Below, one piece after another: positions 1 through 64,000 of a stretch of DNA of 64,000 bases (within the stretch, counting starts at the first letter, position 1; every line of letters starts with the position of its first letter). The DNA lies in assembly GCA_030668875.1 (NCBI GenBank), contig DAOVER010000007.1:1-64000 (forward strand), written 5' to 3'. Origin of the DNA: Candidatus Heimdallarchaeota archaeon. GTDB lineage: Archaea > Asgardarchaeota > Heimdallarchaeia > Heimdallarchaeales > Heimdallarchaeaceae. The position numbers and the translations under genes are program-made. Under the pieces are notes generated by a model. That model saw only the letters and a program-made list of their open reading frames with translations, was not told the DNA's origin and ran no database searches.

Positions 1-1
1 G

Positions 2-523
2 AACAGATTGATCTATGGGCAAGCTTACTACAAACTGAAGGAGAAATGGAGGAGGAAATTGAAAGATGGGATTCATAAGTTAACGAGTTATTTGATAGAT
101 ATATGGGTCGAACGCGATCTCCATGAAGTAATTATAGGCTATAACTCTCTATGGAAACAAGGATTACATTTCTGGAAGAAAGTTACCCAGATGTTCGTCA
201 CCATCCCTTTTCTGAGAATCATCAATATCTTGAAGTATAAAGGAGCAGAACGAGGGATAAAGGTGGAAACCATCCCAGAACAATATACTTCTAAGAGCAG
301 TTTCCTAGACAACGAATTCCCCAAAAAACGAGTGAAGTACATAGGCAAACGAATCAAACGAGGGTTGTTCCGTTCTTCTAAAGGTTATTTAATCAATGCT
401 GATGTTAATGCTGCATACAATATATTAGTTAAAAGCGATCCGAAAGCCTTGCTTAAACGCAATGTGAACGGGGTAGGAGGATACGTGATGTATCCACAGA
501 GAGTGAGTATAGAACTCTTGTAG
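2..523 (+). CDS. tnpB: TnpB-type transposon nuclease, 3' part (5' end outside the window)
   Basis: C-terminal part of an IS200/IS605-family OrfB/TnpB protein; the frame is open to the window edge, so the real start and the first RuvC motif lie upstream. TnpB proteins are RNA-guided DNA nucleases of transposons. Visible are the IIGYNSLWKQ segment, then YTSKSSFLDNE, GKRIKRGLFRSSKG and INADVNAAYNIL, which holds the RuvC-III aspartate. The CPxCG zinc knuckles usual after YTSK are absent, as in a known TnpB subgroup with a YTSKxSFLDxE signature. A glutamate immediately before YTSK may be the rearranged catalytic Glu described for Fanzor-like TnpBs. Whether the element is intact cannot be judged here. 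Confidence 0.85.
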   Translation, partial: NRLIYGQAYYKLKEKWRRKLKDGIHKLTSYLIDIWVERDLHEVIIGYNSLWKQGLHFWKKVTQMFVTIPFLRIINILKYKGAERGIKVETIPEQYTSKSSFLDNEFPKKRVKYIGKRIKRGLFRSSKGYLINADVNAAYNILVKSDPKALLKRNVNGVGGYVMYPQRVSIELL

Positions 524-561
524 TTGTATATGATGACCTCTACGAAACTAGCTCAACTATG

Positions 562-580
562 GTTGTCTTAATATGACAAC
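562..580. repeat. Inverted repeat downstream of tnpB
   Basis: GTTGTC and GACAAC form a 6-bp stem with a 7-nt loop 38 nt after the tnpB stop. This position fits a transcription end, or structure of the transposon right end / omega-RNA region. No target or second copy is visible in the window, so its role is open. Confidence 0.35.
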
Positions 581-698
581 ATGACAATAACCCATCATGA
601 ATCAATTTATTAAAAATAGGGTGAACCTCAAATTGATATAATACCTTGAAAAGATTTATTATACATAAAGAATTTGATTTACTGCCATAGAAATATCG

Positions 699-1892
699 GT
701 GATTAAAATTAGTGATAACGACAAATACCATGAAATAGAGATTTCTCCTTTTCAATTACCATTTTTGCGAGATCTTGGAATTAAAGTCGTTTCCATGATA
801 GTTTTTGATATCATCTATGGTCCAGTTTGTTATATGAAAGAATTATCACGCTCAAATTTTGGAGATAAACTAAAGGATGTAAGTTCTCTTTCTGAAGTAT
901 ATACAGGTTTTGCGCGAACTAATGCTGATGTTATTACAAGTCTAGAAGAAAGAATAGTTATTGGTAGATACACTGTAAGAGAAGATGAAGTAGAGAATAT
1001 CGTTGTCCTTCTTCTAGTATGCGTTCCAACAGCTAATCTCGATAAATTAACTAAATATGCAAGATCTCTATCGGAACGAGCTAAAGGAAATCCTAAATTA
1101 CTTGATGACGCACTAAAACATCTAATAGAAGCTGAAAAAACAGCAGTACAAAAAATACCTATTTCAAGTCGTGATGGTGTTTTAACAAAAGGTATAACCA
1201 TTAATGATACCTCAGTAGTAACTGGAACTGAGTACAACAATTTCTACGGTTTCTTATTTGTTCAATATCATAGAGCAGAAATGGATGGTAGATTCTTTCC
1301 CAAAATGGTTGATGGAAAAAAAATAGATTTGCGTCATCTTTTCAAGTTTATTGATACTCAAAAGAATGAAGCTGAATTGAAAGAAGGTGACTTGATAAGC
1401 CTCTATTACAAAGGTCTCGAACTACTAGTGTATCAGCACATAGAGAAAGATGCTATCTTGATAGGAGCAAAGAAACCTCAGAGCAGAATTAATTATAGCT
1501 ATATCGATGAATGGTTTAAAATATTGTTTAACTCTTACATCAATATTCCTGGGAATAGCAAAGCAGTATCAACCGTTGAAGCAATAAAATTCTTGGATAA
1601 AAACGTCTCAAAACAACCTAAGAAGTATATAATAGATGAAATAATGGATCTCATTATAAATGCAGAAGATGACTATCCTGAGTTATCAAAAAGTAAGAAC
1701 ATTCTAAGACAACAAGGGTGGATTACTCTTCATAAAAACTATCAGCTTTTCTTAGAAAATTTAGATCTGATTAATGGAGACCAATCTGTTTATGGATTGA
1801 GCCAAGATTTGTCTGTACCTGTTTCTTCCGTAATAGAATTCATTATATTCCTCAAATCAAGAGGTTTCATAGACGTTTATAGAAAGAAATAA
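699..1892 (+). CDS. Hypothetical protein, possible longin-like repeats and C-terminal winged helix
   Basis: A 397-residue soluble protein not assignable to a named family. The GTG start is about 35 nt after a TATA-like stretch near 656-664. The segment MIVFDIIYGPVCYM (about residues 32-45) resembles the first strand of longin/roadblock-type folds, and a second alpha/beta segment starting near FYGFLFVQYHRAEMDG (about 183-198) may repeat the fold. The last 40 residues (YGLSQDLSVPVSSVIEF, then LKSRGFIDV) look like a winged helix-turn-helix. Both domain ideas come from pattern reading only. The gene stands alone, with no signal peptide or membrane segment. Confidence 0.6.
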   Translation: MIKISDNDKYHEIEISPFQLPFLRDLGIKVVSMIVFDIIYGPVCYMKELSRSNFGDKLKDVSSLSEVYTGFARTNADVITSLEERIVIGRYTVREDEVENIVVLLLVCVPTANLDKLTKYARSLSERAKGNPKLLDDALKHLIEAEKTAVQKIPISSRDGVLTKGITINDTSVVTGTEYNNFYGFLFVQYHRAEMDGRFFPKMVDGKKIDLRHLFKFIDTQKNEAELKEGDLISLYYKGLELLVYQHIEKDAILIGAKKPQSRINYSYIDEWFKILFNSYINIPGNSKAVSTVEAIKFLDKNVSKQPKKYIIDEIMDLIINAEDDYPELSKSKNILRQQGWITLHKNYQLFLENLDLINGDQSVYGLSQDLSVPVSSVIEFIIFLKSRGFIDVYRKK

Positions 1893-1998
1893 CCTGTTGT
1901 TTCACCTGAAATATTTTTGATTTTCTAAAAAAACTATAATAAGATTAAAAATACATTGTGTATTCTTTAGCATATAATCTCCTATACTGGTGCACTTT

Positions 1999-3000
1999 AT
2001 GAGAATGTACGAAGCCGAAGAATCATTATCTGAAGAAGAAATCAACAAAAACTTAGATATATTACTAAAATTATCCGCATTAAAGGCATCCAAGATGTTT
2101 GAAAACCTAGATATTTACAACATTCTGAATCGTCCTAGATCACCTGAAGAGATATTTCATATGTCCAATTTCAATACTTTGCAAGAGGAGTTCGTCAGAG
2201 TGTTTGATTTACTAACTTATAACGAGTTATTAACAAAACAAGGAGAATTTTACGCTGAAAATCCTAGACGAAAATTTCTAGAAGAGTATATGGAGAACGA
2301 TATAAAAGAATTCGATAATGATTTAATTGCACATTTCAACTCATTGTTTGACCGACTTGGTTCTATATATGAATCCATACTTAAAGGAGAGTCAAGCAAA
2401 TTACAAGAAGTTGATCTAATAAATGTACTTGATTCCATATTGGGTTCAGAATATTTCTTTCAATTACGTAGTTTATTCTTCAAGACAATATCTCAACGAA
2501 TGTCATTGTTTTTCTCCAAAGACAAACTGACTTTTCTTAATTGGGGTAATGGTTCAGGTTATGATGCTTTACACTTAGCTGATTTCTATAGGCACAACGT
2601 CAAAGTTATCAGCATAGAACCACCAAATTCTCTTAACAGATGCCAAGTTTTACAAGATCTATATGAAATTTATAATGTTGAATTCATAGAATATGATGAT
2701 TTCAAAGCAAATCAAATGGCAAATTCTGTTGATCTAGTTGTGGGAACAAGCTTCCTCTTCAAAGATGATTTAAAGAAATTCATAGATGTAAGTAAAATCG
2801 TTTTACACGATGAAGGCTATTTAGCTTTACCTCTTATTCGAAAACTTTCCCTATCTTTTGACTGGATTATGGGTGTTTACACTCCCTATTATTTCAATCT
2901 AGAAAGAAACTCACTAATTGCTAAATTAAAGCATTATGGCATCTCAAAATTGAAATACATTGGATTAGATGAAAGTTTTATTATGATGCAAAAAATATAG
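1999..3000 (+). CDS. SAM-dependent methyltransferase-like protein with N-terminal helical domain
   Basis: Class I methyltransferase fold in the C-terminal half: LNWGNGSGYDALHLADF is motif I (SAM-binding glycine loop), followed by VISIEPP as the acidic strand-2 end and VDLVVGTSFLF as motif IV. The N-terminal part (KASKMFENLDIYNILNRPRSPEEI) resembles the winged-helix dimerisation domain of O-methyltransferases. The substrate is unknown. ATG at 1999 is preferred over GTG at 1990 because a TATA-like box (about 1970) lies some 26 nt upstream, placing the transcript start at the ATG. It converges on the flotillin gene, and the two share a hairpin at their 3' ends. Confidence 0.7.
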   Translation: MRMYEAEESLSEEEINKNLDILLKLSALKASKMFENLDIYNILNRPRSPEEIFHMSNFNTLQEEFVRVFDLLTYNELLTKQGEFYAENPRRKFLEEYMENDIKEFDNDLIAHFNSLFDRLGSIYESILKGESSKLQEVDLINVLDSILGSEYFFQLRSLFFKTISQRMSLFFSKDKLTFLNWGNGSGYDALHLADFYRHNVKVISIEPPNSLNRCQVLQDLYEIYNVEFIEYDDFKANQMANSVDLVVGTSFLFKDDLKKFIDVSKIVLHDEGYLALPLIRKLSLSFDWIMGVYTPYYFNLERNSLIAKLKHYGISKLKYIGLDESFIMMQKI

Positions 3001-3024
3001 AAGAAGAAAAAAGTTACTTCTTCT
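2999..3024. terminator. Hairpin between convergent genes
   Basis: AGAAGAAG pairs with CTTCTTCT around a 10-nt loop, spanning the stop codon of the methyltransferase gene and the last codons of the flotillin gene on the other strand. Its position between convergent genes suggests a shared transcription end. Archaeal termination depends mainly on T-runs, so this is tentative. Confidence 0.3.
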
Positions 3025-4165
3025 TCTTTTCAATACCTATGTCAGTTCTTTTAGCTAATTCAGGCACAATTTGCAAAAATGGTAGGATTGCATTAGCTAT
3101 CGATGAGAAAGCATCCTCTTTACTACCAGTTACTATCATTTTATCAATCTCTAGATTCTGATAAATTTCTGGAAGTTTCTCAATTATCATCTCTTGGAAT
3201 AGACGAGAATCTGATTTGTTTAATGCTTCAATTCTTTTAAGAATACCTTCAGCTTCAGCCATTTTGGCTTCACGAATAACTGTAGCTTCACCTCGAGCTC
3301 TTGATTCAATTTCGAATTGTTTAGCTTCAGCTAGTTTCTTAATTCTATCCGCTTCTGCAGAAGCTTCTATCTTAATCTTTGTTTGATAAGTTTGAGCTTC
3401 TACTTCTGTCCTCCTTCTCTCTAGTTCTTGAACCTGAATGTCTTTCTCTTTCTCCTTAGAGTCGACATCCATACCAACTTCTTGTTCTTCAATACCCACT
3501 TTACGACTTACTTCAAGATCTCGTAACTTTGTTATTTCTTCCATTTCAGCGTTCTTCAATCTAGCAAGTTTCTCTTGTTCGATTTTCATTATAGCGCTAA
3601 CATTTGATTTCAGATTAGGATCGATAATTTCAATCTCTCTAATCTCACATGATTCGATAACTAAACCCCAATCTCGTGTTAAAGTGTGTAGTTCTTTAGT
3701 TACAGCTTCTATGATCGCTTGTCTATCTCTAATGATCTTTTCTAGTGCCATATTTGCGCAAGCAGTTCTTATAATGCTTTCAGCTGCATTTTTGATGATT
3801 TTCTCAACGTGTGCTTGTGATGCGGTATCCCATGAAGTACGTGAGAACGCTACTTCAGGATCAACAACTCGCCAGAAAATGAACGCAGTTACACTAATTT
3901 CTTGAAATTCTCGCGAAACTACTTTTTCTTTAGCTTCTAAAAATGTAGACTGCGTTGTTACAGGTATCACTCTAACTTCATCTATAAGTGGAATAACTAC
4001 TGCTTTCCCTCCTATCCCTGCTTTGATAACTCTCCCATTACGAAAGTGTATCATATATGTATCAGAAGTAAATTTCCGATAACGACTTGCATAGAATAGC
4101 AAGAATAGTATAGCAACACCAACGATTCCAATAACTATCCAAACAATAACCATTGTTATTTCCAT
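3014..4165 (-). CDS. Flotillin/SPFH (band 7) domain membrane protein
   Basis: A 383-residue protein with one N-terminal membrane helix (about residues 5-26), an SPFH/band-7 domain (about 30-190, including FIFWRVVDPEVAFSRTSW), a long charged coiled coil (about 190-310) rich in Glu, Lys and Ala (KIEASAEADRIKKLAEAKQFE), and a C-terminal helical part. This matches flotillin/YqiK-type scaffold proteins that oligomerise at membranes. The upstream gene on the same strand is an NfeD-like OB-fold protein, the classical partner of flotillins. The 136-nt gap contains a TTAAAAA stretch about 50 nt before the start, so it may have its own promoter. Confidence 0.88.
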   Translation of the reverse strand: MEITMVIVWIVIGIVGVAILFLLFYASRYRKFTSDTYMIHFRNGRVIKAGIGGKAVVIPLIDEVRVIPVTTQSTFLEAKEKVVSREFQEISVTAFIFWRVVDPEVAFSRTSWDTASQAHVEKIIKNAAESIIRTACANMALEKIIRDRQAIIEAVTKELHTLTRDWGLVIESCEIREIEIIDPNLKSNVSAIMKIEQEKLARLKNAEMEEITKLRDLEVSRKVGIEEQEVGMDVDSKEKEKDIQVQELERRRTEVEAQTYQTKIKIEASAEADRIKKLAEAKQFEIESRARGEATVIREAKMAEAEGILKRIEALNKSDSRLFQEMIIEKLPEIYQNLEIDKMIVTGSKEDAFSSIANAILPFLQIVPELAKRTDIGIEKKKK

Positions 4166-4301
4166 TCTTCTTCATACCCTCTGTTTTCTGTGAATCAAAA
4201 TTAGTAATGGTTGCTTTTTAAGGTATCCAAACGTCGATAAGTAAAAAGGTGAAGTGAGAAACTAATTTCTGCAATAGATAAAAAGAAGAAAAATAAAGAA
4301 A

Positions 4302-5054
4302 TTAGATGACATCAACAAGGTATACTCTGTTCTTCACAGCAACAATACGAACCTGTTCTTCTCGCTCAAATCTTTTGAAATGGTCAAAGCTTTTTGCATT
4401 TAGTTTCTGTAATCCCATGCCTTCTCCAAGATCAACATGGATGATTCCTCCTCTTGAATCTACAGGAACATAAACTAATGCTACCTTACCTACAAGTTGA
4501 AGTCCACGTATAATTGGTTTAACAGTTGTAGCTGAAATTTTCTTCCAAATATTTGTAATAGCTAGTGCTAATAGAAAAGGTGAGACAATTATTACGATTA
4601 TTCTGAATATTCTTATTCCAATACTTTCTGAACTAATTTGTAGTGTAGATACACCTAGAATCCCGAACATAAGGAAATATGTAGACATTAGTAAAAATAT
4701 AGGGGCAGTTGTATGAGTGACGTCCTTAAAGCCATCTGCATGCACTTCGGTGATATCCCCATCATGAGCCCCAGAAATGTCATGGTCCAGTGACACATCA
4801 TGGTCTACTGATAAATCATGATCTAATGATATATCGTGATCAACAGAGATGTCATGATCAAATGATATATCGTGATCAACAGAGATGTCATGATCCATTG
4901 ATATATCATGGTCACCAATCCCTAAGGCATGAGCTAGACTTTCTAAGTTTAGAACAACTGATAATAAAATCAAAATTCCGCCTGATATGAGTAAACCTAT
5001 TGCTAAATAATAAAGAACGCTCTCAAACCCATTAAGGAATGTATCAAATGACAT
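4302..5054 (-). CDS. NfeD-like membrane protein with a DHDISx repeat
   Basis: A 250-residue membrane protein with one N-terminal helix (about 13-35), a repetitive loop, two further helices (about 116-165) and a C-terminal beta-rich OB-like domain (LQLVGKVALVYVPVDSRGGIIHVDL onward). Helices followed by an OB fold and a flotillin gene next door fit the NfeD family, whose OB domain works with flotillin. Between the first and second helices lie eight consecutive hexapeptides DHDISx (residues 48-94), followed by more His and Asp (AHDGD, EVHADG). This insert is not part of ordinary NfeD proteins. It is transcribed divergently from the CCA-adding enzyme gene. Confidence 0.75.
   Translation of the reverse strand: MSFDTFLNGFESVLYYLAIGLLISGGILILLSVVLNLESLAHALGIGDHDISMDHDISVDHDISFDHDISVDHDISLDHDLSVDHDVSLDHDISGAHDGDITEVHADGFKDVTHTTAPIFLLMSTYFLMFGILGVSTLQISSESIGIRIFRIIVIIVSPFLLALAITNIWKKISATTVKPIIRGLQLVGKVALVYVPVDSRGGIIHVDLGEGMGLQKLNAKSFDHFKRFEREEQVRIVAVKNRVYLVDVI
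4773..4913 (-). repeat. 18-bp tandem repeat encoding DHDISx
   Basis: Eight in-frame copies of an 18-bp unit encode DHDIS plus a variable residue (M, V, F, V, L, V, L) inside the NfeD-like gene. Copies differ at synonymous positions and by conservative changes (DHDLS, DHDVS), so the peptide rather than the DNA appears to be maintained. Regularly spaced Asp and His could bind divalent metal ions; that is inference. Confidence 0.9.
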
Positions 5055-5206
5055 GTGATCCCCTGCTTTTTATTCTATGTAAATCTAGGCATACCAACTT
5101 AAAAACGTATAGAAATTCAGTGATTAACGAAATAGTCAAATAATCAGTTTGTAAGTATAATTTGAATGCATTGAATGGTATTAACGCGTCTGATTTCTCA
5201 ATTTGT

Positions 5207-6592
5207 ATGGAAGAAATCAGAAAAAGAGGATTGGAGCCAAAGTTATACACTATTCCGCAAAATTTGATGAATAAGATTAGTAATAGTATATTGAAGAAAA
5301 TACACATTGTAATTGAACTAGCTAAAGAACAGAAAATTTCTTTGGCTATAGTGGGGGGTTTTGTTAGAGATCTACTGTTAGGTAACCCAAGTCAAGATGT
5401 TGATTTTGTTGTTTTTAGAGGAGATATTAACGAATTTACACAAATATTAGCTAAAAGAACTGGGAGCAAAATAGGAAAAATGAATAACAAGACTCTTACA
5501 ACCCAGATTAGGTTTGCAGATGGTATTTTTTTTGAATTTAATTCTACAAGAAAAGAGGAGTATCAATACCCTTCTAGAACTCCAAAAGTATCTGCAGGCA
5601 CTATCCTGGATGATTTACATAGAAGAGATTTTACGATTAATGCATTATTGCTGTTCGATGAAAAAGTCATTGATATCTTCAATGGAAAGGAAGATTTAGA
5701 ACAAGGTATAATTCAAACTACTCGAAATCCTGAAACAGTATTTAAAGAGGATTATCTGAGAATACTTCGTGCTGTAAGATTTGCCAGTAAATTGGACTTT
5801 GTTCTATCGGAGAGAGTACAAACTGGAATCCGAAAAAACGTTAAGAATTTATTAGAAGTTCCAAAAGAACGAACATTATCTGAACTGAGAAGTGCTCTCA
5901 GTTATAATCCAATTAAAACATTGAAGCTATTGATAGATTTGAATATACTTGAAACAATGTTTTCTCAAATTCTAAACCTTGACTTAGATAAGAGAATCTT
6001 CTCGTCTGATACAATTTTTCAGAAAATTGAAACTAAATACAAGTACTTAACAGATATGAGCGTATCCGATATTGCAGTATATTTTGCTGTTTTACTTATG
6101 GAAACCTATGTAGAAGAAGAAGAGACTAAAAAAAGAGAATCTATGTTGAAATTGAAACTTGACAAACAATTGAGATTCTATAAATTTTCTAATAAACTAA
6201 GGGAAAACATACTTTTCATTATTGAAAATCGCAACTCACTTCTGAGCTTAATTGGCAGTAAACCTTCAAAACTTGAACTTAGACAACTATTAAAGAAACT
6301 AGGCACACAAATGGAGAATATAATTTATTTAACTGAGGCTGAATTATCTGTTAAAGCTAATAAATTAGATTTCACTTCTTTGAAAAATGCTCTAGATGAG
6401 ATAAAGAAGAAACATGATCTTATTAATTTTCAACTGCGTATTGATGGTTATGAAATTGAAGCCATATTTGGAATTAAAGGAAAGAAAATAAAACAATTAA
6501 AAAGCGATTTACAGAGAGCAATTATGAATGAAGAAATCGAAAATACTAAGGTATCTTGTATTAAGTATCTAAAAGAAAACTTGGAGAAATGA
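5207..6592 (+). CDS. cca: Class II CCA-adding enzyme / poly(A) polymerase family nucleotidyltransferase
   Basis: tRNA nucleotidyltransferase of the class II (bacterial/eukaryotic) type. Motif A is complete: IVGGFVRDLLLG followed by DVDFVV with the two metal-binding aspartates. DDLHRRDFTINALL is motif B/C, and EDYLRILRAVRFASKL contains the nucleotide-selecting EDxxR-like helix. The rest is helical body and tail domains. The enzyme builds or repairs the 3' CCA of tRNA, or could be an A-adding or poly(A) variant. Archaea normally use the unrelated class I enzyme, so this is unusual. The first in-frame ATG is at 5207, about 50 nt after a TATAATT stretch; TTG at 5162 is an alternative. Confidence 0.9.
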   Translation: MEEIRKRGLEPKLYTIPQNLMNKISNSILKKIHIVIELAKEQKISLAIVGGFVRDLLLGNPSQDVDFVVFRGDINEFTQILAKRTGSKIGKMNNKTLTTQIRFADGIFFEFNSTRKEEYQYPSRTPKVSAGTILDDLHRRDFTINALLLFDEKVIDIFNGKEDLEQGIIQTTRNPETVFKEDYLRILRAVRFASKLDFVLSERVQTGIRKNVKNLLEVPKERTLSELRSALSYNPIKTLKLLIDLNILETMFSQILNLDLDKRIFSSDTIFQKIETKYKYLTDMSVSDIAVYFAVLLMETYVEEEETKKRESMLKLKLDKQLRFYKFSNKLRENILFIIENRNSLLSLIGSKPSKLELRQLLKKLGTQMENIIYLTEAELSVKANKLDFTSLKNALDEIKKKHDLINFQLRIDGYEIEAIFGIKGKKIKQLKSDLQRAIMNEEIENTKVSCIKYLKENLEK

Positions 6593-6664
6593 ATACGAAA
6601 AAGATTAAAGTGTTTGACCCAGAACAATTGTAAGAGTACAGAAGTAGTAATTAATAGATAGGTG

Positions 6665-8422
6665 ATGAATGTGATGAGTTCCAGGGGTGGAATGTACCTT
6701 ATTGCCATTGTTATATGTTCGCTGTTAATGACTAGTTCTTACCATTCACAATCATATCAGACCAATGAGTTACCTACCAATTTGTTTCAAGATTCACCTG
6801 TAGTGGATTTTACAAATTCTTTGGAATATATCCTAGTAGAATCAATGAGGATTGAGTCAGATGAAGACTTCATTTTATTAGGCATACCTGGTAGTGGAAC
6901 CACTATGGACCCATATAGAATTGAATATTTCAAGCTGGGTGGATCTGGAATTGATACAGCATTATTTATTTCAAACATTACAAAGCATTTTATCATAGAA
7001 AATTGTCGAATTGCAGCAACATTTTTGATTAATATTGCCAATATCCCAGATGTAAGATTCAACATCACTGACAATTCTATATATAACACGGGGTCTTATT
7101 ATCCAATTGATACCCGGACTGGTATTAAATTGATTAATTGTTGTAATGTGTCTATAACAGGAAACATTGTAGAATCTTCATATATTGGGTTAGAAATGAT
7201 TTCCACAAATAACATACACGTAATGAATAATTCATTCTCTGGAAATGATAATGAAGATTCCAACATCAAATACGCTGGAATAAGATTAAAAAATACAATG
7301 GGTTGCAAATTCATAAATAATCTCTTTTCAAAGGGTGGTTTTTCTTTAGATTTAGATTTCGAGCAGTTTAATGATCTTTTAATTGAAAATAATTCAATAA
7401 GGGAAAGGGAAATATTATTCAGTAAGAATGAAACTGGAACAATAGTTTCCAATAACATATATGGACAAATTTTACTTTTCAATTGTCAATATATAATCGT
7501 TAATAACCTCATTCTGTCAGAACTTTACATCGGAATTGGTATATTTTTCTCAGATTCATGTGAAGTGTATGACAATATGTTAATTGACTGCCATCAAGGA
7601 ATTTATGATTTTAATTCATACAATTCTATAATTAGCAACAATTTTTGTGATAAAAATAGTATTGGTATCTCCGTAGAGACTGCTGAAAATTGTATTCTAA
7701 AAAACAATACCTGTATAAATTCCAATTTTTATGATGGAATCCAGCTATCTAACTCTCTCTATTCTTTAGTTGAAAATAACAATTGCTCATTTAACCGTCT
7801 AGGAAATGGTATTTTCGATTCCAGTTTCGATTCACTCATTCTTAACAATGTTTGCGAGTTTAATGGTTATGGACTTCATATGTGGTTCTCTGAAGCTACA
7901 GCTATTTGCAACAATAAATTCAATCAAAATTCTGGAGGTATTTGGGTTCTAGATGCCAATGATATTGGAATCTATAATAATTCAGTTGAATACAACACAA
8001 AGTTTGGAGGAATTATAGTTCAAAATGGTATTGGAGGAACTCTATCCTATAATTTATTATTGGAAAATGTTGGATATGGAGTAACATTAAATGGAGGAAC
8101 AAAGGATTATATTGTTCATCATAATAGTTTCTTCAATAACCTGATTCCTTCAGACGCTTTAAGCCAAGCTTCTGATGATGGAATAGGAAATTGTTGGTAC
8201 CATCCTGATACTCTTGTTGGTAACTACTGGTCTGATCGTGGAATATCAAGTAAATATGAAATAGATGGAACTGCTGAATCTATCGATTCATATCCACTAA
8301 AAGAACCAATTGTTCTCCCAAGTACTGACTATACTGGAAGAAGCACTTTCTTTATTGCTCTGACACTCACAGCATTAGCAATAGTAGCTTTTGTCCACAG
8401 AAAGAAGAGAGGCAAGATTTGA
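6665..8422 (+). CDS. Secreted right-handed beta-helix (NosD/PbH1-type) protein with C-terminal anchor
   Basis: About 586 residues. An N-terminal signal peptide (GMYLIAIVICSLLMTSSYHS) is followed by many parallel beta-helix rungs rich in Asn (patterns such as NNTCINSNFYDGIQLSNS and ISNNFCDKNSIGISV, about residues 110-500) as in NosD/pectate-lyase-like folds. A C-terminal membrane helix (FFIALTLTALAIVAFV) ends in a basic tail HRKKRGKI. It should be exported, anchored by its C terminus and face the outside; such proteins often bind or cleave polysaccharide, but no catalytic residues can be assigned. Possible starts are GTG 6662, ATG 6665 and ATG 6674. Confidence 0.85.
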   Translation: MNVMSSRGGMYLIAIVICSLLMTSSYHSQSYQTNELPTNLFQDSPVVDFTNSLEYILVESMRIESDEDFILLGIPGSGTTMDPYRIEYFKLGGSGIDTALFISNITKHFIIENCRIAATFLINIANIPDVRFNITDNSIYNTGSYYPIDTRTGIKLINCCNVSITGNIVESSYIGLEMISTNNIHVMNNSFSGNDNEDSNIKYAGIRLKNTMGCKFINNLFSKGGFSLDLDFEQFNDLLIENNSIREREILFSKNETGTIVSNNIYGQILLFNCQYIIVNNLILSELYIGIGIFFSDSCEVYDNMLIDCHQGIYDFNSYNSIISNNFCDKNSIGISVETAENCILKNNTCINSNFYDGIQLSNSLYSLVENNNCSFNRLGNGIFDSSFDSLILNNVCEFNGYGLHMWFSEATAICNNKFNQNSGGIWVLDANDIGIYNNSVEYNTKFGGIIVQNGIGGTLSYNLLLENVGYGVTLNGGTKDYIVHHNSFFNNLIPSDALSQASDDGIGNCWYHPDTLVGNYWSDRGISSKYEIDGTAESIDSYPLKEPIVLPSTDYTGRSTFFIALTLTALAIVAFVHRKKRGKI

Positions 8423-8436
8423 AACTTTAAACACTT

Positions 8437-8559
8437 TTAGGATTCTAGTAATTCTAGTAATTCTTCTTTGTTTATTAAATCTGATTCTGAAACTATTTAC
8501 TTGATTGTTTTATCAGTTTCATGGGCTTTCATCGCTAATTCTACTGCTTTATCATAACC
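8437..8559 (-). pseudogene. Remnant of the C terminus of a class II fumarase/aspartase
   Basis: The reverse strand reads GYDKAVELAMKAHETDKTIK, stop, IVSESDLINKEELLELLES, stop. This matches the C-terminal domain of the fumarase/aspartase superfamily (pattern GYxKAxxxAxxAxxxxxTlkE, then the LxxEEL tail). The in-frame TAA sits where the family has Glu, consistent with a GAA to TAA change. Upstream the frame reads TFV preceded by another stop, and no body of the enzyme is recognisable. It is therefore a decayed 3' fragment and unlikely to be expressed. Confidence 0.7.
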
Positions 8560-8663
8560 TACAAAGGTAGTTTAGATAAAACAATAGCTTTGTTATATGA
8601 TTATATCTTTGTGTCAAAAAAATAGAAGTAAAGCGATTTCAATTGAAATCTGTCCTGTTTTGA

Positions 8664-9071
8664 TTATTGTAGAGCTAATATGATTATTGGAATTACTAAA
8701 GCAGCTATTCCAGTAGATATTACAACTACTGTAAAGAGAATGTATCTTACATTGTAAGTACCTAAAATTGAAGAATCATAATATCCACTAACTTTTTGAT
8801 CTTCATATAATTGTATCAAACCCTCTAATAACTTCTGTCGAGTTTGCTTTCCTCGTGTTAAGCCAAAGAATACAATCGTATTAATTACAACAATCAGTAA
8901 TGCAATAACAATGAAAATAGGTATATCGAAATCGTTATCGCCATTAGCAAACGCACCATTTGCAATTGCACCTATAAGATTTAGAAGAATTGCAGTAATG
9001 ATGAAAATTGTGTCTGTTCTAGTATTAGTTTTTAATTCATCAAGAATATGTTCATGAACTCGTTCAATCAT
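8664..9071 (-). CDS. Hypothetical small membrane protein (three membrane helices)
   Basis: A 135-residue protein with a short charged N terminus, then membrane helices at about 21-42 (IFIITAILLNLIGAIANGAFA), 50-71 (IPIFIVIALLIVVINTIVFFG) and 110-134 (ILFTVVVISTGIAALVIPIII). A soluble charged segment (about 75-105) lies between helices two and three. No family is recognised. It stands alone, with AT-rich sequence on both sides. Confidence 0.65.
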   Translation of the reverse strand: MIERVHEHILDELKTNTRTDTIFIITAILLNLIGAIANGAFANGDNDFDIPIFIVIALLIVVINTIVFFGLTRGKQTRQKLLEGLIQLYEDQKVSGYYDSSILGTYNVRYILFTVVVISTGIAALVIPIIILALQ

Positions 9072-9370
9072 TTTTGTTCTCCTAGACGTTCAATCTAATT
9101 CTTAAAAGAGATAAGTTTCTTTTAAACTTAGTTAGAAAATATGCCAGTTTTAGATATTTAATTAATCTCTCTCAGTTTTAACCTGCTAAATATCTAGGTG
9201 ATGTTAAACCGCCTAATAGTCTGAATTGAATGAGATTTAATATAAGCGGCAAAAAAATTTCAATATATAATCAGAGCGCGTCTAGAATAAAATCATTAGA
9301 AAACATTAATATTGCAGTTTGTGTAAAATATGAAAGTAAGAGATAATGTTGTAAAGGGGTTGATTGTGAC
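9072..9370. other. 299-bp AT-rich intergenic region with a long-range inverted repeat
   Basis: No coding frame with family similarity is visible. It holds TAGATATTTA (9151-9160) and its exact complement TAAATATCTA (9187-9196) separated by 26 nt, which could form a 10-bp stem or a two-half operator for either flanking divergent gene. Confidence 0.5.
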
Positions 9371-9823
9371 TTGAAAGATAACAAGTCTTATGGGGAAAAT
9401 AATAAAACAGAAAAAATTGTGGTTAATCTGCAAAAACTAGTAAATCAAGCAACTTTGAGTAGGTTGAAGGCTGAAATAGAAAGGCAACTAGAGGAAATGA
9501 ATTTTGAGATAGATATAATGATCTCAACAAGGATACCACATCCAAGACCAATATTTTTACATTTTGAGGACCTGGAAGAGATACCGATGGATGTGTTTGA
9601 ATGGTTAGGTGATTTCAGTAAAAAGAATGGGTTAAAGTACGTAAATAGCAAAGGAAATTTGTTTTCTCTATTCCTGAAGAAGGACTATGACAATATCAAT
9701 GAAATACAAACAGCAAATACATCATTGTATTCAATTTACAAGAAAGAAAAAGCAACAATATTGCAAAGAGAAAAAATGAGCGAAGAAAATCTTTATACTT
9801 ATACTACGAAAAAAGTAAGTTAG
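9371..9823 (+). CDS. Hypothetical charged protein
   Basis: A 150-residue Lys/Glu-rich soluble protein of unknown family. The only in-frame start before the conserved-looking part is TTG at 9371; an in-frame stop lies at 9344. The middle (FEIDIMISTRIPHPRPIFLHFEDLEEIPMDVFEWLGDFSKKNGLKYV) has alternating strands and helices suggesting one small folded domain; the ends look unstructured. A weak hairpin (AGGTT/AACCT, 9875-9890) follows. Function unknown. Confidence 0.5.
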   Translation: MKDNKSYGENNKTEKIVVNLQKLVNQATLSRLKAEIERQLEEMNFEIDIMISTRIPHPRPIFLHFEDLEEIPMDVFEWLGDFSKKNGLKYVNSKGNLFSLFLKKDYDNINEIQTANTSLYSIYKKEKATILQREKMSEENLYTYTTKKVS

Positions 9824-10227
9824 AAAAGATACAAAAATTCATGACTATTCAGAAAAATATATAAATGAGAAAAAAGGTTCTCAAAAACCTAATTTGGGCT
9901 GAATTGAAGTCTAGGATGGTTTCTGGCAGTAACATGCATAAAAATGAAATACTCCAGTAATCGAAAGATTTAAAAGGGAAATGTGAGGGAAACATTTATA
10001 AGCAGAAAAAATGGGCGCATTGGTGGGTTGTCTTTAGCATTTTTATGAGGGCTAATCGTAAATAGGGTAGAGATTCTCACTTTGATGAACTAAGCTAATG
10101 GAGATGCAATTGGTATTAATTAACAATGAAATCAACCAACTCTAAGCGTTCCGTTCCCAGAGGAAAGTTAGAAACTAGAAAAGAATAGAAATTATATTAT
10201 TAGCCAAATTAACAGGTAGGTAAAAGA
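9824..10227. promoter_or_regulatory. 404-bp region before tfb: promoter elements and a possible long leader or ncRNA
   Basis: Two tandem TATA-like boxes, GATTTAAAAG (about 9967-9976) and TTTATAAG (9995-10002), each preceded by GGGAAA-like purine tracts, would start transcripts near 10000-10025. This leaves about 200 nt before the TFB ATG, unusually long for this window. The leader can form short pairings, such as TTAGC (near 10034) with GCTAA, and GTGGGTTG (near 10023) with CAACCAAC (near 10135). It may be a structured leader or a separate small RNA. No tRNA or RNase P core was found. Confidence 0.35.
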
Positions 10228-11175
10228 ATGAGTAAAAAACCAGATAAAACATCTCATAGAGAAGAAGAAGAGGACATGGAGTGCCCTGAATGTGGTAGCA
10301 CCGATGTTATTCTGGATGAGACTAGAGGAGAGCACATTTGCCGTAATTGTGGTACCGTCGTAGAAGAGAAATTAATTGATGATGGTCCTGAATGGAGAGC
10401 ATTTACAGCTGAAGAAAGATCCAAAAGAAGCCGGGTAGGATCTCCTACTACTATTACAATCCATGATAAAGGTCTTTCTACCCAAATCGGTTGGGAAGAT
10501 CGGGACGTATATGGTAAGAAACTTTCACCGAAAAGGAGAGCTCAAATTTATCGTCTCAGGAAATGGCAGATTCGTACTCGTGTTCATAGTTCCATTGATA
10601 GAAATTTAGCTTATGCTATGTCTGAATTAGATCGTCTTTCATCACAACTAGGTATTCCTAGAAGTGTAAATGAAACAGCTGCAAATATTTACCGTAAAGC
10701 AATTGAAAAACGTCTAATTCGTGGAAGATCGATCGAAGCTATGATCGGTGCAACAGCATATGCAGGAGCAAGAATTCGTCGTGTTCCCAGAACACTAGAT
10801 GAAATTGCTCGTCATTCGCGTATTTCCAAAAAAGAACTTGGAAGATGTTATAGATTAATAATCAGGGAATTAGATATCAAAATCCCATTAGCTAATCCAA
10901 CCGATTACATTGTTAGGTTTGCTGCTGAATTGCGTTTAAGTGGTAGAACTGCTAGAAAAGCAGTTGAACTTCTTAACAGAGCTAAAGAGCACAACCTAAC
11001 AGCTGGTAAAGACCCAACAGGATTAGCGGCTGCATCAATCTATATTGCAGGTATTACTGAAGGAGAAAGACGAACACAAAGAGAAATTGCTGAAACAGCT
11101 ACTGTAACTGAAGTTACTGTCAGGAATCGTTACAAAGAGCTAGTTCGCAAACTCAAAATAGAGGTAACAATTTAA
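10228..11175 (+). CDS. tfb: Transcription initiation factor B (TFB, TFIIB homologue)
   Basis: A full-length 315-residue TFB, which recruits RNA polymerase to the TBP/TATA complex. The N-terminal zinc ribbon is CPECGS (about residue 19) with CRNCG; then come the B-reader/B-linker region (DDGPEWRAFTAEERSKRSRVG) and two cyclin folds (about 115-210 and 215-310). The second fold contains the BRE-reading helix region TVTEVTVRNRYKELVRKL. The acidic start MSKKPDKTSHREEEED precedes the ribbon. It follows tandem TATA-like boxes with a leader of about 200 nt and is followed by a T-rich run. Confidence 0.97.
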   Translation: MSKKPDKTSHREEEEDMECPECGSTDVILDETRGEHICRNCGTVVEEKLIDDGPEWRAFTAEERSKRSRVGSPTTITIHDKGLSTQIGWEDRDVYGKKLSPKRRAQIYRLRKWQIRTRVHSSIDRNLAYAMSELDRLSSQLGIPRSVNETAANIYRKAIEKRLIRGRSIEAMIGATAYAGARIRRVPRTLDEIARHSRISKKELGRCYRLIIRELDIKIPLANPTDYIVRFAAELRLSGRTARKAVELLNRAKEHNLTAGKDPTGLAAASIYIAGITEGERRTQREIAETATVTEVTVRNRYKELVRKLKIEVTI

Positions 11176-11178
11176 TCC

Positions 11179-11204
11179 TCTTTTGTTTTTTATTTTTTAT
11201 TTTT
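11179..11204 (+). terminator. T-rich termination tract after tfb
   Basis: Starting 3 nt after the tfb stop, nearly all bases are T (TTTTGTTTTTTATTTTTTAT). Archaeal RNA polymerase terminates at such T-runs without needing a hairpin. Confidence 0.55.
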
Positions 11205-11206
11205 AG

Positions 11207-11344
11207 GCTTCTCAGTCTTCAAATAATTTCAAAGATGAAGTATTTAACAATGTTATGAAGAGGAAAAAAGACATGCCTAGAACAGCTTTGAGATATGCAA
11301 TTGATAAAATACCTCAAGAATTGAAAAAGGAAGCTATGAGTTGA
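11207..11344 (+). pseudogene. Short coding remnant, possibly the C terminus of a DNA alkylation repair (AlkD-like) protein
   Basis: A 45-codon open stretch between the stop at 11204 and TGA at 11342-11344 ends in KDMPRTALRYAIDKIPQEL, which resembles from memory the C-terminal segment of COG4912 DNA alkylation repair proteins. No body of such a gene lies upstream, where the T-rich tract intervenes. It is either a gene fragment or a very short gene starting at ATG 11255 (29 residues). The assignment is weak. Confidence 0.35.
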
Positions 11345-11403
11345 GTTGTCTCTCTTTTCAAAGTATTTAATAATCATTTTTCTTTTGAAAGCTTTAGATA
11401 TTG

Positions 11404-12927
11404 ATGACTGAAGAAAGATTAATGGATAAAATTATTGAAGTCTGCACAAGAAGAGGATTCATAAGCCCTGCAGCTGAAATCTATGGAGGAGTTGGGGGAT
11501 TTTACGAATATGGACCATTAGGCACTTTGATGATGCAGAAAATAATTGATCTCTGGAGACAAATATTTGTCTTAGATGATGATAGAGTATACGAGATTTC
11601 TGGTTCGGTACTTCTACCTGAGTCAGTATTTCAAGCCTCAGGGCATCTAGAATCTTTTGACGATCCACTAGTTCAATGTAAGAACTGTAAGTCAATGTTT
11701 CGTGCAGATGATATTATTTTAGATGAATCAAGTATAAAAGCTGAAGGTCTTCCACTAGAAGAATTGGACAAAATTATTGCAGATAACAATATTAAATGTC
11801 AGAAATGTCAAGGAAATCTTGATAAAGCAAAACAATTCAATTTAATGTTCAAAGCTCAAGTTGGTTCAACAGGTGGAACTACTGCATATCTTCGTCCAGA
11901 AACAGCTCAAAACATATTCATTAATTTCAAAAGATTAGCAGGTTTTATGAGAAATAAATTGCCTTTTGGAATTGCCCAGGTTGGATCATCTTTCAGAAAT
12001 GAAATCTCTCCAAGAAACTTCCTCTTAAGAGTGAGAGAATTTCAACAAATGGAAATTGAGATGTTCTATGATCCTGCAAAGGAGAATGAACATGAACATT
12101 ATGAGGAAATAAGAGATTTAAAAATCAACCTTGTGACTCGAGAGATGCAAGAAAAGGGATGGACTAAACCTTTGAAAATTAGCATTGAAGAAGGATTAGA
12201 AAAGAAACTCATTCCAAACCAGTATATGGCTTTCCTCATGGCAATGGAAACAGAAATGTTGAAAGTTTTAGGAGTACCTGAAGACGTCTTTTGGTTCAGA
12301 CATATGCAGGATCACGAAGCACCTCATTATTCTGCTGGTAATTATGATCTTGAGGCAGATTTATCCATCGGTCATATGGAAATTATTGGAAATGCCCTGA
12401 GAACAGATTACGATTTACAAAAACATGCAAAAGCCTCAGGTACTTCATATGAGATTGTAGTTGATGACAAGAAAATAGTTCCTCATGTTGCTGAACCATC
12501 TCTAGGTGTAGGAAGAATACTATATACGATACTTGAAAAGTGCTACCAAGATGATGGAAGAGGATGGACTTGGTTCAAGTTTCCTTCTACAATCGCACCC
12601 TTAGAAATAGCTGTTTTTCCACTTATGAAAAAAGATGGTTTAGCTGAATTCGCTTATGATTTGCATCAAGATCTAAAAGATGCTGGATATCTATCTTTCT
12701 ATGATGTTAGTGGAAAGATAGGAAAGAGATATGCTCGAGCTGATGAAATTGGAATACCCTATTGTATAACAGTTGATTATGATTCTTTGAAGGAAGGCTC
12801 GGTAACTGTTCGCGATAGGGATACAATAAAACAGATTCGAGTTCCTGTAGAGGATTTGGAAGTAGTAATAGGAGAATTAAGTGAAGGAGAAGCAGAATTT
12901 GAAGAGTTTGGAGGTATAATCTCCTAA
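11404..12927 (+). CDS. glyS: Glycyl-tRNA synthetase (dimeric, archaeal/eukaryotic type)
   Basis: Class II aminoacyl-tRNA synthetase charging tRNA-Gly. Seen are the N-terminal RRGFISPAAEIYGGVGGFYEYGP signature, an insertion with CxxC pairs (CKNC near 98, CQKC near 137) that may bind zinc, motif 2 (GSSFRNEISPRN), glycine-specific acidic segments, motif 3 (SLGVGRILYTIL) and a C-terminal anticodon-binding domain (IAPLEIAVFPLM onward). The length of about 507 is normal. ATG at 11404 is chosen over the adjacent TTG at 11401. The rpoP gene follows after 50 nt on the same strand. Confidence 0.97.
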   Translation: MTEERLMDKIIEVCTRRGFISPAAEIYGGVGGFYEYGPLGTLMMQKIIDLWRQIFVLDDDRVYEISGSVLLPESVFQASGHLESFDDPLVQCKNCKSMFRADDIILDESSIKAEGLPLEELDKIIADNNIKCQKCQGNLDKAKQFNLMFKAQVGSTGGTTAYLRPETAQNIFINFKRLAGFMRNKLPFGIAQVGSSFRNEISPRNFLLRVREFQQMEIEMFYDPAKENEHEHYEEIRDLKINLVTREMQEKGWTKPLKISIEEGLEKKLIPNQYMAFLMAMETEMLKVLGVPEDVFWFRHMQDHEAPHYSAGNYDLEADLSIGHMEIIGNALRTDYDLQKHAKASGTSYEIVVDDKKIVPHVAEPSLGVGRILYTILEKCYQDDGRGWTWFKFPSTIAPLEIAVFPLMKKDGLAEFAYDLHQDLKDAGYLSFYDVSGKIGKRYARADEIGIPYCITVDYDSLKEGSVTVRDRDTIKQIRVPVEDLEVVIGELSEGEAEFEEFGGIIS

Positions 12928-12977
12928 AATGTTACAAACAGAAAAGAATAAAAAGAAAGGAATAGGAGAAAAGAACG

Positions 12978-13124
12978 ATGACTAAATATATCTGCCAACG
13001 TTGTAAAAATGAGATTACTCCCAGTGAACTAAGATTACTCCCTGGAGTTAAATGCCCAAAATGCTCAAATCGTATATTAATGAAACAACGAAGTCTTATC
13101 GCAAAACCTGTAAAAGCAAGATAG
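12978..13124 (+). CDS. rpoP: DNA-directed RNA polymerase subunit P (RPB12)
   Basis: A 48-residue zinc protein: YICQRCKNEI at the start, then LLPGVKCPKCSNRILMKQR and a basic tail. The CxxC pair, the PGVKCPxCxxRIL core and the tiny length are diagnostic of archaeal Rpo12/eukaryotic RPB12, which helps assembly of the polymerase D-L-N-P platform. The ATG at 12978 follows GGAGAA, a weak ribosome site at about 10 nt. It probably shares a transcript with the GlyRS gene just upstream. Confidence 0.95.
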   Translation: MTKYICQRCKNEITPSELRLLPGVKCPKCSNRILMKQRSLIAKPVKAR

Positions 13125-13169
13125 TTATTGCAATACTTTTTATACATATTTTGCAAATATGTTGATTAT

Positions 13170-13466
13170 ATGCCAAGAACATGTAAAGTATGTGGGAGTG
13201 GAAACATTAGTCTGGTTTGGAGTCCTCGATGGGGATCAACTGGTTATTGTTCATTTAGATGTTATGCAATAGGAACAGCAAATTATACATTCGCTGTAGC
13301 AGTTTTTCTTGGAATTGTAGCCATTGGTTTGATAATAATAGCATTAGTGATTCCGAATCCAACGCCTGAAGCATTAATCTATGGTATAATAGCAGGTGCT
13401 ATGGCAGTTATATGTTCAGTTCAAAGCTCTATTGGTTTCTTTCTCAAGAGACAAGATGGCTATTAA
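13170..13466 (+). CDS. Hypothetical small zinc-binding membrane protein
   Basis: Starts MPRTCKVCGSGNISLVW; CxxC near residue 5 and YCSFRCYA near 27 suggest a small zinc site, followed by two membrane helices (about 35-60 and 67-90) and a short basic tail. About 98 residues. ATG 13170 is preferred because TTTTTATACAT (13137-13147) lies about 28 nt upstream, predicting a leaderless mRNA. Upstream in-frame TTG codons would add only poorly conserved residues. The family is unknown. Confidence 0.65.
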   Translation: MPRTCKVCGSGNISLVWSPRWGSTGYCSFRCYAIGTANYTFAVAVFLGIVAIGLIIIALVIPNPTPEALIYGIIAGAMAVICSVQSSIGFFLKRQDGY

Positions 13467-13513
13467 AAGAACTTCAAATTAAGAATCATTCCATTAAATA
13501 AAATCTTCTAGTA

Positions 13514-13936
13514 TTAGGGTTCATATTTGAGAATCTTCGTGAATTCATGACCTTGTAACTGAAAAAAAAACTCTATTAAATAAATGATATTTTCCTGAAA
13601 AGAGCATCTAAGGAAAATAGTTTGTGTCTCATTTACAGGGATAAAAAAAGGAATGATGTCTACACTTTCATTATTAAAAATTCCTAAACTTATACATGGA
13701 TTGCTAGAAACGCTAATTAAATAAATAGATGCATTGAGACAAGTGATATTTACAGGTAAATCAAACAGATCACCACCTGCACTCTGCAACTCTCCTATTT
13801 CAAAAACAACTATTGGTTCTTGAAAGTTGTTTCCTCCAGGTAGAAGAAGAAACATAGATGTAACGATTCCACCAATAGTTATCATCGTGAGAATAATATA
13901 AATTGCTTCTTTCTTCGTCATTATGTGTCGTTTCAC
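13514..13936 (-). CDS. Hypothetical exported or anchored protein
   Basis: A 140-residue protein with a basic start (MKRHIMTKKE), one hydrophobic helix (about 12-32, IYIILTMITIGGIVTSMFLLL) and a beta-rich outer part of about 105 residues (VVFEIGELQSAGGDLFDLPVNITCLNA and onward). Two Cys (in ITCLN and NPCIS) could form a disulphide. It is likely displayed outside the cell by an N-terminal signal anchor. No family recognised. Confidence 0.55.
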   Translation of the reverse strand: MKRHIMTKKEAIYIILTMITIGGIVTSMFLLLPGGNNFQEPIVVFEIGELQSAGGDLFDLPVNITCLNASIYLISVSSNPCISLGIFNNESVDIIPFFIPVNETQTIFLRCSFQENIIYLIEFFFQLQGHEFTKILKYEP

Positions 13937-14001
13937 AATAACACGGTAGAATAAACACTTTTACACTTTTCTATGGGAATTAATTGTTTTTAATGCATAG
14001 T

Positions 14002-15612
14002 TTATTCTAGGATTTCAATTATCTCTCCTTTAACTAATTTATCACTTAACATCTTTGATATCTCTACTTTAGCTACTCTTCCTAGTAACTTCTCTTCGGA
14101 TTCAATACTGACAGCAGGACCACTGTATAATGGATAACTAATGTAAGTATTTTTTCTTACTTTATCTTTTTCAGCTATTATGACTTCTATCTTTTCACCT
14201 ATCATTTGCTCTTTCTTGTATCTATTGAAATTTATGATGGCTTTTTTCAATTCCTCACGTTTAACTTTCATCAGATATCTGTCGTGAGTGATTTTAGCTC
14301 CTGTCACAGAAAAGGGTGAATTAGGTAGAGGTAGATACCGATAAACAGTTATTTTCTCAGCAACATCTCCCAATTCTTTTTCAATAACTTTTCTTGTTAT
14401 ATCAAGAGATTGTACTGTCTCTCCTGGTAACGAATGTATGAGATATATCTGTGAATTAATTCCATTTTCAACAAACAATTTTGCTGCTTCCAAAGCTTTA
14501 CTTGGAGTTGAGGGTCTCCCTATTTTGTTACTGTGGTTCTCATCAAAAGTTTCACAACCAATACTCAAAGCTGTCTTAGGTAGATATTTTCCAACAATTT
14601 CAGCGATTTGTGGAGTAACTAGTGACGGTTTAGCATTTTCTATTGCAATACTACATTTGTGTTTTTGTTCATCTCTAATTCGTGCTAATTTTGATAATAA
14701 ATCCTCTATTTTTAGTATATTGACTGGTGGATAAGTCGGAGAGTATATTGGTTTATTATCCGGTTCTCTATAATAATCAAAGAAACCTGGAGCAGATAAG
14801 ATGATTTTCCTTACACCTTTATTTAGAAGTGCTTTTATCTCGTTTTCAACCAGTTTTATTGGTTTGCTCAACGGTGCTCCAAAAGTTGCTGAAACACTGC
14901 AAAAACCACAACCTGGAGGAATATTCTCAGGGCAATCACCAGACATGATCGTATCTAAATCGTCACAGTTTCCACAATTACTGCATCCTCCTAATTCTCT
15001 TACAGTTTCACCTCTATAATGATTCGAACACCCTCTTACTACTTCGACATAGACTTTGGAAAACCAATAATCGGGATAATCTTTAATATTATCAATTGAT
15101 GGTTTGAATTCGTCAAATATATTGTGATTTTTCCTTTTTTTCTGTTCTATTAGGAATGATTTTCCTTCTTTTATCCAGAAATAATCCTCTTTGTTCTTAT
15201 CTTCAAGAAAAGCATCTACAGAGAAATCCTTCTTGATTAGTTCATCTAGAATCCATTCTCCTTCACCTGCTACACCAATGTTGATTTTGTTTCTGAATAG
15301 GAATTCTGGTTCTGATAAAATTGGTCCCCCAAGAATAATCAAGCTTTCTGCGTTTTCTTTCCTTATTTTATTTAGTACTCTTTCTACTGCAATTTTATCT
15401 ACTGACATTGCACTGATTAATATTTTATTATACTCATAAATTTGTGAACCCATCTTCCCCTCGATGATATCTTCTACTCGAGCAATGTGTGAATCTAATT
15501 TATTTTTTAAACAGATTCCTGCCAGTAAACGAGGACCAACACCAATAGCATCACGAGAAAATCTTCTTCGTCCTTCATTAGCTGCTAAAGCGTCAATGAT
15601 TAATGTACTCAC
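14002..15612 (-). CDS. Radical SAM protein with N-terminal Rossmann-like and C-terminal TRAM domains (COG1031-like)
   Basis: A 536-residue archaeal-type Fe-S oxidoreductase. The N-terminal part (about 1-130) resembles a cobalamin-binding-type fold (LIILGGPILSEPE, GVAGEGEWILDEL). The radical SAM core begins at VEVVRGC, but the cluster pattern is interrupted by roughly 40 residues containing several Cys (GGCSNCGNCDDL, SGDCPENIPPG) before GCGFCSV. The barrel continues through SIGCETFDENHSNKIGR and YLIHSLPGETVQS. The last 60 residues (IGEKIEVIIAEKDKV to VKGEIIEIL) form a TRAM RNA-binding-like domain as in MiaB-type tRNA modifiers. An RNA substrate is plausible but unproven. Divergent from the aIF1 gene. 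Confidence 0.85.
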   Translation of the reverse strand: MSTLIIDALAANEGRRRFSRDAIGVGPRLLAGICLKNKLDSHIARVEDIIEGKMGSQIYEYNKILISAMSVDKIAVERVLNKIRKENAESLIILGGPILSEPEFLFRNKINIGVAGEGEWILDELIKKDFSVDAFLEDKNKEDYFWIKEGKSFLIEQKKRKNHNIFDEFKPSIDNIKDYPDYWFSKVYVEVVRGCSNHYRGETVRELGGCSNCGNCDDLDTIMSGDCPENIPPGCGFCSVSATFGAPLSKPIKLVENEIKALLNKGVRKIILSAPGFFDYYREPDNKPIYSPTYPPVNILKIEDLLSKLARIRDEQKHKCSIAIENAKPSLVTPQIAEIVGKYLPKTALSIGCETFDENHSNKIGRPSTPSKALEAAKLFVENGINSQIYLIHSLPGETVQSLDITRKVIEKELGDVAEKITVYRYLPLPNSPFSVTGAKITHDRYLMKVKREELKKAIINFNRYKKEQMIGEKIEVIIAEKDKVRKNTYISYPLYSGPAVSIESEEKLLGRVAKVEISKMLSDKLVKGEIIEILE

Positions 15613-15674
15613 ATGAAATTCTTATAATCATTTTATTTAAGTGATGTTGTTTGCTTTGAAAAAGAACCTTTTCA

Positions 15675-16034
15675 ATGACAAAGTATAATAAGGATTATTC
15701 TCTCTTTGTATTTGTGTCTGAAAACGATTTATGTGACATTTGTGGATTACCAAAACCTGATTTATGTGTTTGCGAAGAAATAGCAAAAGAAGAACAGATT
15801 GTTCGAGTCATCATGGAAACCAGAAAATGGGGGAAGAAGTATACTATTATTACAGGTATCGACCCACAAGAAGTTGATCTTAGTGCTTTAGCCAAAAAGC
15901 TTAAAACAAAATTTGCTTGTGGTGGAACTGCTAAGGAAGGCAGAATCGAATTACAAGGAGATCATAGACATAAAGTCAAAGACCTACTTGCAAAATTTGG
16001 TTACCCAACTGATAATATTGAAGTACAATACTAA
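15675..16034 (+). CDS. Translation initiation factor aIF1 (SUI1 family)
   Basis: A 119-residue SUI1 protein that supports start-codon selection on the small ribosomal subunit. The N-terminal extension carries CDICGLPKPDLCVCEEIAKE, typical of archaeal SUI1. The core follows: KKYTIITGIDPQEVDLSALAKKLKTKFACGGTAKEGRIELQGDH and the C-terminal LLAKFGYP. A zinc-ribbon gene follows 5 nt after the stop, so the two are probably cotranscribed. Confidence 0.95.
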   Translation: MTKYNKDYSLFVFVSENDLCDICGLPKPDLCVCEEIAKEEQIVRVIMETRKWGKKYTIITGIDPQEVDLSALAKKLKTKFACGGTAKEGRIELQGDHRHKVKDLLAKFGYPTDNIEVQY

Positions 16035-16039
16035 ACAAG

Positions 16040-16300
16040 GTGTCCTATATAACAGCTAATGATGAAGAACCTTTTGAAGAATTTGTAGAAGAACCTCGTA
16101 TTCGTAGGAGATCTATTAGAGAAACTATAACCGTATGCCCAGAATGTTTTTCCCCATCTAAGATGATTCCTGGTTTTTTTAACGCTAGTTACAGATGTGA
16201 AAATCCATCATGTGGATGGGTCGGTTCTCTAGCTATTGAGGTTGATAGAACAGACTATCAGGAATTTTTAGAGAAACAAGCTCGTCAATCTACAAAGTAA
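16040..16300 (+). CDS. Zinc-ribbon protein cotranscribed with aIF1
   Basis: An 86-residue protein with a GTG start 5 nt after the aIF1 stop. An acidic/arginine-rich N terminus precedes a zinc ribbon (VCPECFSPSKMIPG, then YRCENPSCGWVGSLAIEV, about residues 32-67): four cysteines in CxxC and CxxxxC pairs with an aromatic-rich second half. Such small ribbons occur in archaeal transcription and translation proteins, and the neighbour suggests a translation link, but the family is not identified. Confidence 0.7.
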   Translation: MSYITANDEEPFEEFVEEPRIRRRSIRETITVCPECFSPSKMIPGFFNASYRCENPSCGWVGSLAIEVDRTDYQEFLEKQARQSTK

Positions 16301-16354
16301 ACATCTGCTAATCATAAGATTTATCAAATATGTCAATCTAATTGACCTATCACG

Positions 16355-17191
16355 ATGAATACAGCTATTGTAATTGATACTAGTAGAGAGATTCCTGATA
16401 AATGGTACAGTCTCTATAACATTTATCCACTAGGTTATGTTGTCGAAGATAGCTCTGGACAAAAACATATTGAAAGAACACAAATTCAATCTGTTAGAAC
16501 TCCTGAATTAGTTGAATTGGTGTGCAAGGATAGAAAATCTAAGCTCTTAGCTCCTAGCATTAAAGATTTTGTCGAGCTTTATACCTACCTTGCTGAAAAT
16601 TACGATTCTATTGTTAGTTTACATTCTTCGAATATTACTCCAGCTGTTTTCGAAAATGCTTTGGTTGCAAAGAAACTTGTTTCTGAAATTGAAATTGATA
16701 TCATTGATTCTCACACATTTGGTGCTTCTTCAGGTATTTTTGTTGAAGAACTAGCTAAATTTATCATGGAAGCTAAGAATATTAACGAAATTCGTAAGGA
16801 AGCGATCAGCCTAAACAAGCATATAAGTTCAATAATCCTTTCAAAGAACGATCAATTAGACACTATTGGTCTTCGAAAAGGTAGTTGGCACACTGCTTTT
16901 ACATCATCCTTCCGTCCATATGTTATGTATCAAGAACTATATGGTAAATGGGAAACAATCAAACGGGGAAGAAATATCAAATCTTTTGTAAACCAGATAA
17001 TCAAACAAGTAGAGATTGTAAATCGAGCTAAGGAAATTAAAATTGTATATATCACTTACCATGGAACATTATCTAAAAGTGTAAGAAAAATAAAGAGCAT
17101 TGTTTCAAATACAAACATTGTCGAAACGAATCCATCTCTTATTACACATTATCTTCTAGGTGAGAATTATGTTGATGTTGCATTTCTCTGA
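16355..17191 (+). CDS. DegV-family-like protein, divergent copy
   Basis: A 278-residue relative of DegV fatty-acid-binding proteins: AIVIDTSREIPDKW at the start, IVSLHSSNITPAVFENA in place of the SSxLSGTY segment, EIDIIDSHTFGASSGIFVEELAKFI matching the conserved IDS region, and a second EDD-type domain. The PTTSQPS motif seen in true DegV proteins is replaced by LLAPSIKDF, so lipid binding may differ. A TATA-like stretch lies about 30 nt upstream. It converges on the TatD gene with only 3 nt between stops. Two clearer DegV genes lie 3-4 kb downstream. Confidence 0.75.
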   Translation: MNTAIVIDTSREIPDKWYSLYNIYPLGYVVEDSSGQKHIERTQIQSVRTPELVELVCKDRKSKLLAPSIKDFVELYTYLAENYDSIVSLHSSNITPAVFENALVAKKLVSEIEIDIIDSHTFGASSGIFVEELAKFIMEAKNINEIRKEAISLNKHISSIILSKNDQLDTIGLRKGSWHTAFTSSFRPYVMYQELYGKWETIKRGRNIKSFVNQIIKQVEIVNRAKEIKIVYITYHGTLSKSVRKIKSIVSNTNIVETNPSLITHYLLGENYVDVAFL

Positions 17192-17194
17192 AAT

Positions 17195-17989
17195 CTACAA
17201 TCGATAAAAATCTTTTACATTTTTAGTTGTTATATAAGCCAAATCTTTCTCTTCAACTTCAAGCATCCTTGCTGCCTTACGACATAGAATTGGTATACTA
17301 GATGGATCATTCTTTTCTCCTTTCTCTAATGAATGAAATGGACTATCTGTTTCAAACATTAAACTATCCAATGCTACAGACTTCAATATTTTTTGAAAGC
17401 TTTTTCTATAAACAGCACTAGTAGGTACAGTAACATACCAAGATAATCTTGATATTTCCTTTGCTTGTTCTTCAGATCCTCCAAAACAATGCATCAAAAC
17501 TTCTTCAGCTCCCATTTCTTTCAAAATAGTAATAGCTTTTTCTTCTGCTGCGCGTGAATGTATAACTATTGGTTTGTCTAATTCCATTGCGAAGCTTATT
17601 AATTCTCTGAAAAGTACTTCTTGTTCCTTTCGCTTATCCTCTTCCTTAACCCAATGAAAATCAAGACCTATCTCCCCTATCGCAACTGTATTATCGACAT
17701 TTTCTAGATGGAACTTCTTAAGTTCTTCAACACTTTCTTTAGTTATTTTTGATGTATCTAACCCAACAGAGAGAAAAACACCTGGTAACTCCTTTGTCTT
17801 GAGACCAAAATCATAGTATTTTGATTCAATTGCACAGTTAATAATGTATTTTACACCACTTGCAACTGCTTTTCCAGCAAGCTTGACTACTTCGTCATAT
17901 TCGAACCATTCTGGAACTAAATGGCAATGTCCATCAGCGTAAATTATCTCGGAGGTTCTTTCGATGTTTATAGTAGCATCTGATTGCAT
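17195..17989 (-). CDS. tatD: TatD-family metal-dependent hydrolase/DNase
   Basis: A 264-residue TIM-barrel amidohydrolase. All expected metal ligands are visible: HxH in ADGHCHLVPEW (about 20-24), Glu in TVAIGEIGLDFHW, His in KPIVIHSRAAEEKA, His in VLMHCFGG and Asp in LMFETDSPF. TatD proteins are metal-dependent 3'-5' nucleases. The next gene on the same strand, 39 nt upstream, is the Get3-like ATPase, but T-rich sequence between them makes a shared transcript uncertain. Confidence 0.92.
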   Translation of the reverse strand: MQSDATINIERTSEIIYADGHCHLVPEWFEYDEVVKLAGKAVASGVKYIINCAIESKYYDFGLKTKELPGVFLSVGLDTSKITKESVEELKKFHLENVDNTVAIGEIGLDFHWVKEEDKRKEQEVLFRELISFAMELDKPIVIHSRAAEEKAITILKEMGAEEVLMHCFGGSEEQAKEISRLSWYVTVPTSAVYRKSFQKILKSVALDSLMFETDSPFHSLEKGEKNDPSSIPILCRKAARMLEVEEKDLAYITTKNVKDFYRL

Positions 17990-18028
17990 TAAATTCCCAA
18001 AATATTAGTGTTTTTTTCCTTTATAAAA

Positions 18029-19003
18029 TTATAGCAAATTTTTTGCAAAAAACTTTAACATCTTGATTCCACGAATCTCTCGATCAAAAGCGTCAACAGA
18101 AGTTAAATTATCCTTTCCAAAAACTGATTCAATATATTTTATGTTTTTCAAATGCTCTTTACGTCTATGAGAACAGTATTGACAATTAGAATTATCAGGG
18201 TTGATCATATTTACAACGACGAAATCGTGTGCAATTGAATGAGAATCTAGTTCCTCAACAAGTCTTTCGGTTTCAAAGATACTCATCATTGTTGGAATCA
18301 TTACTTTAACGAACTGTGTTCTATCCTGATCCATCAGCTGATCTCTTGCTATGAGTACTTTTTCTTTCATAATCTCTAAATTTTCTATAGTATTGTCTTT
18401 TTCTCCTTTTGAACCAAAAAGAGATTTCATCATGGTCATTGCATTAGAAAGAAAAGAACGCATTTTCAACATTCTCCCAAGGAATGAATCAAGGAATTCT
18501 GGAATGTTAAGAAGTCTGAGAGTATGACCTGTAGGTGCTGTGTCGAGAACAATTGTATCATATGAATCATCATCTGCGTACTCAAGAATTTTAGCAAAAG
18601 ATAAAGCTTCATCCATCCCTGGTTGTGGCATAGATTGCATATCTTGTCCCATCCCCTGTAATTCGGATAGTCCAGGAATGTTTGTTAAATTTGCGAAATC
18701 GCTAGAATCCATTGGTTTACCTATAACTTTTGAGATTTCATCTCCGGCGGTTTCAGGATTAATTTCCAATGCATATAGTTCTCCCTTTACTCCTTTAACT
18801 TTTTCAATTTCTCCGCTTGAGAAATCTAAATCGAATGAATCGGAGACACTGTGAGCTGGATCTGTAGAGATGATTAGAACTCTTTTACCATTTTTTGCAA
18901 GAGAAATAGCTAAGGCAGAAGCAACGCTTGTCTTTCCTACACCGCCTTTACCACCAACGAGTATGAATTTTAAATCCATCTCTAAAAGATTTGTAAGTGT
19001 CAT
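18029..19003 (-). CDS. Get3/ArsA-family ATPase (tail-anchored protein targeting)
   Basis: A 324-residue deviant-Walker ATPase: GGKGGVGKTS (17-26), ISTDPAHSVSDSFD as switch I, TIVLDTAPTGHTLRLL as switch II. A Met-rich region (GMGQDMQSMPQPGM; MLKMRSFLSNAMTMMKSLFG) could form the hydrophobic groove that holds tail anchors, and SNCQYCSHRRKEHL gives the CxxC that joins Get3 dimers through zinc. These favour a Get3 role in membrane protein targeting over arsenite export. No arsenic genes are nearby, and the gene 68 nt upstream on the same strand encodes a TRAP-beta-like membrane protein. Confidence 0.9.
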   Translation of the reverse strand: MTLTNLLEMDLKFILVGGKGGVGKTSVASALAISLAKNGKRVLIISTDPAHSVSDSFDLDFSSGEIEKVKGVKGELYALEINPETAGDEISKVIGKPMDSSDFANLTNIPGLSELQGMGQDMQSMPQPGMDEALSFAKILEYADDDSYDTIVLDTAPTGHTLRLLNIPEFLDSFLGRMLKMRSFLSNAMTMMKSLFGSKGEKDNTIENLEIMKEKVLIARDQLMDQDRTQFVKVMIPTMMSIFETERLVEELDSHSIAHDFVVVNMINPDNSNCQYCSHRRKEHLKNIKYIESVFGKDNLTSVDAFDREIRGIKMLKFFAKNLL

Positions 19004-19071
19004 GGATTTTTCTAAATAATGGCTATATATAAAGGATAAGTTTTAGAAAAAATAGTTAGGGAAGAAATTGA

Positions 19072-19836
19072 TTATCTTCTTTTCCCAATTTTTCTTCTCT
19101 CTTCTCTCTTACTTTTACGTTTTGGGGTAGTTGGAGATCTACGTCTTTTGGATTTGCTTTTATGTACTTTTTGAATAGCATATCTATCAACTAGAATTAT
19201 AGCTCCTAGGACTCCTACTACACCTAAGCAGAAATATAAGCTGTTTAACCATAAATCAGTTTCAAGTACATATTCCTCTGCAACAGCTTCAACTTGGAGA
19301 ATAAATCTCTGAGAACTAGAGAAATATTCGATTCCTGTTCCATTAATGTAAGTTACAGTAGTAGCCTCTAATGTATAATTGCCTTCTAGCTTAGGTTGGA
19401 AGTAATAGAAATAGAATATTGTTGCATTAACATCAACTTGAATATATCTTTGAGTCGTTAAGTTAAGATTTCCTACTGCCCATTCCTCAAAACTAGGATC
19501 AACAGTGGTTAGATTGTAAGCTGATGCGTTACCCACATTAGTAATAGTTACGTTAACTCTTATCCATTCATTTGGTCTAATTAGATGCGAACATACCTCT
19601 ACATTATCATCCTGGATTGGAGTTGCATTGATTGACTTCTCTATAGTCAAAATTGGACGATTTCTTAGAGTGTCATTAACTTGGATTAAATTTGAATTAA
19701 CTGTTGTTTGTTGAAAATCTTCCGCCCTTATTAAGTCCCCAGTAATGGGAGATGTACTTAGTGCTCTTGATACAGGAAGTCCTATGAATAGTAGCGAGAT
19801 GAACAAGACTAAACTAATAGTGATTTTCCTTTGCAT
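19072..19836 (-). CDS. Single-span exported protein resembling translocon-associated protein beta (TRAP-beta)
   Basis: A 254-residue protein with a signal peptide (about 5-25), a beta-sandwich outer domain (about 60-190), one membrane helix (about 198-217) and a strongly basic cytosolic tail (KSKSKRRRSPTTPKRKSKREERRKIGKRR region). In the outer domain, ITNVGNASAYNLTTVDPSFEEW, then a proline/aromatic strand (YFQPKLEGNYTLEATTVTYING), line up in order with eukaryotic TRAP-beta (YNVGSSAALDV, later LRPLKAGYFNFTSATITY). Seven N-x-S/T sites occur. A generic CARDB/DUF11-like adhesion domain is the main alternative. It is the likely first gene before get3. Confidence 0.7.
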   Translation of the reverse strand: MQRKITISLVLFISLLFIGLPVSRALSTSPITGDLIRAEDFQQTTVNSNLIQVNDTLRNRPILTIEKSINATPIQDDNVEVCSHLIRPNEWIRVNVTITNVGNASAYNLTTVDPSFEEWAVGNLNLTTQRYIQVDVNATIFYFYYFQPKLEGNYTLEATTVTYINGTGIEYFSSSQRFILQVEAVAEEYVLETDLWLNSLYFCLGVVGVLGAIILVDRYAIQKVHKSKSKRRRSPTTPKRKSKREERRKIGKRR

Positions 19837-20025
19837 TAGATTCGTTCCGTTTAACTTCTAAACATGCTTCATACAGCCAACTTAAATATTTTGCTCTTTG
19901 GTATTTTTCTTGCTTAAAGCAGAATTAGCTCTTTTCATCCTTTCATATCTCTATTGTTTTTTCTAATTATTATATGTGTATATAATCACCAAATCTTTAA
20001 AACAAACCTCACTCTGTTGCACTTT

Positions 20026-20913
20026 ATGACGGTTAAAATTATTTGTGACACAAGTGCAGACTTGAATATACCTAATGATGCTACTCTTTACGAAAAATAT
20101 GATATCGAATGGGTTCCAATGAATATAATGTTCGGAACAACAGAATACAAAGAACTCGTTGATCTAAAACCTTCTGGCTTTTACAAACTCGTCCATGAGT
20201 CTACAGACCATCCTACTACTTCTCAATCTACTCAACATGATTTGCTAGCAGCTTATGAAAAATTTGGTTCCAAATATGATGAAATAATCTCTATTCATAT
20301 ATCAAGTGAACTAAGTGGTGCATATGCTAATGCTCGAATGGCTAATAAGATGTATAAGAATAGGAATCCAGATGGTGCAGAAGTTCATATTTTCGATTCT
20401 AAAAAAGCAAGTGTTCCTTTTGGGTTAGTTGTTATCAAGGCAGCTCAACTTGCCAAGCAAGGTTTAAAAGCTGAGGCTATTATTGAAAAAATTACACATT
20501 TTGTGCAAAACGATGATGTAATGTACTTCACTGTTAAAGACATTAAATGGTTATTTGAGGGTGGAAGGTTAAGTCGTGCAAAATATGTTCTTGGAAAGAT
20601 GCTGAATGTAAATCCAATTCTTACTTTAATTGAAGGAAAAATAGAATCGGCAGCTAAAGGATCAGGACTCACCAAAACACTTGATTTAATGTTAGATATG
20701 GCTTTAGAAAAACTAGACAGAGATGTTGATAATATTACCTTACACTTCGTTGAAGCTGAAACACGTGTCGAAGTTGAAGACTTTATATCACGTATCAAAG
20801 AGAACTATCCTTCAATAAAGATCGGAGAGATTTTCACTCTAGGTGGAACTATTTGTGCCCATACTGGACCTGGAACAATTGTTTTATTAGCTACAAGAAA
20901 TTTTGAATATTAA
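20026..20913 (+). CDS. DegV family protein
   Basis: A two-domain fatty-acid-binding DegV protein of about 295 residues: MTVKIICDTSADLN at the start, HPTTSQSTQHDL (lipid head-group loop), IHISSELSGAYANARMANKMY, VHIFDSKKASVPFG and C-terminal FTLGGTICAHTGPGTIVLL. In bacteria DegV/FakB proteins present fatty acids to a kinase; no FakA-like kinase is in this window. ATG 20026 is chosen because the paralogue begins with the same MTVKI and because a TATA-like ATCTTTAAAACA lies about 28 nt upstream. A second DegV gene follows after 56 nt. Confidence 0.92.
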   Translation: MTVKIICDTSADLNIPNDATLYEKYDIEWVPMNIMFGTTEYKELVDLKPSGFYKLVHESTDHPTTSQSTQHDLLAAYEKFGSKYDEIISIHISSELSGAYANARMANKMYKNRNPDGAEVHIFDSKKASVPFGLVVIKAAQLAKQGLKAEAIIEKITHFVQNDDVMYFTVKDIKWLFEGGRLSRAKYVLGKMLNVNPILTLIEGKIESAAKGSGLTKTLDLMLDMALEKLDRDVDNITLHFVEAETRVEVEDFISRIKENYPSIKIGEIFTLGGTICAHTGPGTIVLLATRNFEY

Positions 20914-20969
20914 AATTATTGAGTAAGGTTTAAAACTTTCTCCTTTTTTCTTAACTGTAGGTTGTTAAG

Positions 20970-21848
20970 TTGACTGTAAAAATAATGACTGATAGTGCTG
21001 CTGATATTCCACAAAAATATATCGAGAAATATGATATAAGAACTGTTCCAACTTTAATTCGTTTTGGAGATGAGATTTTTTACGAAAATGTAGACATAAA
21101 CCTTGAACAATTTTATGAAAAATTCTTTAATTCAGAAACCTATCCTCAAACTGCAAATCCAACATTACATCATCAATTTTCCTTATATGAGGAATTGGGG
21201 AAACAGTCGGAGGAAGTTTTGAATATTGTGATATCTTCTGGTATTTCAGGATCTTATAACACTGCTCAGATTGCTAACAGGAATTATAAACGCAGAGTTG
21301 AAAATCCGTCTGATGTCCATATCTATGATTCGAAGTTTGCCACATTTGGAATAGGAATCCTAGCTATTAAAGCTGCGGAAATGGCTAAAGAAGGATATAG
21401 TGTTGAAGAGATAATACCCGTGCTAGACGACTTTAGATCCTCATTACAGATAGGTTTTACTGTTGAGAATCTCAAATATCTTCATCGAGGTGGAAGACTA
21501 AGTTTATCCAAATATTGGGTAGCTAAAATTGCAGATATGAAACCTGTAATTAATTTCATTGATGGAAAAATGGAAGTAATCAAGACAGTGAGAGGACATG
21601 CAAATGCTGTTATTGAATCATTTAATTCAGTTTATGACAAAATGGGAAAACCTCGTACTTTCAATGCATATGTACTGCATGCAAGAAATGAAGAATCAGC
21701 TCAATTAGTTAAAGAGCATATTAAAAATCAAATTCAACCAGAGAATTGGAACATCTCTATAAGAGAGGTTGGAATGACTATCGCAACACATGCTGGACCT
21801 GGGTGCATAGGAATATGTATAGATGCAAAATACAAATTTTTAGGATAA
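20970..21848 (+). CDS. DegV family protein (second tandem copy)
   Basis: A 292-residue paralogue of the preceding gene: MTVKIMTDSAADIPQKYI, TYPQTANPTLHHQF in place of the PTTSQ loop, IVISSGISGSYNTAQIANRNY, VHIYDSKFATFGIG and MTIATHAGPGCIGI at the end. The TTG start at 20970 is well supported because its translation MTVKI matches the ATG start of the first copy. An HAD phosphatase gene follows 18 nt later, suggesting a DegV-DegV-HAD transcript. Differences in the lipid-contact loop suggest the copies bind different ligands. Confidence 0.92.
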   Translation: MTVKIMTDSAADIPQKYIEKYDIRTVPTLIRFGDEIFYENVDINLEQFYEKFFNSETYPQTANPTLHHQFSLYEELGKQSEEVLNIVISSGISGSYNTAQIANRNYKRRVENPSDVHIYDSKFATFGIGILAIKAAEMAKEGYSVEEIIPVLDDFRSSLQIGFTVENLKYLHRGGRLSLSKYWVAKIADMKPVINFIDGKMEVIKTVRGHANAVIESFNSVYDKMGKPRTFNAYVLHARNEESAQLVKEHIKNQIQPENWNISIREVGMTIATHAGPGCIGICIDAKYKFLG

Positions 21849-21866
21849 ATAGAGGATAGAATAAAG

Positions 21867-22583
21867 ATGAAATACAAATACCTGCTTTTTGACCTAGATG
21901 GGACTTTACTCCACTTTGACCCAGAAGACTTCATTAGAACATATCTTGGTGCTGCTTCAAAATATTTTATAGACTTGATTCCTGATCCACAGAAATTTGT
22001 AAAAGAAATACTTCGTTCAACAGATGTAATGGAAAAAGGAGACGATAAGAACACGAATACTTTAGAGAAATTTCTGAATGATTTTTGTCCAAAATTTGAA
22101 GCTAGTTGCGAAGCTATTAGACAAAGATTTCATAATTTTTATAAAACAGAATTTGAAGTTATTAAGCCTTTGATCACTAAAATGAAGGGTGCGGTGGATT
22201 TACTAGAAATGGTTAAGAAAGATTATCCAGAGATTAAGGTTATATTGGCAACCAATCCTGTTTTTCCCTTCGTTTCAATAGAAAGGAGAATGGAATGGGG
22301 TGAAATATCACAAGATTACTTCGATTTTATCACACATGCTGAAAACAGTACATACTGCAAGGGAAACGGTAAATATTGGACCGAAATACTTGAAAAAGTT
22401 GGCGGAACTCCAGAGGAATCTCTCGTTATAGGGAATGATGGTTATAGAGATATGGGTGCTAAAACTTATGGTTTTAGTACATTTTTGATTGAGGAAAATC
22501 TTGAAAACGGAGAAAATATGACCAGTGATATACAACCAGATTATCGAGGTACTTTAGAGGATTTATATCATCTGCTTAAATGA
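21867..22583 (+). CDS. HAD-superfamily hydrolase
   Basis: A 238-residue phosphatase-like protein. Motif I is FDLDGTLLHF with the nucleophile Asp, motif II the Thr in VILATNPVFP, a Lys in ENSTYCKGNGKYW fits motif III, and motif IV is LVIGNDGYRDMGA. The cap domain between motifs I and II (about 15-115) is helical (subclass I). The substrate is unknown. It lies 18 nt after the second DegV gene and is probably cotranscribed. Confidence 0.88.
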   Translation: MKYKYLLFDLDGTLLHFDPEDFIRTYLGAASKYFIDLIPDPQKFVKEILRSTDVMEKGDDKNTNTLEKFLNDFCPKFEASCEAIRQRFHNFYKTEFEVIKPLITKMKGAVDLLEMVKKDYPEIKVILATNPVFPFVSIERRMEWGEISQDYFDFITHAENSTYCKGNGKYWTEILEKVGGTPEESLVIGNDGYRDMGAKTYGFSTFLIEENLENGENMTSDIQPDYRGTLEDLYHLLK

Positions 22584-22643
22584 GAACGTTAAACGAAAAT
22601 GGTAAGACATTTAAAAGCTTCAGCAGTTTTATTTTGAAGATAA

Positions 22644-24371
22644 ATGGCACTAATTAATCCTGAAACATCTATCATTTTTATTTACTTATCATTCTTCTAC
22701 AATTCTTTATTAGCTATTAAACTAATATACGATACATTTGCAGGAAAGGTTGAAAAAAACAAAGTCGCGTGGAATCTTATATCCGCTTGCTTAATTTTCG
22801 CGGGAACTATACTAATGTTTATCTGGTTCCCACGGGCGTTTACTCCTGTTATTGGGTGGGATGCTTTCATAGGAATTATTTTGCTTTTCGTGAATAATCT
22901 TGCTGTAACGATTTTAGCATTTATGAACCGAATCGAAGCTAGTAAAATTGCTAAAGCTGGAAATGTTCTATTCACTTTGTTAGCTCTTGTAACAATGATG
23001 CAGTATTTGCATAAAATATCTGCGCTAACCTCATTTATCCTACCTCGAGAACTAGGGTGGTTAACTCTTATCCCAAGCATTGGTTATGCTCAATTTCAAG
23101 CCTTTTTATATGGATCAATTGGCTATTTCTATCCAACATTGATTTTTATTCCTATTGCAGTTCCTATCAAGTTTAGAAAGAAGGTAGCGATAAAGAAGAA
23201 AGATGTAGTAGCAGAAAATTCTTCCAAAGCAAGACTAAATAACGGAAAATCAAAATCTACATCTACTCAGAAGAAACCAAAACGAGATGTTTTTCTAGAT
23301 AAAGTTGAAAGGGAAAAACCTGTAGAGATTGAAAGACCTCCACTTTTTGCAAGTTTAAGGCGGTTTATGGATAATGCTACAAAAGTGATTTTTGCTGGTT
23401 TAGCTATATTGATTCTTGTTTTCGCAGGATTGGGAATCGGTACAATGACATCCTATAACCCATACACTTCAGCTGATTATCTCCCTGTTTTTCCAGATAG
23501 AGATGATTTTGAATTCGGAGTTTCTTTAAAATCAGTTTCTTATCAAACCGTTAATTTATCTGATTACGAATCATTATTTTTAGAAGAATTAGATTTAATC
23601 GAGGATCTAGGAGTAACTATAGCTAGACTGGATGTACGAATGGAGTTGCTAAACGATTTTGAAGCAGAGCTTAACCAAACCATTGCTTCTCTTAGAGCAA
23701 ATGGATTCAAAATAATGCTGTCTACATATGGTTATGCTCCTCCTACATGGTTGTTTCAAAGTGTGAGTTTCTTAGATTATACTCAAGTGATTCATAATCA
23801 ATCTGTTAAACTTGTACAATACTATGAACCTGACTATCTGCTGATTTATCCTGAACCATTCGGTTTTTCATCAGCTTTTATCGAAGATTTACAGGATACA
23901 GACACATGGGTCAGTGTAATAGATGATACTTCCAACTTTATTCACTCAATATCAAATGTAACTGAAGTAGGAATAAATCTTTCATTCAATGATTTTGATC
24001 CCTCAATAAACTTGTTCCAAAACTTGTGGGAAAATTCCACACTTGATTTCGTAGGCTTAGATTATTACATTATACACGCTAGAGAATTAGATCTCAGTTA
24101 TTATCTTGATATGGTAACAAGTAACACTAAGGATTTCTGGTTTACAGAGTTTGGTTTATCAGCTGTGATTTATGGAGAACGAACTCAAGCAGGGGCTTTA
24201 GCTGGAATGTTAGAAAATTGTCTTAATAGCGAAAAAATCAAAGGTTTTGTCTATTACTCTTTACTTGATGATTTTTATGGAGCTAACACTTTAGGTCTTG
24301 TAACTGAAACAGGATATAGAAGAATGGCTTTTACAAAATACAAAGAGATTATTGCAGAAGTGTTGGGTTGA
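22644..24371 (+). CDS. Membrane-anchored glycoside hydrolase-like (clan GH-A type) protein
   Basis: A 575-residue fusion. An N-terminal part with about five membrane helices (residues 8-175) is followed by a basic, Ser-rich linker (178-240), another membrane helix (about 247-267) and an outer TIM-barrel-like domain (about 290-575). The barrel has the clan GH-A arrangement: LLIYPEPFG with Glu404 as possible acid/base and FWFTEFGLS with Glu502 as possible nucleophile, followed by GFVYYSLLDD. It could trim external or surface glycans. The pairing of a polytopic membrane part with this domain is unusual. A TATA-like ACATTTAAAAGC lies about 32 nt upstream. Confidence 0.75.
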   Translation: MALINPETSIIFIYLSFFYNSLLAIKLIYDTFAGKVEKNKVAWNLISACLIFAGTILMFIWFPRAFTPVIGWDAFIGIILLFVNNLAVTILAFMNRIEASKIAKAGNVLFTLLALVTMMQYLHKISALTSFILPRELGWLTLIPSIGYAQFQAFLYGSIGYFYPTLIFIPIAVPIKFRKKVAIKKKDVVAENSSKARLNNGKSKSTSTQKKPKRDVFLDKVEREKPVEIERPPLFASLRRFMDNATKVIFAGLAILILVFAGLGIGTMTSYNPYTSADYLPVFPDRDDFEFGVSLKSVSYQTVNLSDYESLFLEELDLIEDLGVTIARLDVRMELLNDFEAELNQTIASLRANGFKIMLSTYGYAPPTWLFQSVSFLDYTQVIHNQSVKLVQYYEPDYLLIYPEPFGFSSAFIEDLQDTDTWVSVIDDTSNFIHSISNVTEVGINLSFNDFDPSINLFQNLWENSTLDFVGLDYYIIHARELDLSYYLDMVTSNTKDFWFTEFGLSAVIYGERTQAGALAGMLENCLNSEKIKGFVYYSLLDDFYGANTLGLVTETGYRRMAFTKYKEIIAEVLG

Positions 24372-24448
24372 AATAGATAATGAAGAATTAGTCTCAGACC
24401 GCCCATCACATCTCCTTTTCTTTCGAATCATAGACCGTTGTATCATCA

Positions 24449-24467
24449 TGAACGAATTCTTCGTTCA
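24449..24467. terminator. Perfect hairpin between convergent genes
   Basis: TGAACGAA and TTCGTTCA pair perfectly (8 bp) around a 3-nt loop, in the 138-nt gap between the convergent glycosidase-like and TPR-like genes. A bidirectional transcription end is likely, though no strong T-run follows on the plus strand. Confidence 0.4.
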
Positions 24468-24509
24468 ACATAAAATCGGAAAATGTTTAAGGTTTTCTAT
24501 CTCGTTTTT

Positions 24510-25787
24510 TCACAACATAGCATTGGACATAGATATGTAGCCTTCAATTTCATTTTTGGAGATTCTAACGAATTCTAAAAGTTGATCAATATTCCCTTCA
24601 GTTGCACATCTTTGAGTTTCCTCAAGTTTCCTCATCGATTCCTCAAATTTTTCTTGTGCTTCTTTGAAGTTTTCTTGATCAAAAAGGTAGATGCCTTCTG
24701 TTTCTAAAGACAAGGACTCGTAAAAAGAACGCTGAGCTGTCATATTGTAGATTAAGGTCTTACTTTTAATACTTGTTAGTAATCCTAATGCTATATCAAC
24801 GATTTCTACTGCTTTCATGAATATCTCACTTGCTTTTTTAGGCTTATCTTTCCTCTTATACAATTCATTCGCTTCTGCCTCGAATCTACTAGCTTGAGTG
24901 ATTCTAGATAATGCTAGATAAAGTCTTTGTTCCAAAAAATTATCACAAATACCACTTGCGCGTGCATAGTATTTTGAAGCTATAGCGAAATATCGTAAAG
25001 CTTCATTGAACAGACTTTGTGCTATATATTCGGTACCCCTATCCCAGAAAAATTCAGCTCGACTAATAATATGAAGTTTAGTTGTTTCATCAATTCTATT
25101 GTGAATATCTTCCATCTCTTCATCAAGAGATTTGAAGAAGAAGTTAGCTTTCATTAATTCAGTTCGGGCATAAAGCAAATATTTTTTGTATAAATTTGTA
25201 TTATCTGATTTTGTTTGAGCTGTAGCTTTGTTGAGGACATATTTTGCAAAGGAAACCTTTGATTTTGCAATTAAATTATCTATTTGATTATTTTCCTCAT
25301 TTCGATTTTCTGAAAAGGCTTTGAAGAAGTCTATCCCCTCATTAATTATCACTATTTGCTGATTTGGATCTGTTTCGATTAATGCTTTGCATATTCTTAT
25401 CATGCCTTCAGAGTAGTTTGTCCATTTGATCATCTCTTTGAAAACTAAATCTCCTTCTACACCTCTTGAAGCTCTTGATCTAACGATTAATTTAAGACCA
25501 TCCTCATAATGTTTGAGAGCTTTAGGATAATCTCTATTATTGAACAAATCATCCGCTTTGATTAGATATAGCATTCCTTCATAGAAATAGGAGAGGACCT
25601 TAGCATTAACATTCTCCACCCCTGCTTTCTGATAGGTGTTGAGAGTTTCAGAGTATTCAGCAAAAACCTTGTTTAAATCTGAATAAACGGGCTCATAATG
25701 AATGAATCTAAAATCTGAGATATTTGAGCTCAAGTATATCAGAATAATATCACAGCGTAAGAATAAAAAATTAACTGTTGTTTTCAC
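24510..25787 (-). CDS. TPR-like all-helical protein
   Basis: A 425-residue protein made of repeated helical hairpins resembling tetratricopeptide repeats, for example DYPKALKHYEDGLKLI (about 90-105), LFNEALRYFAIASKYYARA (about 268-286) and ENFKEAQEKFEESMRKLEE (near 385). Such repeats mediate protein binding; no partner can be named. The GTG start at 25787 is uncertain because the first 25 residues are hydrophobic and poorly repeat-like; a start nearer KVFAEYSETLN is possible. Divergent from the HAD gene at 25846. Confidence 0.6.
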   Translation of the reverse strand: MKTTVNFLFLRCDIILIYLSSNISDFRFIHYEPVYSDLNKVFAEYSETLNTYQKAGVENVNAKVLSYFYEGMLYLIKADDLFNNRDYPKALKHYEDGLKLIVRSRASRGVEGDLVFKEMIKWTNYSEGMIRICKALIETDPNQQIVIINEGIDFFKAFSENRNEENNQIDNLIAKSKVSFAKYVLNKATAQTKSDNTNLYKKYLLYARTELMKANFFFKSLDEEMEDIHNRIDETTKLHIISRAEFFWDRGTEYIAQSLFNEALRYFAIASKYYARASGICDNFLEQRLYLALSRITQASRFEAEANELYKRKDKPKKASEIFMKAVEIVDIALGLLTSIKSKTLIYNMTAQRSFYESLSLETEGIYLFDQENFKEAQEKFEESMRKLEETQRCATEGNIDQLLEFVRISKNEIEGYISMSNAML

Positions 25788-25845
25788 TTCAATGAGTGTT
25801 TCTAAAACTTAATTAACGAGCAGTTTGAGAAACCATTTGAAATTT

Positions 25846-26496
25846 ATGAGATCTATCCAACTGATTGTATTTGATCTAGATGGAACATTAATTCAATCTA
25901 ATATCAATTACATGGGAATTCGAGATGAAGTAAGGGAGATGTTAGAAGATCTCGTTCCTCCAGATGAATTTCAAATAATAAAAAATACACCTACAACCAT
26001 TTTGAATTTGGTTGAACTCGTTAAGGATAAAGATACACAAGGTGGGCTTTATGAAAAAGCTTGGCAGATTGTTGAGGACGCTGAACGAATAGGTTACGAG
26101 AAAGCTAAGATAGAAGAAGATGTTCATTCTACTCTAGATAAATTGCAATTGGAGAATTATGATTTAGCCATTTTCACCAACAATTCCAGAAAATTAACTG
26201 ATTATGGTATGAAGAAATTCGAACTTGATCAGTATACCGATGTTGTAATAACTAGAGATGATGTCAAAAAAGCAAAACCAAACCCTGAAGGGCTTATTAA
26301 GATTATGAACCACTTCAACAGATCAACAGAACAGACAATTTTCATAGGTGATTCCTGGTTAGATGCTGAAACTGCTCAAGTAGTAGGTGTAGATTTCATC
26401 TATTTTGGTGATTTAAGTGCCCCAGGTACTCGTAGAAAGAAAATAGAGGTTAAGAGAGTAGTTAACAAAATAAGTGAAATATTAAAATACGTTTGA
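25846..26496 (+). CDS. HAD-superfamily phosphatase (phosphoglycolate phosphatase-like)
   Basis: About 216 residues with the full HAD set: IVFDLDGTLIQ (motif I), AIFTNNSRK (motif II), DVKKAKPNP (motif III Lys) and FIGDSWLDAETA (motif IV). The helical C1 cap lies between motifs I and II. The closest known functions are phosphoglycolate phosphatase and related small-metabolite phosphatases; the substrate is not readable from sequence. ATG 25846 is preferred over TTG 25825, which lacks promoter spacing and adds only seven residues. Confidence 0.88.
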   Translation: MRSIQLIVFDLDGTLIQSNINYMGIRDEVREMLEDLVPPDEFQIIKNTPTTILNLVELVKDKDTQGGLYEKAWQIVEDAERIGYEKAKIEEDVHSTLDKLQLENYDLAIFTNNSRKLTDYGMKKFELDQYTDVVITRDDVKKAKPNPEGLIKIMNHFNRSTEQTIFIGDSWLDAETAQVVGVDFIYFGDLSAPGTRRKKIEVKRVVNKISEILKYV

Positions 26497-26560
26497 TTTT
26501 ACTAGATATTTCTATGCGAAAGAAATTTAACCTATATAACACTAATCTATACCGATTAAG

Positions 26561-27985
26561 ATGAATCCGTTTAAGATTAAAAAAATGACCATTTCTCTCT
26601 TATTAGTTGCTCTTTTTGCTATTTCTATAGTTCCGTCTGTTAGTGTTTTGAGTGACACCACTAGCGAAGAGGATATTAATACTATAAAGAGAGTTATTGT
26701 TTTTAGTGCTGATGCTTTCAGACATGATTACTTTGAAAAAACTAGTTTGCCAACAATTGAATGGTTAATTGGGGAAGGTGCAAAAGCTGCATATAATGTT
26801 CCTTCTAATCCCTCAGTAACGGCAGTAAATCACGTTTCTATGATTACAGGAAATCATCCTGATGTTCATGGAATACTAGGAAATACTTTCTATGACTGGG
26901 TAGATAATAAATCATACTCGTTATTTGGTGAAGCGAGTGATCCTTATCGAGACACAAACACAGGTTTGCATTTGTTGTCAACTAAACCATCTGTCTTACA
27001 TGCGGAAGAAAATGATATAATAACCGCAGTTTTTGCGTGGCCTTATGTAGATGACGGTACATCGTATGGTGGTGCTGCTCCAACTTATGTTTTCGATTAT
27101 GATTATTTTTGTTCAAAAAACACCCGTAATAACATGGGAATTGCGAAAAAAACAGTAGATGTTATAATTGCACATCCTGAAATTGGGTTAGCATATTCTT
27201 GGTGGCCAGCCGTAGATTCTACAGGACACTATGCAGGTGTAGATTCAACCCAGCTTATCGATGAGCTAGTGAGTGTGGATAATGCGCTTGCGTATGTTAT
27301 CCGAAGACTGCAGGAAGAAGATATGCTAAGGGAAACCGTTATCATTTTAACATCTGACCATGGAATGGCTCCTGTCCATGATAGCAATTTCTTCTTAGAA
27401 GAAAAATCATATTTTGAGCTAGCCATGAACATGACTGGGATTGAACCGTATATTGCACACGATGCTGCTTTTGAATTACTTTATTTCATGGAAGAAACCA
27501 ATGTCACTAAAGTAGAAGAATTTGCTAGTTATCTTGAAGGACAAACCGAAATAGAAGGAGTGTTTGTAAATGAAGAGAACGAGGATATTGACATCTTCAA
27601 TGCTAATAGAGGTATTAATATCTCAGTTTTTCTAAAACCAGGATATTCTAGGAATTTTGGAGGCACATACGTTGGTATGCATGGGTATCTTAATACTAAT
27701 ACCGATATGCATGGAATCTTTATAGCTGCTGGTCCCGGCATTAAACAAAATTCAACAATTGCTGGAATTAGTATGATTGATATAGCTCCCACAGCATTAT
27801 CACTGCTGGATTCACTAAGTGATTTCGAAACAGAAGGCACCGTACTAAGTACTGCATTTGGTGATAGAACAAATGAATTTCTTAACCCTGATTACGTTGT
27901 TGAATCATCCATAAGTTTGATCCCTGTTATAGCCTTCCTGGTAATAGTTCCAATCATAAATGCTATACGTAAGAAGAAGAAATAA
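26561..27985 (+). CDS. Membrane-anchored type I phosphodiesterase/nucleotide pyrophosphatase (NPP-like)
   Basis: A 474-residue exported alkaline-phosphatase-superfamily enzyme: signal peptide (about 9-30), VIVFSADAFRHDYF with the first metal Asp, NPSVTAVNHVSMITG with the nucleophile Thr, PAVDSTGHYAGVDS, ILTSDHGM and YVGMHGYL/DMHGIFIAAGPG with the remaining Asp/His ligands. A C-terminal membrane helix (LIPVIAFLVIVPIINAI) ends in RKKKK. It should cleave phosphodiester or phosphonate bonds outside the cell, perhaps in nucleotide or lipid head-group salvage. TATATAA (26533-26539) sits about 25 nt before the ATG, implying a leaderless mRNA. Confidence 0.88.
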   Translation: MNPFKIKKMTISLLLVALFAISIVPSVSVLSDTTSEEDINTIKRVIVFSADAFRHDYFEKTSLPTIEWLIGEGAKAAYNVPSNPSVTAVNHVSMITGNHPDVHGILGNTFYDWVDNKSYSLFGEASDPYRDTNTGLHLLSTKPSVLHAEENDIITAVFAWPYVDDGTSYGGAAPTYVFDYDYFCSKNTRNNMGIAKKTVDVIIAHPEIGLAYSWWPAVDSTGHYAGVDSTQLIDELVSVDNALAYVIRRLQEEDMLRETVIILTSDHGMAPVHDSNFFLEEKSYFELAMNMTGIEPYIAHDAAFELLYFMEETNVTKVEEFASYLEGQTEIEGVFVNEENEDIDIFNANRGINISVFLKPGYSRNFGGTYVGMHGYLNTNTDMHGIFIAAGPGIKQNSTIAGISMIDIAPTALSLLDSLSDFETEGTVLSTAFGDRTNEFLNPDYVVESSISLIPVIAFLVIVPIINAIRKKKK

Positions 27986-28009
27986 GTTTCTTCTTTTATC
28001 TTTTTTTTT
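27986..28009 (+). terminator. T-rich termination tract after the NPP-like gene
   Basis: A pyrimidine-rich stretch ending in nine consecutive T follows the stop directly, before the next promoter (TTATATAC, 28022-28029). It fits archaeal T-run termination. Confidence 0.5.
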
Positions 28010-28057
28010 AAAAAATAGCAGTTATATACTAGTGTGTCAACTACACCTTAGATACTA

Positions 28058-29851
28058 ATGAAATTAAGATTAGTTTTTAGAGGGATGCTTACTCTAATCT
28101 TCCTTTGGGGCTTGGTGTATGCCGTTGTAATGGGAGCCATAGCAATTGCATATTATGTTGGTGATTTTCATGAAGCGCTTGGAATGTCTTCTTTTGTTCT
28201 ACTTCCGGTGCTAATTACCTTGGGAATAGTCCTTTTACAATTCCTAATATCTCCATGGTTGTTAGATTTAAGTTTCAGATGGATGCACAGAATGACTTGG
28301 ATAGAAGTATCACAACTTCCACCACATCTTGCTCAATATATAGTAGATCAGAGTCAGTTGCATAATATTTCGATTAAGAAAGTTGGAATGATTCACGATA
28401 ATATGCCCACAGCATTAACATATGGTCGTTTCAAAAAGAATGCTAGAATAGTTCTTTCAGATGGTATTCTGAATTTACTTACGCCTGATGAACAGACAGC
28501 AGTTGTAGGTCATGAAATAGGTCATATTGTCCACATGGATTTCTTATTCATGACAATTGCATCGGCAGTACCAATGATTATGTATACTTTCTACATCTTC
28601 TCTCGAGGTTTACTTAGATCTGGAGCTTTATCGAGTGGAGGAGATAATAAAGTAGGATCAGCTATAGCCGTAGCAGCCGTAGTAATGGTCGTCATTTCCT
28701 ATCTCTTCTATTTAATCAGTCAGTTTCTTGTTCTTTTCCTTAGTAGAGTTCGTGAGTATTATGCTGATAGATTTTCAGGAGAACAAACGGGAAATCCGAA
28801 AGCACTATCAACGGCTTTAGTCAAAATTGCTTATGGTATGGTAAGTACTCAAGCTCAGTATTCTGAAACTGTAAATGATAAGACTGTGGATAGAAGAACA
28901 AGAGTTAGGACATATCGTCGAGCATCTAGTTTCTCGAGCGCTATAAGATCATTAAATATTTTCGATATTAAAGCTGCTAAAAGTTTAGTAATGACAGCTT
29001 ATGCTCAATCCACTGGTGGAGAACTCGATCCTGAAATGATTGTTAAAGCAGCTGCTTGGGACCTTGAAAGTCCTTGGGGTGGTTTCCTCGAATTACAATC
29101 TACTCACCCATTAACTGCAAAAAGACTTTTAGCTTTAGACGATTTAGCAGAAGAAAACAATATGAAACGAGCATATCCTGCACTTGGCACAGATCAAATC
29201 AAAGAAAGCCTTTGGGATGAGTTTTTTGTGGATGTTTTCCTACTTTACATTGTTCCTATACTTACCTTTGTACTTCCAGGATTGGGTGCTTTATCCTACT
29301 TCTATGGTTCTAGCACAGGGTGGATGTGGATTGGTATCGGTTCTGGACTAGGTTTAGCTACTTTGTTGTGGATTTGGAGAGTAGTTGTTCGATATCCTAG
29401 ATTAGATGAAGAAATCCCCCTAGTTAATGCCATGACTGCAGTAACTGATGTAAGTGATGATGGATATGCAGAAGCTTCTCCATTCAGAGGAAAACCTATA
29501 AGATTACAGGGGACAATAATTGGAAGAGGAACACCCGGCTATTACTTAAGTGAGGATGTTGTTCTTCAAGATCCTTCCGGAATTATAACTTTGGATTATA
29601 ATCCTCTTTTCGGTTTCATGAGATGGTTTACTGCTCTATTCAGAGTTGATAGACTGATTGGAAATCAAGTGACAGTAATTGGATGGTACCGAAGAACACC
29701 AAGACCTATTGTTATGATCAAACGGATGGAAACACCAGACGATCAAGTATTTCGATCAAACAAAAATATAGCTGGTTGGGTACTTGTAGGATTGTTAGCT
29801 TTAGGGGCTTTAGTGTGTATTTTTATGGGATTACCTCCAATTGGTTGGTAA
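28058..29851 (+). CDS. M48-family (HtpX/Ste24-like) membrane metalloprotease with C-terminal OB-like domain
   Basis: A 597-residue integral membrane protease. Two N-terminal helices (about 10-32 and 45-66), the zinc motif HEIGHIVHM (152-160) and the third ligand Glu in REYYADRF (about 233) define the M48 catalytic part. Further helices follow at about 165-185 and 200-225. After two more helices (about 395-440), a beta-rich domain (KPIRLQGTIIGRGTPGYYLSE, VTVIGWYRRTPRPIVMI) resembling an OB/BAM-type fold is added, then a last helix. HtpX proteins degrade misfolded membrane proteins; the C-terminal domain is not part of standard HtpX. TTATATAC lies about 32 nt upstream. Confidence 0.88.
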   Translation: MKLRLVFRGMLTLIFLWGLVYAVVMGAIAIAYYVGDFHEALGMSSFVLLPVLITLGIVLLQFLISPWLLDLSFRWMHRMTWIEVSQLPPHLAQYIVDQSQLHNISIKKVGMIHDNMPTALTYGRFKKNARIVLSDGILNLLTPDEQTAVVGHEIGHIVHMDFLFMTIASAVPMIMYTFYIFSRGLLRSGALSSGGDNKVGSAIAVAAVVMVVISYLFYLISQFLVLFLSRVREYYADRFSGEQTGNPKALSTALVKIAYGMVSTQAQYSETVNDKTVDRRTRVRTYRRASSFSSAIRSLNIFDIKAAKSLVMTAYAQSTGGELDPEMIVKAAAWDLESPWGGFLELQSTHPLTAKRLLALDDLAEENNMKRAYPALGTDQIKESLWDEFFVDVFLLYIVPILTFVLPGLGALSYFYGSSTGWMWIGIGSGLGLATLLWIWRVVVRYPRLDEEIPLVNAMTAVTDVSDDGYAEASPFRGKPIRLQGTIIGRGTPGYYLSEDVVLQDPSGIITLDYNPLFGFMRWFTALFRVDRLIGNQVTVIGWYRRTPRPIVMIKRMETPDDQVFRSNKNIAGWVLVGLLALGALVCIFMGLPPIGW

Positions 29852-29860
29852 CCCCTTCAC

Positions 29861-29876
29861 TTTTTTATTTTTATTT
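29861..29876 (+). terminator. T-rich termination tract after the M48 gene
   Basis: TTTTTTATTTTTATTT lies 10 nt after the stop codon and before the MetAP gene; it is typical of archaeal T-run terminators. Confidence 0.5.
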
Positions 29877-29944
29877 GCAACAATGTGTTAAAACATCAAA
29901 GTTAAATATTCACAAAAAAAGCTATTTTCATTCTGGTGAAAGCA

Positions 29945-30910
29945 ATGGCTGAGAAAAAAGTAAGTACCAAAGAAAAAGCCAAAGAAAAAGTTGAAGAGAT
30001 AATAGAAGAAGAGAAAGAAGAAACTATTCTCGAAAAATACCAAAAAGCTGGAGATGTTGCTAAGAGTGTTTTGCAACATGTAAAAGGAATGGCTAAACCA
30101 GGTGTTAAAGCTCTTGACTTATGTGAAACTGCAGATAGACTTATAGAAGAAGCAGGGATGAAAACTGCTTTTCCACTAAATGTATCTGTTAATAATCATT
30201 GTGCACATTATACCTGTCCTTGGGAAGACGACCTTGTTCTAAAGGAAGGAGATGTTGTAAAGCTTGATTGTGGGGTGCATTATGAAGGTTATATAGCAGA
30301 CACTGCATTAACTGTAGCTTTTGATGATCTTCACAACGACCTGATTAAAGCCAGTAAGGAAGCAACAGACACAGCTGTTAAAGTGATTCGTGTTGGTGGA
30401 TATACTGGAAAATTGGGTGATTTGATAGAAAGTATCATTGAAGGATATGGATTTACAACAATTAAAGATCTATCTGGTCACATGCTGATGCAATACAGAG
30501 TCCATGGACCAAAAACCATTCCAAATGTTGCAGGAAGGAAAGGTAATCTTATACTACAAGATGAAGCATTTGCAATAGAAACATTCGCTTCAACTGGAGC
30601 TGGAGAATCTGGTCAAGATAAAAATAAATTGTATATTGTACGTCTAGCAGATGGAAGGTTTCCTCTCAGAACAGACGCAGCAAAGCAAATTCGAAGACTT
30701 CTTGATAAGGAATATAACCGCTTACCCGTATCTACCAGATGGATCTATAAGCATGTGGGTGTCGCAAAAGCTAAGATGGGTTTGAGGGAATTAAAGCAAG
30801 TGGGTGCATTGTATCAATATCATGTTTTATCTGATGTTGCAGGATCGTTCGTTTCTCAACATGAACACTCCGTTTATATGACACCTGAAGGACCAGTTCG
30901 TACTACATGA
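29945..30910 (+). CDS. map: Methionine aminopeptidase, type II
   Basis: About 321 residues; removes the initiator Met. A lysine/glutamate-rich N-terminal extension (about 1-35), as in eukaryotic MetAP2, precedes the pita-bread fold. Metal ligands are seen in KLDCGVHYEGYIADTALTV (Asp, Asp), GHMLMQYRVHGPK (His), AIETFASTGAG (Glu) and QHEHSVYMTPEGP (Glu). The type II helical insertion is present (DKEYNRLPVSTRWIYKHVG region). ATG 29945 is chosen because GGTGA (29935-29939) is well placed as its ribosome site; GTG 29936 overlaps that site. Confidence 0.95.
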   Translation: MAEKKVSTKEKAKEKVEEIIEEEKEETILEKYQKAGDVAKSVLQHVKGMAKPGVKALDLCETADRLIEEAGMKTAFPLNVSVNNHCAHYTCPWEDDLVLKEGDVVKLDCGVHYEGYIADTALTVAFDDLHNDLIKASKEATDTAVKVIRVGGYTGKLGDLIESIIEGYGFTTIKDLSGHMLMQYRVHGPKTIPNVAGRKGNLILQDEAFAIETFASTGAGESGQDKNKLYIVRLADGRFPLRTDAAKQIRRLLDKEYNRLPVSTRWIYKHVGVAKAKMGLRELKQVGALYQYHVLSDVAGSFVSQHEHSVYMTPEGPVRTT

Positions 30911-31022
30911 TAATCCTTCAAATTAACTTTCTTTTCTTTCTTTATCTTAGAAGCATGGTTATTTGATATTTCACTGATGTTAACCTAAAACATTTTTAAA
31001 CATTGTAGATTTCTTGATACAT

Positions 31023-32510
31023 ATGAATTTAATCCTCAGCATTGATCAAGGGACAACAGGAACACGGTCAATTCTATTTAATTCTAAAGGAGAAGAAGTA
31101 GCAAAATCATATGAGGAACATAAGCAAATCTTCCCTTCTCCTGGATTGGTAGAACATGACCCCTCCGAGATTTGGCTGAAAACATTGAAAACAATTAGAG
31201 ATACAGTTAATGTTGCAAAAATAGAATTTTCGGAAGTTTCAGGAATTGGTATAACTAATCAAAGAGAAACAATCGTTGCTTGGGATAAGAATACAGGGAT
31301 TCCCCTGCACAATGCTATAGTTTGGCAATGTAGAAGAACTGCAGGAATATGTGAGGATCTAAAAAGCTCAGGTTATGCTGAAATCTTCAAGAAGAAAACA
31401 GGATTAGTGTTGGATCCTTACTTCTCTGGAACAAAGATAAAATGGTTATTAGAGAATTCAGAAAAAATACAATGCAAACTAGCTGATGACTCACTAGCAG
31501 TTGGAACAATTGACAGCTGGTTGATCTATAATTTAACTGGTAATCATTTTACTGATTATTCAAATGCTTCCAGAACTCTTCTTTTTAATATACAAACTGG
31601 AACTTGGGATGACGAATTACTCGAAATCTTACAAATTCCTAAACACATACTTCCAGAGGTTCGTCCAAGTAGCGATAAAGAAACCTACGGTGATGTAGGC
31701 TCACTATTCAACCACCCCATACCCGTTGCTGGAAATGCAGGAGATCAACAAGCGGCTCTTTTCGGACAATATTGCTTTGATCAAGGAGAAGTGAAAAATA
31801 CTTATGGGACTGGGAATTTTATGCTGATGAATACAGGTGAAGATATCGTTCATTCTAATAATGGTCTTCTTACTACCATTGCATGGAAATTAGACCATAC
31901 TATCACATATGCTTTGGAAGGTAGTGTCTTCATCACAGGAGCAAGCATTCAATGGTTAGAACAAGGATTAGGTGTATTGGAGGACAAATCAGAACTTATA
32001 GATATAATGAATAATCAACCAACTACTGAAGGAGTGTATTTTGTTCCAGCTTTTGTGGGTTTGGGAGCTCCTGACTGGGATCCTTATGCTAGAGGAATAA
32101 TTGTTGGTCTTACTAGAGGATCTACACGAGAGCATATTATCAGAGCAGCTTTAGAATCCATATGTTATCAATCTGAGGATGTTTTCAAAGCAATGAGCAT
32201 AGATTCTGGTGTAGATATTTCAATACTTAGAGTTGATGGGGGAGTTACAAAATGCTCTCCACTACTACAGTTTCAAGCAGATATCTCAAACGTTAAAGTT
32301 CAAAAACCAGTAACTACTGAAACAACTGCGCTTGGTGCTGCATATCTAGCTGGTTTAGCTGTAGGTTATTGGAAAAACTTAGAAGACATTAAACGAAATT
32401 TCTTGATTGAGCAAGAGTTTTTTTCTTCAATGGAATCAGAGAAAAGAGAAGCGCTATTAAGTAACTGGAAAAAAGCTAAAAGAAGATCAAAAAATTGGAT
32501 AGAAAATTGA
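31023..32510 (+). CDS. glpK: Glycerol kinase
   Basis: FGGY-family kinase of about 495 residues that makes glycerol 3-phosphate. Signatures include LILSIDQGTTGTRSILF (phosphate-1), GITNQRETIVAWDKNTG, IVWQCRRTA, GTIDSWLIYNLTG, AGNAGDQQAALFGQ, YGTGNFMLMNTG and LRVDGGVTKCSPLLQFQADI. ATG 31023 gives the family start; a TTTTTAAAC box about 30 nt upstream suggests a leaderless message. No glycerol uptake or dehydrogenase gene is adjacent. The product may feed archaeal lipid or carbon metabolism. Confidence 0.96.
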   Translation: MNLILSIDQGTTGTRSILFNSKGEEVAKSYEEHKQIFPSPGLVEHDPSEIWLKTLKTIRDTVNVAKIEFSEVSGIGITNQRETIVAWDKNTGIPLHNAIVWQCRRTAGICEDLKSSGYAEIFKKKTGLVLDPYFSGTKIKWLLENSEKIQCKLADDSLAVGTIDSWLIYNLTGNHFTDYSNASRTLLFNIQTGTWDDELLEILQIPKHILPEVRPSSDKETYGDVGSLFNHPIPVAGNAGDQQAALFGQYCFDQGEVKNTYGTGNFMLMNTGEDIVHSNNGLLTTIAWKLDHTITYALEGSVFITGASIQWLEQGLGVLEDKSELIDIMNNQPTTEGVYFVPAFVGLGAPDWDPYARGIIVGLTRGSTREHIIRAALESICYQSEDVFKAMSIDSGVDISILRVDGGVTKCSPLLQFQADISNVKVQKPVTTETTALGAAYLAGLAVGYWKNLEDIKRNFLIEQEFFSSMESEKREALLSNWKKAKRRSKNWIEN

Positions 32511-33095
32511 TTATTTCACCATTTATTTCAATAAATCATCTTCTAATCGTAATATGTTTCACTTATAACACAAAATAATTGTATAAGTAACTTTTATACT
32601 ATCTTTTACACTAAAAATATAATAGATACTTGTCTAGTATATTAACTATGTACTATCTTCTTTCTTTCAATTGTTTTACTAAATTTAATTAGATTTTCTT
32701 TTAGCTTTATTTTTCTTCCTTTAATACTTAAATATGTCTAGTTGTGCGATATTATTACTAGGGAAATAAATACACAGCTACACGGGCAGAAGTCTGAAAG
32801 TAGACTCACTAATTGTCCAAACACGATATGCATTACATGATTGTTCTTCCTGTTTCTTGTTTTATAGTGTGATTTTCTATTCTAGTAACTTGTTTATGAT
32901 ATATTGAATCATTCATCTTAGTGACTAAATTCACAATCACCCAAATGAATAGAATCTTAACCTAACTAAATTATCTTTAGAACAAAAAAATAGTTTTTCA
33001 ATGAAACAGAAACTTTGTTTGATTAACGTATTACAAAACATTTTTTTAGTGTAATTGTATCTCTTAACATCGAGACTTGAGAATGGGGTAAACGA
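32511..33095. other. 585-bp AT-rich region without a recognisable gene
   Basis: The longest non-coding stretch in the window. Six-frame reading gives no family-like peptide. A TATA-like CTTAAATATG (about 32727-32737) precedes a less AT-rich patch that contains a 5-bp stem-loop (AGTCT 32791-32795, AGACT 32802-32806). A small RNA there is possible but unsupported beyond that. No tRNA arms were found. T-rich sequence after glpK (about 32690-32725) may end its transcript. Confidence 0.4.
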
Positions 33096-33479
33096 TTGAC
33101 AACTTTACATGATTATATAGGGGAAAACGAAAAAAAGCTTGAAGCTGAGAGAAAAAGAGAGGCGAAATTGCACAACGAGATTTTAGAGCAAATTCAACGT
33201 CAAAAGAAGCAAGACGTTAATTTTACAGGTTTTGAAGGCAAATTAAGTGAATTGATATCTGGAATAAGAACAATTCCAAACTATGGCAATCTGAAGGGGT
33301 ATATCAGAGAAAAAATTCTACCAAAGAATCCAAACATAAATTATAAGAAACTGTCAGTTCTTGCAGGAGTACATCAAGGAGTTGCTTTAGTTATCTTGTA
33401 CGACCTCTACAATGATAAATTAGAAGCAGAATTTAATGATCTCCAAGATCCTTCGTTAGATTATCATTACCGAGATTAA
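33096..33479 (+). CDS. Hypothetical coiled-coil protein with possible winged-helix C terminus
   Basis: A 127-residue protein with a TTG start; no in-frame ATG exists before the charged helix ENEKKLEAERKREAKLHNEILEQIQRQ (about 10-37). The C-terminal half (GYIREKILPKN, then YKKLSVLAGVHQGVALVILYDLYND) has the spacing of a small winged helix, where the second helix would follow LSVLAGV. It could be a DNA-binding or adaptor protein; no family recognised. It converges on the phosphoesterase gene 12 nt away. Confidence 0.55.
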   Translation: MTTLHDYIGENEKKLEAERKREAKLHNEILEQIQRQKKQDVNFTGFEGKLSELISGIRTIPNYGNLKGYIREKILPKNPNINYKKLSVLAGVHQGVALVILYDLYNDKLEAEFNDLQDPSLDYHYRD

Positions 33480-33491
33480 ATCTGACAAAAT

Positions 33492-34196
33492 TCAGAGACC
33501 TTTGTCTAATCTTAAACTCAAAGATTTAGGAAGGTTTAATTCTTTCATTTTTTCTTGAACTGGTTTATGGTCATATTTCACTTGAACCATCGTTACATTG
33601 AGAGGAGTTGTGTTTACAATACTATAATATGCTCCAGGTTTACCATTTCTTGGCTGTCCCACAGATCCAGGATTGAGGACATGGAATTTTTTATATCTGT
33701 CTTTAATTGGAATGTGAGTATGACCTACAAAAAGCATGTCAGTCATAGTCTTCTCAGAAGCTTCCTTGAGCATATTTTTCCATTCACTTCCACTAGGGGC
33801 GTCAAAATAATCAAATGTTTGAAACGGTGATCCATGAACAAGATATATTTTCTTTCCATTTCTTTCTATTATTTTCTTACGAGGTAGTTTTGATAACCAA
33901 ATTAGGTTGTTTTTTTTAAGAAATTTCTTGGTCCAGATAATCATTTCATACGCTATAGGGTTAAAATAGAAGGCTGGTTCGTCTCCTACAACTCCTGCAT
34001 CGTGATTACCGTACATACTTATTGAACATTTTTCTCTAACAAGATCAACACACTCATTCGGGAAAGGATAGTAACCAACAATGTCTCCTAAACAGATGAT
34101 TTCATCAATATTTCGACGTTTTTCAATATCTTTTAGAACAGCTTCTAATCCATAAATGTTAGAATGTATGTCGGAAATAACTGCTATTCTTACCAA
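33492..34196 (-). CDS. Calcineurin-like metallophosphoesterase (YfcE/MJ0936-type)
   Basis: A 234-residue two-metal phosphoesterase: IAVISDIHSNIYGL (motif I DxH), IICLGDIVGYYP (GDxxG), SMYGNHDAG (GNHD/E), IYLVHGSP (GH) and LFVGHTHIP (GHTH), all complete. The size and order match the YfcE/MJ0936 group, which cleaves phosphodiesters in vitro. The substrate in vivo is unknown. Divergent from pyrD. Confidence 0.93.
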   Translation of the reverse strand: MVRIAVISDIHSNIYGLEAVLKDIEKRRNIDEIICLGDIVGYYPFPNECVDLVREKCSISMYGNHDAGVVGDEPAFYFNPIAYEMIIWTKKFLKKNNLIWLSKLPRKKIIERNGKKIYLVHGSPFQTFDYFDAPSGSEWKNMLKEASEKTMTDMLFVGHTHIPIKDRYKKFHVLNPGSVGQPRNGKPGAYYSIVNTTPLNVTMVQVKYDHKPVQEKMKELNLPKSLSLRLDKGL

Positions 34197-34273
34197 ATAA
34201 GTCCACCTAGACGATTATTGTTCAGCCCTTAACCTTAAGTTAGTATTATATATTTGAAATTTGTTATACGTAA

Positions 34274-35260
34274 ATGAATCTTGTTATCAAAAGAGCTAAA
34301 GTTAGTAAGACTTTTCAAGTTGCTATTATCTGTCTTCTCATGAGTATTGAAACCTTCATTGGTTCCATTGAGATTAGAAACCCTCTTATGCTTGCTTCAG
34401 GAGTATTAGGAACTACATACTCAACTCTTCAACGAGCATATAAAGCAGGTTTAGGAGCAGTTATAACAAAAAGTATAGGACCACGTTCAAGAAGTGGAAA
34501 TCCCAATCCAAGTGTGTTTGCATTACATGAAATTAGAAGCTTGATTAATTCTGTAGGGTTGGCAAATCCTGGATATCAAACATTTAGACAAGATATTGAA
34601 CAATTAGTAAAAAGTGAGACTCCAACAGTAGTTTCTATCTTCGGAGAAAATCAAACCGAATTCTCAGAAGTACTTGATGGGTTAAAAGACCTTAACATCC
34701 TGGGGTTTGAATTAAATTTAAGTTGTCCAAATACTGAGAAAGGAGGGTCACAAATAGGGACCGATACTGAAGCAGTATATAGCATTGTAAAAGCATTGAA
34801 ATCCAAAACTAATCTTCCCCTATGGGTTAAATTAACTCCTAATGTTAGTGATATAATAGAAATTGCAGATGCAGCTGTTAAAGGAGGGTGTGATGCTATC
34901 GTTGCAATTAATACTCTAAAAGCCATGGTTATAGATATTCAAACCAAACAACCCATTCTAGGTTTCAAAAGAGGAGGATTGTCAGGTTCAGCAATAAAAC
35001 CGATAGGCATTCGTTATATTTATGATCTTTATGAAAACTTCAGAGAAAAAATTCCTCTAATTGGTGTAGGTGGGATTTACAAAGGAGAAGATGTTGTAGA
35101 ATATCTCCTAGCTGGAGCTACAGCTGTTGAAATAGGGTCTGCAATTGGTGTTGCTTATCCTGAAAACATTATAAGAACTATAACGATGAAGATTAAGAAA
35201 TACATGAAAGAACACGACTATTCATCTATTGGAGAAATTACAGGAGGAGCTCACAGATGA
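34274..35260 (+). CDS. pyrD: Dihydroorotate dehydrogenase, catalytic subunit (class 1B)
   Basis: FMN enzyme oxidising dihydroorotate to orotate, the fourth step of UMP synthesis. Signatures: NPLMLASGVLGTT, SVGLANPGY, ELNLSCPNTEKGG with the class 1B catalytic Cys, LPLWVKLTPNVSDI, AINTLKAMVIDI and PLIGVGGIYKGEDVVEYLLAGATAVEIGSA. It works with PyrK, whose gene overlaps it by 4 nt. ATG 34274 lies about 24 nt after TATTATATATTT, fitting a leaderless mRNA; family length instead favours ATG 34340, which would drop 22 hydrophobic, probably extra residues. Confidence 0.95.
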   Translation: MNLVIKRAKVSKTFQVAIICLLMSIETFIGSIEIRNPLMLASGVLGTTYSTLQRAYKAGLGAVITKSIGPRSRSGNPNPSVFALHEIRSLINSVGLANPGYQTFRQDIEQLVKSETPTVVSIFGENQTEFSEVLDGLKDLNILGFELNLSCPNTEKGGSQIGTDTEAVYSIVKALKSKTNLPLWVKLTPNVSDIIEIADAAVKGGCDAIVAINTLKAMVIDIQTKQPILGFKRGGLSGSAIKPIGIRYIYDLYENFREKIPLIGVGGIYKGEDVVEYLLAGATAVEIGSAIGVAYPENIIRTITMKIKKYMKEHDYSSIGEITGGAHR

Positions 35261-36114
35261 TAAAACAAACATTACCCAACACAAAACCAATTATGTGCAA
35301 AATTGTTGATAAAGAAGAAGAATGTGAAGATACTTACACATTTCTGCTTGAGGTTCCAGTAGAAGTAAAAAGTGCAAAACCAGGTCAATTCATTATGTTG
35401 TGGGTACCAGGAGTTGACGAATTTCCCATAGGAATAGCAGGTTTTGAGAATAATATATTGGAAATAGGTATTGCTAAAATGGGTGAGGGAACCGAAGCAC
35501 TACTTAAGAAGGAAATAGGTGACTATTTAGGTATTAGAGGTTTTTATGGAAAGCCATTCAAAACTCCAAAAAAAGTGAAAGTCAATCACCTGTTAATTGG
35601 GGGTGGTTTTGGGATGACACCGTTAAAGCTGCTTACAACCAATCTAATCCATCAAGAAGAAAAACAAGAAATTCATGTATTTGAAGGAGCAAGAAACAAA
35701 AGTAGGTTAATGTATCTGAAATGGTTTCAACATCTGCATGATGAGGGAAAACTCATTTTTCATGCATGTACTGATGATGGTTCATATGGGTATAAAGGGT
35801 TTCCAACTGTTGACCTGGAGAAATTTCTTCAAGAAGTTGAAGGTCCTTCAATCTTCTATGTAGCAGGACCAGAACGTATGATGAAAGCTATATTTGATAT
35901 TGGTAAAAAATATGATAAAGTCATAGACATGCAAATGAGTCTTGCTGATAGATATATGCGATGCGGTTTTGGTGTATGTAGCTATTGTGCAGTGGATCCA
36001 ACAGGATGGCGAATCTGTGTTGATGGACCAATTTTCAATACGAAACAGCTGGAACAGATAACTGATTTTGGCGTGTATAAAAGGTTAGAGACTGGAGAAA
36101 AAGAGAGGATTTGA
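35257..36114 (+). CDS. pyrK: Dihydroorotate dehydrogenase electron transfer subunit
   Basis: A 285-residue FAD/[2Fe-2S] subunit that passes electrons from PyrD to NAD. A ferredoxin-reductase-like barrel (AKPGQFIMLWVPG; PIGIAGF) comes first, then the nucleotide-binding domain (LIGGGFGMTPLKLL), and the cluster motif RCGFGVCSYCAVDPTGWRIC supplies four Cys near residues 235-255. The start overlaps the pyrD stop (ATGA), indicating translational coupling, and pyrC follows after 3 nt. Confidence 0.95.
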   Translation: MIKQTLPNTKPIMCKIVDKEEECEDTYTFLLEVPVEVKSAKPGQFIMLWVPGVDEFPIGIAGFENNILEIGIAKMGEGTEALLKKEIGDYLGIRGFYGKPFKTPKKVKVNHLLIGGGFGMTPLKLLTTNLIHQEEKQEIHVFEGARNKSRLMYLKWFQHLHDEGKLIFHACTDDGSYGYKGFPTVDLEKFLQEVEGPSIFYVAGPERMMKAIFDIGKKYDKVIDMQMSLADRYMRCGFGVCSYCAVDPTGWRICVDGPIFNTKQLEQITDFGVYKRLETGEKERI

Positions 36115-36117
36115 CCA

Positions 36118-37344
36118 ATGGTAATATTTTCAAATCTTAGGGTATGGGATATAGAAAAAAGAGAATTTGTGCACCAAGATTTAGATTTTCAAAAAGATGA
36201 ATCAGCAATAAATTTTTCTAACACTGAAATAGATGCATCTGAATTAATAGCTCTCCCTCCTTTGGTTGATATACATGTTCATTTTCGTGAACCAGGCTAT
36301 GAGCATAAGGAAAACATCCTTTCTGGAGCAAAAGCGGCACTCTCTAGCGGAATTTTCACTGTTCTAGATATGCCAAATACAAACCCTATTACAGATTCAG
36401 TAAACACAATTTTGCAGAAAAAAGAATTAGCAGAAAAACAACATTATGTGAAATTACTTGTTGCTTCGGCTTTAACAGAAAGAAATTATAATGAATTGGA
36501 TGAGATTAATGTTCATGCAGATGCGTATAAGGTGTTTATGTCAGAATCCTTCGGTAATCTTTCTGTTAGCTATGAGACAATTGAAAATAGTTTAGCAAAA
36601 TTGGAAAGTATTGAATCGAGTAAACCGATTTTCTTCCATGCTGAAGACCCTAAAATTCTTGAGAATAGCAAATCATATAGTAGTCATAATAAAAGAAGAC
36701 CTCCTGAAGCAGAAGCCATTGCAATTCAGCAAGTGCTATCTTGGGCTCTTGATTTTCCTAAATTGAAATTCCATATAACTCATATTAGTAGCGGTTTATC
36801 ATTGAGAATTTTAGAACTGTCTAAACATGAAAACGTAACTTTGGATACTTGCCCTAGATACATTTACTTTGACCAAACCTCAGAGCTTGAAGACAAATTG
36901 AAGCAAGTTAATCCCCCTCTTAGAAACCGTATCGATAGTGATCTACTTCTGAAATCATTAGCTACAGGTCTTATAGATATGGTGTGTTCAGATCATTCTC
37001 CACATACACTCGAAGAAAAGCTGGAGAAATCTATCAGTGGAATGCCAGGTGTTCAGGAACTTGTTCCATCAACACTTTCATTGATAAATAAAGGGGAAAT
37101 TGAATGGGATAGAGCAATAGAAGCTCTGTATACCTTTCCTTCTTCATTACTCAATCTCCCGAAAATAGAGCTAAATCAAAATATGATTATTTTGAACATG
37201 TCTGATCCGATAGAAATAACTAAAAACTGGGTGAAATCAAAGGCTAAATGGTCTCCATTTGAGAAACAGCTGTTTGTTGGTCAGATGTTTTATGCTGTTA
37301 AAGAAGGTAAAATAGTATTCGAGAATGAGAACTATATTAACTAA
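36118..37344 (+). CDS. pyrC: Dihydroorotase
   Basis: A 408-residue amidohydrolase closing carbamoyl-aspartate to dihydroorotate. Metal ligands: LVDIHVHFREPGYEHKEN (HxH), the Lys in AYKVFMSES (probably carboxylated), IFFHAEDP, KFHITHISSG and MVCSDHSPHTLEEK (catalytic Asp). This is the class I (large) type. It starts 3 nt after pyrK; pyrF follows after 58 nt, completing a pyrDKCF run. Confidence 0.95.
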   Translation: MVIFSNLRVWDIEKREFVHQDLDFQKDESAINFSNTEIDASELIALPPLVDIHVHFREPGYEHKENILSGAKAALSSGIFTVLDMPNTNPITDSVNTILQKKELAEKQHYVKLLVASALTERNYNELDEINVHADAYKVFMSESFGNLSVSYETIENSLAKLESIESSKPIFFHAEDPKILENSKSYSSHNKRRPPEAEAIAIQQVLSWALDFPKLKFHITHISSGLSLRILELSKHENVTLDTCPRYIYFDQTSELEDKLKQVNPPLRNRIDSDLLLKSLATGLIDMVCSDHSPHTLEEKLEKSISGMPGVQELVPSTLSLINKGEIEWDRAIEALYTFPSSLLNLPKIELNQNMIILNMSDPIEITKNWVKSKAKWSPFEKQLFVGQMFYAVKEGKIVFENENYIN

Positions 37345-37402
37345 AATAGTACTTCTAGAGTTCAAAAACAATAATTAAAAATGGTTGATTATTTCTATAC
37401 TT

Positions 37403-38188
37403 ATGAGTGTTAGAGCGCCTGTTTTTGTTAAAAAGTATGAGGAAGTAGCTAAGAAGAAGAATAGTATTCTTAGTGTTGGTTTGGATCCAGCAATACCTCG
37501 TCAAAGAGATAAGAATGTGATACCTACAGAGGAAAGAGTAAGCTTTATGGAGAATATTATCGATCTGGTTTCTCCATATACAAGTGTAATCAAGATAAAT
37601 CGTCAATATACCTTAGGATTAACCATTGATGATATTCGTACAATTAACAGGCAAATACATTCAAAGAAAATGCTCTCCATGTCTGACCACAAACTAGGCG
37701 ACATAGGTTCTTCTAACGAATCAGCTATATTCTGGTTTAAAGAGGAAGAATTTGATGCCTTTACATTTAATCCCTATAGTGGTAATGTGCTTGAAACAAC
37801 AGAAATGGCTCATAAACTTGACTTAGGTATCATAGTGCTTACTTTGATGTCAAACCCACAAGCGATCCTACAAAAACACGCAAACGTGCAAGGAAAACCC
37901 CTGTTTCAGCATATCGCCAGTTTATGTAAAGAAGCTAATTCAGATGGATGCGTTATAGGTGCAACAGCTCATGTTGAACCATCTGATATATTAGAAATTA
38001 AGCGAATTGTTGGTGATAATACTATAGCACTAGCACCTGGTGTGGGTGCTCAAGGTGGGAGTGCTGATACGCTTCTTAAGAGCTTTAAGACAAAAACTAT
38101 GGTTAATGTAAGTAGAGGAGTAATCTATTCTCAGTCTCCAGGAGAAAAAGCGAAAGAAATACAAGAAAAGCTTAATGGGCTTTTGTGA
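37403..38188 (+). CDS. pyrF: Orotidine 5'-phosphate decarboxylase (type 2)
   Basis: A 262-residue OMP decarboxylase, the last step to UMP. The catalytic Asp-x-Lys-x-x-Asp is DHKLGD (D95, K97, D100); SVGLDPA precedes it, and TFNPYSG and LTLMSNP match the type 2 subfamily. Phosphate is held by APGVGAQGG (211-219) and Arg238 in VSRGVIYS. ATG 37403 is chosen over TTG 37385, which adds only six residues. A second, altered copy lies at 53891, which makes this the likely true PyrF. Confidence 0.95.
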   Translation: MSVRAPVFVKKYEEVAKKKNSILSVGLDPAIPRQRDKNVIPTEERVSFMENIIDLVSPYTSVIKINRQYTLGLTIDDIRTINRQIHSKKMLSMSDHKLGDIGSSNESAIFWFKEEEFDAFTFNPYSGNVLETTEMAHKLDLGIIVLTLMSNPQAILQKHANVQGKPLFQHIASLCKEANSDGCVIGATAHVEPSDILEIKRIVGDNTIALAPGVGAQGGSADTLLKSFKTKTMVNVSRGVIYSQSPGEKAKEIQEKLNGLL

Positions 38189-38210
38189 GCTTGAAAATTT
38201 CCTTTTCCCT

Positions 38211-38810
38211 TTACAAATTATTTTCTATTAATTTCTTGTCTTGTTCCGAAATATATTCTTCATCTATTTCCAAGCATAATTTGAATATTTCATTTATCGT
38301 AATAAAAGAATGAAGTTTTATATTTAGATTTTCTAATTCTTCCAATTTACTTTGACTTCGATCGATAAGTACGATCATATTATCGACTACAAAACCATTA
38401 TCTCTTAATGCTAATATTCCAGGTATTTTACTACTACCTGTAGTAATTAGATCATCTATGAGTACAACTCTTGATGCAGATGGAATACTTCCTTCAATTA
38501 TTTTTTTCAATCCGTGTTCTTTCATTTGAGGTCTAACAATAATTGAGGGGATACCTAACTTGTATCCAGCAACTGCAGAAAAAGGAATACCAGCTACTGC
38601 AACTCCAGCTAATGCATCAACCCCATGAATCTTCTTGATCATATCTATATAACAGTCAATGACGAATTCGAAAGTTTCTGGGTAGGAAGAAATCAATCTT
38701 AAATCAACATAAAACCAAGACTTCTTTCCAGATTTAAGTGTGAAATCTCCATATTTCAAAATCTTATTTTTCAAGAGATGTTCAGTTAGCTCTCTTTTCT
38801 TTACGTCCAT
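38211..38810 (-). CDS. pyrE: Orotate phosphoribosyltransferase
   Basis: A 199-residue type I phosphoribosyltransferase converting orotate plus PRPP to OMP. Seen are GDFTLKSGKKSWFYVDLRLISSYP at the N-terminal hood, ALAGVAVAGIPFSAVAGYKLGIP, VRPQMKEHG with the flexible-loop Lys, and the PRPP motif VVLIDDLITTGSSK. It is convergent with pyrF and lies 12 nt downstream of guaA on the same strand, so it may be cotranscribed with the purine genes there. Confidence 0.95.
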   Translation of the reverse strand: MDVKKRELTEHLLKNKILKYGDFTLKSGKKSWFYVDLRLISSYPETFEFVIDCYIDMIKKIHGVDALAGVAVAGIPFSAVAGYKLGIPSIIVRPQMKEHGLKKIIEGSIPSASRVVLIDDLITTGSSKIPGILALRDNGFVVDNMIVLIDRSQSKLEELENLNIKLHSFITINEIFKLCLEIDEEYISEQDKKLIENNL

Positions 38811-38822
38811 TATTTACGCCCT

Positions 38823-40340
38823 TCATTCATATTCTATCGTGCCCGGAGGTTTAGATGTAATATCATATAGAACTCTATTGATACCCGGAACTTTGTTTAT
38901 AAGCTGATTTGATATTTCTTCTAACACTTCATAAGGTAATTTGCTCCAATCAGCTGTCATTGCGTCAAGTGATTCAACTGCTCGAACAGTTAGCATATAT
39001 TCATATGTTCTTTTATCTCCCATAACGCCAACTGATTTTATAGGTATGAGCGCAGGAAACACTTGCCAAAGGGAATCATATAGTCCATTTTCCTCAATGA
39101 TTTGATGAACTACCACGTCTGCTTTCTTTAAAATTTCAAGACGATCTTTTGTGATGTCACCTAAAATTCTAATGGCTAACCCTGGCCCAGGGAAAGGATG
39201 ACGATTAATGAATTTCATGGGTATATCCAGCATCCTACCTATTTTTCTAACTTCATCCTTATAGAGATCATTAAGTGGTTCTATAATCTTAAGAGACATT
39301 TTTTCAGGAAGACCACCAACATTATGGTGTGATTTGATAACATTTGCATGCTGGCTAGGTTGAGCACTCTCAATTCTATCTGGATAAATGGTACCCTGTC
39401 CGAGGAAATCGAAACTTCCTATTTTAGTAGCATTTTCCTCAAAAACTTCTATAAACAGTTTACCTATTATTTTGCGTTTCTTCTCAGGATCTATAACTCC
39501 CTCAAGAGCTTTTACAAATCTCTCTTCCTCGTTCACGACAACGAAATTTCCTACACCTAAATCAGAGAAGATTGTCTTGACTTCTTCTGTGTCATAATCT
39601 CTCATTAATCCAGTATCAACATAAATGAAGTGAGAATCAATGTCTGCTCTAGAAAGCATAACTGCCGCTACGGTGCTATCGACACCGCCACTCACTCCCA
39701 TAATTACTTTCTTTTCTCCCACAGTTGCTTTAATTTCATCTAGTTTTTCTTCTACCCATCCTTCCAATTTCCATTCCCTTTTACAATTAACTATTTTTAG
39801 AAAATTATCTAGAACTTTTGTACCATTAGTTGTATGAACAACTTCAGGATGAAATTGAACTCCAAAGATTTTCCTTTCGAGATTTTGATAAGCAGCTATA
39901 TCACAGATATCTGTACTTCCTATAGTTTCAAAACCTTCAGGTAAGATTTTAACTTCATCAAAGTGCGACATCCAAGCTCTCTCTTCTTCCTCTAATCCCT
40001 CAAAGAGAGCTGATAATAGATTGAGTTTAACCATTTTTCTTCCATATTCTCTCTCCTTCCCAAGGTTTACATCTCCTCCCAATGATTGAGCAATCATTTG
40101 ATGACCATAACATATGCCCAAAACTGGAACGCTTACCTTATTAAAAAAATTATTTGGTAATTTGGGTGATTCTTCCCTGTATACATCACCTGGACCACCA
40201 GATAGAATAAATCCATTATATTCCTCTGTAGGTTCATAGATTATTTCTGCATAAACTCCTAGATCACGTACCCTTCTAGCAATCAGATGACAGTATTGTC
40301 CACCAAAGTCAAAGATACCAATTTTATCCATATCCTTCAT
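38823..40340 (-). CDS. guaA: GMP synthase, single-chain (glutamine-hydrolysing)
   Basis: A 505-residue enzyme converting XMP to GMP. The N-terminal class I amidotransferase has FDFGGQYCHLIARRVRDLG, LSGGPGDVY, LGICYGHQMI (catalytic Cys) and GVQFHPEVVHT (His, Glu). The ATP pyrophosphatase domain has the P-loop GVSGGVDSTVAA, and the C-terminal dimerisation domain ends KPPGTIEYE. Many archaea split these into two proteins; here they are fused as in bacteria and eukaryotes. The gene sits 12 nt after purP1 and before pyrE in a minus-strand run. Confidence 0.97.
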   Translation of the reverse strand: MKDMDKIGIFDFGGQYCHLIARRVRDLGVYAEIIYEPTEEYNGFILSGGPGDVYREESPKLPNNFFNKVSVPVLGICYGHQMIAQSLGGDVNLGKEREYGRKMVKLNLLSALFEGLEEEERAWMSHFDEVKILPEGFETIGSTDICDIAAYQNLERKIFGVQFHPEVVHTTNGTKVLDNFLKIVNCKREWKLEGWVEEKLDEIKATVGEKKVIMGVSGGVDSTVAAVMLSRADIDSHFIYVDTGLMRDYDTEEVKTIFSDLGVGNFVVVNEEERFVKALEGVIDPEKKRKIIGKLFIEVFEENATKIGSFDFLGQGTIYPDRIESAQPSQHANVIKSHHNVGGLPEKMSLKIIEPLNDLYKDEVRKIGRMLDIPMKFINRHPFPGPGLAIRILGDITKDRLEILKKADVVVHQIIEENGLYDSLWQVFPALIPIKSVGVMGDKRTYEYMLTVRAVESLDAMTADWSKLPYEVLEEISNQLINKVPGINRVLYDITSKPPGTIEYE

Positions 40341-40352
40341 GTCCTAAATCAT

Positions 40353-41357
40353 TTAAGTTAAGAGTTCCTTTAATCTTCTTTGGCCCATTGCTTGCTTTAT
40401 CTCTCTACATATTCTTCGAGCCATACTCATGTCCTCATCAAATAGAAAACGTGAATAAGGTGAACCGTTAACATAGAGAGTTGTGCCAGCTACTATCCTA
40501 CTTGTAAATTCAAAAGCCACAATTTCCTCTGAAGTAATTGCCAATTCTATGCAGAAAGGACCTAATAAGCCAGGAGGGAACAATTTTGCAGCTGCTTCCA
40601 TTAATCTATCTCCACAATCAAGTAGTTCTGGGACTAATGATTCTCTTGCAATAAGAGGTTGGTTGCCAACTACTTTATAGCTGGGTTTTATTTTGAAATT
40701 ATTTTGAGATAATCTACCTAAAGCATCCGCATTTGTTTCGTATCTCCTATCGATTCCAAGCATTTCTACTCTATTATGAATGACAGAATGGAAATAATGA
40801 GGATACATTGTAACACCTGTGATATATTCTTGAATTTGTGCTGATTTGGCAGCATCTTCAGAGATTGAATCTGTTGAAAGTAGTTCAGCTATTTGTTGTT
40901 CATATTCAGAGTGAGAGGAACATAGGAAATAGCCTAGTCCTCCTTTTGCACCAGGAAACTTAACAATTGATAACCTATCAATTTTATCTGAACTATATGT
41001 CTTTGGAGTTCTGATATTGGCTTCTTTTAACAACTGATGATTTTTGTCTCTTACCATCTCCCAGTGCATTCCTTCTTTATTGCCAAAGACAGGAATCTGA
41101 ATATCAAGAGCTCTTTTTCCAAGAGTTGCAATGAGAGTTCCATGAGGCACAAAAATTTCATTCAAATCAGGTTCTTGAGTTAGTAAATCATCATAAGAAC
41201 CAAGCGTTACAATTTCTTGTGCTACAGGATATCTTTTGTACAGATCTTCTTTCCCTTTAATACAATAGACCTTTGTATTGAACCCTTCTTGTTTAGCTCC
41301 ATACAGAATTTGAAGGGCAGAATGACTGCCAATTGTTGAGATTATCAATATACTCAA
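40353..41357 (-). CDS. purP: FAICAR synthetase (PurP), copy 1
   Basis: A 334-residue ATP-grasp enzyme that formylates AICAR with formate and ATP, the archaeal alternative to the PurH transformylase. The N terminus is IISTIGSHSALQILYGAK; the central parts include IVKFPGAKGGLGYFLCSS and QEYITGVTMYPHYFHS; the C terminus has LGPFCIELAITSEEIVAFEFTSRIVAGTTLYVNGSPYS, a strong PurP signature. Because this copy keeps the canonical IVAGTxLYxNGSPYS, it is the better candidate for the real step. guaA follows 12 nt downstream. Confidence 0.93.
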   Translation of the reverse strand: MSILIISTIGSHSALQILYGAKQEGFNTKVYCIKGKEDLYKRYPVAQEIVTLGSYDDLLTQEPDLNEIFVPHGTLIATLGKRALDIQIPVFGNKEGMHWEMVRDKNHQLLKEANIRTPKTYSSDKIDRLSIVKFPGAKGGLGYFLCSSHSEYEQQIAELLSTDSISEDAAKSAQIQEYITGVTMYPHYFHSVIHNRVEMLGIDRRYETNADALGRLSQNNFKIKPSYKVVGNQPLIARESLVPELLDCGDRLMEAAAKLFPPGLLGPFCIELAITSEEIVAFEFTSRIVAGTTLYVNGSPYSRFLFDEDMSMARRICREIKQAMGQRRLKELLT

Positions 41358-41475
41358 GGAAACGCGAAAGAAATTGCTTTTTAATTTTTTAGTTTAGTGT
41401 ATATTTTAAGTTGCTTCGATTTGGCGTGAAATTGAGTTGGAATGAAGTTTAACGTGAGAATAACTATTTAGTTCA

Positions 41476-41493
41476 TGCAACTGATGTTTGCAA
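41476..41493. repeat. Imperfect inverted repeat TGCAA-N7-TTGCA upstream of purP1
   Basis: TGCAA (41476-41480) and TTGCA (41488-41492) face each other about 120 nt upstream of the purP1 start, in the 214-nt gap between the two purP genes. Its half-site resembles the palindrome at the purC promoter but in opposite arrangement. It could be a regulatory site; chance is not excluded in such AT-rich DNA. Confidence 0.25.
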
Positions 41494-41571
41494 AACTATG
41501 TAAAACATGCTTATTCTTGCTTAACTTCAGATAAAGTCAACATAGATTTTATTTAAGTCATGTTGATTTTT

Positions 41572-42654
41572 CTATGTTAGGATGTATTCTAATCTACTAT
41601 ATTCTATTGCCTCTTTTATCTCCATGCTCACTCTTTTACCTGCAGAAGTTGGTTGTCCCCAATATACTGCAGAATATTGACTACCAATTCCCATAAAGCT
41701 ATTTGTTCCTCCACCCATTCTTGTGGATACATCAAAGACGATAAATTCATAATCTTTAGTAATCATCGTTTGCAAGGCAAAAGGTCCTATCATCCCTGGA
41801 GGATAAAGATGTTTTGTAGCATCAACAAAATAGTCACCCATGGGATAAACTTTTCTTAACATTGATTCTCTTAAGGTAACTGCATAGTTTCCAATCTCTT
41901 TCATTTCTTCATCAAAACCCATCTTGATTTGTTGATTAGCAGGTAATCTGACAATTCCATCTAGGTCAGTAACAAATCTTCTATCTATACCTAATAATTC
42001 TGTTCTTTTGAATAATGGTGAATAGAAGAAGTTAAAGTTGAAAGTAACTCCAGAGATGAATTCTTCAATAGATGCCTTGTGCAAATCTTTCTCAAGAATT
42101 GATCCATTTTCTATTCGCTTTTCTAGTTCTTCCTCAAAATCCTCACGATTCTTAGCCACAAAGAACCCTCTCTCTACTCTCTGTTTTGCATGATGAATTT
42201 TACATATGACTGGTCCATCGATTTCTTTAGCATTCTTGTAAACTTTTGGGTATCGAATATTAGCTTCTTCAAGTATTCTATAGTAGTTGTGATATCCTGT
42301 TCTCTCTTCAGTCTTTAATAACTCCCGACTACCAAAAATAGGCACTCTGAATTCTCTTTCTATTCTATTAAACCCACAATAAACAACAAAAGATCTGTTA
42401 GGAATAAAAATGCAATTCTTCTCGATCAACTGCTCTTGAATGTCAAATATATCTGAAAAATTGTCTACTACGATCATGTCATCAATAATTCTATTATATC
42501 TTGTGTAGGGTTCTTCTCTCCCCTTTTCGACAATAACAACAGTTTTGAATCCAACTCGTTTTGCTCCATCTAGAACATCTAAAGCTGAATGCGAACCTAT
42601 AACTCCAATAGTTATATCTTCTTGATTGTAACTCTCTAATACCTCTGTAATCAT
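41572..42654 (-). CDS. PurP-family ATP-grasp ligase, copy 2
   Basis: A 360-residue paralogue of PurP: TIGVIGSHSALDVLDGAKRVGF, CKIHHAKQRVERGFFVAKN, EEFISGVTFNFNFFYS and MIGPFALQTMITKDYEFIVFDVSTRMGGGTNSFMGIGSQYS. The segment that is IVAGTTLYVNGSPYS in copy 1 reads MGGGTNSFMGIGSQYS here, so specificity may differ; archaeal PurP proteins are known to form several subgroups. It starts 17 nt after the PRTase regulator gene on the same strand. It may be a second FAICAR synthetase or a related formate-dependent ligase. Confidence 0.88.
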   Translation of the reverse strand: MITEVLESYNQEDITIGVIGSHSALDVLDGAKRVGFKTVVIVEKGREEPYTRYNRIIDDMIVVDNFSDIFDIQEQLIEKNCIFIPNRSFVVYCGFNRIEREFRVPIFGSRELLKTEERTGYHNYYRILEEANIRYPKVYKNAKEIDGPVICKIHHAKQRVERGFFVAKNREDFEEELEKRIENGSILEKDLHKASIEEFISGVTFNFNFFYSPLFKRTELLGIDRRFVTDLDGIVRLPANQQIKMGFDEEMKEIGNYAVTLRESMLRKVYPMGDYFVDATKHLYPPGMIGPFALQTMITKDYEFIVFDVSTRMGGGTNSFMGIGSQYSAVYWGQPTSAGKRVSMEIKEAIEYSRLEYILT

Positions 42655-42671
42655 TTTATCACCTAATTTAG

Positions 42672-43451
42672 TTAAGTGTCCTCTGGATAAGATTTTAGTA
42701 CCTTGAATGGAATTCTATTGAGTTCTGTTATCTTTCCCCAGTGCTTGCCAACGCCAGCAAGGATTATTACTTTGATTGGAACGCCACTTGAACGACGAAC
42801 AAGTTCAACTAATGCTTTTTGAGTTGATCCTGATCTAATTACATCATCAACAATCAATACTCGTTCATCATGTTTAATGAATTTTTCAGGAAGATAAATT
42901 GTTTCAACTCTTCCAGAAGTCATAGATTGAATGTCCTCAGCAATACATTCAGTTGTTCCCAAAGGTTTTTTCCTACGAGCATATACACAATCTATGTTGA
43001 GTAAATGTGCTAACGTCAGTGCAACAGGTATTCCATCCACTTCAGCTGTTATTATCTTATCCACATCTCTTGGGATAATGCCTTGTTGAATGGCTAAAAA
43101 TAGAATAGCTTTCAGTGTTTTTGAATCATTCAGCAAGTATGTATTATTTACAGCTGTATTGCCAAAACTATCTGTCCATTCATGAATATGACTGCCAATT
43201 AGACTTTTAATTGTTAAACCTAGATCTTTATTTCCTATCAAAACCTTGAGAATTTCACTTTTCAATTTTGATTTAGGCAAAGCTTTCCCATTAATATATC
43301 GTGATAGATTAGCAATAGAAACTTCAACATCTGATTTTGCTAAATAATCTTTCATAGATTCCAATGTTTCAAACCCTTTGAAAGCCATTTTTAGAAGGTT
43401 AAGAGTCATCAACTTTTCTTGAGCATCAATATAACTTTCTGCTGAACTCAT
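42672..43451 (-). CDS. Phosphoribosyltransferase-like transcription regulator with N-terminal HTH
   Basis: A 259-residue protein joining a helix-turn-helix (about 25-70, VEVSIANLSRYINGKALPK) to a type I PRTase domain with the PRPP-binding motif VLIVDDVIRSGST (about 203-215). This architecture recalls archaeal PRTase regulators (GfcR-like) and, by analogy, bacterial PurR, which senses PRPP. It is transcribed divergently from the purC operon and precedes purP2, so autoregulation and control of purine genes through the shared 240-nt spacer is a reasonable inference. A TATA-like box (about 43475-43486, minus strand) lies about 25-30 nt upstream. Confidence 0.82.
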   Translation of the reverse strand: MSSAESYIDAQEKLMTLNLLKMAFKGFETLESMKDYLAKSDVEVSIANLSRYINGKALPKSKLKSEILKVLIGNKDLGLTIKSLIGSHIHEWTDSFGNTAVNNTYLLNDSKTLKAILFLAIQQGIIPRDVDKIITAEVDGIPVALTLAHLLNIDCVYARRKKPLGTTECIAEDIQSMTSGRVETIYLPEKFIKHDERVLIVDDVIRSGSTQKALVELVRRSSGVPIKVIILAGVGKHWGKITELNRIPFKVLKSYPEDT

Positions 43452-43545
43452 TGATACAACGAATTTCTTTTCAAGTAATATATTTTTGGTTGAGCACTAG
43501 AATTATGTTAAAACTACAGTAAAACCTCCATGTATTTTTAAGTAG

Positions 43546-43554
43546 TTTATAAAG
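43546..43554 (+). promoter_or_regulatory. TATA-like box of the purC operon
   Basis: TTTATAAAG is followed about 25 nt later by the right half of the 43561-43576 palindrome, so the predicted transcript start falls in or at the edge of that palindrome. Leader length to the purC start is then more than 100 nt. Confidence 0.5.
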
Positions 43555-43560
43555 ACTAAT

Positions 43561-43576
43561 TTGCATTACATTGCAA
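43561..43576. promoter_or_regulatory. Palindrome at the purC promoter (candidate operator)
   Basis: TTGCATTACATTGCAA has 5-bp arms TTGCA/TGCAA and spans the predicted start of transcription. TTGCATT recurs at 43715-43721 and 43743-43749 in the leader. The divergent gene encodes a PRPP-binding HTH protein, the obvious candidate to bind here. The site is seen directly; its function is inferred. Confidence 0.45.
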
Positions 43577-43690
43577 TGCGGTCTATTACACAGTCTGCTT
43601 ACCTCCCACCAGATATTTCTACCACCATATATTCTTCATTTGTTCTAACACCGTTTAGTAGTAAAATTTATTAATGATGTCCGATTTTGG

Positions 43691-44749
43691 TTGCAGATAC
43701 AGACAGCTAACTGTTTGCATTATGGTGTAAAAACGGGGATATTTGCATTGGTAACTTATTCTGGGAAAGCAAAAGATGTTGTAGTATTGAATGATAAAGA
43801 AGTTCAGATTATTTTTCGAGATTCTATATCTGCTTTTGATGGTGTTAAAAAGGAAGAGTTAGCTGAAAAAGGAATAATTAACTGCCTTACATCTGTAAAA
43901 CTGTTTGAAATTCTGGATGAGTATGGATTCAACACACATTTCATATCAAAAATAAGTGATTCGAAATTGCTTTGCAAAAAAGTAACAATATTGCCTGTTG
44001 AAGTTGTATGCAGAAATATTAGTGCTGGTAGTTTTTGTAGAAGATATGGTTTTGAAGAAGGCATTAAATTTAAGCAACCATTAATTGAGTTTTTCGTGAA
44101 GGATGATGAACACCATGATCCACTAATAACAGAGTCAGTTGCTGTTCAAATGAAACTCATTACAGATAATGAAGCTATTTTAATGGAAGCTATTACAAGG
44201 GCAGTGAATGAGGTTCTACTAAAGATATTTGATTTAATCTCCCTACAACTTGTAGATTTCAAACTTGAATTTGGAAGAACTACTGAAGGTCAATTATTAC
44301 TTGCCGATGAGATTTCAGCAGATACTATGAGATTATGGGAGAAAAAAACAGGGGAGAAAAAAGATAAGGATAGGTATAGACAAGAACTTGGAGATGTTAT
44401 AGTTCATTATAAGGATATTCTGGATCGACTAAATTCAATTCAAAAGCTTCCGAATTATAAGCCTTTGAGTACAGCTCGAGTGATTATAAAACTAAGAAAG
44501 TCTGTTCTTGATCCTGCAGGTGAAGTGACATTTCGTTCTCTTTCCAGAAAAGGTTTCAAAAGAATTGAGTCAGTGAGGTTGGGTAAAAGTGCAGAGATTG
44601 CGTTCAATGCGGTCCCTTCATCTGAATTGCAAACAGAGATAGAAGAGATTTCAGCAAAGATTCTATCCAATCCTCTTATAGAGGATTTTGATTTAACAAT
44701 ACGACATCATTTAGAAAAAAGTGAAAAAGAACACGTTAAAGAAGAATAG
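43691..44749 (+). CDS. purC: PurC-PurS fusion: SAICAR synthetase joined to FGAM synthase small subunit
   Basis: A 352-residue protein. Residues about 20-255 are SAICAR synthetase: YSGKAKDV, SAFDGVKKEELAEKG, EVVCRNISAGSF, HHDPLIT, DFKLEFGR, LADEISADTMRLW and KDRYRQELGDV. The added C-terminal part (about 262-338; ARVIIKLRKSVLDPAGE, VRLGKSAEIAF, KILSNPLIEDFDLTI) is a complete PurS, the small subunit that bridges PurQ and PurL. purQ and purL follow immediately, and no separate purS is present. TTG 43691 is the longest start; TTG 43748, with GGGGA upstream, better fits family length. Confidence 0.93.
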   Translation: MQIQTANCLHYGVKTGIFALVTYSGKAKDVVVLNDKEVQIIFRDSISAFDGVKKEELAEKGIINCLTSVKLFEILDEYGFNTHFISKISDSKLLCKKVTILPVEVVCRNISAGSFCRRYGFEEGIKFKQPLIEFFVKDDEHHDPLITESVAVQMKLITDNEAILMEAITRAVNEVLLKIFDLISLQLVDFKLEFGRTTEGQLLLADEISADTMRLWEKKTGEKKDKDRYRQELGDVIVHYKDILDRLNSIQKLPNYKPLSTARVIIKLRKSVLDPAGEVTFRSLSRKGFKRIESVRLGKSAEIAFNAVPSSELQTEIEEISAKILSNPLIEDFDLTIRHHLEKSEKEHVKEE

Positions 44750-44757
44750 GTGACTAT

Positions 44758-45444
44758 ATGCGAATTGGAATCACCAAATTTCCGGGAACTAATAATGAAC
44801 AAGATGTTCTCAGAGCATTGAGTATTTTAGATGTTAAGGGTGAACTAATTTATCCTTGGGATGATAAGAAACTGGAAAATTTGGATGCTTTAGTTATAGC
44901 AGGTGGTTTTTCTTATGGAGACTACCTAAGACCTGGTGGCATAGCTGCTCAATCTCCAGTAGCGGAAAAACTAATCGATTTTGAAAAAAATGGTAAGTTT
45001 ATCATAGGTATATGTAACGGTTTCCAAATTTTATGTGAAACAAAAATTCTTCCGGGCGTGCTGACAACTAATCTATCAACTAAGTTTATCTGTAAGTGGA
45101 TAAATATCAAAACTGAGAATTCCCAAAGTCCCCTTTTACAAAATTTAGAATCAATAATTAAGATTCCAATTGCTCATTATGAAGGTAGATATTATCATGA
45201 TTCAAATGGAATCAAGAAAATAAATGACGATGATTCTGTAGCTTTTCGTTATTGTAATGAACATGGTGAGATTACTCAAAAAAGTAATCCTAATGGATCA
45301 TTGGAAAATATTGCTGGTATCACAAATACCAAAGGTAACGTTTTGGGTATGATGCCACATCCTGAACGAGCTAGTTTTGATTATTTAGGCTCGGATACTG
45401 GAAGACAAATCTTTGCAAATTTAATAGAGGAAATAAAATGCTAA
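44758..45444 (+). CDS. purQ: FGAM synthase, glutaminase subunit
   Basis: A 228-residue class I amidotransferase supplying ammonia to PurL. Motifs: FPGTNNEQDVLRAL, LVIAGGFSYGDYLRPGGIAA, IIGICNGFQIL with the nucleophile Cys, IPIAHYEGRYY and GMMPHPERAS (His, Glu). AGGTGA lies directly upstream of the ATG as ribosome site, and the 3' end overlaps purL by 7 nt, indicating tight cotranslation. It acts with the PurS domain of the preceding gene and with PurL. Confidence 0.96.
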   Translation: MRIGITKFPGTNNEQDVLRALSILDVKGELIYPWDDKKLENLDALVIAGGFSYGDYLRPGGIAAQSPVAEKLIDFEKNGKFIIGICNGFQILCETKILPGVLTTNLSTKFICKWINIKTENSQSPLLQNLESIIKIPIAHYEGRYYHDSNGIKKINDDDSVAFRYCNEHGEITQKSNPNGSLENIAGITNTKGNVLGMMPHPERASFDYLGSDTGRQIFANLIEEIKC

Positions 45445-47615
45445 CAACAGAAGAATATAGTAAAATTCTTGATGTATTAGAAAGAGAGCCCAATAAGGGA
45501 GAAGTAGCTGTTTTTGAAGCTATGTGGTCTGAACACTGCTCTTACAAATCTTCCAAGAGATGGTTTCACCTGTTCAACGAAAAAGCCCCATATATCGAGC
45601 TTGGGATTGGAGAAGGTGCGGGTTTAATAAATCTTGGAGATGATTTACTTGTTGGTTTAGGATTAGAAAGCCATAATCATCCATCTGCAATTTCACCCTA
45701 TGATGGTGCTGCAACAGGTGTTGGTGGTATTATTAGAGATATACTATCTCAGGGATGTAAACCAATCGCTGTTCTAGATGCTATTAGATTTGGCAATATA
45801 GAAAAATCTCAACACTCTCAGTATCTTTTGGAGAACGTTGTTAGAGGTATTTCGTTCTATGGTAATTGTTGTGGAATTCCTACAGTTGGAGGAGAAGTAG
45901 AGTTTGCACCACAATTTGAACATAATTGTTTGGTAAATGCAATGTGTGTTGGAGTGGTTCAGAAAAACAAGGTAGTGAGAAGTATGGCTACAAAGCTAGG
46001 ATCATTTCTTGTTCTCTATGGAGCAAGAACTGGAAGAGATGGGATACATGGTGTTTCTTTTGCTTCCAAAGATTTGAGCGATAAGAGTGATAGGGATCGA
46101 CCAGCCGTTCAAATTGGGGATCCTTTAATGGAGAAAATACTAATTGATGTTACTTTAGAGTTAGTAGAAAAAGAGCTTCTTGAAGGATTGCAAGATCTAG
46201 GAGGAGGGGGATTGAGCTGTGCTGTATCTGAAATGGCACACAAAGGAAATACTGGTGCAATAATCAGGTTGGAAGACGTTCATCTAAGAGAAGATGATAT
46301 GCTACCTTGGGAAATATTGGTTTCTGAATCTCAAGAAAGAATGTTAGCTGTAGTTGAACCTGATAAATTAGATGAAGTTGTAAGTATTCTAGACAAACAG
46401 GATTTAACCTATGGAGTAATTGGTGAAGTTACAGATAATAGCCATTGTATTGCATATTTTAGAGGAGAAAAAATTATTAATTTACCAGTTGAATTAATAG
46501 TTGATGGTTTTCCAGAACCTGAAAGGATTGCAGAAAAACCAAGCTACTTGGATGAAGAAGATTTTCTTATTCCTAAAATTGAAGATATAAAGCACGAAAT
46601 TCTCAAACTTCTATCCTCTCCAAATATTGGAAGCAAAGCTTGGGTGTATCAACAGTATGATCAGCATGTTCAAACGCAAACAGTTGTTCCCGCTGGATCT
46701 GATTCAGCTGTTTTGAGACTTGATAATGGGAAATACGTTGCTCTCTCGTTAGATTGTAATTCATTTATGGTTTATCTCGATCCATATAATGGAACCGCAA
46801 ATAGTGCAACTGAAGCAATGAGAAATTTAATTGCAACTGGAGCGAAACCATTAGCATTTGTGGATTGCTTGAATTTTGGTAATCCAGAACATCCTGATTC
46901 TTATTGGCAATTCGTTGAATCAATAAAGGGTTTAGGGCAATTCTCGCACGATTTTAATATTCCTGTTGTTGGAGGAAATGTTTCCTTGTATAATGAAAGT
47001 TTCATTGAAGATAAGAGAGAAAGAATAAACCCCACACCTACAATAGGAATGATTGGTATCATTGAAAATCCAGAAAAATTGATAAAAAACAACTTTCAAG
47101 AAAAAGGAACCTTTGTTGTGAGTATCGGAGAGTGCGACGGTAATCTTAATGGTTCCGAATTTTTAAGAAATAATTTTGGAATTCTTCAAGGAAAAATATC
47201 ACAATATGATAAAAAGAACGAAGAATCTTCTCGAAAAGCTATTGAAAATTTAAATCAAGCAGGATATATTAAGAGTTGTCACGACATCTCAAATGGAGGT
47301 CTAATTACAGCTTTAGCAGAAATGACTTTTAAAAATGAAATTGGTGTGAAATTAGATTTATTAGACAATGACTCCTTTAAAATACTCAAACCAGAAGAAT
47401 TTCTTTTTGCTGAAACACCTTCAAGATATATTATAGAAATATCATCAGAGTACATTGAAGGTGCATCCAAAATGATTGAAGGTAAGGTTTCTTTTAGCAT
47501 TCTAGGAAAAACTATTACTAAACAAAAAATAGAGATTGAGAATTTTCTTTCTATGGACATTAAACAGCTGAAAAATGCGTGGAAAAAAACTATTTCACAA
47601 TATATGGAGAACTAA
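45438..47615 (+). CDS. purL: FGAM synthase, large subunit
   Basis: A 725-residue small-type PurL (no fused glutaminase), converting FGAR to FGAM with ATP. Signatures: [69 protein letters not shown] and, in the second half, AVALSLDCN-like [24 protein letters not shown]-type substrate loops, [10 protein letters not shown] and [16 protein letters not shown]. The length matches Bacillus/archaeal PurL that requires separate PurS and PurQ. It overlaps purQ; purE starts 3 nt after its stop. Confidence 0.97.
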
Positions 47616-47617
47616 AG

Positions 47618-48028
47618 ATGATTGATATTATAGCAGGAAGCAAAAGTGATGAAAAGATTGTACAGAAAGCAGTAACAATCTTAGAAAAGAATGGAACATC
47701 ATTCAATGTTTATTATATCTCAGCACACAGAGAGCATGATAAATTGGTAGAGACAATTAAAGCATCTTCATCAGATGTTTTTATTTGTATAGCTGGTTTA
47801 GCAGCAGCGTTACCAGGAGTAGTAGCATCTTTAACTGACAAACCTGTAATAGGTGTGCCTGTTTCTGCTACCTTAAACGGATTAGATGCGTTACTATCTA
47901 TGGTCCAAATGCCTAAGGGGGTACCAGTTGCAACCGTAGGAATTGATAATGGTCAAAATGCTGCTCATTTAGCTATTAGAATTTTACAATTAAAAAGAAA
48001 GGAAGGAATAAGTGAAAAGAATGACTGA
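47618..48028 (+). CDS. purE: AIR carboxylase / N5-CAIR mutase (PurE)
   Basis: A 136-residue Pur[84 protein letters not shown]. No purK is present in the cluster, so this may be a class II enzyme that carboxylates AIR directly with CO2; this is inference from gene content. ATG 47618 is 3 nt after purL; the longer TTG-started version would overlap purL without family support. The 3' end overlaps purM by 8 nt. Confidence 0.93.
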
Positions 48029-49058
48029 TAATAAAAAACCTCCTTCAACATATGCAGAAGCTGGAATCGATTTGTCAATAGAAGCTCAAATTCTAAAAAC
48101 AATTAATGATTATGTGAAAAAATCCTTTCAATTTGGTGATGTAGTTGCAAAGGAAGGTCATTACGCAAATATGATTAAATTAGGCGATATTGGTTTAGCA
48201 CTCACTTCAGACGGGGTTGGTACTAAATTACTTATTGCTCAAGATACTGGGAAACTTGACACAATAGGAATCGACTGTGTAGCAATGAATGTTAATGATT
48301 TGCTTTCAATGGGAATTCCTCCAAAAGCATTTGTAGATTATTTAGCAGTATCTGAATTGAACAAATCTCAAATCGAGCAAATAATTTCTGGAATTTATAA
48401 GGGATGTGAATTATCAGGAATTCCCTTGCTAGGTGGAGAGCTAGCAACAGTACCTGAGTTATTAGTTGATAAGAAAAATGCTTTTGATGTTGCCGGAACC
48501 GCTTTGGGAATAGTTTCTCTTGATAGTGTTATTGATGGGTCTAAAATCAAACTTGGTGACTCTGTTATTGGAATAACAAGCAGTGGATTACATTCAAATG
48601 GATATACTATTGTAAGAAAAATTCTTTCAATCAAGTATCTTCTAAGTGAGAGTTTTCCATGGGGAAGAGAAGTGTATGAAGAGCTCTTAGAACCAACGAG
48701 GATTTATGTTAAAGCAATACTAGATCTTATAGAAAGTTGTTCAGTATCAGGTTTAGCTCATATTACAGGTGGTGGTTTTAAGAAATTATTCAGACTAACC
48801 AATTATGGTTTTGAGTTGAATAATTTCCCCAAACTATCGAATATATTTGAGGAAATTCATATTTTGGGTAGAATTTCCTTCCAAGAGATGTTTTCAATTT
48901 TCAACATGGGAATTGGCTTTGTTGCTGTTGTTCCAAAAGAAGAGGAAGAGAAAGCGCTTAAGCTATTAAATAAGCATTTCAAAAGCATCACAATCGGAGA
49001 GGTTGTAGAAGATCCAATAGTATCTATTTCTAAGTATGATGTGTTATTTACAAGGTGA
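48021..49058 (+). CDS. purM: AIR synthetase
   Basis: A 345-residue PurM closing FGAM to AIR with ATP. Seen are [66 protein letters not shown] (the glycine/Asp-rich active region), [31 protein letters not shown] and [16 protein letters not shown] 48021 overlaps the purE end; GTG 48012 would add three residues. purN follows directly with overlap-like spacing. Confidence 0.96.
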
Positions 49059-49062
49059 TATG

Positions 49063-49665
49063 ATGAAAATAGCTGTTCTAATATCTGGAAGAGGTTCTAA
49101 TCTTCAGGCCATACTTAAAGCTGAAAATGAAAAAAAGTTAGGTAATGCTGAAGTTTTCTTGATTATCAGCAGTAATCCTAATGCAGCAGGTTTAGAATTT
49201 GCAAAAAACTATAACAAATACGCCGTTGTACTTGATCCAAAGGATTATGCTAATAAAACTGAATATGATAAGAAATTGAAATCTATAATGCTTGAAAATG
49301 ATATTGAATTGATAGTTTTAGCTGGATTTATGAAAGTTTTATCACATTCATTTGTTGATTATTTTAAGAACAAAATTATCAATATTCATCCGTCCTTACT
49401 CCCAGCTTTTCCAGGTTTAAATATTCATGAAAGGGTATTAGAATATGGAGTGAAATATTCTGGATGCACAGTTCATTTTGTGAATGCAGATGTTGACGGA
49501 GGACCTATTATTGCTCAAAGAGTGGTTGAAGTGTTAGATGGGGATTCACCTGATTCATTAGCTGCCAGAATATTGATCAAAGAACATATTCTGCTACCAG
49601 AAGTGATAAAGAAAATTTCAGAAAATAAGATTATTGTAAATCAAAGAAGAGTGAAGGTAAATTAA
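49063..49665 (+). CDS. purN: Phosphoribosylglycinamide formyltransferase (folate-dependent)
   Basis: A 200-residue PurN: KIAVLISGRGSNLQAILKA at the start (GAR-phosphate loop), INIHPSLLPAFPGLNIHERVL with the catalytic Asn/His region, and GCTVHFVNADVDGGPIIAQRVV with the catalytic Asp. It uses 10-formyl-tetrahydrofolate, unlike PurT, so folate C1 chemistry is implied even though PurP formylates AICAR with formate. ATG 49063 has AGGTGA 4 nt upstream; earlier in-frame ATGs (49036, 49060) are less well placed. Confidence 0.95.
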   Translation: MKIAVLISGRGSNLQAILKAENEKKLGNAEVFLIISSNPNAAGLEFAKNYNKYAVVLDPKDYANKTEYDKKLKSIMLENDIELIVLAGFMKVLSHSFVDYFKNKIINIHPSLLPAFPGLNIHERVLEYGVKYSGCTVHFVNADVDGGPIIAQRVVEVLDGDSPDSLAARILIKEHILLPEVIKKISENKIIVNQRRVKVN

Positions 49666-49666
49666 G

Positions 49667-51064
49667 ATGTGTGGTGTTTTAGGTATAATTGGACCAACAA
49701 CACTTGGTCAAGGTAAAGTTTTGCTTCAGATGCTAACACATAGAGGACAAGATGCAAGTGGGGTTGGGTGGATTGAAGAAAAAACAAGCAATATTAAGAT
49801 TATTAAGAAAGATAGCTATCCAGATTTACTAGATTTGGATGAAACTAAAGAAACTTCTCAATTAATTGGATCTACAAGATATCCCACATTTGGAACAAGA
49901 ACTGACAGTTCTAATATAGAAAAATATGCACAACCCTTTACCTTCAAAACCAAGTATGGTACATTAGCAATAGTACACAATGGTAATATCACCAATATTC
50001 ATAACATGATAACTAGAGACTATGAAAGTGATACCGAATTCATCGTTGAGTTCCTTGGAAGCTTACTAAATAAAACCCAAGGGAATCTGAATGAATCAGT
50101 CAAAATGTTTATGGAAAGAGTGGATGGAAGCTATTCAATTATAGGGACGCTGGATGAAACACTATTTTCTTTCAGGGATCCAAGGGGTATAAGACCTTTA
50201 GTGATGGGAAGTAATGAAAATATTACTGTTATTAGTTCAGAAAGCGTTGTACTTCAAAATATTGGTGTTGAAAATATAAGAGATATAAAACCTGGAGAAT
50301 TAATTATTTTCAAAAAACAAGATATCCAAAGTTTTCAGATTTTAGTGAAAGATCATGCACATTGTATGTTTGAGTATGTTTACTTTGCTAATCCATGTTC
50401 AATTATTGAAGAGCGACTAGTTTATGATGTGAGGTTGGATTTAGGCAAGGAACTAGGGTTAAGAATAAAGGAGAATAATCTGGATATTGATTATATTGTT
50501 CCTGTTCCTGATACTTCAAGACCCGCTTCCCAGGGGTTATCCGAAGTATTGAACCTTCCCATACGAGAAGCAATAATCAAGAATAGATATCTTCAACGTA
50601 CCTTTATTATGAAGAGCAAACAAGAACGAACAAAAATTGCAAAAAGCAAATATCTCTATACAGCCAAATATATCAAAAATAAAAACATCCTAGTTGTAGA
50701 TGATTCAATAGTTAGAGGGTTGACAAGTCAAAAAATAGTCAAAGATTTAAGAAAACTGGGAGCTAATAAGATATACTTTGCCGTAACTTGTCCTGCAATA
50801 AGATTTGCTTGTTATTATGGTATAGATTTTCCAACTGATGAAGAATTGATTGCTTCAGGTCACACAGTAGAAAAAATCAAAGAAGTTCTTGATGTAGACG
50901 GAGTATTTTATCAGAACATTGATTCATTAAAAACTGCAATCGGTTTCTCTGATTTATGTACCGCTTGTTTATCTGGAAGTTATCCAACACCTTATGCTCA
51001 AGAAATCAGGATTAAATATTTGAACGGGGAATTAAAAGGGAGAAGTCATTATGAAGAGGTCTAA
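49667..51064 (+). CDS. purF: Amidophosphoribosyltransferase
   Basis: A 465-residue first committed enzyme of purine synthesis (PRPP plus Gln to phosphoribosylamine). Met-Cys-Gly at the start places the nucleophile Cys directly after the initiator, with no propeptide. GVLGIIG, LTHRGQDASGVGW, STRYPTFG, VHNGNITN follow in the Ntn domain; the PRTase domain has VVDDSIVRGLTSQKI. Cys in HCMFEYVYFA, CPAIRFAC and LCTACLSGSYP match the spacing of the four ligands of the Bacillus-type [4Fe-4S] cluster. It starts 1 nt after purN and ends 2 nt before purD. Confidence 0.96.
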   Translation: MCGVLGIIGPTTLGQGKVLLQMLTHRGQDASGVGWIEEKTSNIKIIKKDSYPDLLDLDETKETSQLIGSTRYPTFGTRTDSSNIEKYAQPFTFKTKYGTLAIVHNGNITNIHNMITRDYESDTEFIVEFLGSLLNKTQGNLNESVKMFMERVDGSYSIIGTLDETLFSFRDPRGIRPLVMGSNENITVISSESVVLQNIGVENIRDIKPGELIIFKKQDIQSFQILVKDHAHCMFEYVYFANPCSIIEERLVYDVRLDLGKELGLRIKENNLDIDYIVPVPDTSRPASQGLSEVLNLPIREAIIKNRYLQRTFIMKSKQERTKIAKSKYLYTAKYIKNKNILVVDDSIVRGLTSQKIVKDLRKLGANKIYFAVTCPAIRFACYYGIDFPTDEELIASGHTVEKIKEVLDVDGVFYQNIDSLKTAIGFSDLCTACLSGSYPTPYAQEIRIKYLNGELKGRSHYEEV

Positions 51065-51066
51065 AA

Positions 51067-52320
51067 ATGTCTGAAAAAATACTGTTAATAGGTAATGGTG
51101 CAAGAGAGCATGCTATTGCGAAAAAGATTGTAGAAAATGAGGGGATTTTATATTCCTATATGTCAAGAGAAAATCCTGGTATAGCAGATTTATCCAAGAA
51201 ATTTAGTGTTGGTAAACTTGAGGACTTCAATAAGCTAAAGAAATATAGAAATGTTGACTATGCAATTGTGGGACCTGAATCACCTCTCTCTGAAGGTATA
51301 ACTAATTACTTGGAAGATAAACTGAAAATTCCAACTTGTGGTCCAAGAAAAGAAGTTGCAAAAATAGAGTCAAGTAAGATTTTTGCCAGATATTTACTTG
51401 ATGCATATGATATACCAGGAAATATACCATATACAATCTGTAGAACAATTGATGATTTAGAAGACGCAATTCAAGAATTTGGCTTGGAAATCGTTATTAA
51501 ACCAGATGGCTTAACTGGGGGAAAAGGTGTAAAGGTCTATGGTGATCATTTCAATTGTTTTAAAGAAGCAAGAAATTATGCAAAACAATTACTAGCTCAA
51601 GATGCAGAATTTCTCGTTGAAGAGAAAATCAAAGGAAAAGAGTTTTCATTACAAGTTTTTACAGATGGGAAAACAATAACTCCTATGCCATTGGTTCGAG
51701 ATTACAAAAGAGCCTATGATGAAGAGAAAGGCCCAAATACTGGAGGCATGGGATCATATAGTTTACCTTCTCATGATTTACCATTTTTGTCAGAGAAAGA
51801 TATCAAATCCGCGAATGAAATTCTAGGGAAAACAGTTACTGCAATGAAAAAGGAAACCGGTATTGACTATAAAGGAATATTATATGGTCAATTTATGAAA
51901 ACAAATGGGAAAATTCATGTGATTGAATTTAATGTGAGATTTGGCGATCCTGAAGCTATAAATGTTCTGAAGCTTCTCAAAACAGATTTCAATTTAATCG
52001 CAAACCAAATAATTGATGGAAATCTAGGAAAAACTGAGTTTTCTAATCAGGCAACGGTCTGTACATACCTTGTTCCAGATGGCTATCCAACAAATCCAAA
52101 AGAGAATAGACCTATTGAAGTTGATTCTACCATGAATGCTGATTTATACTATGCTTCAGTATACAGAGAAAGGAAAGAAATCAAAACAACAAAGAGCAGA
52201 GCTATAGCAATAATTGAAACTGGTTCAAATCTAGAAGTAGCAAAACAAAAAATTAATGATAATATAACAAAAATAAAGGGAGATCTCTTCTATAGGAACG
52301 ATATAGGCGTTCTCTTATAG
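51067..52320 (+). CDS. purD: Phosphoribosylamine-glycine ligase
   Basis: A 417-residue ATP-grasp GAR synthetase: KILLIGNGAREHAIAKKI, YAIVGPESPLSEGI, CGPRKEVAKIESSKIFAR, VIKPDGLTGGKGVKVYGDH, LVEEKIKGKEFSLQVFTDG, GPNTGGMGSYS and EFNVRFGDPEAINVL. It is the last gene of the plus-strand purine operon and converges on pyrI 21 nt away. Together with purF and purN it forms the early steps of the pathway at the 3' end of the operon. Confidence 0.96.
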   Translation: MSEKILLIGNGAREHAIAKKIVENEGILYSYMSRENPGIADLSKKFSVGKLEDFNKLKKYRNVDYAIVGPESPLSEGITNYLEDKLKIPTCGPRKEVAKIESSKIFARYLLDAYDIPGNIPYTICRTIDDLEDAIQEFGLEIVIKPDGLTGGKGVKVYGDHFNCFKEARNYAKQLLAQDAEFLVEEKIKGKEFSLQVFTDGKTITPMPLVRDYKRAYDEEKGPNTGGMGSYSLPSHDLPFLSEKDIKSANEILGKTVTAMKKETGIDYKGILYGQFMKTNGKIHVIEFNVRFGDPEAINVLKLLKTDFNLIANQIIDGNLGKTEFSNQATVCTYLVPDGYPTNPKENRPIEVDSTMNADLYYASVYRERKEIKTTKSRAIAIIETGSNLEVAKQKINDNITKIKGDLFYRNDIGVLL

Positions 52321-52341
52321 GTAGCTTTAATGAGTTCTAAA

Positions 52342-52812
52342 TCACAGTTTACGATTTAGATATTTCTTATCCAGTAATCGATCACAATATACACATCTTA
52401 AAATAAGTGGATCCTTCGAAACAACATCAAACGAAGATACAATCGGTTCATGAGCATTAGAAACACAGTTTGGATTAACACAGTCAACAAAATCTTCAAC
52501 ATGTTCAGGAATTTTCAGGTATTGTTTCTCTTGAACTTTGTAATCTACAATAATGTTTACAGTTGCAGTTGGGGCAATGAAAGAAAGTTTCTGCGTATCT
52601 TGAGAAGTAAGAGCTTTTCCTCTTATTTTTACAACATCTTTAAGTTTCATCTTTCTAGAAGGAACTCTTATAGCTAAAGCTACAGTATAGGGATAGTTGG
52701 AATCAATACCGAGAATTTCAAGAATCTTCAAAGCTTTACCTGGGGGGATTCTATCAATTACTGTACCATCTTTGATTTTTGTAACAATCAACTTATCATT
52801 ACTTTCACTCAT
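52342..52812 (-). CDS. pyrI: Aspartate carbamoyltransferase regulatory chain
   Basis: About 156 residues; binds nucleotide effectors and zinc and joins catalytic trimers. The N-terminal allosteric domain has VTKIKDGTVIDRIPPGKALKILEILGI and the C-terminal zinc domain has CVNPNCVSNAHEP and RCVYCDRLL (four Cys). The ATG at 52812 overlaps the pyrB stop by a few nt less than the ATG at 52821; either is possible. pyrB is directly upstream on the same strand. Confidence 0.95.
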   Translation of the reverse strand: MSESNDKLIVTKIKDGTVIDRIPPGKALKILEILGIDSNYPYTVALAIRVPSRKMKLKDVVKIRGKALTSQDTQKLSFIAPTATVNIIVDYKVQEKQYLKIPEHVEDFVDCVNPNCVSNAHEPIVSSFDVVSKDPLILRCVYCDRLLDKKYLNRKL

Positions 52813-52813
52813 T

Positions 52814-53731
52814 TTAATCAAGTCCCAAATATTTTAAAATTAAGGCCATTCTTATCCAAACACCATTATGTGCTTGTTCAAAGTATCTAGAATGCTTGGT
52901 TTTGTCAATTGCATAATCAATCTCATCCACACGAGGAAGAGGATGTAATATGATAAATCGATCCTTAACGTTCTTGATGTCTTCCGTAGATATTTGATAA
53001 ACCCCTTTGAGCCTTTCATAATCCACAGGATCTGGAAATCGCTCTTTTTGAATTCTAGTCATATAAAGAACATCAAGATCAGGGATGATATCTTTTAGAT
53101 TCTCTTCAGTATTAAATTTGAATCCATTTTCCTTTAATCTCAATGCTACATTTTTTCTTAATTTAAGAGCTGGAGGAGCTATCAGATGAAGATCTATATT
53201 ATCATATTTTGCCAAAGCGAATAGAAGTGAAGGAATAGTTCTTCCATAGAGTAAGTCACCCATTACACCAATACTTAGATTGTCGATTCCTTTAAACTCC
53301 TTCTTAATGGAATAAAGGTCAAGTAAAGCCTGAGTTGGGTGTTCTTGCGAACCTGTTCCTCCAGATATCACTGGAATTGAAGCAAATTTTTTGGCTATCT
53401 CTCCTACCCCTTCAATATAGTGTCTAATGACCGCAATATCAGAATAATGATTAATCATTCTTAAAGTATCAGCAATACTTTCACCCTTAACAGTGCTACT
53501 TACTTTAGCATCGGTAAAACCTAAAATTTGTCCACCTAGTCTTAGCATGGCACTCTCAAAAGAAAGCCTAGTTCTAGTGCTTGGTTCAAAGAATAATGAT
53601 GCTAAGATTTTTCCTTTACATTTATCTGCAAATTGGTCAGGGTTTGCTTCTATTTTGGAAGCAAGAGAAAAAATCTGTTCAACAAAATCTTTGGAAATGG
53701 TCCTTGTTGAGAATAAATGTTTTGGTATCAT
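52814..53731 (-). CDS. pyrB: Aspartate carbamoyltransferase catalytic chain
   Basis: A 305-residue transcarbamylase making carbamoyl-aspartate. FFEPSTRTRLSFESAMLRLGG is the carbamoyl phosphate site; KGESIADTLRMINHY, SGGTGSQEHPTQALLDLY and ILHPLPRVDEI are the other signatures. It forms the ATCase complex with PyrI, encoded just downstream. Its promoter region is shared divergently with the second OMP-decarboxylase-like gene. Confidence 0.96.
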   Translation of the reverse strand: MIPKHLFSTRTISKDFVEQIFSLASKIEANPDQFADKCKGKILASLFFEPSTRTRLSFESAMLRLGGQILGFTDAKVSSTVKGESIADTLRMINHYSDIAVIRHYIEGVGEIAKKFASIPVISGGTGSQEHPTQALLDLYSIKKEFKGIDNLSIGVMGDLLYGRTIPSLLFALAKYDNIDLHLIAPPALKLRKNVALRLKENGFKFNTEENLKDIIPDLDVLYMTRIQKERFPDPVDYERLKGVYQISTEDIKNVKDRFIILHPLPRVDEIDYAIDKTKHSRYFEQAHNGVWIRMALILKYLGLD

Positions 53732-53798
53732 TTTTATACCTTTTTTCCAAAAAGAGTAAAAAGTTACTAAGTTATAAAAGATGTGGTGAGCAAGAGAA

Positions 53799-53810
53799 AT
53801 TTTGCAAAAT
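53799..53810. promoter_or_regulatory. Perfect 12-bp palindrome between pyrB and the second pyrF-like gene
   Basis: ATTTTGCAAAAT lies about 25-30 nt after the TATA-like GTTATAAAAG (53771-53780), where plus-strand transcription should begin. Its TTGCAA core matches half of the purC palindrome. It may be an operator for one or both divergent pyrimidine genes; in this AT-rich DNA similar runs also arise by chance. Confidence 0.35.
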
Positions 53811-53890
53811 AGTGTAAAATAAATCCAACAAGCTGATTTTTCATGAAAGCTAAAACAAGGATTAAATATGGAAAGGTGAATCTTTTCTAC

Positions 53891-54706
53891 ATGAGTTCAA
53901 TTCTTCCCAGTTTCTTAGACAAATATGCGGAAGTTGTTAAGAAAAAGAATAGTATACTATGCGTTGGTCTAGATCCTGCATTACCAATTCAAAGAATGAG
54001 ACAAGTAATTCCAAATGATGATAGACTCGAATTTATGAAAAGAATAATAGCTGATGTAGCACCTTATGCAAGCGTAATAAAAATGAATAGACAGTACTTA
54101 ATAGGTCTTACAGCTGCTGAGATACGACAATTAAATGTCCTGATACATCAACAGGGAATGCTTTCAATAGTTGATCACAAACTTGCAGATATCAGTTCTT
54201 CAAACTCTTCTGCTATTTTCTGGATAAGAGAGGAAGGTTTTGATGCCTTTACTTTTAATCCTTATGGTGGGAATATCGAGGAAGCTACGAGAATGGCCCA
54301 TGAGAAGAAGCTAGGAATAATTGTAGTAACCTTGATGTCTAATCCCCAAGCAATAATTCAAAAACTGCTTAATATCTACGAAAGTCCCTTCTTTTTACAT
54401 GTTGCAGAAATATGTAAAGTTGCTAAATCAGATGGTTGTATGATTGGAGCTGGAAGTCATATTAAACTAACAGATATTGCCAAAATTAAACAGTTGATTG
54501 GAAATAATGCAATTGCTCTGGTTCCAATAATGGGACAATATAAAGAAAATGCAAAACATACAATATTGCATTTTGGAGATAAAACAATGATTAGTGTTGG
54601 TGGAGCAATTTTATACTCGGATAATCCACCAGAAAAAGCAAGACAATACCAAGAACAGTTTAACGCTTATAGAGATAAATTGAGTCAGAAGAGTTTAGAT
54701 ATTTAG
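53891..54706 (+). CDS. OMP decarboxylase paralogue with altered phosphate-binding site
   Basis: A 271-residue homologue that aligns without gaps to the PyrF at 37403 through about residue 244. The catalytic Asp-Lys-Asp is kept (DHKLAD; D95, K97, D100), as are CVGLDPA and TFNPYGG. The phosphate loop PGVGAQGG (212-219) is changed to PIMGQYKE, and the phosphate-binding Arg238 is Gly (ISVGGAILYS). It probably no longer binds OMP in the normal way and may be a different lyase or a regulatory relative. GGTGA (53875-53879) supports ATG 53891; ATG 53843 would add 16 residues. Confidence 0.9.
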   Translation: MSSILPSFLDKYAEVVKKKNSILCVGLDPALPIQRMRQVIPNDDRLEFMKRIIADVAPYASVIKMNRQYLIGLTAAEIRQLNVLIHQQGMLSIVDHKLADISSSNSSAIFWIREEGFDAFTFNPYGGNIEEATRMAHEKKLGIIVVTLMSNPQAIIQKLLNIYESPFFLHVAEICKVAKSDGCMIGAGSHIKLTDIAKIKQLIGNNAIALVPIMGQYKENAKHTILHFGDKTMISVGGAILYSDNPPEKARQYQEQFNAYRDKLSQKSLDI

Positions 54707-54708
54707 AT

Positions 54709-55296
54709 TCATGCACTTGTAAAAACAAGTTCTTCCTCTTTGTAAGTTAGAGTACCTCTAACCAAATTGCTTATTTTTAGTTCAGCTCTACACAATGGAC
54801 AGGTTTCTTTTTCTTTTAACCAATCTTCAAAGTGTTTTGGATGCCCTGCATAATTGCAATTTGGGCAAAGTATCACACCAAGTTTTTCCTTATCTTTAAA
54901 GTCGAATTTTTGCAGACAAATTATACACTTCTCTCCAGAAATAGCTTCTTCTACTTTCCTAACCCAACTGGACAATTCTTTCGCTTCTTCCTTATTTGTT
55001 TCTTTTGGATCCTTCTGTTGAATTTGATGAAGAACATTAAGTATTTTCTCTTTATTAACAAAGGAAATCGATTCAGAAGTTTCTATCTTCTCTTCTGCTT
55101 TTTCTAGAAATTCAGTTACTTGTTTCTTAATAGTTTTGAACGACTTCTGTAATCCAGTAGTGAGTTTATCTGAAAAAGTATCAATGTCTTTTTTCACTTT
55201 TTGCTCCCTTGTAATCCTATTACCACAATATGGACAAAAATCGCTTGCTAAGGGAATCTTTCTTAAACAGAATTTACATGACTTTTTTTCACTCAT
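54709..55296 (-). CDS. Zinc-ribbon/RING-like protein
   Basis: A 195-residue protein with an N-terminal zinc ribbon (C7xxC10, C21xxC24), a helical, probably coiled-coil middle (about 30-120) and a C-terminal cross-brace-like zinc domain: C124xxC127, C144xxC147, H152xxH155, C166xxC169, with the WLKEKETCPLCR pattern typical of RING fingers just before the last Cys pair. RING fingers recruit ubiquitin-conjugating enzymes in eukaryotes and some Asgard archaea. The ligand order (C4H2C2) is not classical, and a prokaryotic RING-like zinc domain without ligase activity is the alternative. No ubiquitin or E2 gene is in the window. Confidence 0.7.
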   Translation of the reverse strand: MSEKKSCKFCLRKIPLASDFCPYCGNRITREQKVKKDIDTFSDKLTTGLQKSFKTIKKQVTEFLEKAEEKIETSESISFVNKEKILNVLHQIQQKDPKETNKEEAKELSSWVRKVEEAISGEKCIICLQKFDFKDKEKLGVILCPNCNYAGHPKHFEDWLKEKETCPLCRAELKISNLVRGTLTYKEEELVFTSA

Positions 55297-55315
55297 TTTA
55301 AATATCCCTTATTTC

Positions 55316-56170
55316 TCATGGTAATTCTTTTTTAGTCTCACACTGGGGACAGTACCACCAACTTCCACCTTGTGGAGGAAAATATCTTGTCATCCCAATT
55401 CCACAGCTCTCGCAAATTTCAGAATGATCTTCAAATTCCAGTGCGATTTGTAGAAAGTCGTGTGTCTCGAAGAAATACTTTGAAAATTTAATAGCATCTA
55501 AAACTTTTTCTACCGCATCTAATTCAAGAACAGTTCCATGAATCCTGTGAGTAGTGATGTAATCGTAAGCTTGACGAGGTTTTAATTTATCCTCAGCTAA
55601 TGGTTTTGTAGCTATGTATAGGTATTCTGAAGAATTAACAATCATTTCCATAAGACTACGATTTTGTAAACCTAATCCAAGCATATTGAAAGGAAACATG
55701 AAGATGCTAAGTTTTGGATTTGATGTTATAAAGAATGAAACTGTACCAATGGGTTCCAAACAATAGATTCCTATATGATTCCCATACTTACCAATGGAAC
55801 TGATATATTTAGTGACGATGTCATTATCTCTTTGATCGACGATAGAATGGTCAAAGAATATAACACATGGTTTAAATTTCAATTTGTGAAATAAAGTAAG
55901 TAGACCATTTATCTCTTCAAAACTAACAATGACCATAATCTTACAATTAGGAATCTCACCATGCAATAAATTAAGAAAATTAACCATTTGTTCATTATAT
56001 AAGTAGAATAAACACGCATTCGAACCTGTCACAGAAGTTCGTTTGAGAATGGGTAAGAGAGCTTCATGGTTTTTTAGTAAATGGTCATCAGGAATATCTT
56101 CAAACTTAGAGTACTTAACTGAACCAACAATAGTTCTAGGAATAATATCTTTCAATCTTTCATATTCACT
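55316..56170 (-). CDS. Hypothetical TIM-barrel-like protein with C-terminal zinc ribbon
   Basis: About 284 residues. Alternating strands and helices (IMVIVSFEEING, KPCVIFFDHSIVDQ, HIGIYCLEP, LSIFMFPFNMLGLG, YLYIATKPLAEDKLKPRQAYDYI, IHGTVLELDAVEKVLDAI) suggest an aldolase-like or aldo/keto-reductase-like barrel. A C-terminal zinc ribbon follows (CESCGIGMTRYF, then WWYCPQCETKK). The enzyme activity is unknown. It lies 19 nt upstream of the RING-like gene on the same strand, so the two are probably cotranscribed. ATG at 56170 (MSEYERLKD) is preferred over 56194. Confidence 0.6.
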   Translation of the reverse strand, partial: SEYERLKDIIPRTIVGSVKYSKFEDIPDDHLLKNHEALLPILKRTSVTGSNACLFYLYNEQMVNFLNLLHGEIPNCKIMVIVSFEEINGLLTLFHKLKFKPCVIFFDHSIVDQRDNDIVTKYISSIGKYGNHIGIYCLEPIGTVSFFITSNPKLSIFMFPFNMLGLGLQNRSLMEMIVNSSEYLYIATKPLAEDKLKPRQAYDYITTHRIHGTVLELDAVEKVLDAIKFSKYFFETHDFLQIALEFEDHSEICESCGIGMTRYFPPQGGSWWYCPQCETKKELP

Positions 56171-56253
56171 CATTGAGCTCAAATAGAAATACACTGACGT
56201 TTTATAAAAGTTATCGCATTCACAGATATCAAGTTAATGTCTCATAGAAAGAA

Positions 56254-57492
56254 TCAAGCTCTTTGATAGAACAAATTATCCCATTCTTCATTATTAATAA
56301 GATATTGACAGCTATTGCTTTCTAACATTTCTAGAATGTATGGGTGTGATTCATGATGAAAAGGCATTTTGTCCACTTCGCTCGGGCTCATCTGTTTCAG
56401 GTCTTTTTTAAGCGTTTCAAGTAGGATACTATCCTGTTGAATACGTTTATCTTCTAATGATGAACCTTGCAATATTCTTGATTTTAAGAAAGAAACACGG
56501 GATAATACTGTTGAAACGCGTCGGTTAAAATGCAATTTATCTTCCGGAATATAACGTGGTTCAAAAAAAGGAATTTGATATTTCTTGCTCATCTCATATC
56601 CCATTTTGATTGTATCTACAAGGTTTAATTTATTAGAGTAATATGCATCTGGAATGCCACTTGGATTATTATTTGTATACAATTTTGTATATTGTTCATG
56701 TAGTTCAGAATAGTGCTCCTTTATGACAGAAAACATCTCTTCCTTATGTTTCCCTTGGCGAAGAGTTAATCCTCCGGTTATAACAAACTCAGCATTCACT
56801 TCTTTGCATCTTCTGAATAAATCTTCGAGATTCTTCCTCGTATCACCAATAAATGGCAAAAGAGGTGTCATATACACCCCTGCAGGTAAACCCTCCTCTC
56901 TTAGCTTTTGAACTGCTGAAAATCTTTCCTCAGTTGTGCTTGCTCTTGGCTCAAAAATCTTTTGCTCTTCTTGGTCTGATAATGTTATTGTAAGTGACAT
57001 TCTAGCGAACGATTGCTTATGTATTTTTTTGAAAAGGTCAATATCGCGAAGAACTAGAGAGTTCTTTGTAAGGGTTCTAATAGGAAAATTATAATCATAA
57101 GCAATTTGAAGTAACTTTCTAGTAACTGATAGAACTTCTTCCGCTGGTTGATATACATCACAGATTCCTCCTCCTATAAATAGAATAAATTTACTTGGTA
57201 TATTCTGTTTCGCAAATTCCCTGTAATTAGGAATAAAATCAACCAAAGTCTCTGTGCGTTGTCTGTTAACAGGGTAAAATCCTCTGTTTCTTAGATATTG
57301 TTCTAATAGTTCTGGAGCATTAACTTTGACTTTGATAATGTTACTGAACTCATCATGGAGATAGAACCGTTTTGCTTTCCCGTTACAATATTTGCAATCG
57401 TGATAGCATCCCTGATAAGGATTGAGATGATACTGTGTTTTATGTGCAGTATTATGAATTAATGTTTTAGCAATAATTTTCTCAATCTGCAT
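56254..57492 (-). CDS. Radical SAM protein, SplB/COG1533-like
   Basis: A 412-residue radical SAM enzyme with the cluster motif GCYHDCKYC near residue 30, preceded by HLNPYQG as in the SplB/Rv2578c group. Barrel strands include KFILFIGGGICDVYQPAEEVLSVTRKLL, RTLTKNSLVLRDIDLF and MSLTITLSDQE with PRASTTEERFSAVQKL. A helical C-terminal part (about 300-412) lacks the photoproduct-lyase Cys arrangement as far as I can see, so DNA repair should not be assumed. It stands alone. Confidence 0.85.
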   Translation of the reverse strand: MQIEKIIAKTLIHNTAHKTQYHLNPYQGCYHDCKYCNGKAKRFYLHDEFSNIIKVKVNAPELLEQYLRNRGFYPVNRQRTETLVDFIPNYREFAKQNIPSKFILFIGGGICDVYQPAEEVLSVTRKLLQIAYDYNFPIRTLTKNSLVLRDIDLFKKIHKQSFARMSLTITLSDQEEQKIFEPRASTTEERFSAVQKLREEGLPAGVYMTPLLPFIGDTRKNLEDLFRRCKEVNAEFVITGGLTLRQGKHKEEMFSVIKEHYSELHEQYTKLYTNNNPSGIPDAYYSNKLNLVDTIKMGYEMSKKYQIPFFEPRYIPEDKLHFNRRVSTVLSRVSFLKSRILQGSSLEDKRIQQDSILLETLKKDLKQMSPSEVDKMPFHHESHPYILEMLESNSCQYLINNEEWDNLFYQRA

Positions 57493-57584
57493 CGGGAATC
57501 ACAGAATTATCACGTTGAATAAAAAGAGATATTTGAATATTTAAGGATGAAAAAATAGCGAAATAAAAAAGAAACAAGAGAAAA

Positions 57585-57896
57585 TTAGCTGTGCTTAAAT
57601 TCTACTCCAAATCTACCTTTCGGATTGTGCCAATCTACACTTCCATGGGGGCAAACAACGCGACACACTCCACATTCAAGACATGCCACATAATCATATA
57701 ATACGGGTCCTTCTGCATCTTCCCCTTCTGTAAATTTATAACAATCTGCTGGACATCCATAAACACAATCGTGTGTTGTACATTTTGCTTTACATATTTC
57801 TGGATTTATGGTTATATGTTCATAGTTTTGATCTGTTGTGATCTTGGTTAGATCAAGTTTTTCTTCAATTGTCATGACTTTCCTTGCATCACTCAT
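57585..57896 (-). CDS. fixX: FixX-like ferredoxin
   Basis: A 103-residue ferredoxin partner of FixC. Cysteines occur as CKAKCTTHDCVYGCPADC and CLECGVCRVVCPHGS; the second set plus the Pro-flanked Cys of the first supply Fe-S ligands, and HGSVDWHNPKGRFGVEF is the family C terminus. It passes electrons between ETF and FixC. The start overlaps the fixC stop by 4 nt, indicating coupling. Confidence 0.93.
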   Translation of the reverse strand: MSDARKVMTIEEKLDLTKITTDQNYEHITINPEICKAKCTTHDCVYGCPADCYKFTEGEDAEGPVLYDYVACLECGVCRVVCPHGSVDWHNPKGRFGVEFKHS

Positions 57897-59203
57897 AATG
57901 AAGTCAATCCTCCTACAACATCCTTAACTGTTCCAAGAAGCTTAGCTCGTTTTAATATGTGTTTAATTGCAGCTCTTGTTATCTTCTCTCTTGGTCTTCC
58001 GTTATTTTTCAATAACCTGTAGAAAAGACCATTGATGAGTTCGGGGTAATGTGCGAAAATCCTTTCAGTTTCAAGGAATTTAGCTGCTCTCTTGAAAGTT
58101 TTAAGATCTTGGTAAACGAAGCTTTCTTTGAGTTTCTCTTTGTAAATTTTTGTAGATTTCTTTGTATAGTCATTGGATTCCAGAACTTTCTTTGCCGCCT
58201 CTCCAGCTATTCTTCCGGATTCTAAAGCAAAATTGATTCCTTCAATGTAGAGGCCTGCATTGAGTACCATTCCAGCTGCGTCACCAACTACAATCACTCC
58301 ATTACCATAGAGTTTTGTAAGGTGTTTGAAACCACCTTCAGGGATCATATGAGCAGAATATTCGATCATTTTCGCATCCTTGAGCAATTTTCTGATATAT
58401 GAGTGATTTTTGAAATCTTCTAGAACTTCAGTTGCTTTTAATTTCTTTTTTATTAATGATTTGACATTAAGAATTAAACCAAAAGAAAGAGTATTTTCAT
58501 TAGTATAGAAGAAACCACCACCAGGAACGCCACGATAATGTCCTATAATCTCATTACTTATTCCTTCAGTACCTGTGACATGAAACCTTTCCTCAATTAG
58601 CTTCTTTGGAAGTTCATAAGTTTCTTTCATAGCAACACCATAATGACGTGCATGAGGATGTTTAGCTAATTTTGCTTTTTCAGTTAGAATGCGATTCGCT
58701 CCTTCAGCGATTATGACTAATTTAGCTCGTAATTCTTCATCACCTAATTTAACTCCAACAATTTGTTTGTCTTTCCAGACAAAATCTTCTACAATTGTAT
58801 CAGGAAGGATCATAGCTCCTGCTTCTTCTGCTTTTTCAGCTAACCATCTATCAAATTTAGGTCTTTGAACAGTTATACTATTGTAAGGTGTTTGATTGAA
58901 ATCACGTAAATCTACATCAATTGTCATTGAACGTGCTTCAGACAACATAGTGGTTTTTTTTGTTGTTAGATGTCTCTCAAAAGACCCCTTATCTTCCCAA
59001 TAATTGGGGATTAAGTTGTTCAATACAGGACCATAAAGAGCAGCACCACTGACATTTTTAGCTCCAGGGTACTGTCCTCTTTCTAACATAGCAACCTCGA
59101 CCCCAGTTCGTGCAAGAACCAGAGCAGCTGCACATCCAGCAGGACCTGCCCCAACTACTATTACCTCAAAATCATACTCTTCAGACATATGATTTGAGCT
59201 CAA
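57893..59203 (-). CDS. fixC: FixC/ETF-quinone oxidoreductase-like flavoprotein
   Basis: A 436-residue FAD protein of the FixC/GG-reductase superfamily: FEVIVVGAGPAGCAAALVLARTGVEVAMLERG (FAD-binding), GAKNVSGAALYGPVL, VQRPKFDRWLAEKA, VIIAEGANRI, GVIVVGDAAGMVLNAGLYIEGINFALESG. With EtfA/B and FixX it should move electrons from the flavoprotein to a quinone or similar acceptor. ATG 59203 or the ATG four codons later (MSEEYDFEV) may be used. A 231-residue unrelated gene separates it from etfA. Confidence 0.94.
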   Translation of the reverse strand: MSSNHMSEEYDFEVIVVGAGPAGCAAALVLARTGVEVAMLERGQYPGAKNVSGAALYGPVLNNLIPNYWEDKGSFERHLTTKKTTMLSEARSMTIDVDLRDFNQTPYNSITVQRPKFDRWLAEKAEEAGAMILPDTIVEDFVWKDKQIVGVKLGDEELRAKLVIIAEGANRILTEKAKLAKHPHARHYGVAMKETYELPKKLIEERFHVTGTEGISNEIIGHYRGVPGGGFFYTNENTLSFGLILNVKSLIKKKLKATEVLEDFKNHSYIRKLLKDAKMIEYSAHMIPEGGFKHLTKLYGNGVIVVGDAAGMVLNAGLYIEGINFALESGRIAGEAAKKVLESNDYTKKSTKIYKEKLKESFVYQDLKTFKRAAKFLETERIFAHYPELINGLFYRLLKNNGRPREKITRAAIKHILKRAKLLGTVKDVVGGLTSL

Positions 59204-59242
59204 AATGTTGATTTATAAATAAATCGACTTAACGCAAAAGGA

Positions 59243-59938
59243 TTAATCCTTCATATTGAGTCCATAACCCCAGTTCCCATCTTCATCATAGTTGAAGGAT
59301 TTAAACATGCCAAAAGCATTCCAAACCTCATCAAAAATAGGTTGCATAAGTCTAGGAATGTCATCGACTTTGTCATAATTTTCAATAAAAATGTCTGTAA
59401 GCTTAAGAATTTCCTCTGGATATTGAGTAGGTTGAACTCCAAGAATTTCATTATTCAATTTCATTGTGTAATCCTTAATTTGGACAAAAGAGAGATACAT
59501 GAATATTGGTGATTCAACACCGATCCTGCGAAACACTTCGAAATAGTATGGAATAACTTTCATAATCTCCTCTTCAAAAGCAACACTAGGTACTTCTTTT
59601 TTTGATACAATAGTTTTGATTAAACTTCCTTCAACAGCTTCAATTATACCTTTACGATAGAGGTGAGCATAAGATCTCGCTTTTCCTTCTAAATCAGTCG
59701 TATAAGTTAGAAAACCATCAAATGTGTGACTGGTTTCAATGCCAATAGCCTTTATTGGAAGTAGATATTTGGGATTTCTTTCTATAATTTCAATATCGTA
59801 ATTAGGATCTATAGCAGACCTACCCTCTGCCATTAGGTGTAGAATGATTTTCGCACCAGGAAGGAATCTTGTTGGAGTACGATTGTTTTGTAATTCTTTT
59901 ACTCTATCATTACGAAATATACTGCTCACAAAATTCAA
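59243..59938 (-). CDS. Hypothetical protein resembling the C-terminal domain of AlbA_2/schlafen-like ATP-binding proteins
   Basis: A 231-residue protein. FLPGAKIILHLMAEG, FDGFLTYTTDLEGKARSYAHLYRKGIIEAVEG, VPSVAFEEEIMKVIPYYFEVFRRIGVESPIFMYLSFVQIKDYTM follow the pattern I recall for the domain behind AlbA_2 DNA-binding ATPase-like proteins (dGfltY, Y-Q-lfRnGaIEav, E-ip-yl-llr-lgv-pPi-v-lsl). The AlbA_2 domain itself is missing. It sits between etfA and fixC, where no known FixABCX component is expected. Function unknown; the similarity is from memory. Confidence 0.55.
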   Translation of the reverse strand: MNFVSSIFRNDRVKELQNNRTPTRFLPGAKIILHLMAEGRSAIDPNYDIEIIERNPKYLLPIKAIGIETSHTFDGFLTYTTDLEGKARSYAHLYRKGIIEAVEGSLIKTIVSKKEVPSVAFEEEIMKVIPYYFEVFRRIGVESPIFMYLSFVQIKDYTMKLNNEILGVQPTQYPEEILKLTDIFIENYDKVDDIPRLMQPIFDEVWNAFGMFKSFNYDEDGNWGYGLNMKD

Positions 59939-59984
59939 TCCTTCTGTGCTTTTTTAAATATTTTTTTGTAACTAATTTTCTATA

Positions 59985-60056
59985 ATATTACAGATGATGA
60001 AGTACTATATTACATTAGTGGAGTTGGGATGTTTGATAGAAAAATAAACTGAACTA
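59985..60056 (+). ncRNA. Possible C/D box small RNA
   Basis: A perfect C box ATGATGA (59994-60000) is followed 48 nt later by a D box CTGA (60049-60052), the spacing of archaeal C/D sRNAs. A TTTAAATATTTTT box lies about 30 nt upstream, where it would start such an RNA. The inner C'/D' boxes are weak (TTGATAGA only) and the flanking stem is short, so this could be chance. Confidence 0.22.
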
Positions 60057-60133
60057 TATTTAGTAATTTCGAATAGATTTCCAATAGTCTTATCTTCAAT
60101 TTAACACTTAGTAAAAAAAAAGTGAGAAGATAA

Positions 60134-61090
60134 TTATTTCAATTTCTCTTTTAGGATTGGAAGGATAACATGCATATCACCAATGATGGCATAATCTGCA
60201 TAATTGATGATAGGCGCCCCTTCATCTGTGTTTATGACAATTAGTGTTTTTGCCTTAACACCAGACATGTGTTGAGGAGCACCTGAAATACCAGCAGCTA
60301 TATACAAATCAGGAGATATTGACTGCCCAGTTTGTCCAATTTCATAAGTCTCTTCAACCCAATGAACGTCAGTGCAAGCTCTTGTAGCTCCTATTTGACC
60401 ACCAAGTAAATCTGCTAATTCGCGAATAATCTGGAAGTTTTCTTTACCAGCAACTCCACGACCTGCAGCAACAATTACTTTAGCATCTTTAAGATTGACA
60501 GTTCTCTCTGCTTTCTTTATTTCAATGTGTTTGACTAATTTGTCTGCATCTTCAAAAGTAACTGAGACACTTGTGATTTCTGGGTTAGCACCCGAAGGAT
60601 TTTCATCTATGAAAAAAGCACCAGGTCTAGATGTTGCAAAAATAATGTCTCCTACAACCTGTGTAACTCTCATTGCTTGATCATCTCTAACGGGAGTGTG
60701 GAAATGTAAACTATCCCCTTCGATTGTGAGATCAACTATTCTCTGTGCACAAGAACTAGCATTTCTTACAGCTAATCTGGGAATCAAGTCTTCTCCATAA
60801 ACTGTTCCAGCTGCAACTACAAACCTTGGATTAATTTGGTTGATTATTTCCATCATAGCTCTTGTATATGTAGCGCTGAGATAAAATTCTAATTCAGGAG
60901 CATCAACAGTTACAACTTGTTGTACACCATGTAATCCTAACTCTTGAATCCATTCATCTTTCAAGTCTTTTCCAAGAAATGCACCAATTATTTTAGCTCC
61001 ATCGATGGATGTTTTGATTTTGTTCAAAATTCCAAGAGTGTTTTCTTCGATTTTACCGTCTCTTATTTGAATAAATACTAATGTCTTCAT
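60134..61090 (-). CDS. etfA: Electron transfer flavoprotein, alpha subunit (FixB-like)
   Basis: A 318-residue FAD-binding subunit. The C-terminal FAD domain shows VIVAAGRGVAGKENFQIIRELADLLGGQIGATRACTDVHWV, EIGQTGQSISPDLYIAAGISGAPQHMSGVKAKTLIVIN and EGAPIINYADYAIIGD, all canonical. The N-terminal domain resembles EtfB. It pairs with EtfB, whose gene ends 4 nt upstream. The neighbouring fixC and fixX make a FixABCX-type complex likely. Confidence 0.96.
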   Translation of the reverse strand: MKTLVFIQIRDGKIEENTLGILNKIKTSIDGAKIIGAFLGKDLKDEWIQELGLHGVQQVVTVDAPELEFYLSATYTRAMMEIINQINPRFVVAAGTVYGEDLIPRLAVRNASSCAQRIVDLTIEGDSLHFHTPVRDDQAMRVTQVVGDIIFATSRPGAFFIDENPSGANPEITSVSVTFEDADKLVKHIEIKKAERTVNLKDAKVIVAAGRGVAGKENFQIIRELADLLGGQIGATRACTDVHWVEETYEIGQTGQSISPDLYIAAGISGAPQHMSGVKAKTLIVINTDEGAPIINYADYAIIGDMHVILPILKEKLK

Positions 61091-61094
61091 TTTA

Positions 61095-61895
61095 TCACGC
61101 TCCTAGTTTAACCTCATCTTCCTTCAGTTTCGCAAGAAGTTTGTCAACCATTTCTTCAGGTTCTCCTTCTTTAATGAGGAAGGTTTCTTTCTCAATAACA
61201 ATGTTCGAAAGGGATATTTGCTTCAAGGAAGCAGCATCAGCACTAATCTCGCTGATTTCTAAGCCCAAATCAGTAGCTGACCAAATAGGAATTACAGCTT
61301 TCTTTGCAGCAAGAATACCTCTCATTGTTGTATAGCGAGGAATAAAATATTGACTGTCACTACAACTGATTAAAGCTTTCTGTGGGATTGCGACAACCTT
61401 CTTTCCACCTTCTAGAACATGTCCTACTTTAAAACCTTGATTTATTGTTTCCATTTCTTCAGCGCATAAGACACTAGGAATATTCAACATTTCAGCTAGC
61501 ATTGCTGGAGCAGCATAAGAGCTAGAAGATTGTTCTTCAACTCCGAGTAGAATTAAATCATACTCACCAATTTTATCTAATGCTTTAGCATAAATTTTTG
61601 CTAATAGATAAGGATCATCTGTGTAAAAAGCTTCATCAGTTATTTCTATTGCATTTGTGCAACCCATAGCAACTGCTTCTTTGAGAGCTTTGTTAGGCTT
61701 ATTCCCTCTCACACAGACAGCTGTAACCTCAGCTCCTTGACTGTCTTTGAGTTTCAAGGCTCCTTCAATTGCATTTTTACCTGTTGGGTTGATCACTAAA
61801 TCATCAACACTTACTCGTGAAGCATCAAAGTAATCTACACCCTGTAATTTTACTTGTGTGCTCACGATTTGTTGTATAAAAACAACGATTTTCAT
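61095..61895 (-). CDS. etfB: Electron transfer flavoprotein, beta subunit (FixA-like)
   Basis: A 266-residue EtfB: MKIVVFIQQI at the start, VDDLVINPTGKNAIEGALKLKDSQGAEVTAVCVRG, KEAVAMGCTNAIEITDEAF and YDLILLGVEEQSSSSYAAPAMLAEMLNIP, which matches the nucleotide-binding loop. It is the first gene of the minus-strand etfB-etfA-hypothetical-fixC-fixX run. Bifurcating ETFs carry a second FAD here instead of AMP; which type this is cannot be told by eye, though the fixCX context favours bifurcation. Confidence 0.96.
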   Translation of the reverse strand: MKIVVFIQQIVSTQVKLQGVDYFDASRVSVDDLVINPTGKNAIEGALKLKDSQGAEVTAVCVRGNKPNKALKEAVAMGCTNAIEITDEAFYTDDPYLLAKIYAKALDKIGEYDLILLGVEEQSSSSYAAPAMLAEMLNIPSVLCAEEMETINQGFKVGHVLEGGKKVVAIPQKALISCSDSQYFIPRYTTMRGILAAKKAVIPIWSATDLGLEISEISADAASLKQISLSNIVIEKETFLIKEGEPEEMVDKLLAKLKEDEVKLGA

Positions 61896-62025
61896 ATTAC
61901 TCAGAGTGTCTGAAGTTGCGTGTTAAATAAACATTACGTCTTTTCAAAAAATTTGTTGTGAGAAAACAGAAGAATTAAGAGGAAAAATATTAAAAGTAGA
62001 ATAACTTACACTCAGTGGTATAGAA

Positions 62026-63084
62026 ATGAATATTGACAAAGAAAGCGTAATTCAAACACAAATGGAATTAAGCAACTTAATTGGTGTTCCAGGTCATGAG
62101 GATGAAGTAGCAGAATATTTGCTAATGAAACTAGAGCATCTAAATGTAGATAAAGCGTGGATTGATCCTTTGGGGAATGTTCTAGCTATAAAGGAAGGTA
62201 CAGACCCAAACGGTTTAAGGATATTACTTGACGCACATATTGATGAAGTAGGTTTTATGATAAGTCATATTGGTGATAAGGGTTTTATCACCATTGAAAC
62301 TCTAGGTGGGATTGATAAAAGATTGATGCTAGGAGCATTAATACACTTCCAGACTGAAAGTAAAGAAAGAATAATTGGTGTAGTTGGAGCATCCCCACCA
62401 CATGTTACTAAGCCTGAAGATAGAGAAAAGATACCAGATATAAACCAAATGTTTGTGGATATCGGATGTAGTTCATACAATGAAGTTAGACAAAAAGGTC
62501 TAGATATTGGATCAGTTGGTACCTTCTATACAGAATGCAAAAAACTCAATGATGATACTCTATTAGGTAAAGCATTTGATGATAGAACTGCATGCAATGT
62601 CATCTTACACACACTAGAGAAATTGAAAGATGAACCAATAAAGAATACAATCTTAGTTAACTTTGCTGTTCAAGAAGAAGTTGGAGGTAGAGGTGCTAGA
62701 GTTGGTACTTATTCTTTAGAACCTAGCATAGCACTAGCACTTGAAAATACCATTGCCAGTGATGTTCCTGGAGTCCCTCCACAGAAAATCGTTACCAAAA
62801 TTGGTGGTGGACCAGCAGTTACAGCAGCAGATAGAACTCTAATAGTTCCTAAAAAAATACTTGACAGGATAAAGAAAGCTGCAGAAGAACTAGATATTAG
62901 TTGGCAATATAAAAAACCAACATATGGTGGTACTGATGCAGGAGCGATATCTGTAAGTAAATCAGGCGTTCCATCTGGAGTTATTTCTGTGCCATGCCGT
63001 TATATCCATTCAAATGCTGGTTTATTAAAAGTGGACGATATACTAAAGACTATTGAACTTGTAACAAAATTCCTAAAATTGTGA
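62026..63084 (+). CDS. M42 family metal-dependent aminopeptidase
   Basis: A 352-residue TET-type peptidase. Metal and catalytic residues are all seen: LLDAHIDEVGFMI (His, Asp), GKAFDDRTACNVIL (bridging Asp), AVQEEVGGRGAR (catalytic Glu and Glu ligand), IALALENTIASD-type acidic strand and VPCRYIHSNAGLL (His). The inserted beta domain (about 75-170) is typical of M42. Such enzymes form 12-subunit cages trimming peptides after the proteasome. A TATA-like AAATATTAAAAG lies about 33 nt before the ATG. Confidence 0.94.
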   Translation: MNIDKESVIQTQMELSNLIGVPGHEDEVAEYLLMKLEHLNVDKAWIDPLGNVLAIKEGTDPNGLRILLDAHIDEVGFMISHIGDKGFITIETLGGIDKRLMLGALIHFQTESKERIIGVVGASPPHVTKPEDREKIPDINQMFVDIGCSSYNEVRQKGLDIGSVGTFYTECKKLNDDTLLGKAFDDRTACNVILHTLEKLKDEPIKNTILVNFAVQEEVGGRGARVGTYSLEPSIALALENTIASDVPGVPPQKIVTKIGGGPAVTAADRTLIVPKKILDRIKKAAEELDISWQYKKPTYGGTDAGAISVSKSGVPSGVISVPCRYIHSNAGLLKVDDILKTIELVTKFLKL

Positions 63085-63089
63085 AAAGT

Positions 63090-63665
63090 TTAATCTTCTT
63101 TGTATTTTTCTTCAAATTCATGTTCCAAAATATCCATTATTATGCAATCATGATACTTTCCTTGCATGAAAAAGCATTCTCTTTTCCTACCAACTTCTTT
63201 CCAACCTAGCTTCTTGTAAACATGATATGCTCTTTCGTTGTAAGAGACTACTCCTAATTCAATTCGATGAAGATTAAGAACTCTAAATCCGAATTTCATT
63301 AAGCAAATCATGGCATCTGTACCGTAGCCTTTATTAAAATTACCCGAGTTATGAATGCCAATACCTAATTCAGCAGTTCTAGACGTATGTGAAAATTCTC
63401 CAATTCCACAAGTTCCTAAATATTCTTTGGTATCTTTATGCTCAATAACAAAATTATATTCTGTTCCCTTACTGTAGTTTTCAATTGACTTTTTAATCCA
63501 GTCTTCTTCTTGCTTGCTTGAAACTGGGGTGATATTTCCTAATCCCAAACGAGGTTCATACATGTTAAAGTATTTCATTATTTTTTCTAAATCAGTGATT
63601 TCAATTGCTCGTAATATAACCTTTTCACCAATAAAGGGAGACTTAATGCTATAAACATCTACCAT
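63090..63665 (-). CDS. GNAT-family N-acetyltransferase (RimJ/RimL-like)
   Basis: A 191-residue acetyltransferase: VILRAIEITDLEKIMKYFN at the start, TAELGIGIHNSGNFNKGYGTDAMICLMKFGF containing the acetyl-CoA loop (NKGYGT), HRIELGVVSYNERAYHVYKKLGWKEVGRKRE as the family C-terminal motif. This is the RimJ/RimL or spermidine/speG-like group; the substrate is unknown. It converges on the M42 gene with 5 nt between stops. Confidence 0.93.
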   Translation of the reverse strand: MVDVYSIKSPFIGEKVILRAIEITDLEKIMKYFNMYEPRLGLGNITPVSSKQEEDWIKKSIENYSKGTEYNFVIEHKDTKEYLGTCGIGEFSHTSRTAELGIGIHNSGNFNKGYGTDAMICLMKFGFRVLNLHRIELGVVSYNERAYHVYKKLGWKEVGRKRECFFMQGKYHDCIIMDILEHEFEEKYKED

Positions 63666-63754
63666 AAGAATTGTTTCATCTAATATTTTAATAATGTTTT
63701 GTTGTCAAGTATCCTATAGTCTTTTATGGATTATCGATTAACTGAAAAATACCC

Positions 63755-63762
63755 TTTATATA
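63755..63762 (+). promoter_or_regulatory. TATA-like box before the FtsX-like gene
   Basis: TTTATATA lies 50 nt before the ATG at 63813, predicting a leader of about 25-30 nt, longer than for most first genes here. Confidence 0.45.
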
Positions 63763-63812
63763 CCCGAATTTGGTGAGAATAGATAAGCAGAGATTAAGCG
63801 ACCAGGATAAAT

Positions 63813-64000
63813 ATGAGCTACATCAACAATATTTTGCGAAAAACATTCAGGAGAAGAATAGGAAAAAATGTAGGAACTTTAGTAGCTATCGCTCTTGGTG
63901 TCTCCTTAATGGTTGGAGTCCAAATAACAATAACAAGTTTTTCAACAACAGCTTTAGATTTCTTTGTAGAAGCTATCGGTGAAAATGATATAATAATCAG
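63813..64000 (+). CDS. FtsX-like ABC transporter permease, N-terminal part (3' end outside the window)
   Basis: The first 62 residues read MSYINNILRKTFRRRIGKNVG, then a membrane helix (TLVAIALGVSLMVGVQITITS) and FSTTALDFFVEAIGENDIIIR. A short basic lead, one helix and the onset of an outer domain are typical of MacB/FtsX-type permeases (FtsX family, lipoprotein-export-like). The gene runs off the window edge, so the later helices and any ATPase partner are not visible. An overlapping open frame (63770-63982) has no family features and is ignored. Confidence 0.7.
   Translation, partial: MSYINNILRKTFRRRIGKNVGTLVAIALGVSLMVGVQITITSFSTTALDFFVEAIGENDIII

What the first reader, a model, noticed from the sequence alone, without database searches (positions are those of the whole stretch)
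53891..54706. Second OMP decarboxylase that kept its catalytic core but lost phosphate binding
The two pyrF-like proteins align without gaps over about 244 residues. D95, K97 and D100 are identical, but PGVGAQGG (212-219) became PIMGQYKE and Arg238 became Gly. These residues hold the OMP phosphate, which contributes much of the binding energy in known OMPDCs. A conserved decarboxylase core without phosphate grip suggests a new substrate or an effector-binding role, and the gene lies opposite pyrB with a palindrome between them.
Basis: partly seen in the sequence, partly recalled or inferred. Interest (0 to 1): 0.62.

Follow-up and report, generated by a model that had tools for sequence, protein, structure and literature searches.

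The report
PyrF twin lacking its phosphate grip
A duplicate of the UMP-making enzyme OMP decarboxylase in Heimdall archaea has kept its whole catalytic core but lost the pocket that holds the substrate's phosphate, and it survives in relatives that have thrown away the rest of the pathway, so it probably acts on a different, phosphate-free molecule.

Summary
The gene at 53891-54706 encodes an ungapped paralogue (56% identity over 259 aa) of the canonical PyrF at 37400-38188. The change is not private to this genome: 16 of 21 held genomes of the genus (Heimdallarchaeota) carry the same paralogue, a monophyletic clade. In the 15 complete copies every catalytic, ribose and pyrimidine contact is invariant (D28, K64, D95, K97, D100, I101, S104, S150, P212). 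The canonical-invariant columns replaced in all copies (V184, T188, G213, A216, G218, G219, N235) all lie at the phosphate end of the barrel; Arg238 is lost in 14 of 15. The strongest new evidence is a natural experiment. Nine genomes have lost canonical pyrF together with pyrE; most also lost pyrB, pyrC and the purine operon. All nine keep the paralogue, under purifying selection. A tree of flanking genes puts these losses in at least three lineages. The paralogue therefore does not need OMP made by PyrE, is not a partner of PyrF, and is not decaying. Best reading: a decarboxylase core retargeted to a non-phosphorylated (or 5'-altered) orotidine/orotate-like substrate in salvage or catabolism. 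The reaction itself is inferred. A ligand-binding pseudoenzyme is the main rival.

The parts
53891..54706 (+). Divergent PyrF paralogue (DIV): OMP-decarboxylase fold, catalytic core kept, phosphate site lost
54080..54082 (+). Lys64 (K42 of M. thermautotrophicus OMPDC), invariant
54173..54190 (+). D95-H-K97-L-A-D100, the DxKxxD catalytic motif, invariant in all copies
54440..54454 (+). Residues 184-188 (MIGAG), end of strand beta-6: canonical V184 became Met/Trp and T188 (T159 of Mt OMPDC) became Gly/Ala/Ser
54524..54547 (+). Residues 212-219 (PIMGQYKE), replacing the phosphate-gripper loop PGVGAQGG
54602..54604 (+). Gly238, replacing the phosphate-binding Arg (R203/R235)
53861..53869 (+). Conserved TATA-like box 22-30 nt before the DIV start codon
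53738..53760 (.). Imperfect palindrome just upstream of pyrB; part of the pyrB promoter, not clearly of DIV
52814..53731 (-). pyrB, aspartate carbamoyltransferase, divergent neighbour
37400..38188 (+). Canonical pyrF with full phosphate site
38211..38810 (-). pyrE, orotate phosphoribosyltransferase; lost in exactly the genomes that lost canonical pyrF
34274..36114 (+). pyrD-pyrK, kept next to DIV in reduced genomes
42672..43451 (-). Phosphoribosyltransferase with an N-terminal extension (adenine-PRT-like, PRK08558), also kept next to DIV in reduced genomes

Best explanation
DIV arose by duplication of pyrF within or just before this Heimdallarchaeota genus. It is still a catalyst: the Lys/Asp network that stabilises the C6 carbanion, the ribose-binding residues and the pyrimidine-binding Ser are all kept. 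It no longer works on OMP. The phosphate pocket has been dismantled and partly filled with bulkier residues (M or W184, I or L213, M, L or Y214). Its likely reaction is decarboxylation of an unphosphorylated or 5'-modified 6-carboxypyrimidine, orotidine first and orotate second, feeding uridine or uracil into salvage (UPRT is encoded across the genus) or nucleobase catabolism, independently of de novo UMP synthesis. Shown: sequence, conservation, phylogeny, selection, and retention after loss of pyrE and pyrF. Inferred: that it is catalytic, the substrate, and the pathway.
For: Core residues invariant in 15/15 complete DIV proteins; all seven phosphate-site columns tested are invariant in 13 canonical PyrFs and none is invariant in DIV. 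The AlphaFold model (pLDDT 90.9) matches OMPDC crystal structures best, and the replaced columns fall at the ends of strands beta-6, 7 and 8. DIV is monophyletic, 100/98. Canonical pyrF and pyrE co-occur in 12/21 genomes and are both absent in the other 9, all of which have DIV. On contiguous contigs the lost block is missing and pyrD-pyrK-PRT-DIV remains. At least three losses on a tree of flanking genes. dN/dS of DIV between DIV-only genomes is mostly 0.02-0.15. Literature: removing the gripper side chains of yeast OMPDC cuts kcat/Km for OMP from 1.1e7 to 0.037 M-1 s-1 but only 9-fold for a phosphate-truncated substrate (PMC12874384), so such a core remains a decarboxylase best suited to phosphate-free substrates. 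UPRT is present in nearly all genomes.
Against: No activity is known. The same review puts the phosphodianion at 12 kcal/mol and the ribosyl fragment at 10 kcal/mol of transition-state stabilisation, so a phosphate-free substrate, and orotate above all, would need compensating interactions not visible in sequence. No source of orotidine or orotate is evident in genomes without pyrB, pyrC and pyrE, and no NCS2-type nucleobase permease was found in 21 genomes. PyrD and PyrC have lost catalytic residues in some of these same genomes, so pseudoenzymes do arise here.
Confidence: 0.5

Rival explanations
1. DIV is a non-catalytic ligand-binding protein (pseudoenzyme) that senses a pyrimidine nucleoside or base and regulates nucleotide salvage, perhaps with the neighbouring phosphoribosyltransferase.
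For: Phosphate loop and Arg lost; in reduced genomes DIV sits divergently beside the PRT gene; PyrD and PyrC in some of these genomes have become apparent pseudoenzymes with intact ORFs.
Against: A binding protein has no obvious need to keep Lys64, Asp95, Lys97 and Asp100 invariant over 15 divergent copies, while PyrD and PyrC in the same genomes lost theirs.
Confidence: 0.25
2. DIV is still an OMP decarboxylase with weak phosphate binding, acting on OMP formed by a promiscuous phosphoribosyltransferase from scavenged orotate.
For: Gln217 kept in 8 of 15 copies and Arg kept in G012; a PRT gene is retained next to it.
Against: Loop glycines, Thr188 and in 14 of 15 copies the Arg are gone; loss of the gripper side chains costs 12 kcal/mol on OMP in yeast OMPDC (PMC12874384). 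No pyrE in the nine DIV-only genomes. The PRT resembles adenine PRT rather than orotate PRT.
Confidence: 0.12
3. DIV is retained for assembly, as a scaffold or complex with PyrD-PyrK, whatever its own chemistry.
For: pyrD-pyrK and DIV survive together in the reduced loci although PyrD lost its SCPN motif in four genomes; PyrK keeps its conserved motifs as seen in the alignment.
Against: Does not explain the invariant DIV active site; no interaction data.
Confidence: 0.08
4. DIV is a heteromeric partner or subunit of canonical PyrF (OMPDC active sites are shared between subunits).
For: D100/I101/S104, expected to be donated across the dimer interface, are conserved.
Against: Nine genomes have DIV and no canonical PyrF; four or five have PyrF without DIV.
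Confidence: 0.02
5. DIV is a decaying duplicate without function.
For: Loss of a functional site.
Against: Purifying selection, intact ORFs in 15/15 complete copies, retained through at least three losses of the pathway.
Confidence: 0.03

Closest known systems
OMP decarboxylase, PyrF subfamily 2 (TIGR02127) / PF00215
   Same: Fold, DxKxxD motif, Lys on beta-2, Pro on beta-7, pyrimidine-binding Ser; sister to canonical PyrFs of the same genus
   Different: No phosphate-gripper loop, Arg or Thr; 61.4 bits against a TIGR02127 cut-off of 110.6; occurs without pyrE
Gripper-deconstructed yeast OMPDC variants (Q215A/Y217F/R235A), described in PMC12874384
   Same: Catalytic core without phosphodianion grip
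   Different: Laboratory mutants with alanine or Phe substitutions; DIV is natural, under selection, with bulky residues at some of the altered positions
3-hexulose-6-phosphate synthase / 3-keto-L-gulonate-6-phosphate decarboxylase
   Same: Same suprafamily and barrel
   Different: Phosphorylated sugar substrates; DIV has the Lys and Pro signature residues reported as unique to OMPDC (PMC3584854) and no match to these models
Iso-orotate decarboxylase (thymidine salvage; PMC6305744)
   Same: Decarboxylates a free pyrimidine carboxylate in salvage
   Different: Metal-dependent enzyme acting on iso-orotate; no sequence relation tested or apparent

Membership tests
OMP decarboxylase (functional PyrF) | PF00215 match over the gathering score | tested here: met
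   61.5 bits against 27
OMP decarboxylase (functional PyrF) | NCBIfam equivalog TIGR02127 cut-off | tested here: not met
   61.4 against 110.6; the canonical copy scores 109.4, just under
OMP decarboxylase (functional PyrF) | Catalytic K plus DxKxxD and pyrimidine-binding Ser | tested here: met
   Invariant in 15/15 complete copies
OMP decarboxylase (functional PyrF) | Eight-residue active-site signature D,K,D,K,D,H,P,R (PMC3584854) | tested here: not met
   Arg replaced in 14/15; the six D/K/P positions kept; the beta-4 position (H, or N in Plasmodium) not settled
OMP decarboxylase (functional PyrF) | Phosphate-gripper loop PGVGAQGG and beta-6 Thr | tested here: not met
   G213, A216, G218, G219 and T188 replaced in all copies
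OMP decarboxylase (functional PyrF) | Genomic coupling to orotate phosphoribosyltransferase (pyrE) | tested here: not met
   9 of 16 genomes with DIV lack pyrE
OMP decarboxylase (functional PyrF) | Decarboxylates OMP to UMP | not testable with these tools
   Needs an assay
HPS / KGPDC | Match to TIGR03128 or KGPDC models | tested here: not met
   No match up to E 0.01, whereas two other genes of the genome match

The most novel reading that the evidence does not exclude
A natural OMPDC-derived orotidine or orotate decarboxylase that needs no phosphodianion activation and gives a route from orotidine/orotate to uridine/uracil that bypasses OMP.
Probability: 0.25. Interest if true: 0.82.

Novelty: new variant of a known kind. 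Interest (0 to 1): 0.6.

Why it matters
OMPDC is the textbook case of an enzyme driven by binding energy from a remote phosphate. Experiments separated its catalytic core from its phosphate gripper by mutation; here evolution appears to have done the same and kept the result under selection in several lineages. It makes directly testable what such a core does when freed from the phosphate, and would show how one of the most specialised enzymes known can be retargeted. It also warns that a genome with a 'pyrF' hit need not make UMP: in nine of these genomes the only PyrF-like gene is this one.

Tried and rejected
PyrF heteromer partner (rejected by DIV-only genomes). Private loop change or decay (rejected by orthologues and dN/dS). 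HPS/KGPDC identity (two other genes of the genome match those models; DIV does not). The kept PRT as a replacement orotate PRT: it scores best as adenine PRT-like, so retention in purine auxotrophs is expected. PyrDK feeding orotate to DIV in every reduced genome: weakened, because PyrD has lost its SCPN motif in G005, G008, G012 and G015. The palindrome as a shared operator: it occurs once in the window and sits in pyrB's promoter. Literature searches for orotate decarboxylase, phosphate-less OMPDC paralogues and Heimdall pyrimidine auxotrophy gave no precedent, in an open-access library only. The DIV-peptide scan of 84,980 genomes found only Heimdallarchaeota records, but its sensitivity is low.

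Full report
Observation. The ORF at 53891-54706 aligns without gaps to the canonical PyrF at 37400-38188 over 259 residues (56% identity). Both match PF00215. The canonical copy lies in a pyrD-pyrK-pyrC-pyrF cluster with pyrE convergent; the paralogue (DIV) lies divergently from pyrB. Two further PF00215 genes in the genome are hexulose-phosphate-synthase-like. The orthologues come from named records of Candidatus Heimdallarchaeota.

Conservation. Among 21 held genomes of the genus, 16 carry DIV and 12 a canonical PyrF; 7 have both. DIV is absent from the other genomes of the class that were searched, none of which has a second copy of comparable score. In G003, G013 and G017 pyrB directly adjoins the gene that otherwise follows DIV, so DIV is truly absent there. 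Across 15 complete DIV proteins, D28, K64, D95, K97, D100, I101, S104, S150, P212 and G215 (D20, K42, D70, K72, D75, I76, T79, S127, P180, G183 of the M. thermautotrophicus enzyme) never vary; the chance of ten random columns all being invariant is 1.4e-5 (a rough yardstick that ignores relatedness). Of 69 columns invariant in 13 canonical PyrFs, seven are replaced in every DIV copy: 184, 188, 213, 216, 218, 219 and 235. All lie at the end of strands beta-6, beta-7 and beta-8 of the AlphaFold model (pLDDT 90.9), where OMPDC holds phosphate. Arg238 is Gly in 14 of 15; G012, basal in clade II, keeps Arg, so either Arg was lost twice or G012 regained it. Gln217 is kept in 8 of 15. The best structural matches are OMPDCs.

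Natural experiment. Canonical pyrF and pyrE are present together in 12 genomes and absent together in 9 (G001, G005, G007, G008, G010, G012, G015, G016, G020); all nine have DIV. This is not only MAG incompleteness. On contiguous contigs of G020, G010, G008 and G005 the order is pyrD-pyrK-PRT-DIV followed by the usual flank, with pyrC, pyrF, pyrE, guaA, purP, the purine operon, pyrI and pyrB missing; G001 is the same but keeps pyrC, and G015 shows pyrD-pyrK-PRT-DIV up to a contig end. pyrB orthologues are absent from these genomes apart from a 38-40% second carbamoyltransferase. A tree of ten flanking genes, independent of the pyrimidine genes, needs three changes between full and reduced states, forced by well-supported branches; regain of an identically ordered block is unlikely, so these are read as three losses. 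DIV was kept each time. dN/dS between DIV-only genomes is 0.017-0.147 for nearly all pairs (one pair with dS 0.09 gives 0.25), comparable to PyrD, PyrK and the PRT and often lower.

What it most likely does. The literature gives a quantitative frame (PMC12874384): removing the three gripper side chains of yeast OMPDC lowers kcat/Km on OMP from 1.1e7 to 0.037 M-1 s-1 but only 9-fold on a phosphate-truncated nucleoside; the phosphodianion is worth 12 and the ribosyl part 10 kcal/mol. A core with intact ribose and base contacts but no gripper is therefore expected to be poor on OMP and to retain activity on phosphate-free nucleoside-like substrates. Orotidine or a 5'-modified orotidine fits the kept ribose contacts best; orotate is second. 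UPRT is encoded across the genus, so uracil could enter UMP. These steps are inference. Against them: no source of the substrate is evident, no NCS2 permease was found, and PyrD or PyrC in several of these genomes have lost catalytic residues, so a binding-only role cannot be excluded, though DIV, unlike them, has kept its own.

Comparison with the known. DIV belongs to the OMPDC family by descent, fold and core. It fails the features that define a working OMPDC: the signature Arg (PMC3584854), the gripper loop and the association with pyrE. It works like an OMPDC core; that it is an OMP decarboxylase is not supported. No natural phosphate-gripless OMPDC homologue was found in the papers available here, but subscription literature was not searchable.

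Promoter region. The palindrome at 53738-53760 is unique in the window and lies between pyrB's start and a TATA-like box conserved in five genomes. DIV has its own conserved TATA-like box at 53861-53869, supporting the start at 53891.

Basis of residue mapping. The equivalence of DIV residues to numbered OMPDC residues rests on the alignment with canonical PyrFs, the signature table in PMC3584854 and the residue names of solved mutants listed (for example T159, P180, V182, Q185, V201, Y206); the assignment of T188 to T159 is by alignment only.

Noticed in passing
L148, L147, L149, L143 (PyrD of G005, G008, G012, G015); window counterpart 34274-35260: In four of the genomes that lost the pathway, PyrD has lost the SCPN motif (SYSS, SCSS, loop deleted, SYLN) and changed NSVG to SSVG, yet the ORF stays open and dN/dS stays around 0.1-0.2: apparent pseudoenzyme or retargeted flavoprotein with PyrK.
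   Followed up: partly
L127 (G001 pyrC) and L060 (G012 pyrC); window counterpart 36118-37344: PyrC kept in two reduced genomes has lost conserved residues: SSDHSPHT became SSSHSPHT in G001; FHAED became IQAED and HITH became HATL in G012.
   Followed up: partly
L164:3649-9589 (G000 contig C61), L165:2912-14841 (G010 contig C19): A nucleobase-catabolism-like cluster: two carbamoyltransferases (ATCase-like and OTC/YgeW-like), carbamate kinase, hydantoinase/dihydropyrimidinase, and in G010 an SsnA-like amidohydrolase and a PreA/PyrD-like protein.
   Followed up: partly
window 42672-43451 and L108, L109, L115, L116, L127: A phosphoribosyltransferase with an N-terminal extension (adenine-PRT-like) is kept between two separate deletions in the reduced genomes, next to DIV.
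   Followed up: partly
L010 (G012 DIV): The only DIV copy that keeps the phosphate Arg (VGRAI) although its loop is already changed; useful as an evolutionary intermediate.
   Followed up: no
window 8-523 and L165:12087-13379: ORF at the window edge resembling the end of a TnpB-like ORF seen in G010; probable mobile element.
   Followed up: no
whole genus: None of 21 genomes has a xanthine/uracil permease (PF00860), unlike 11 of 14 control genomes.
   Followed up: no
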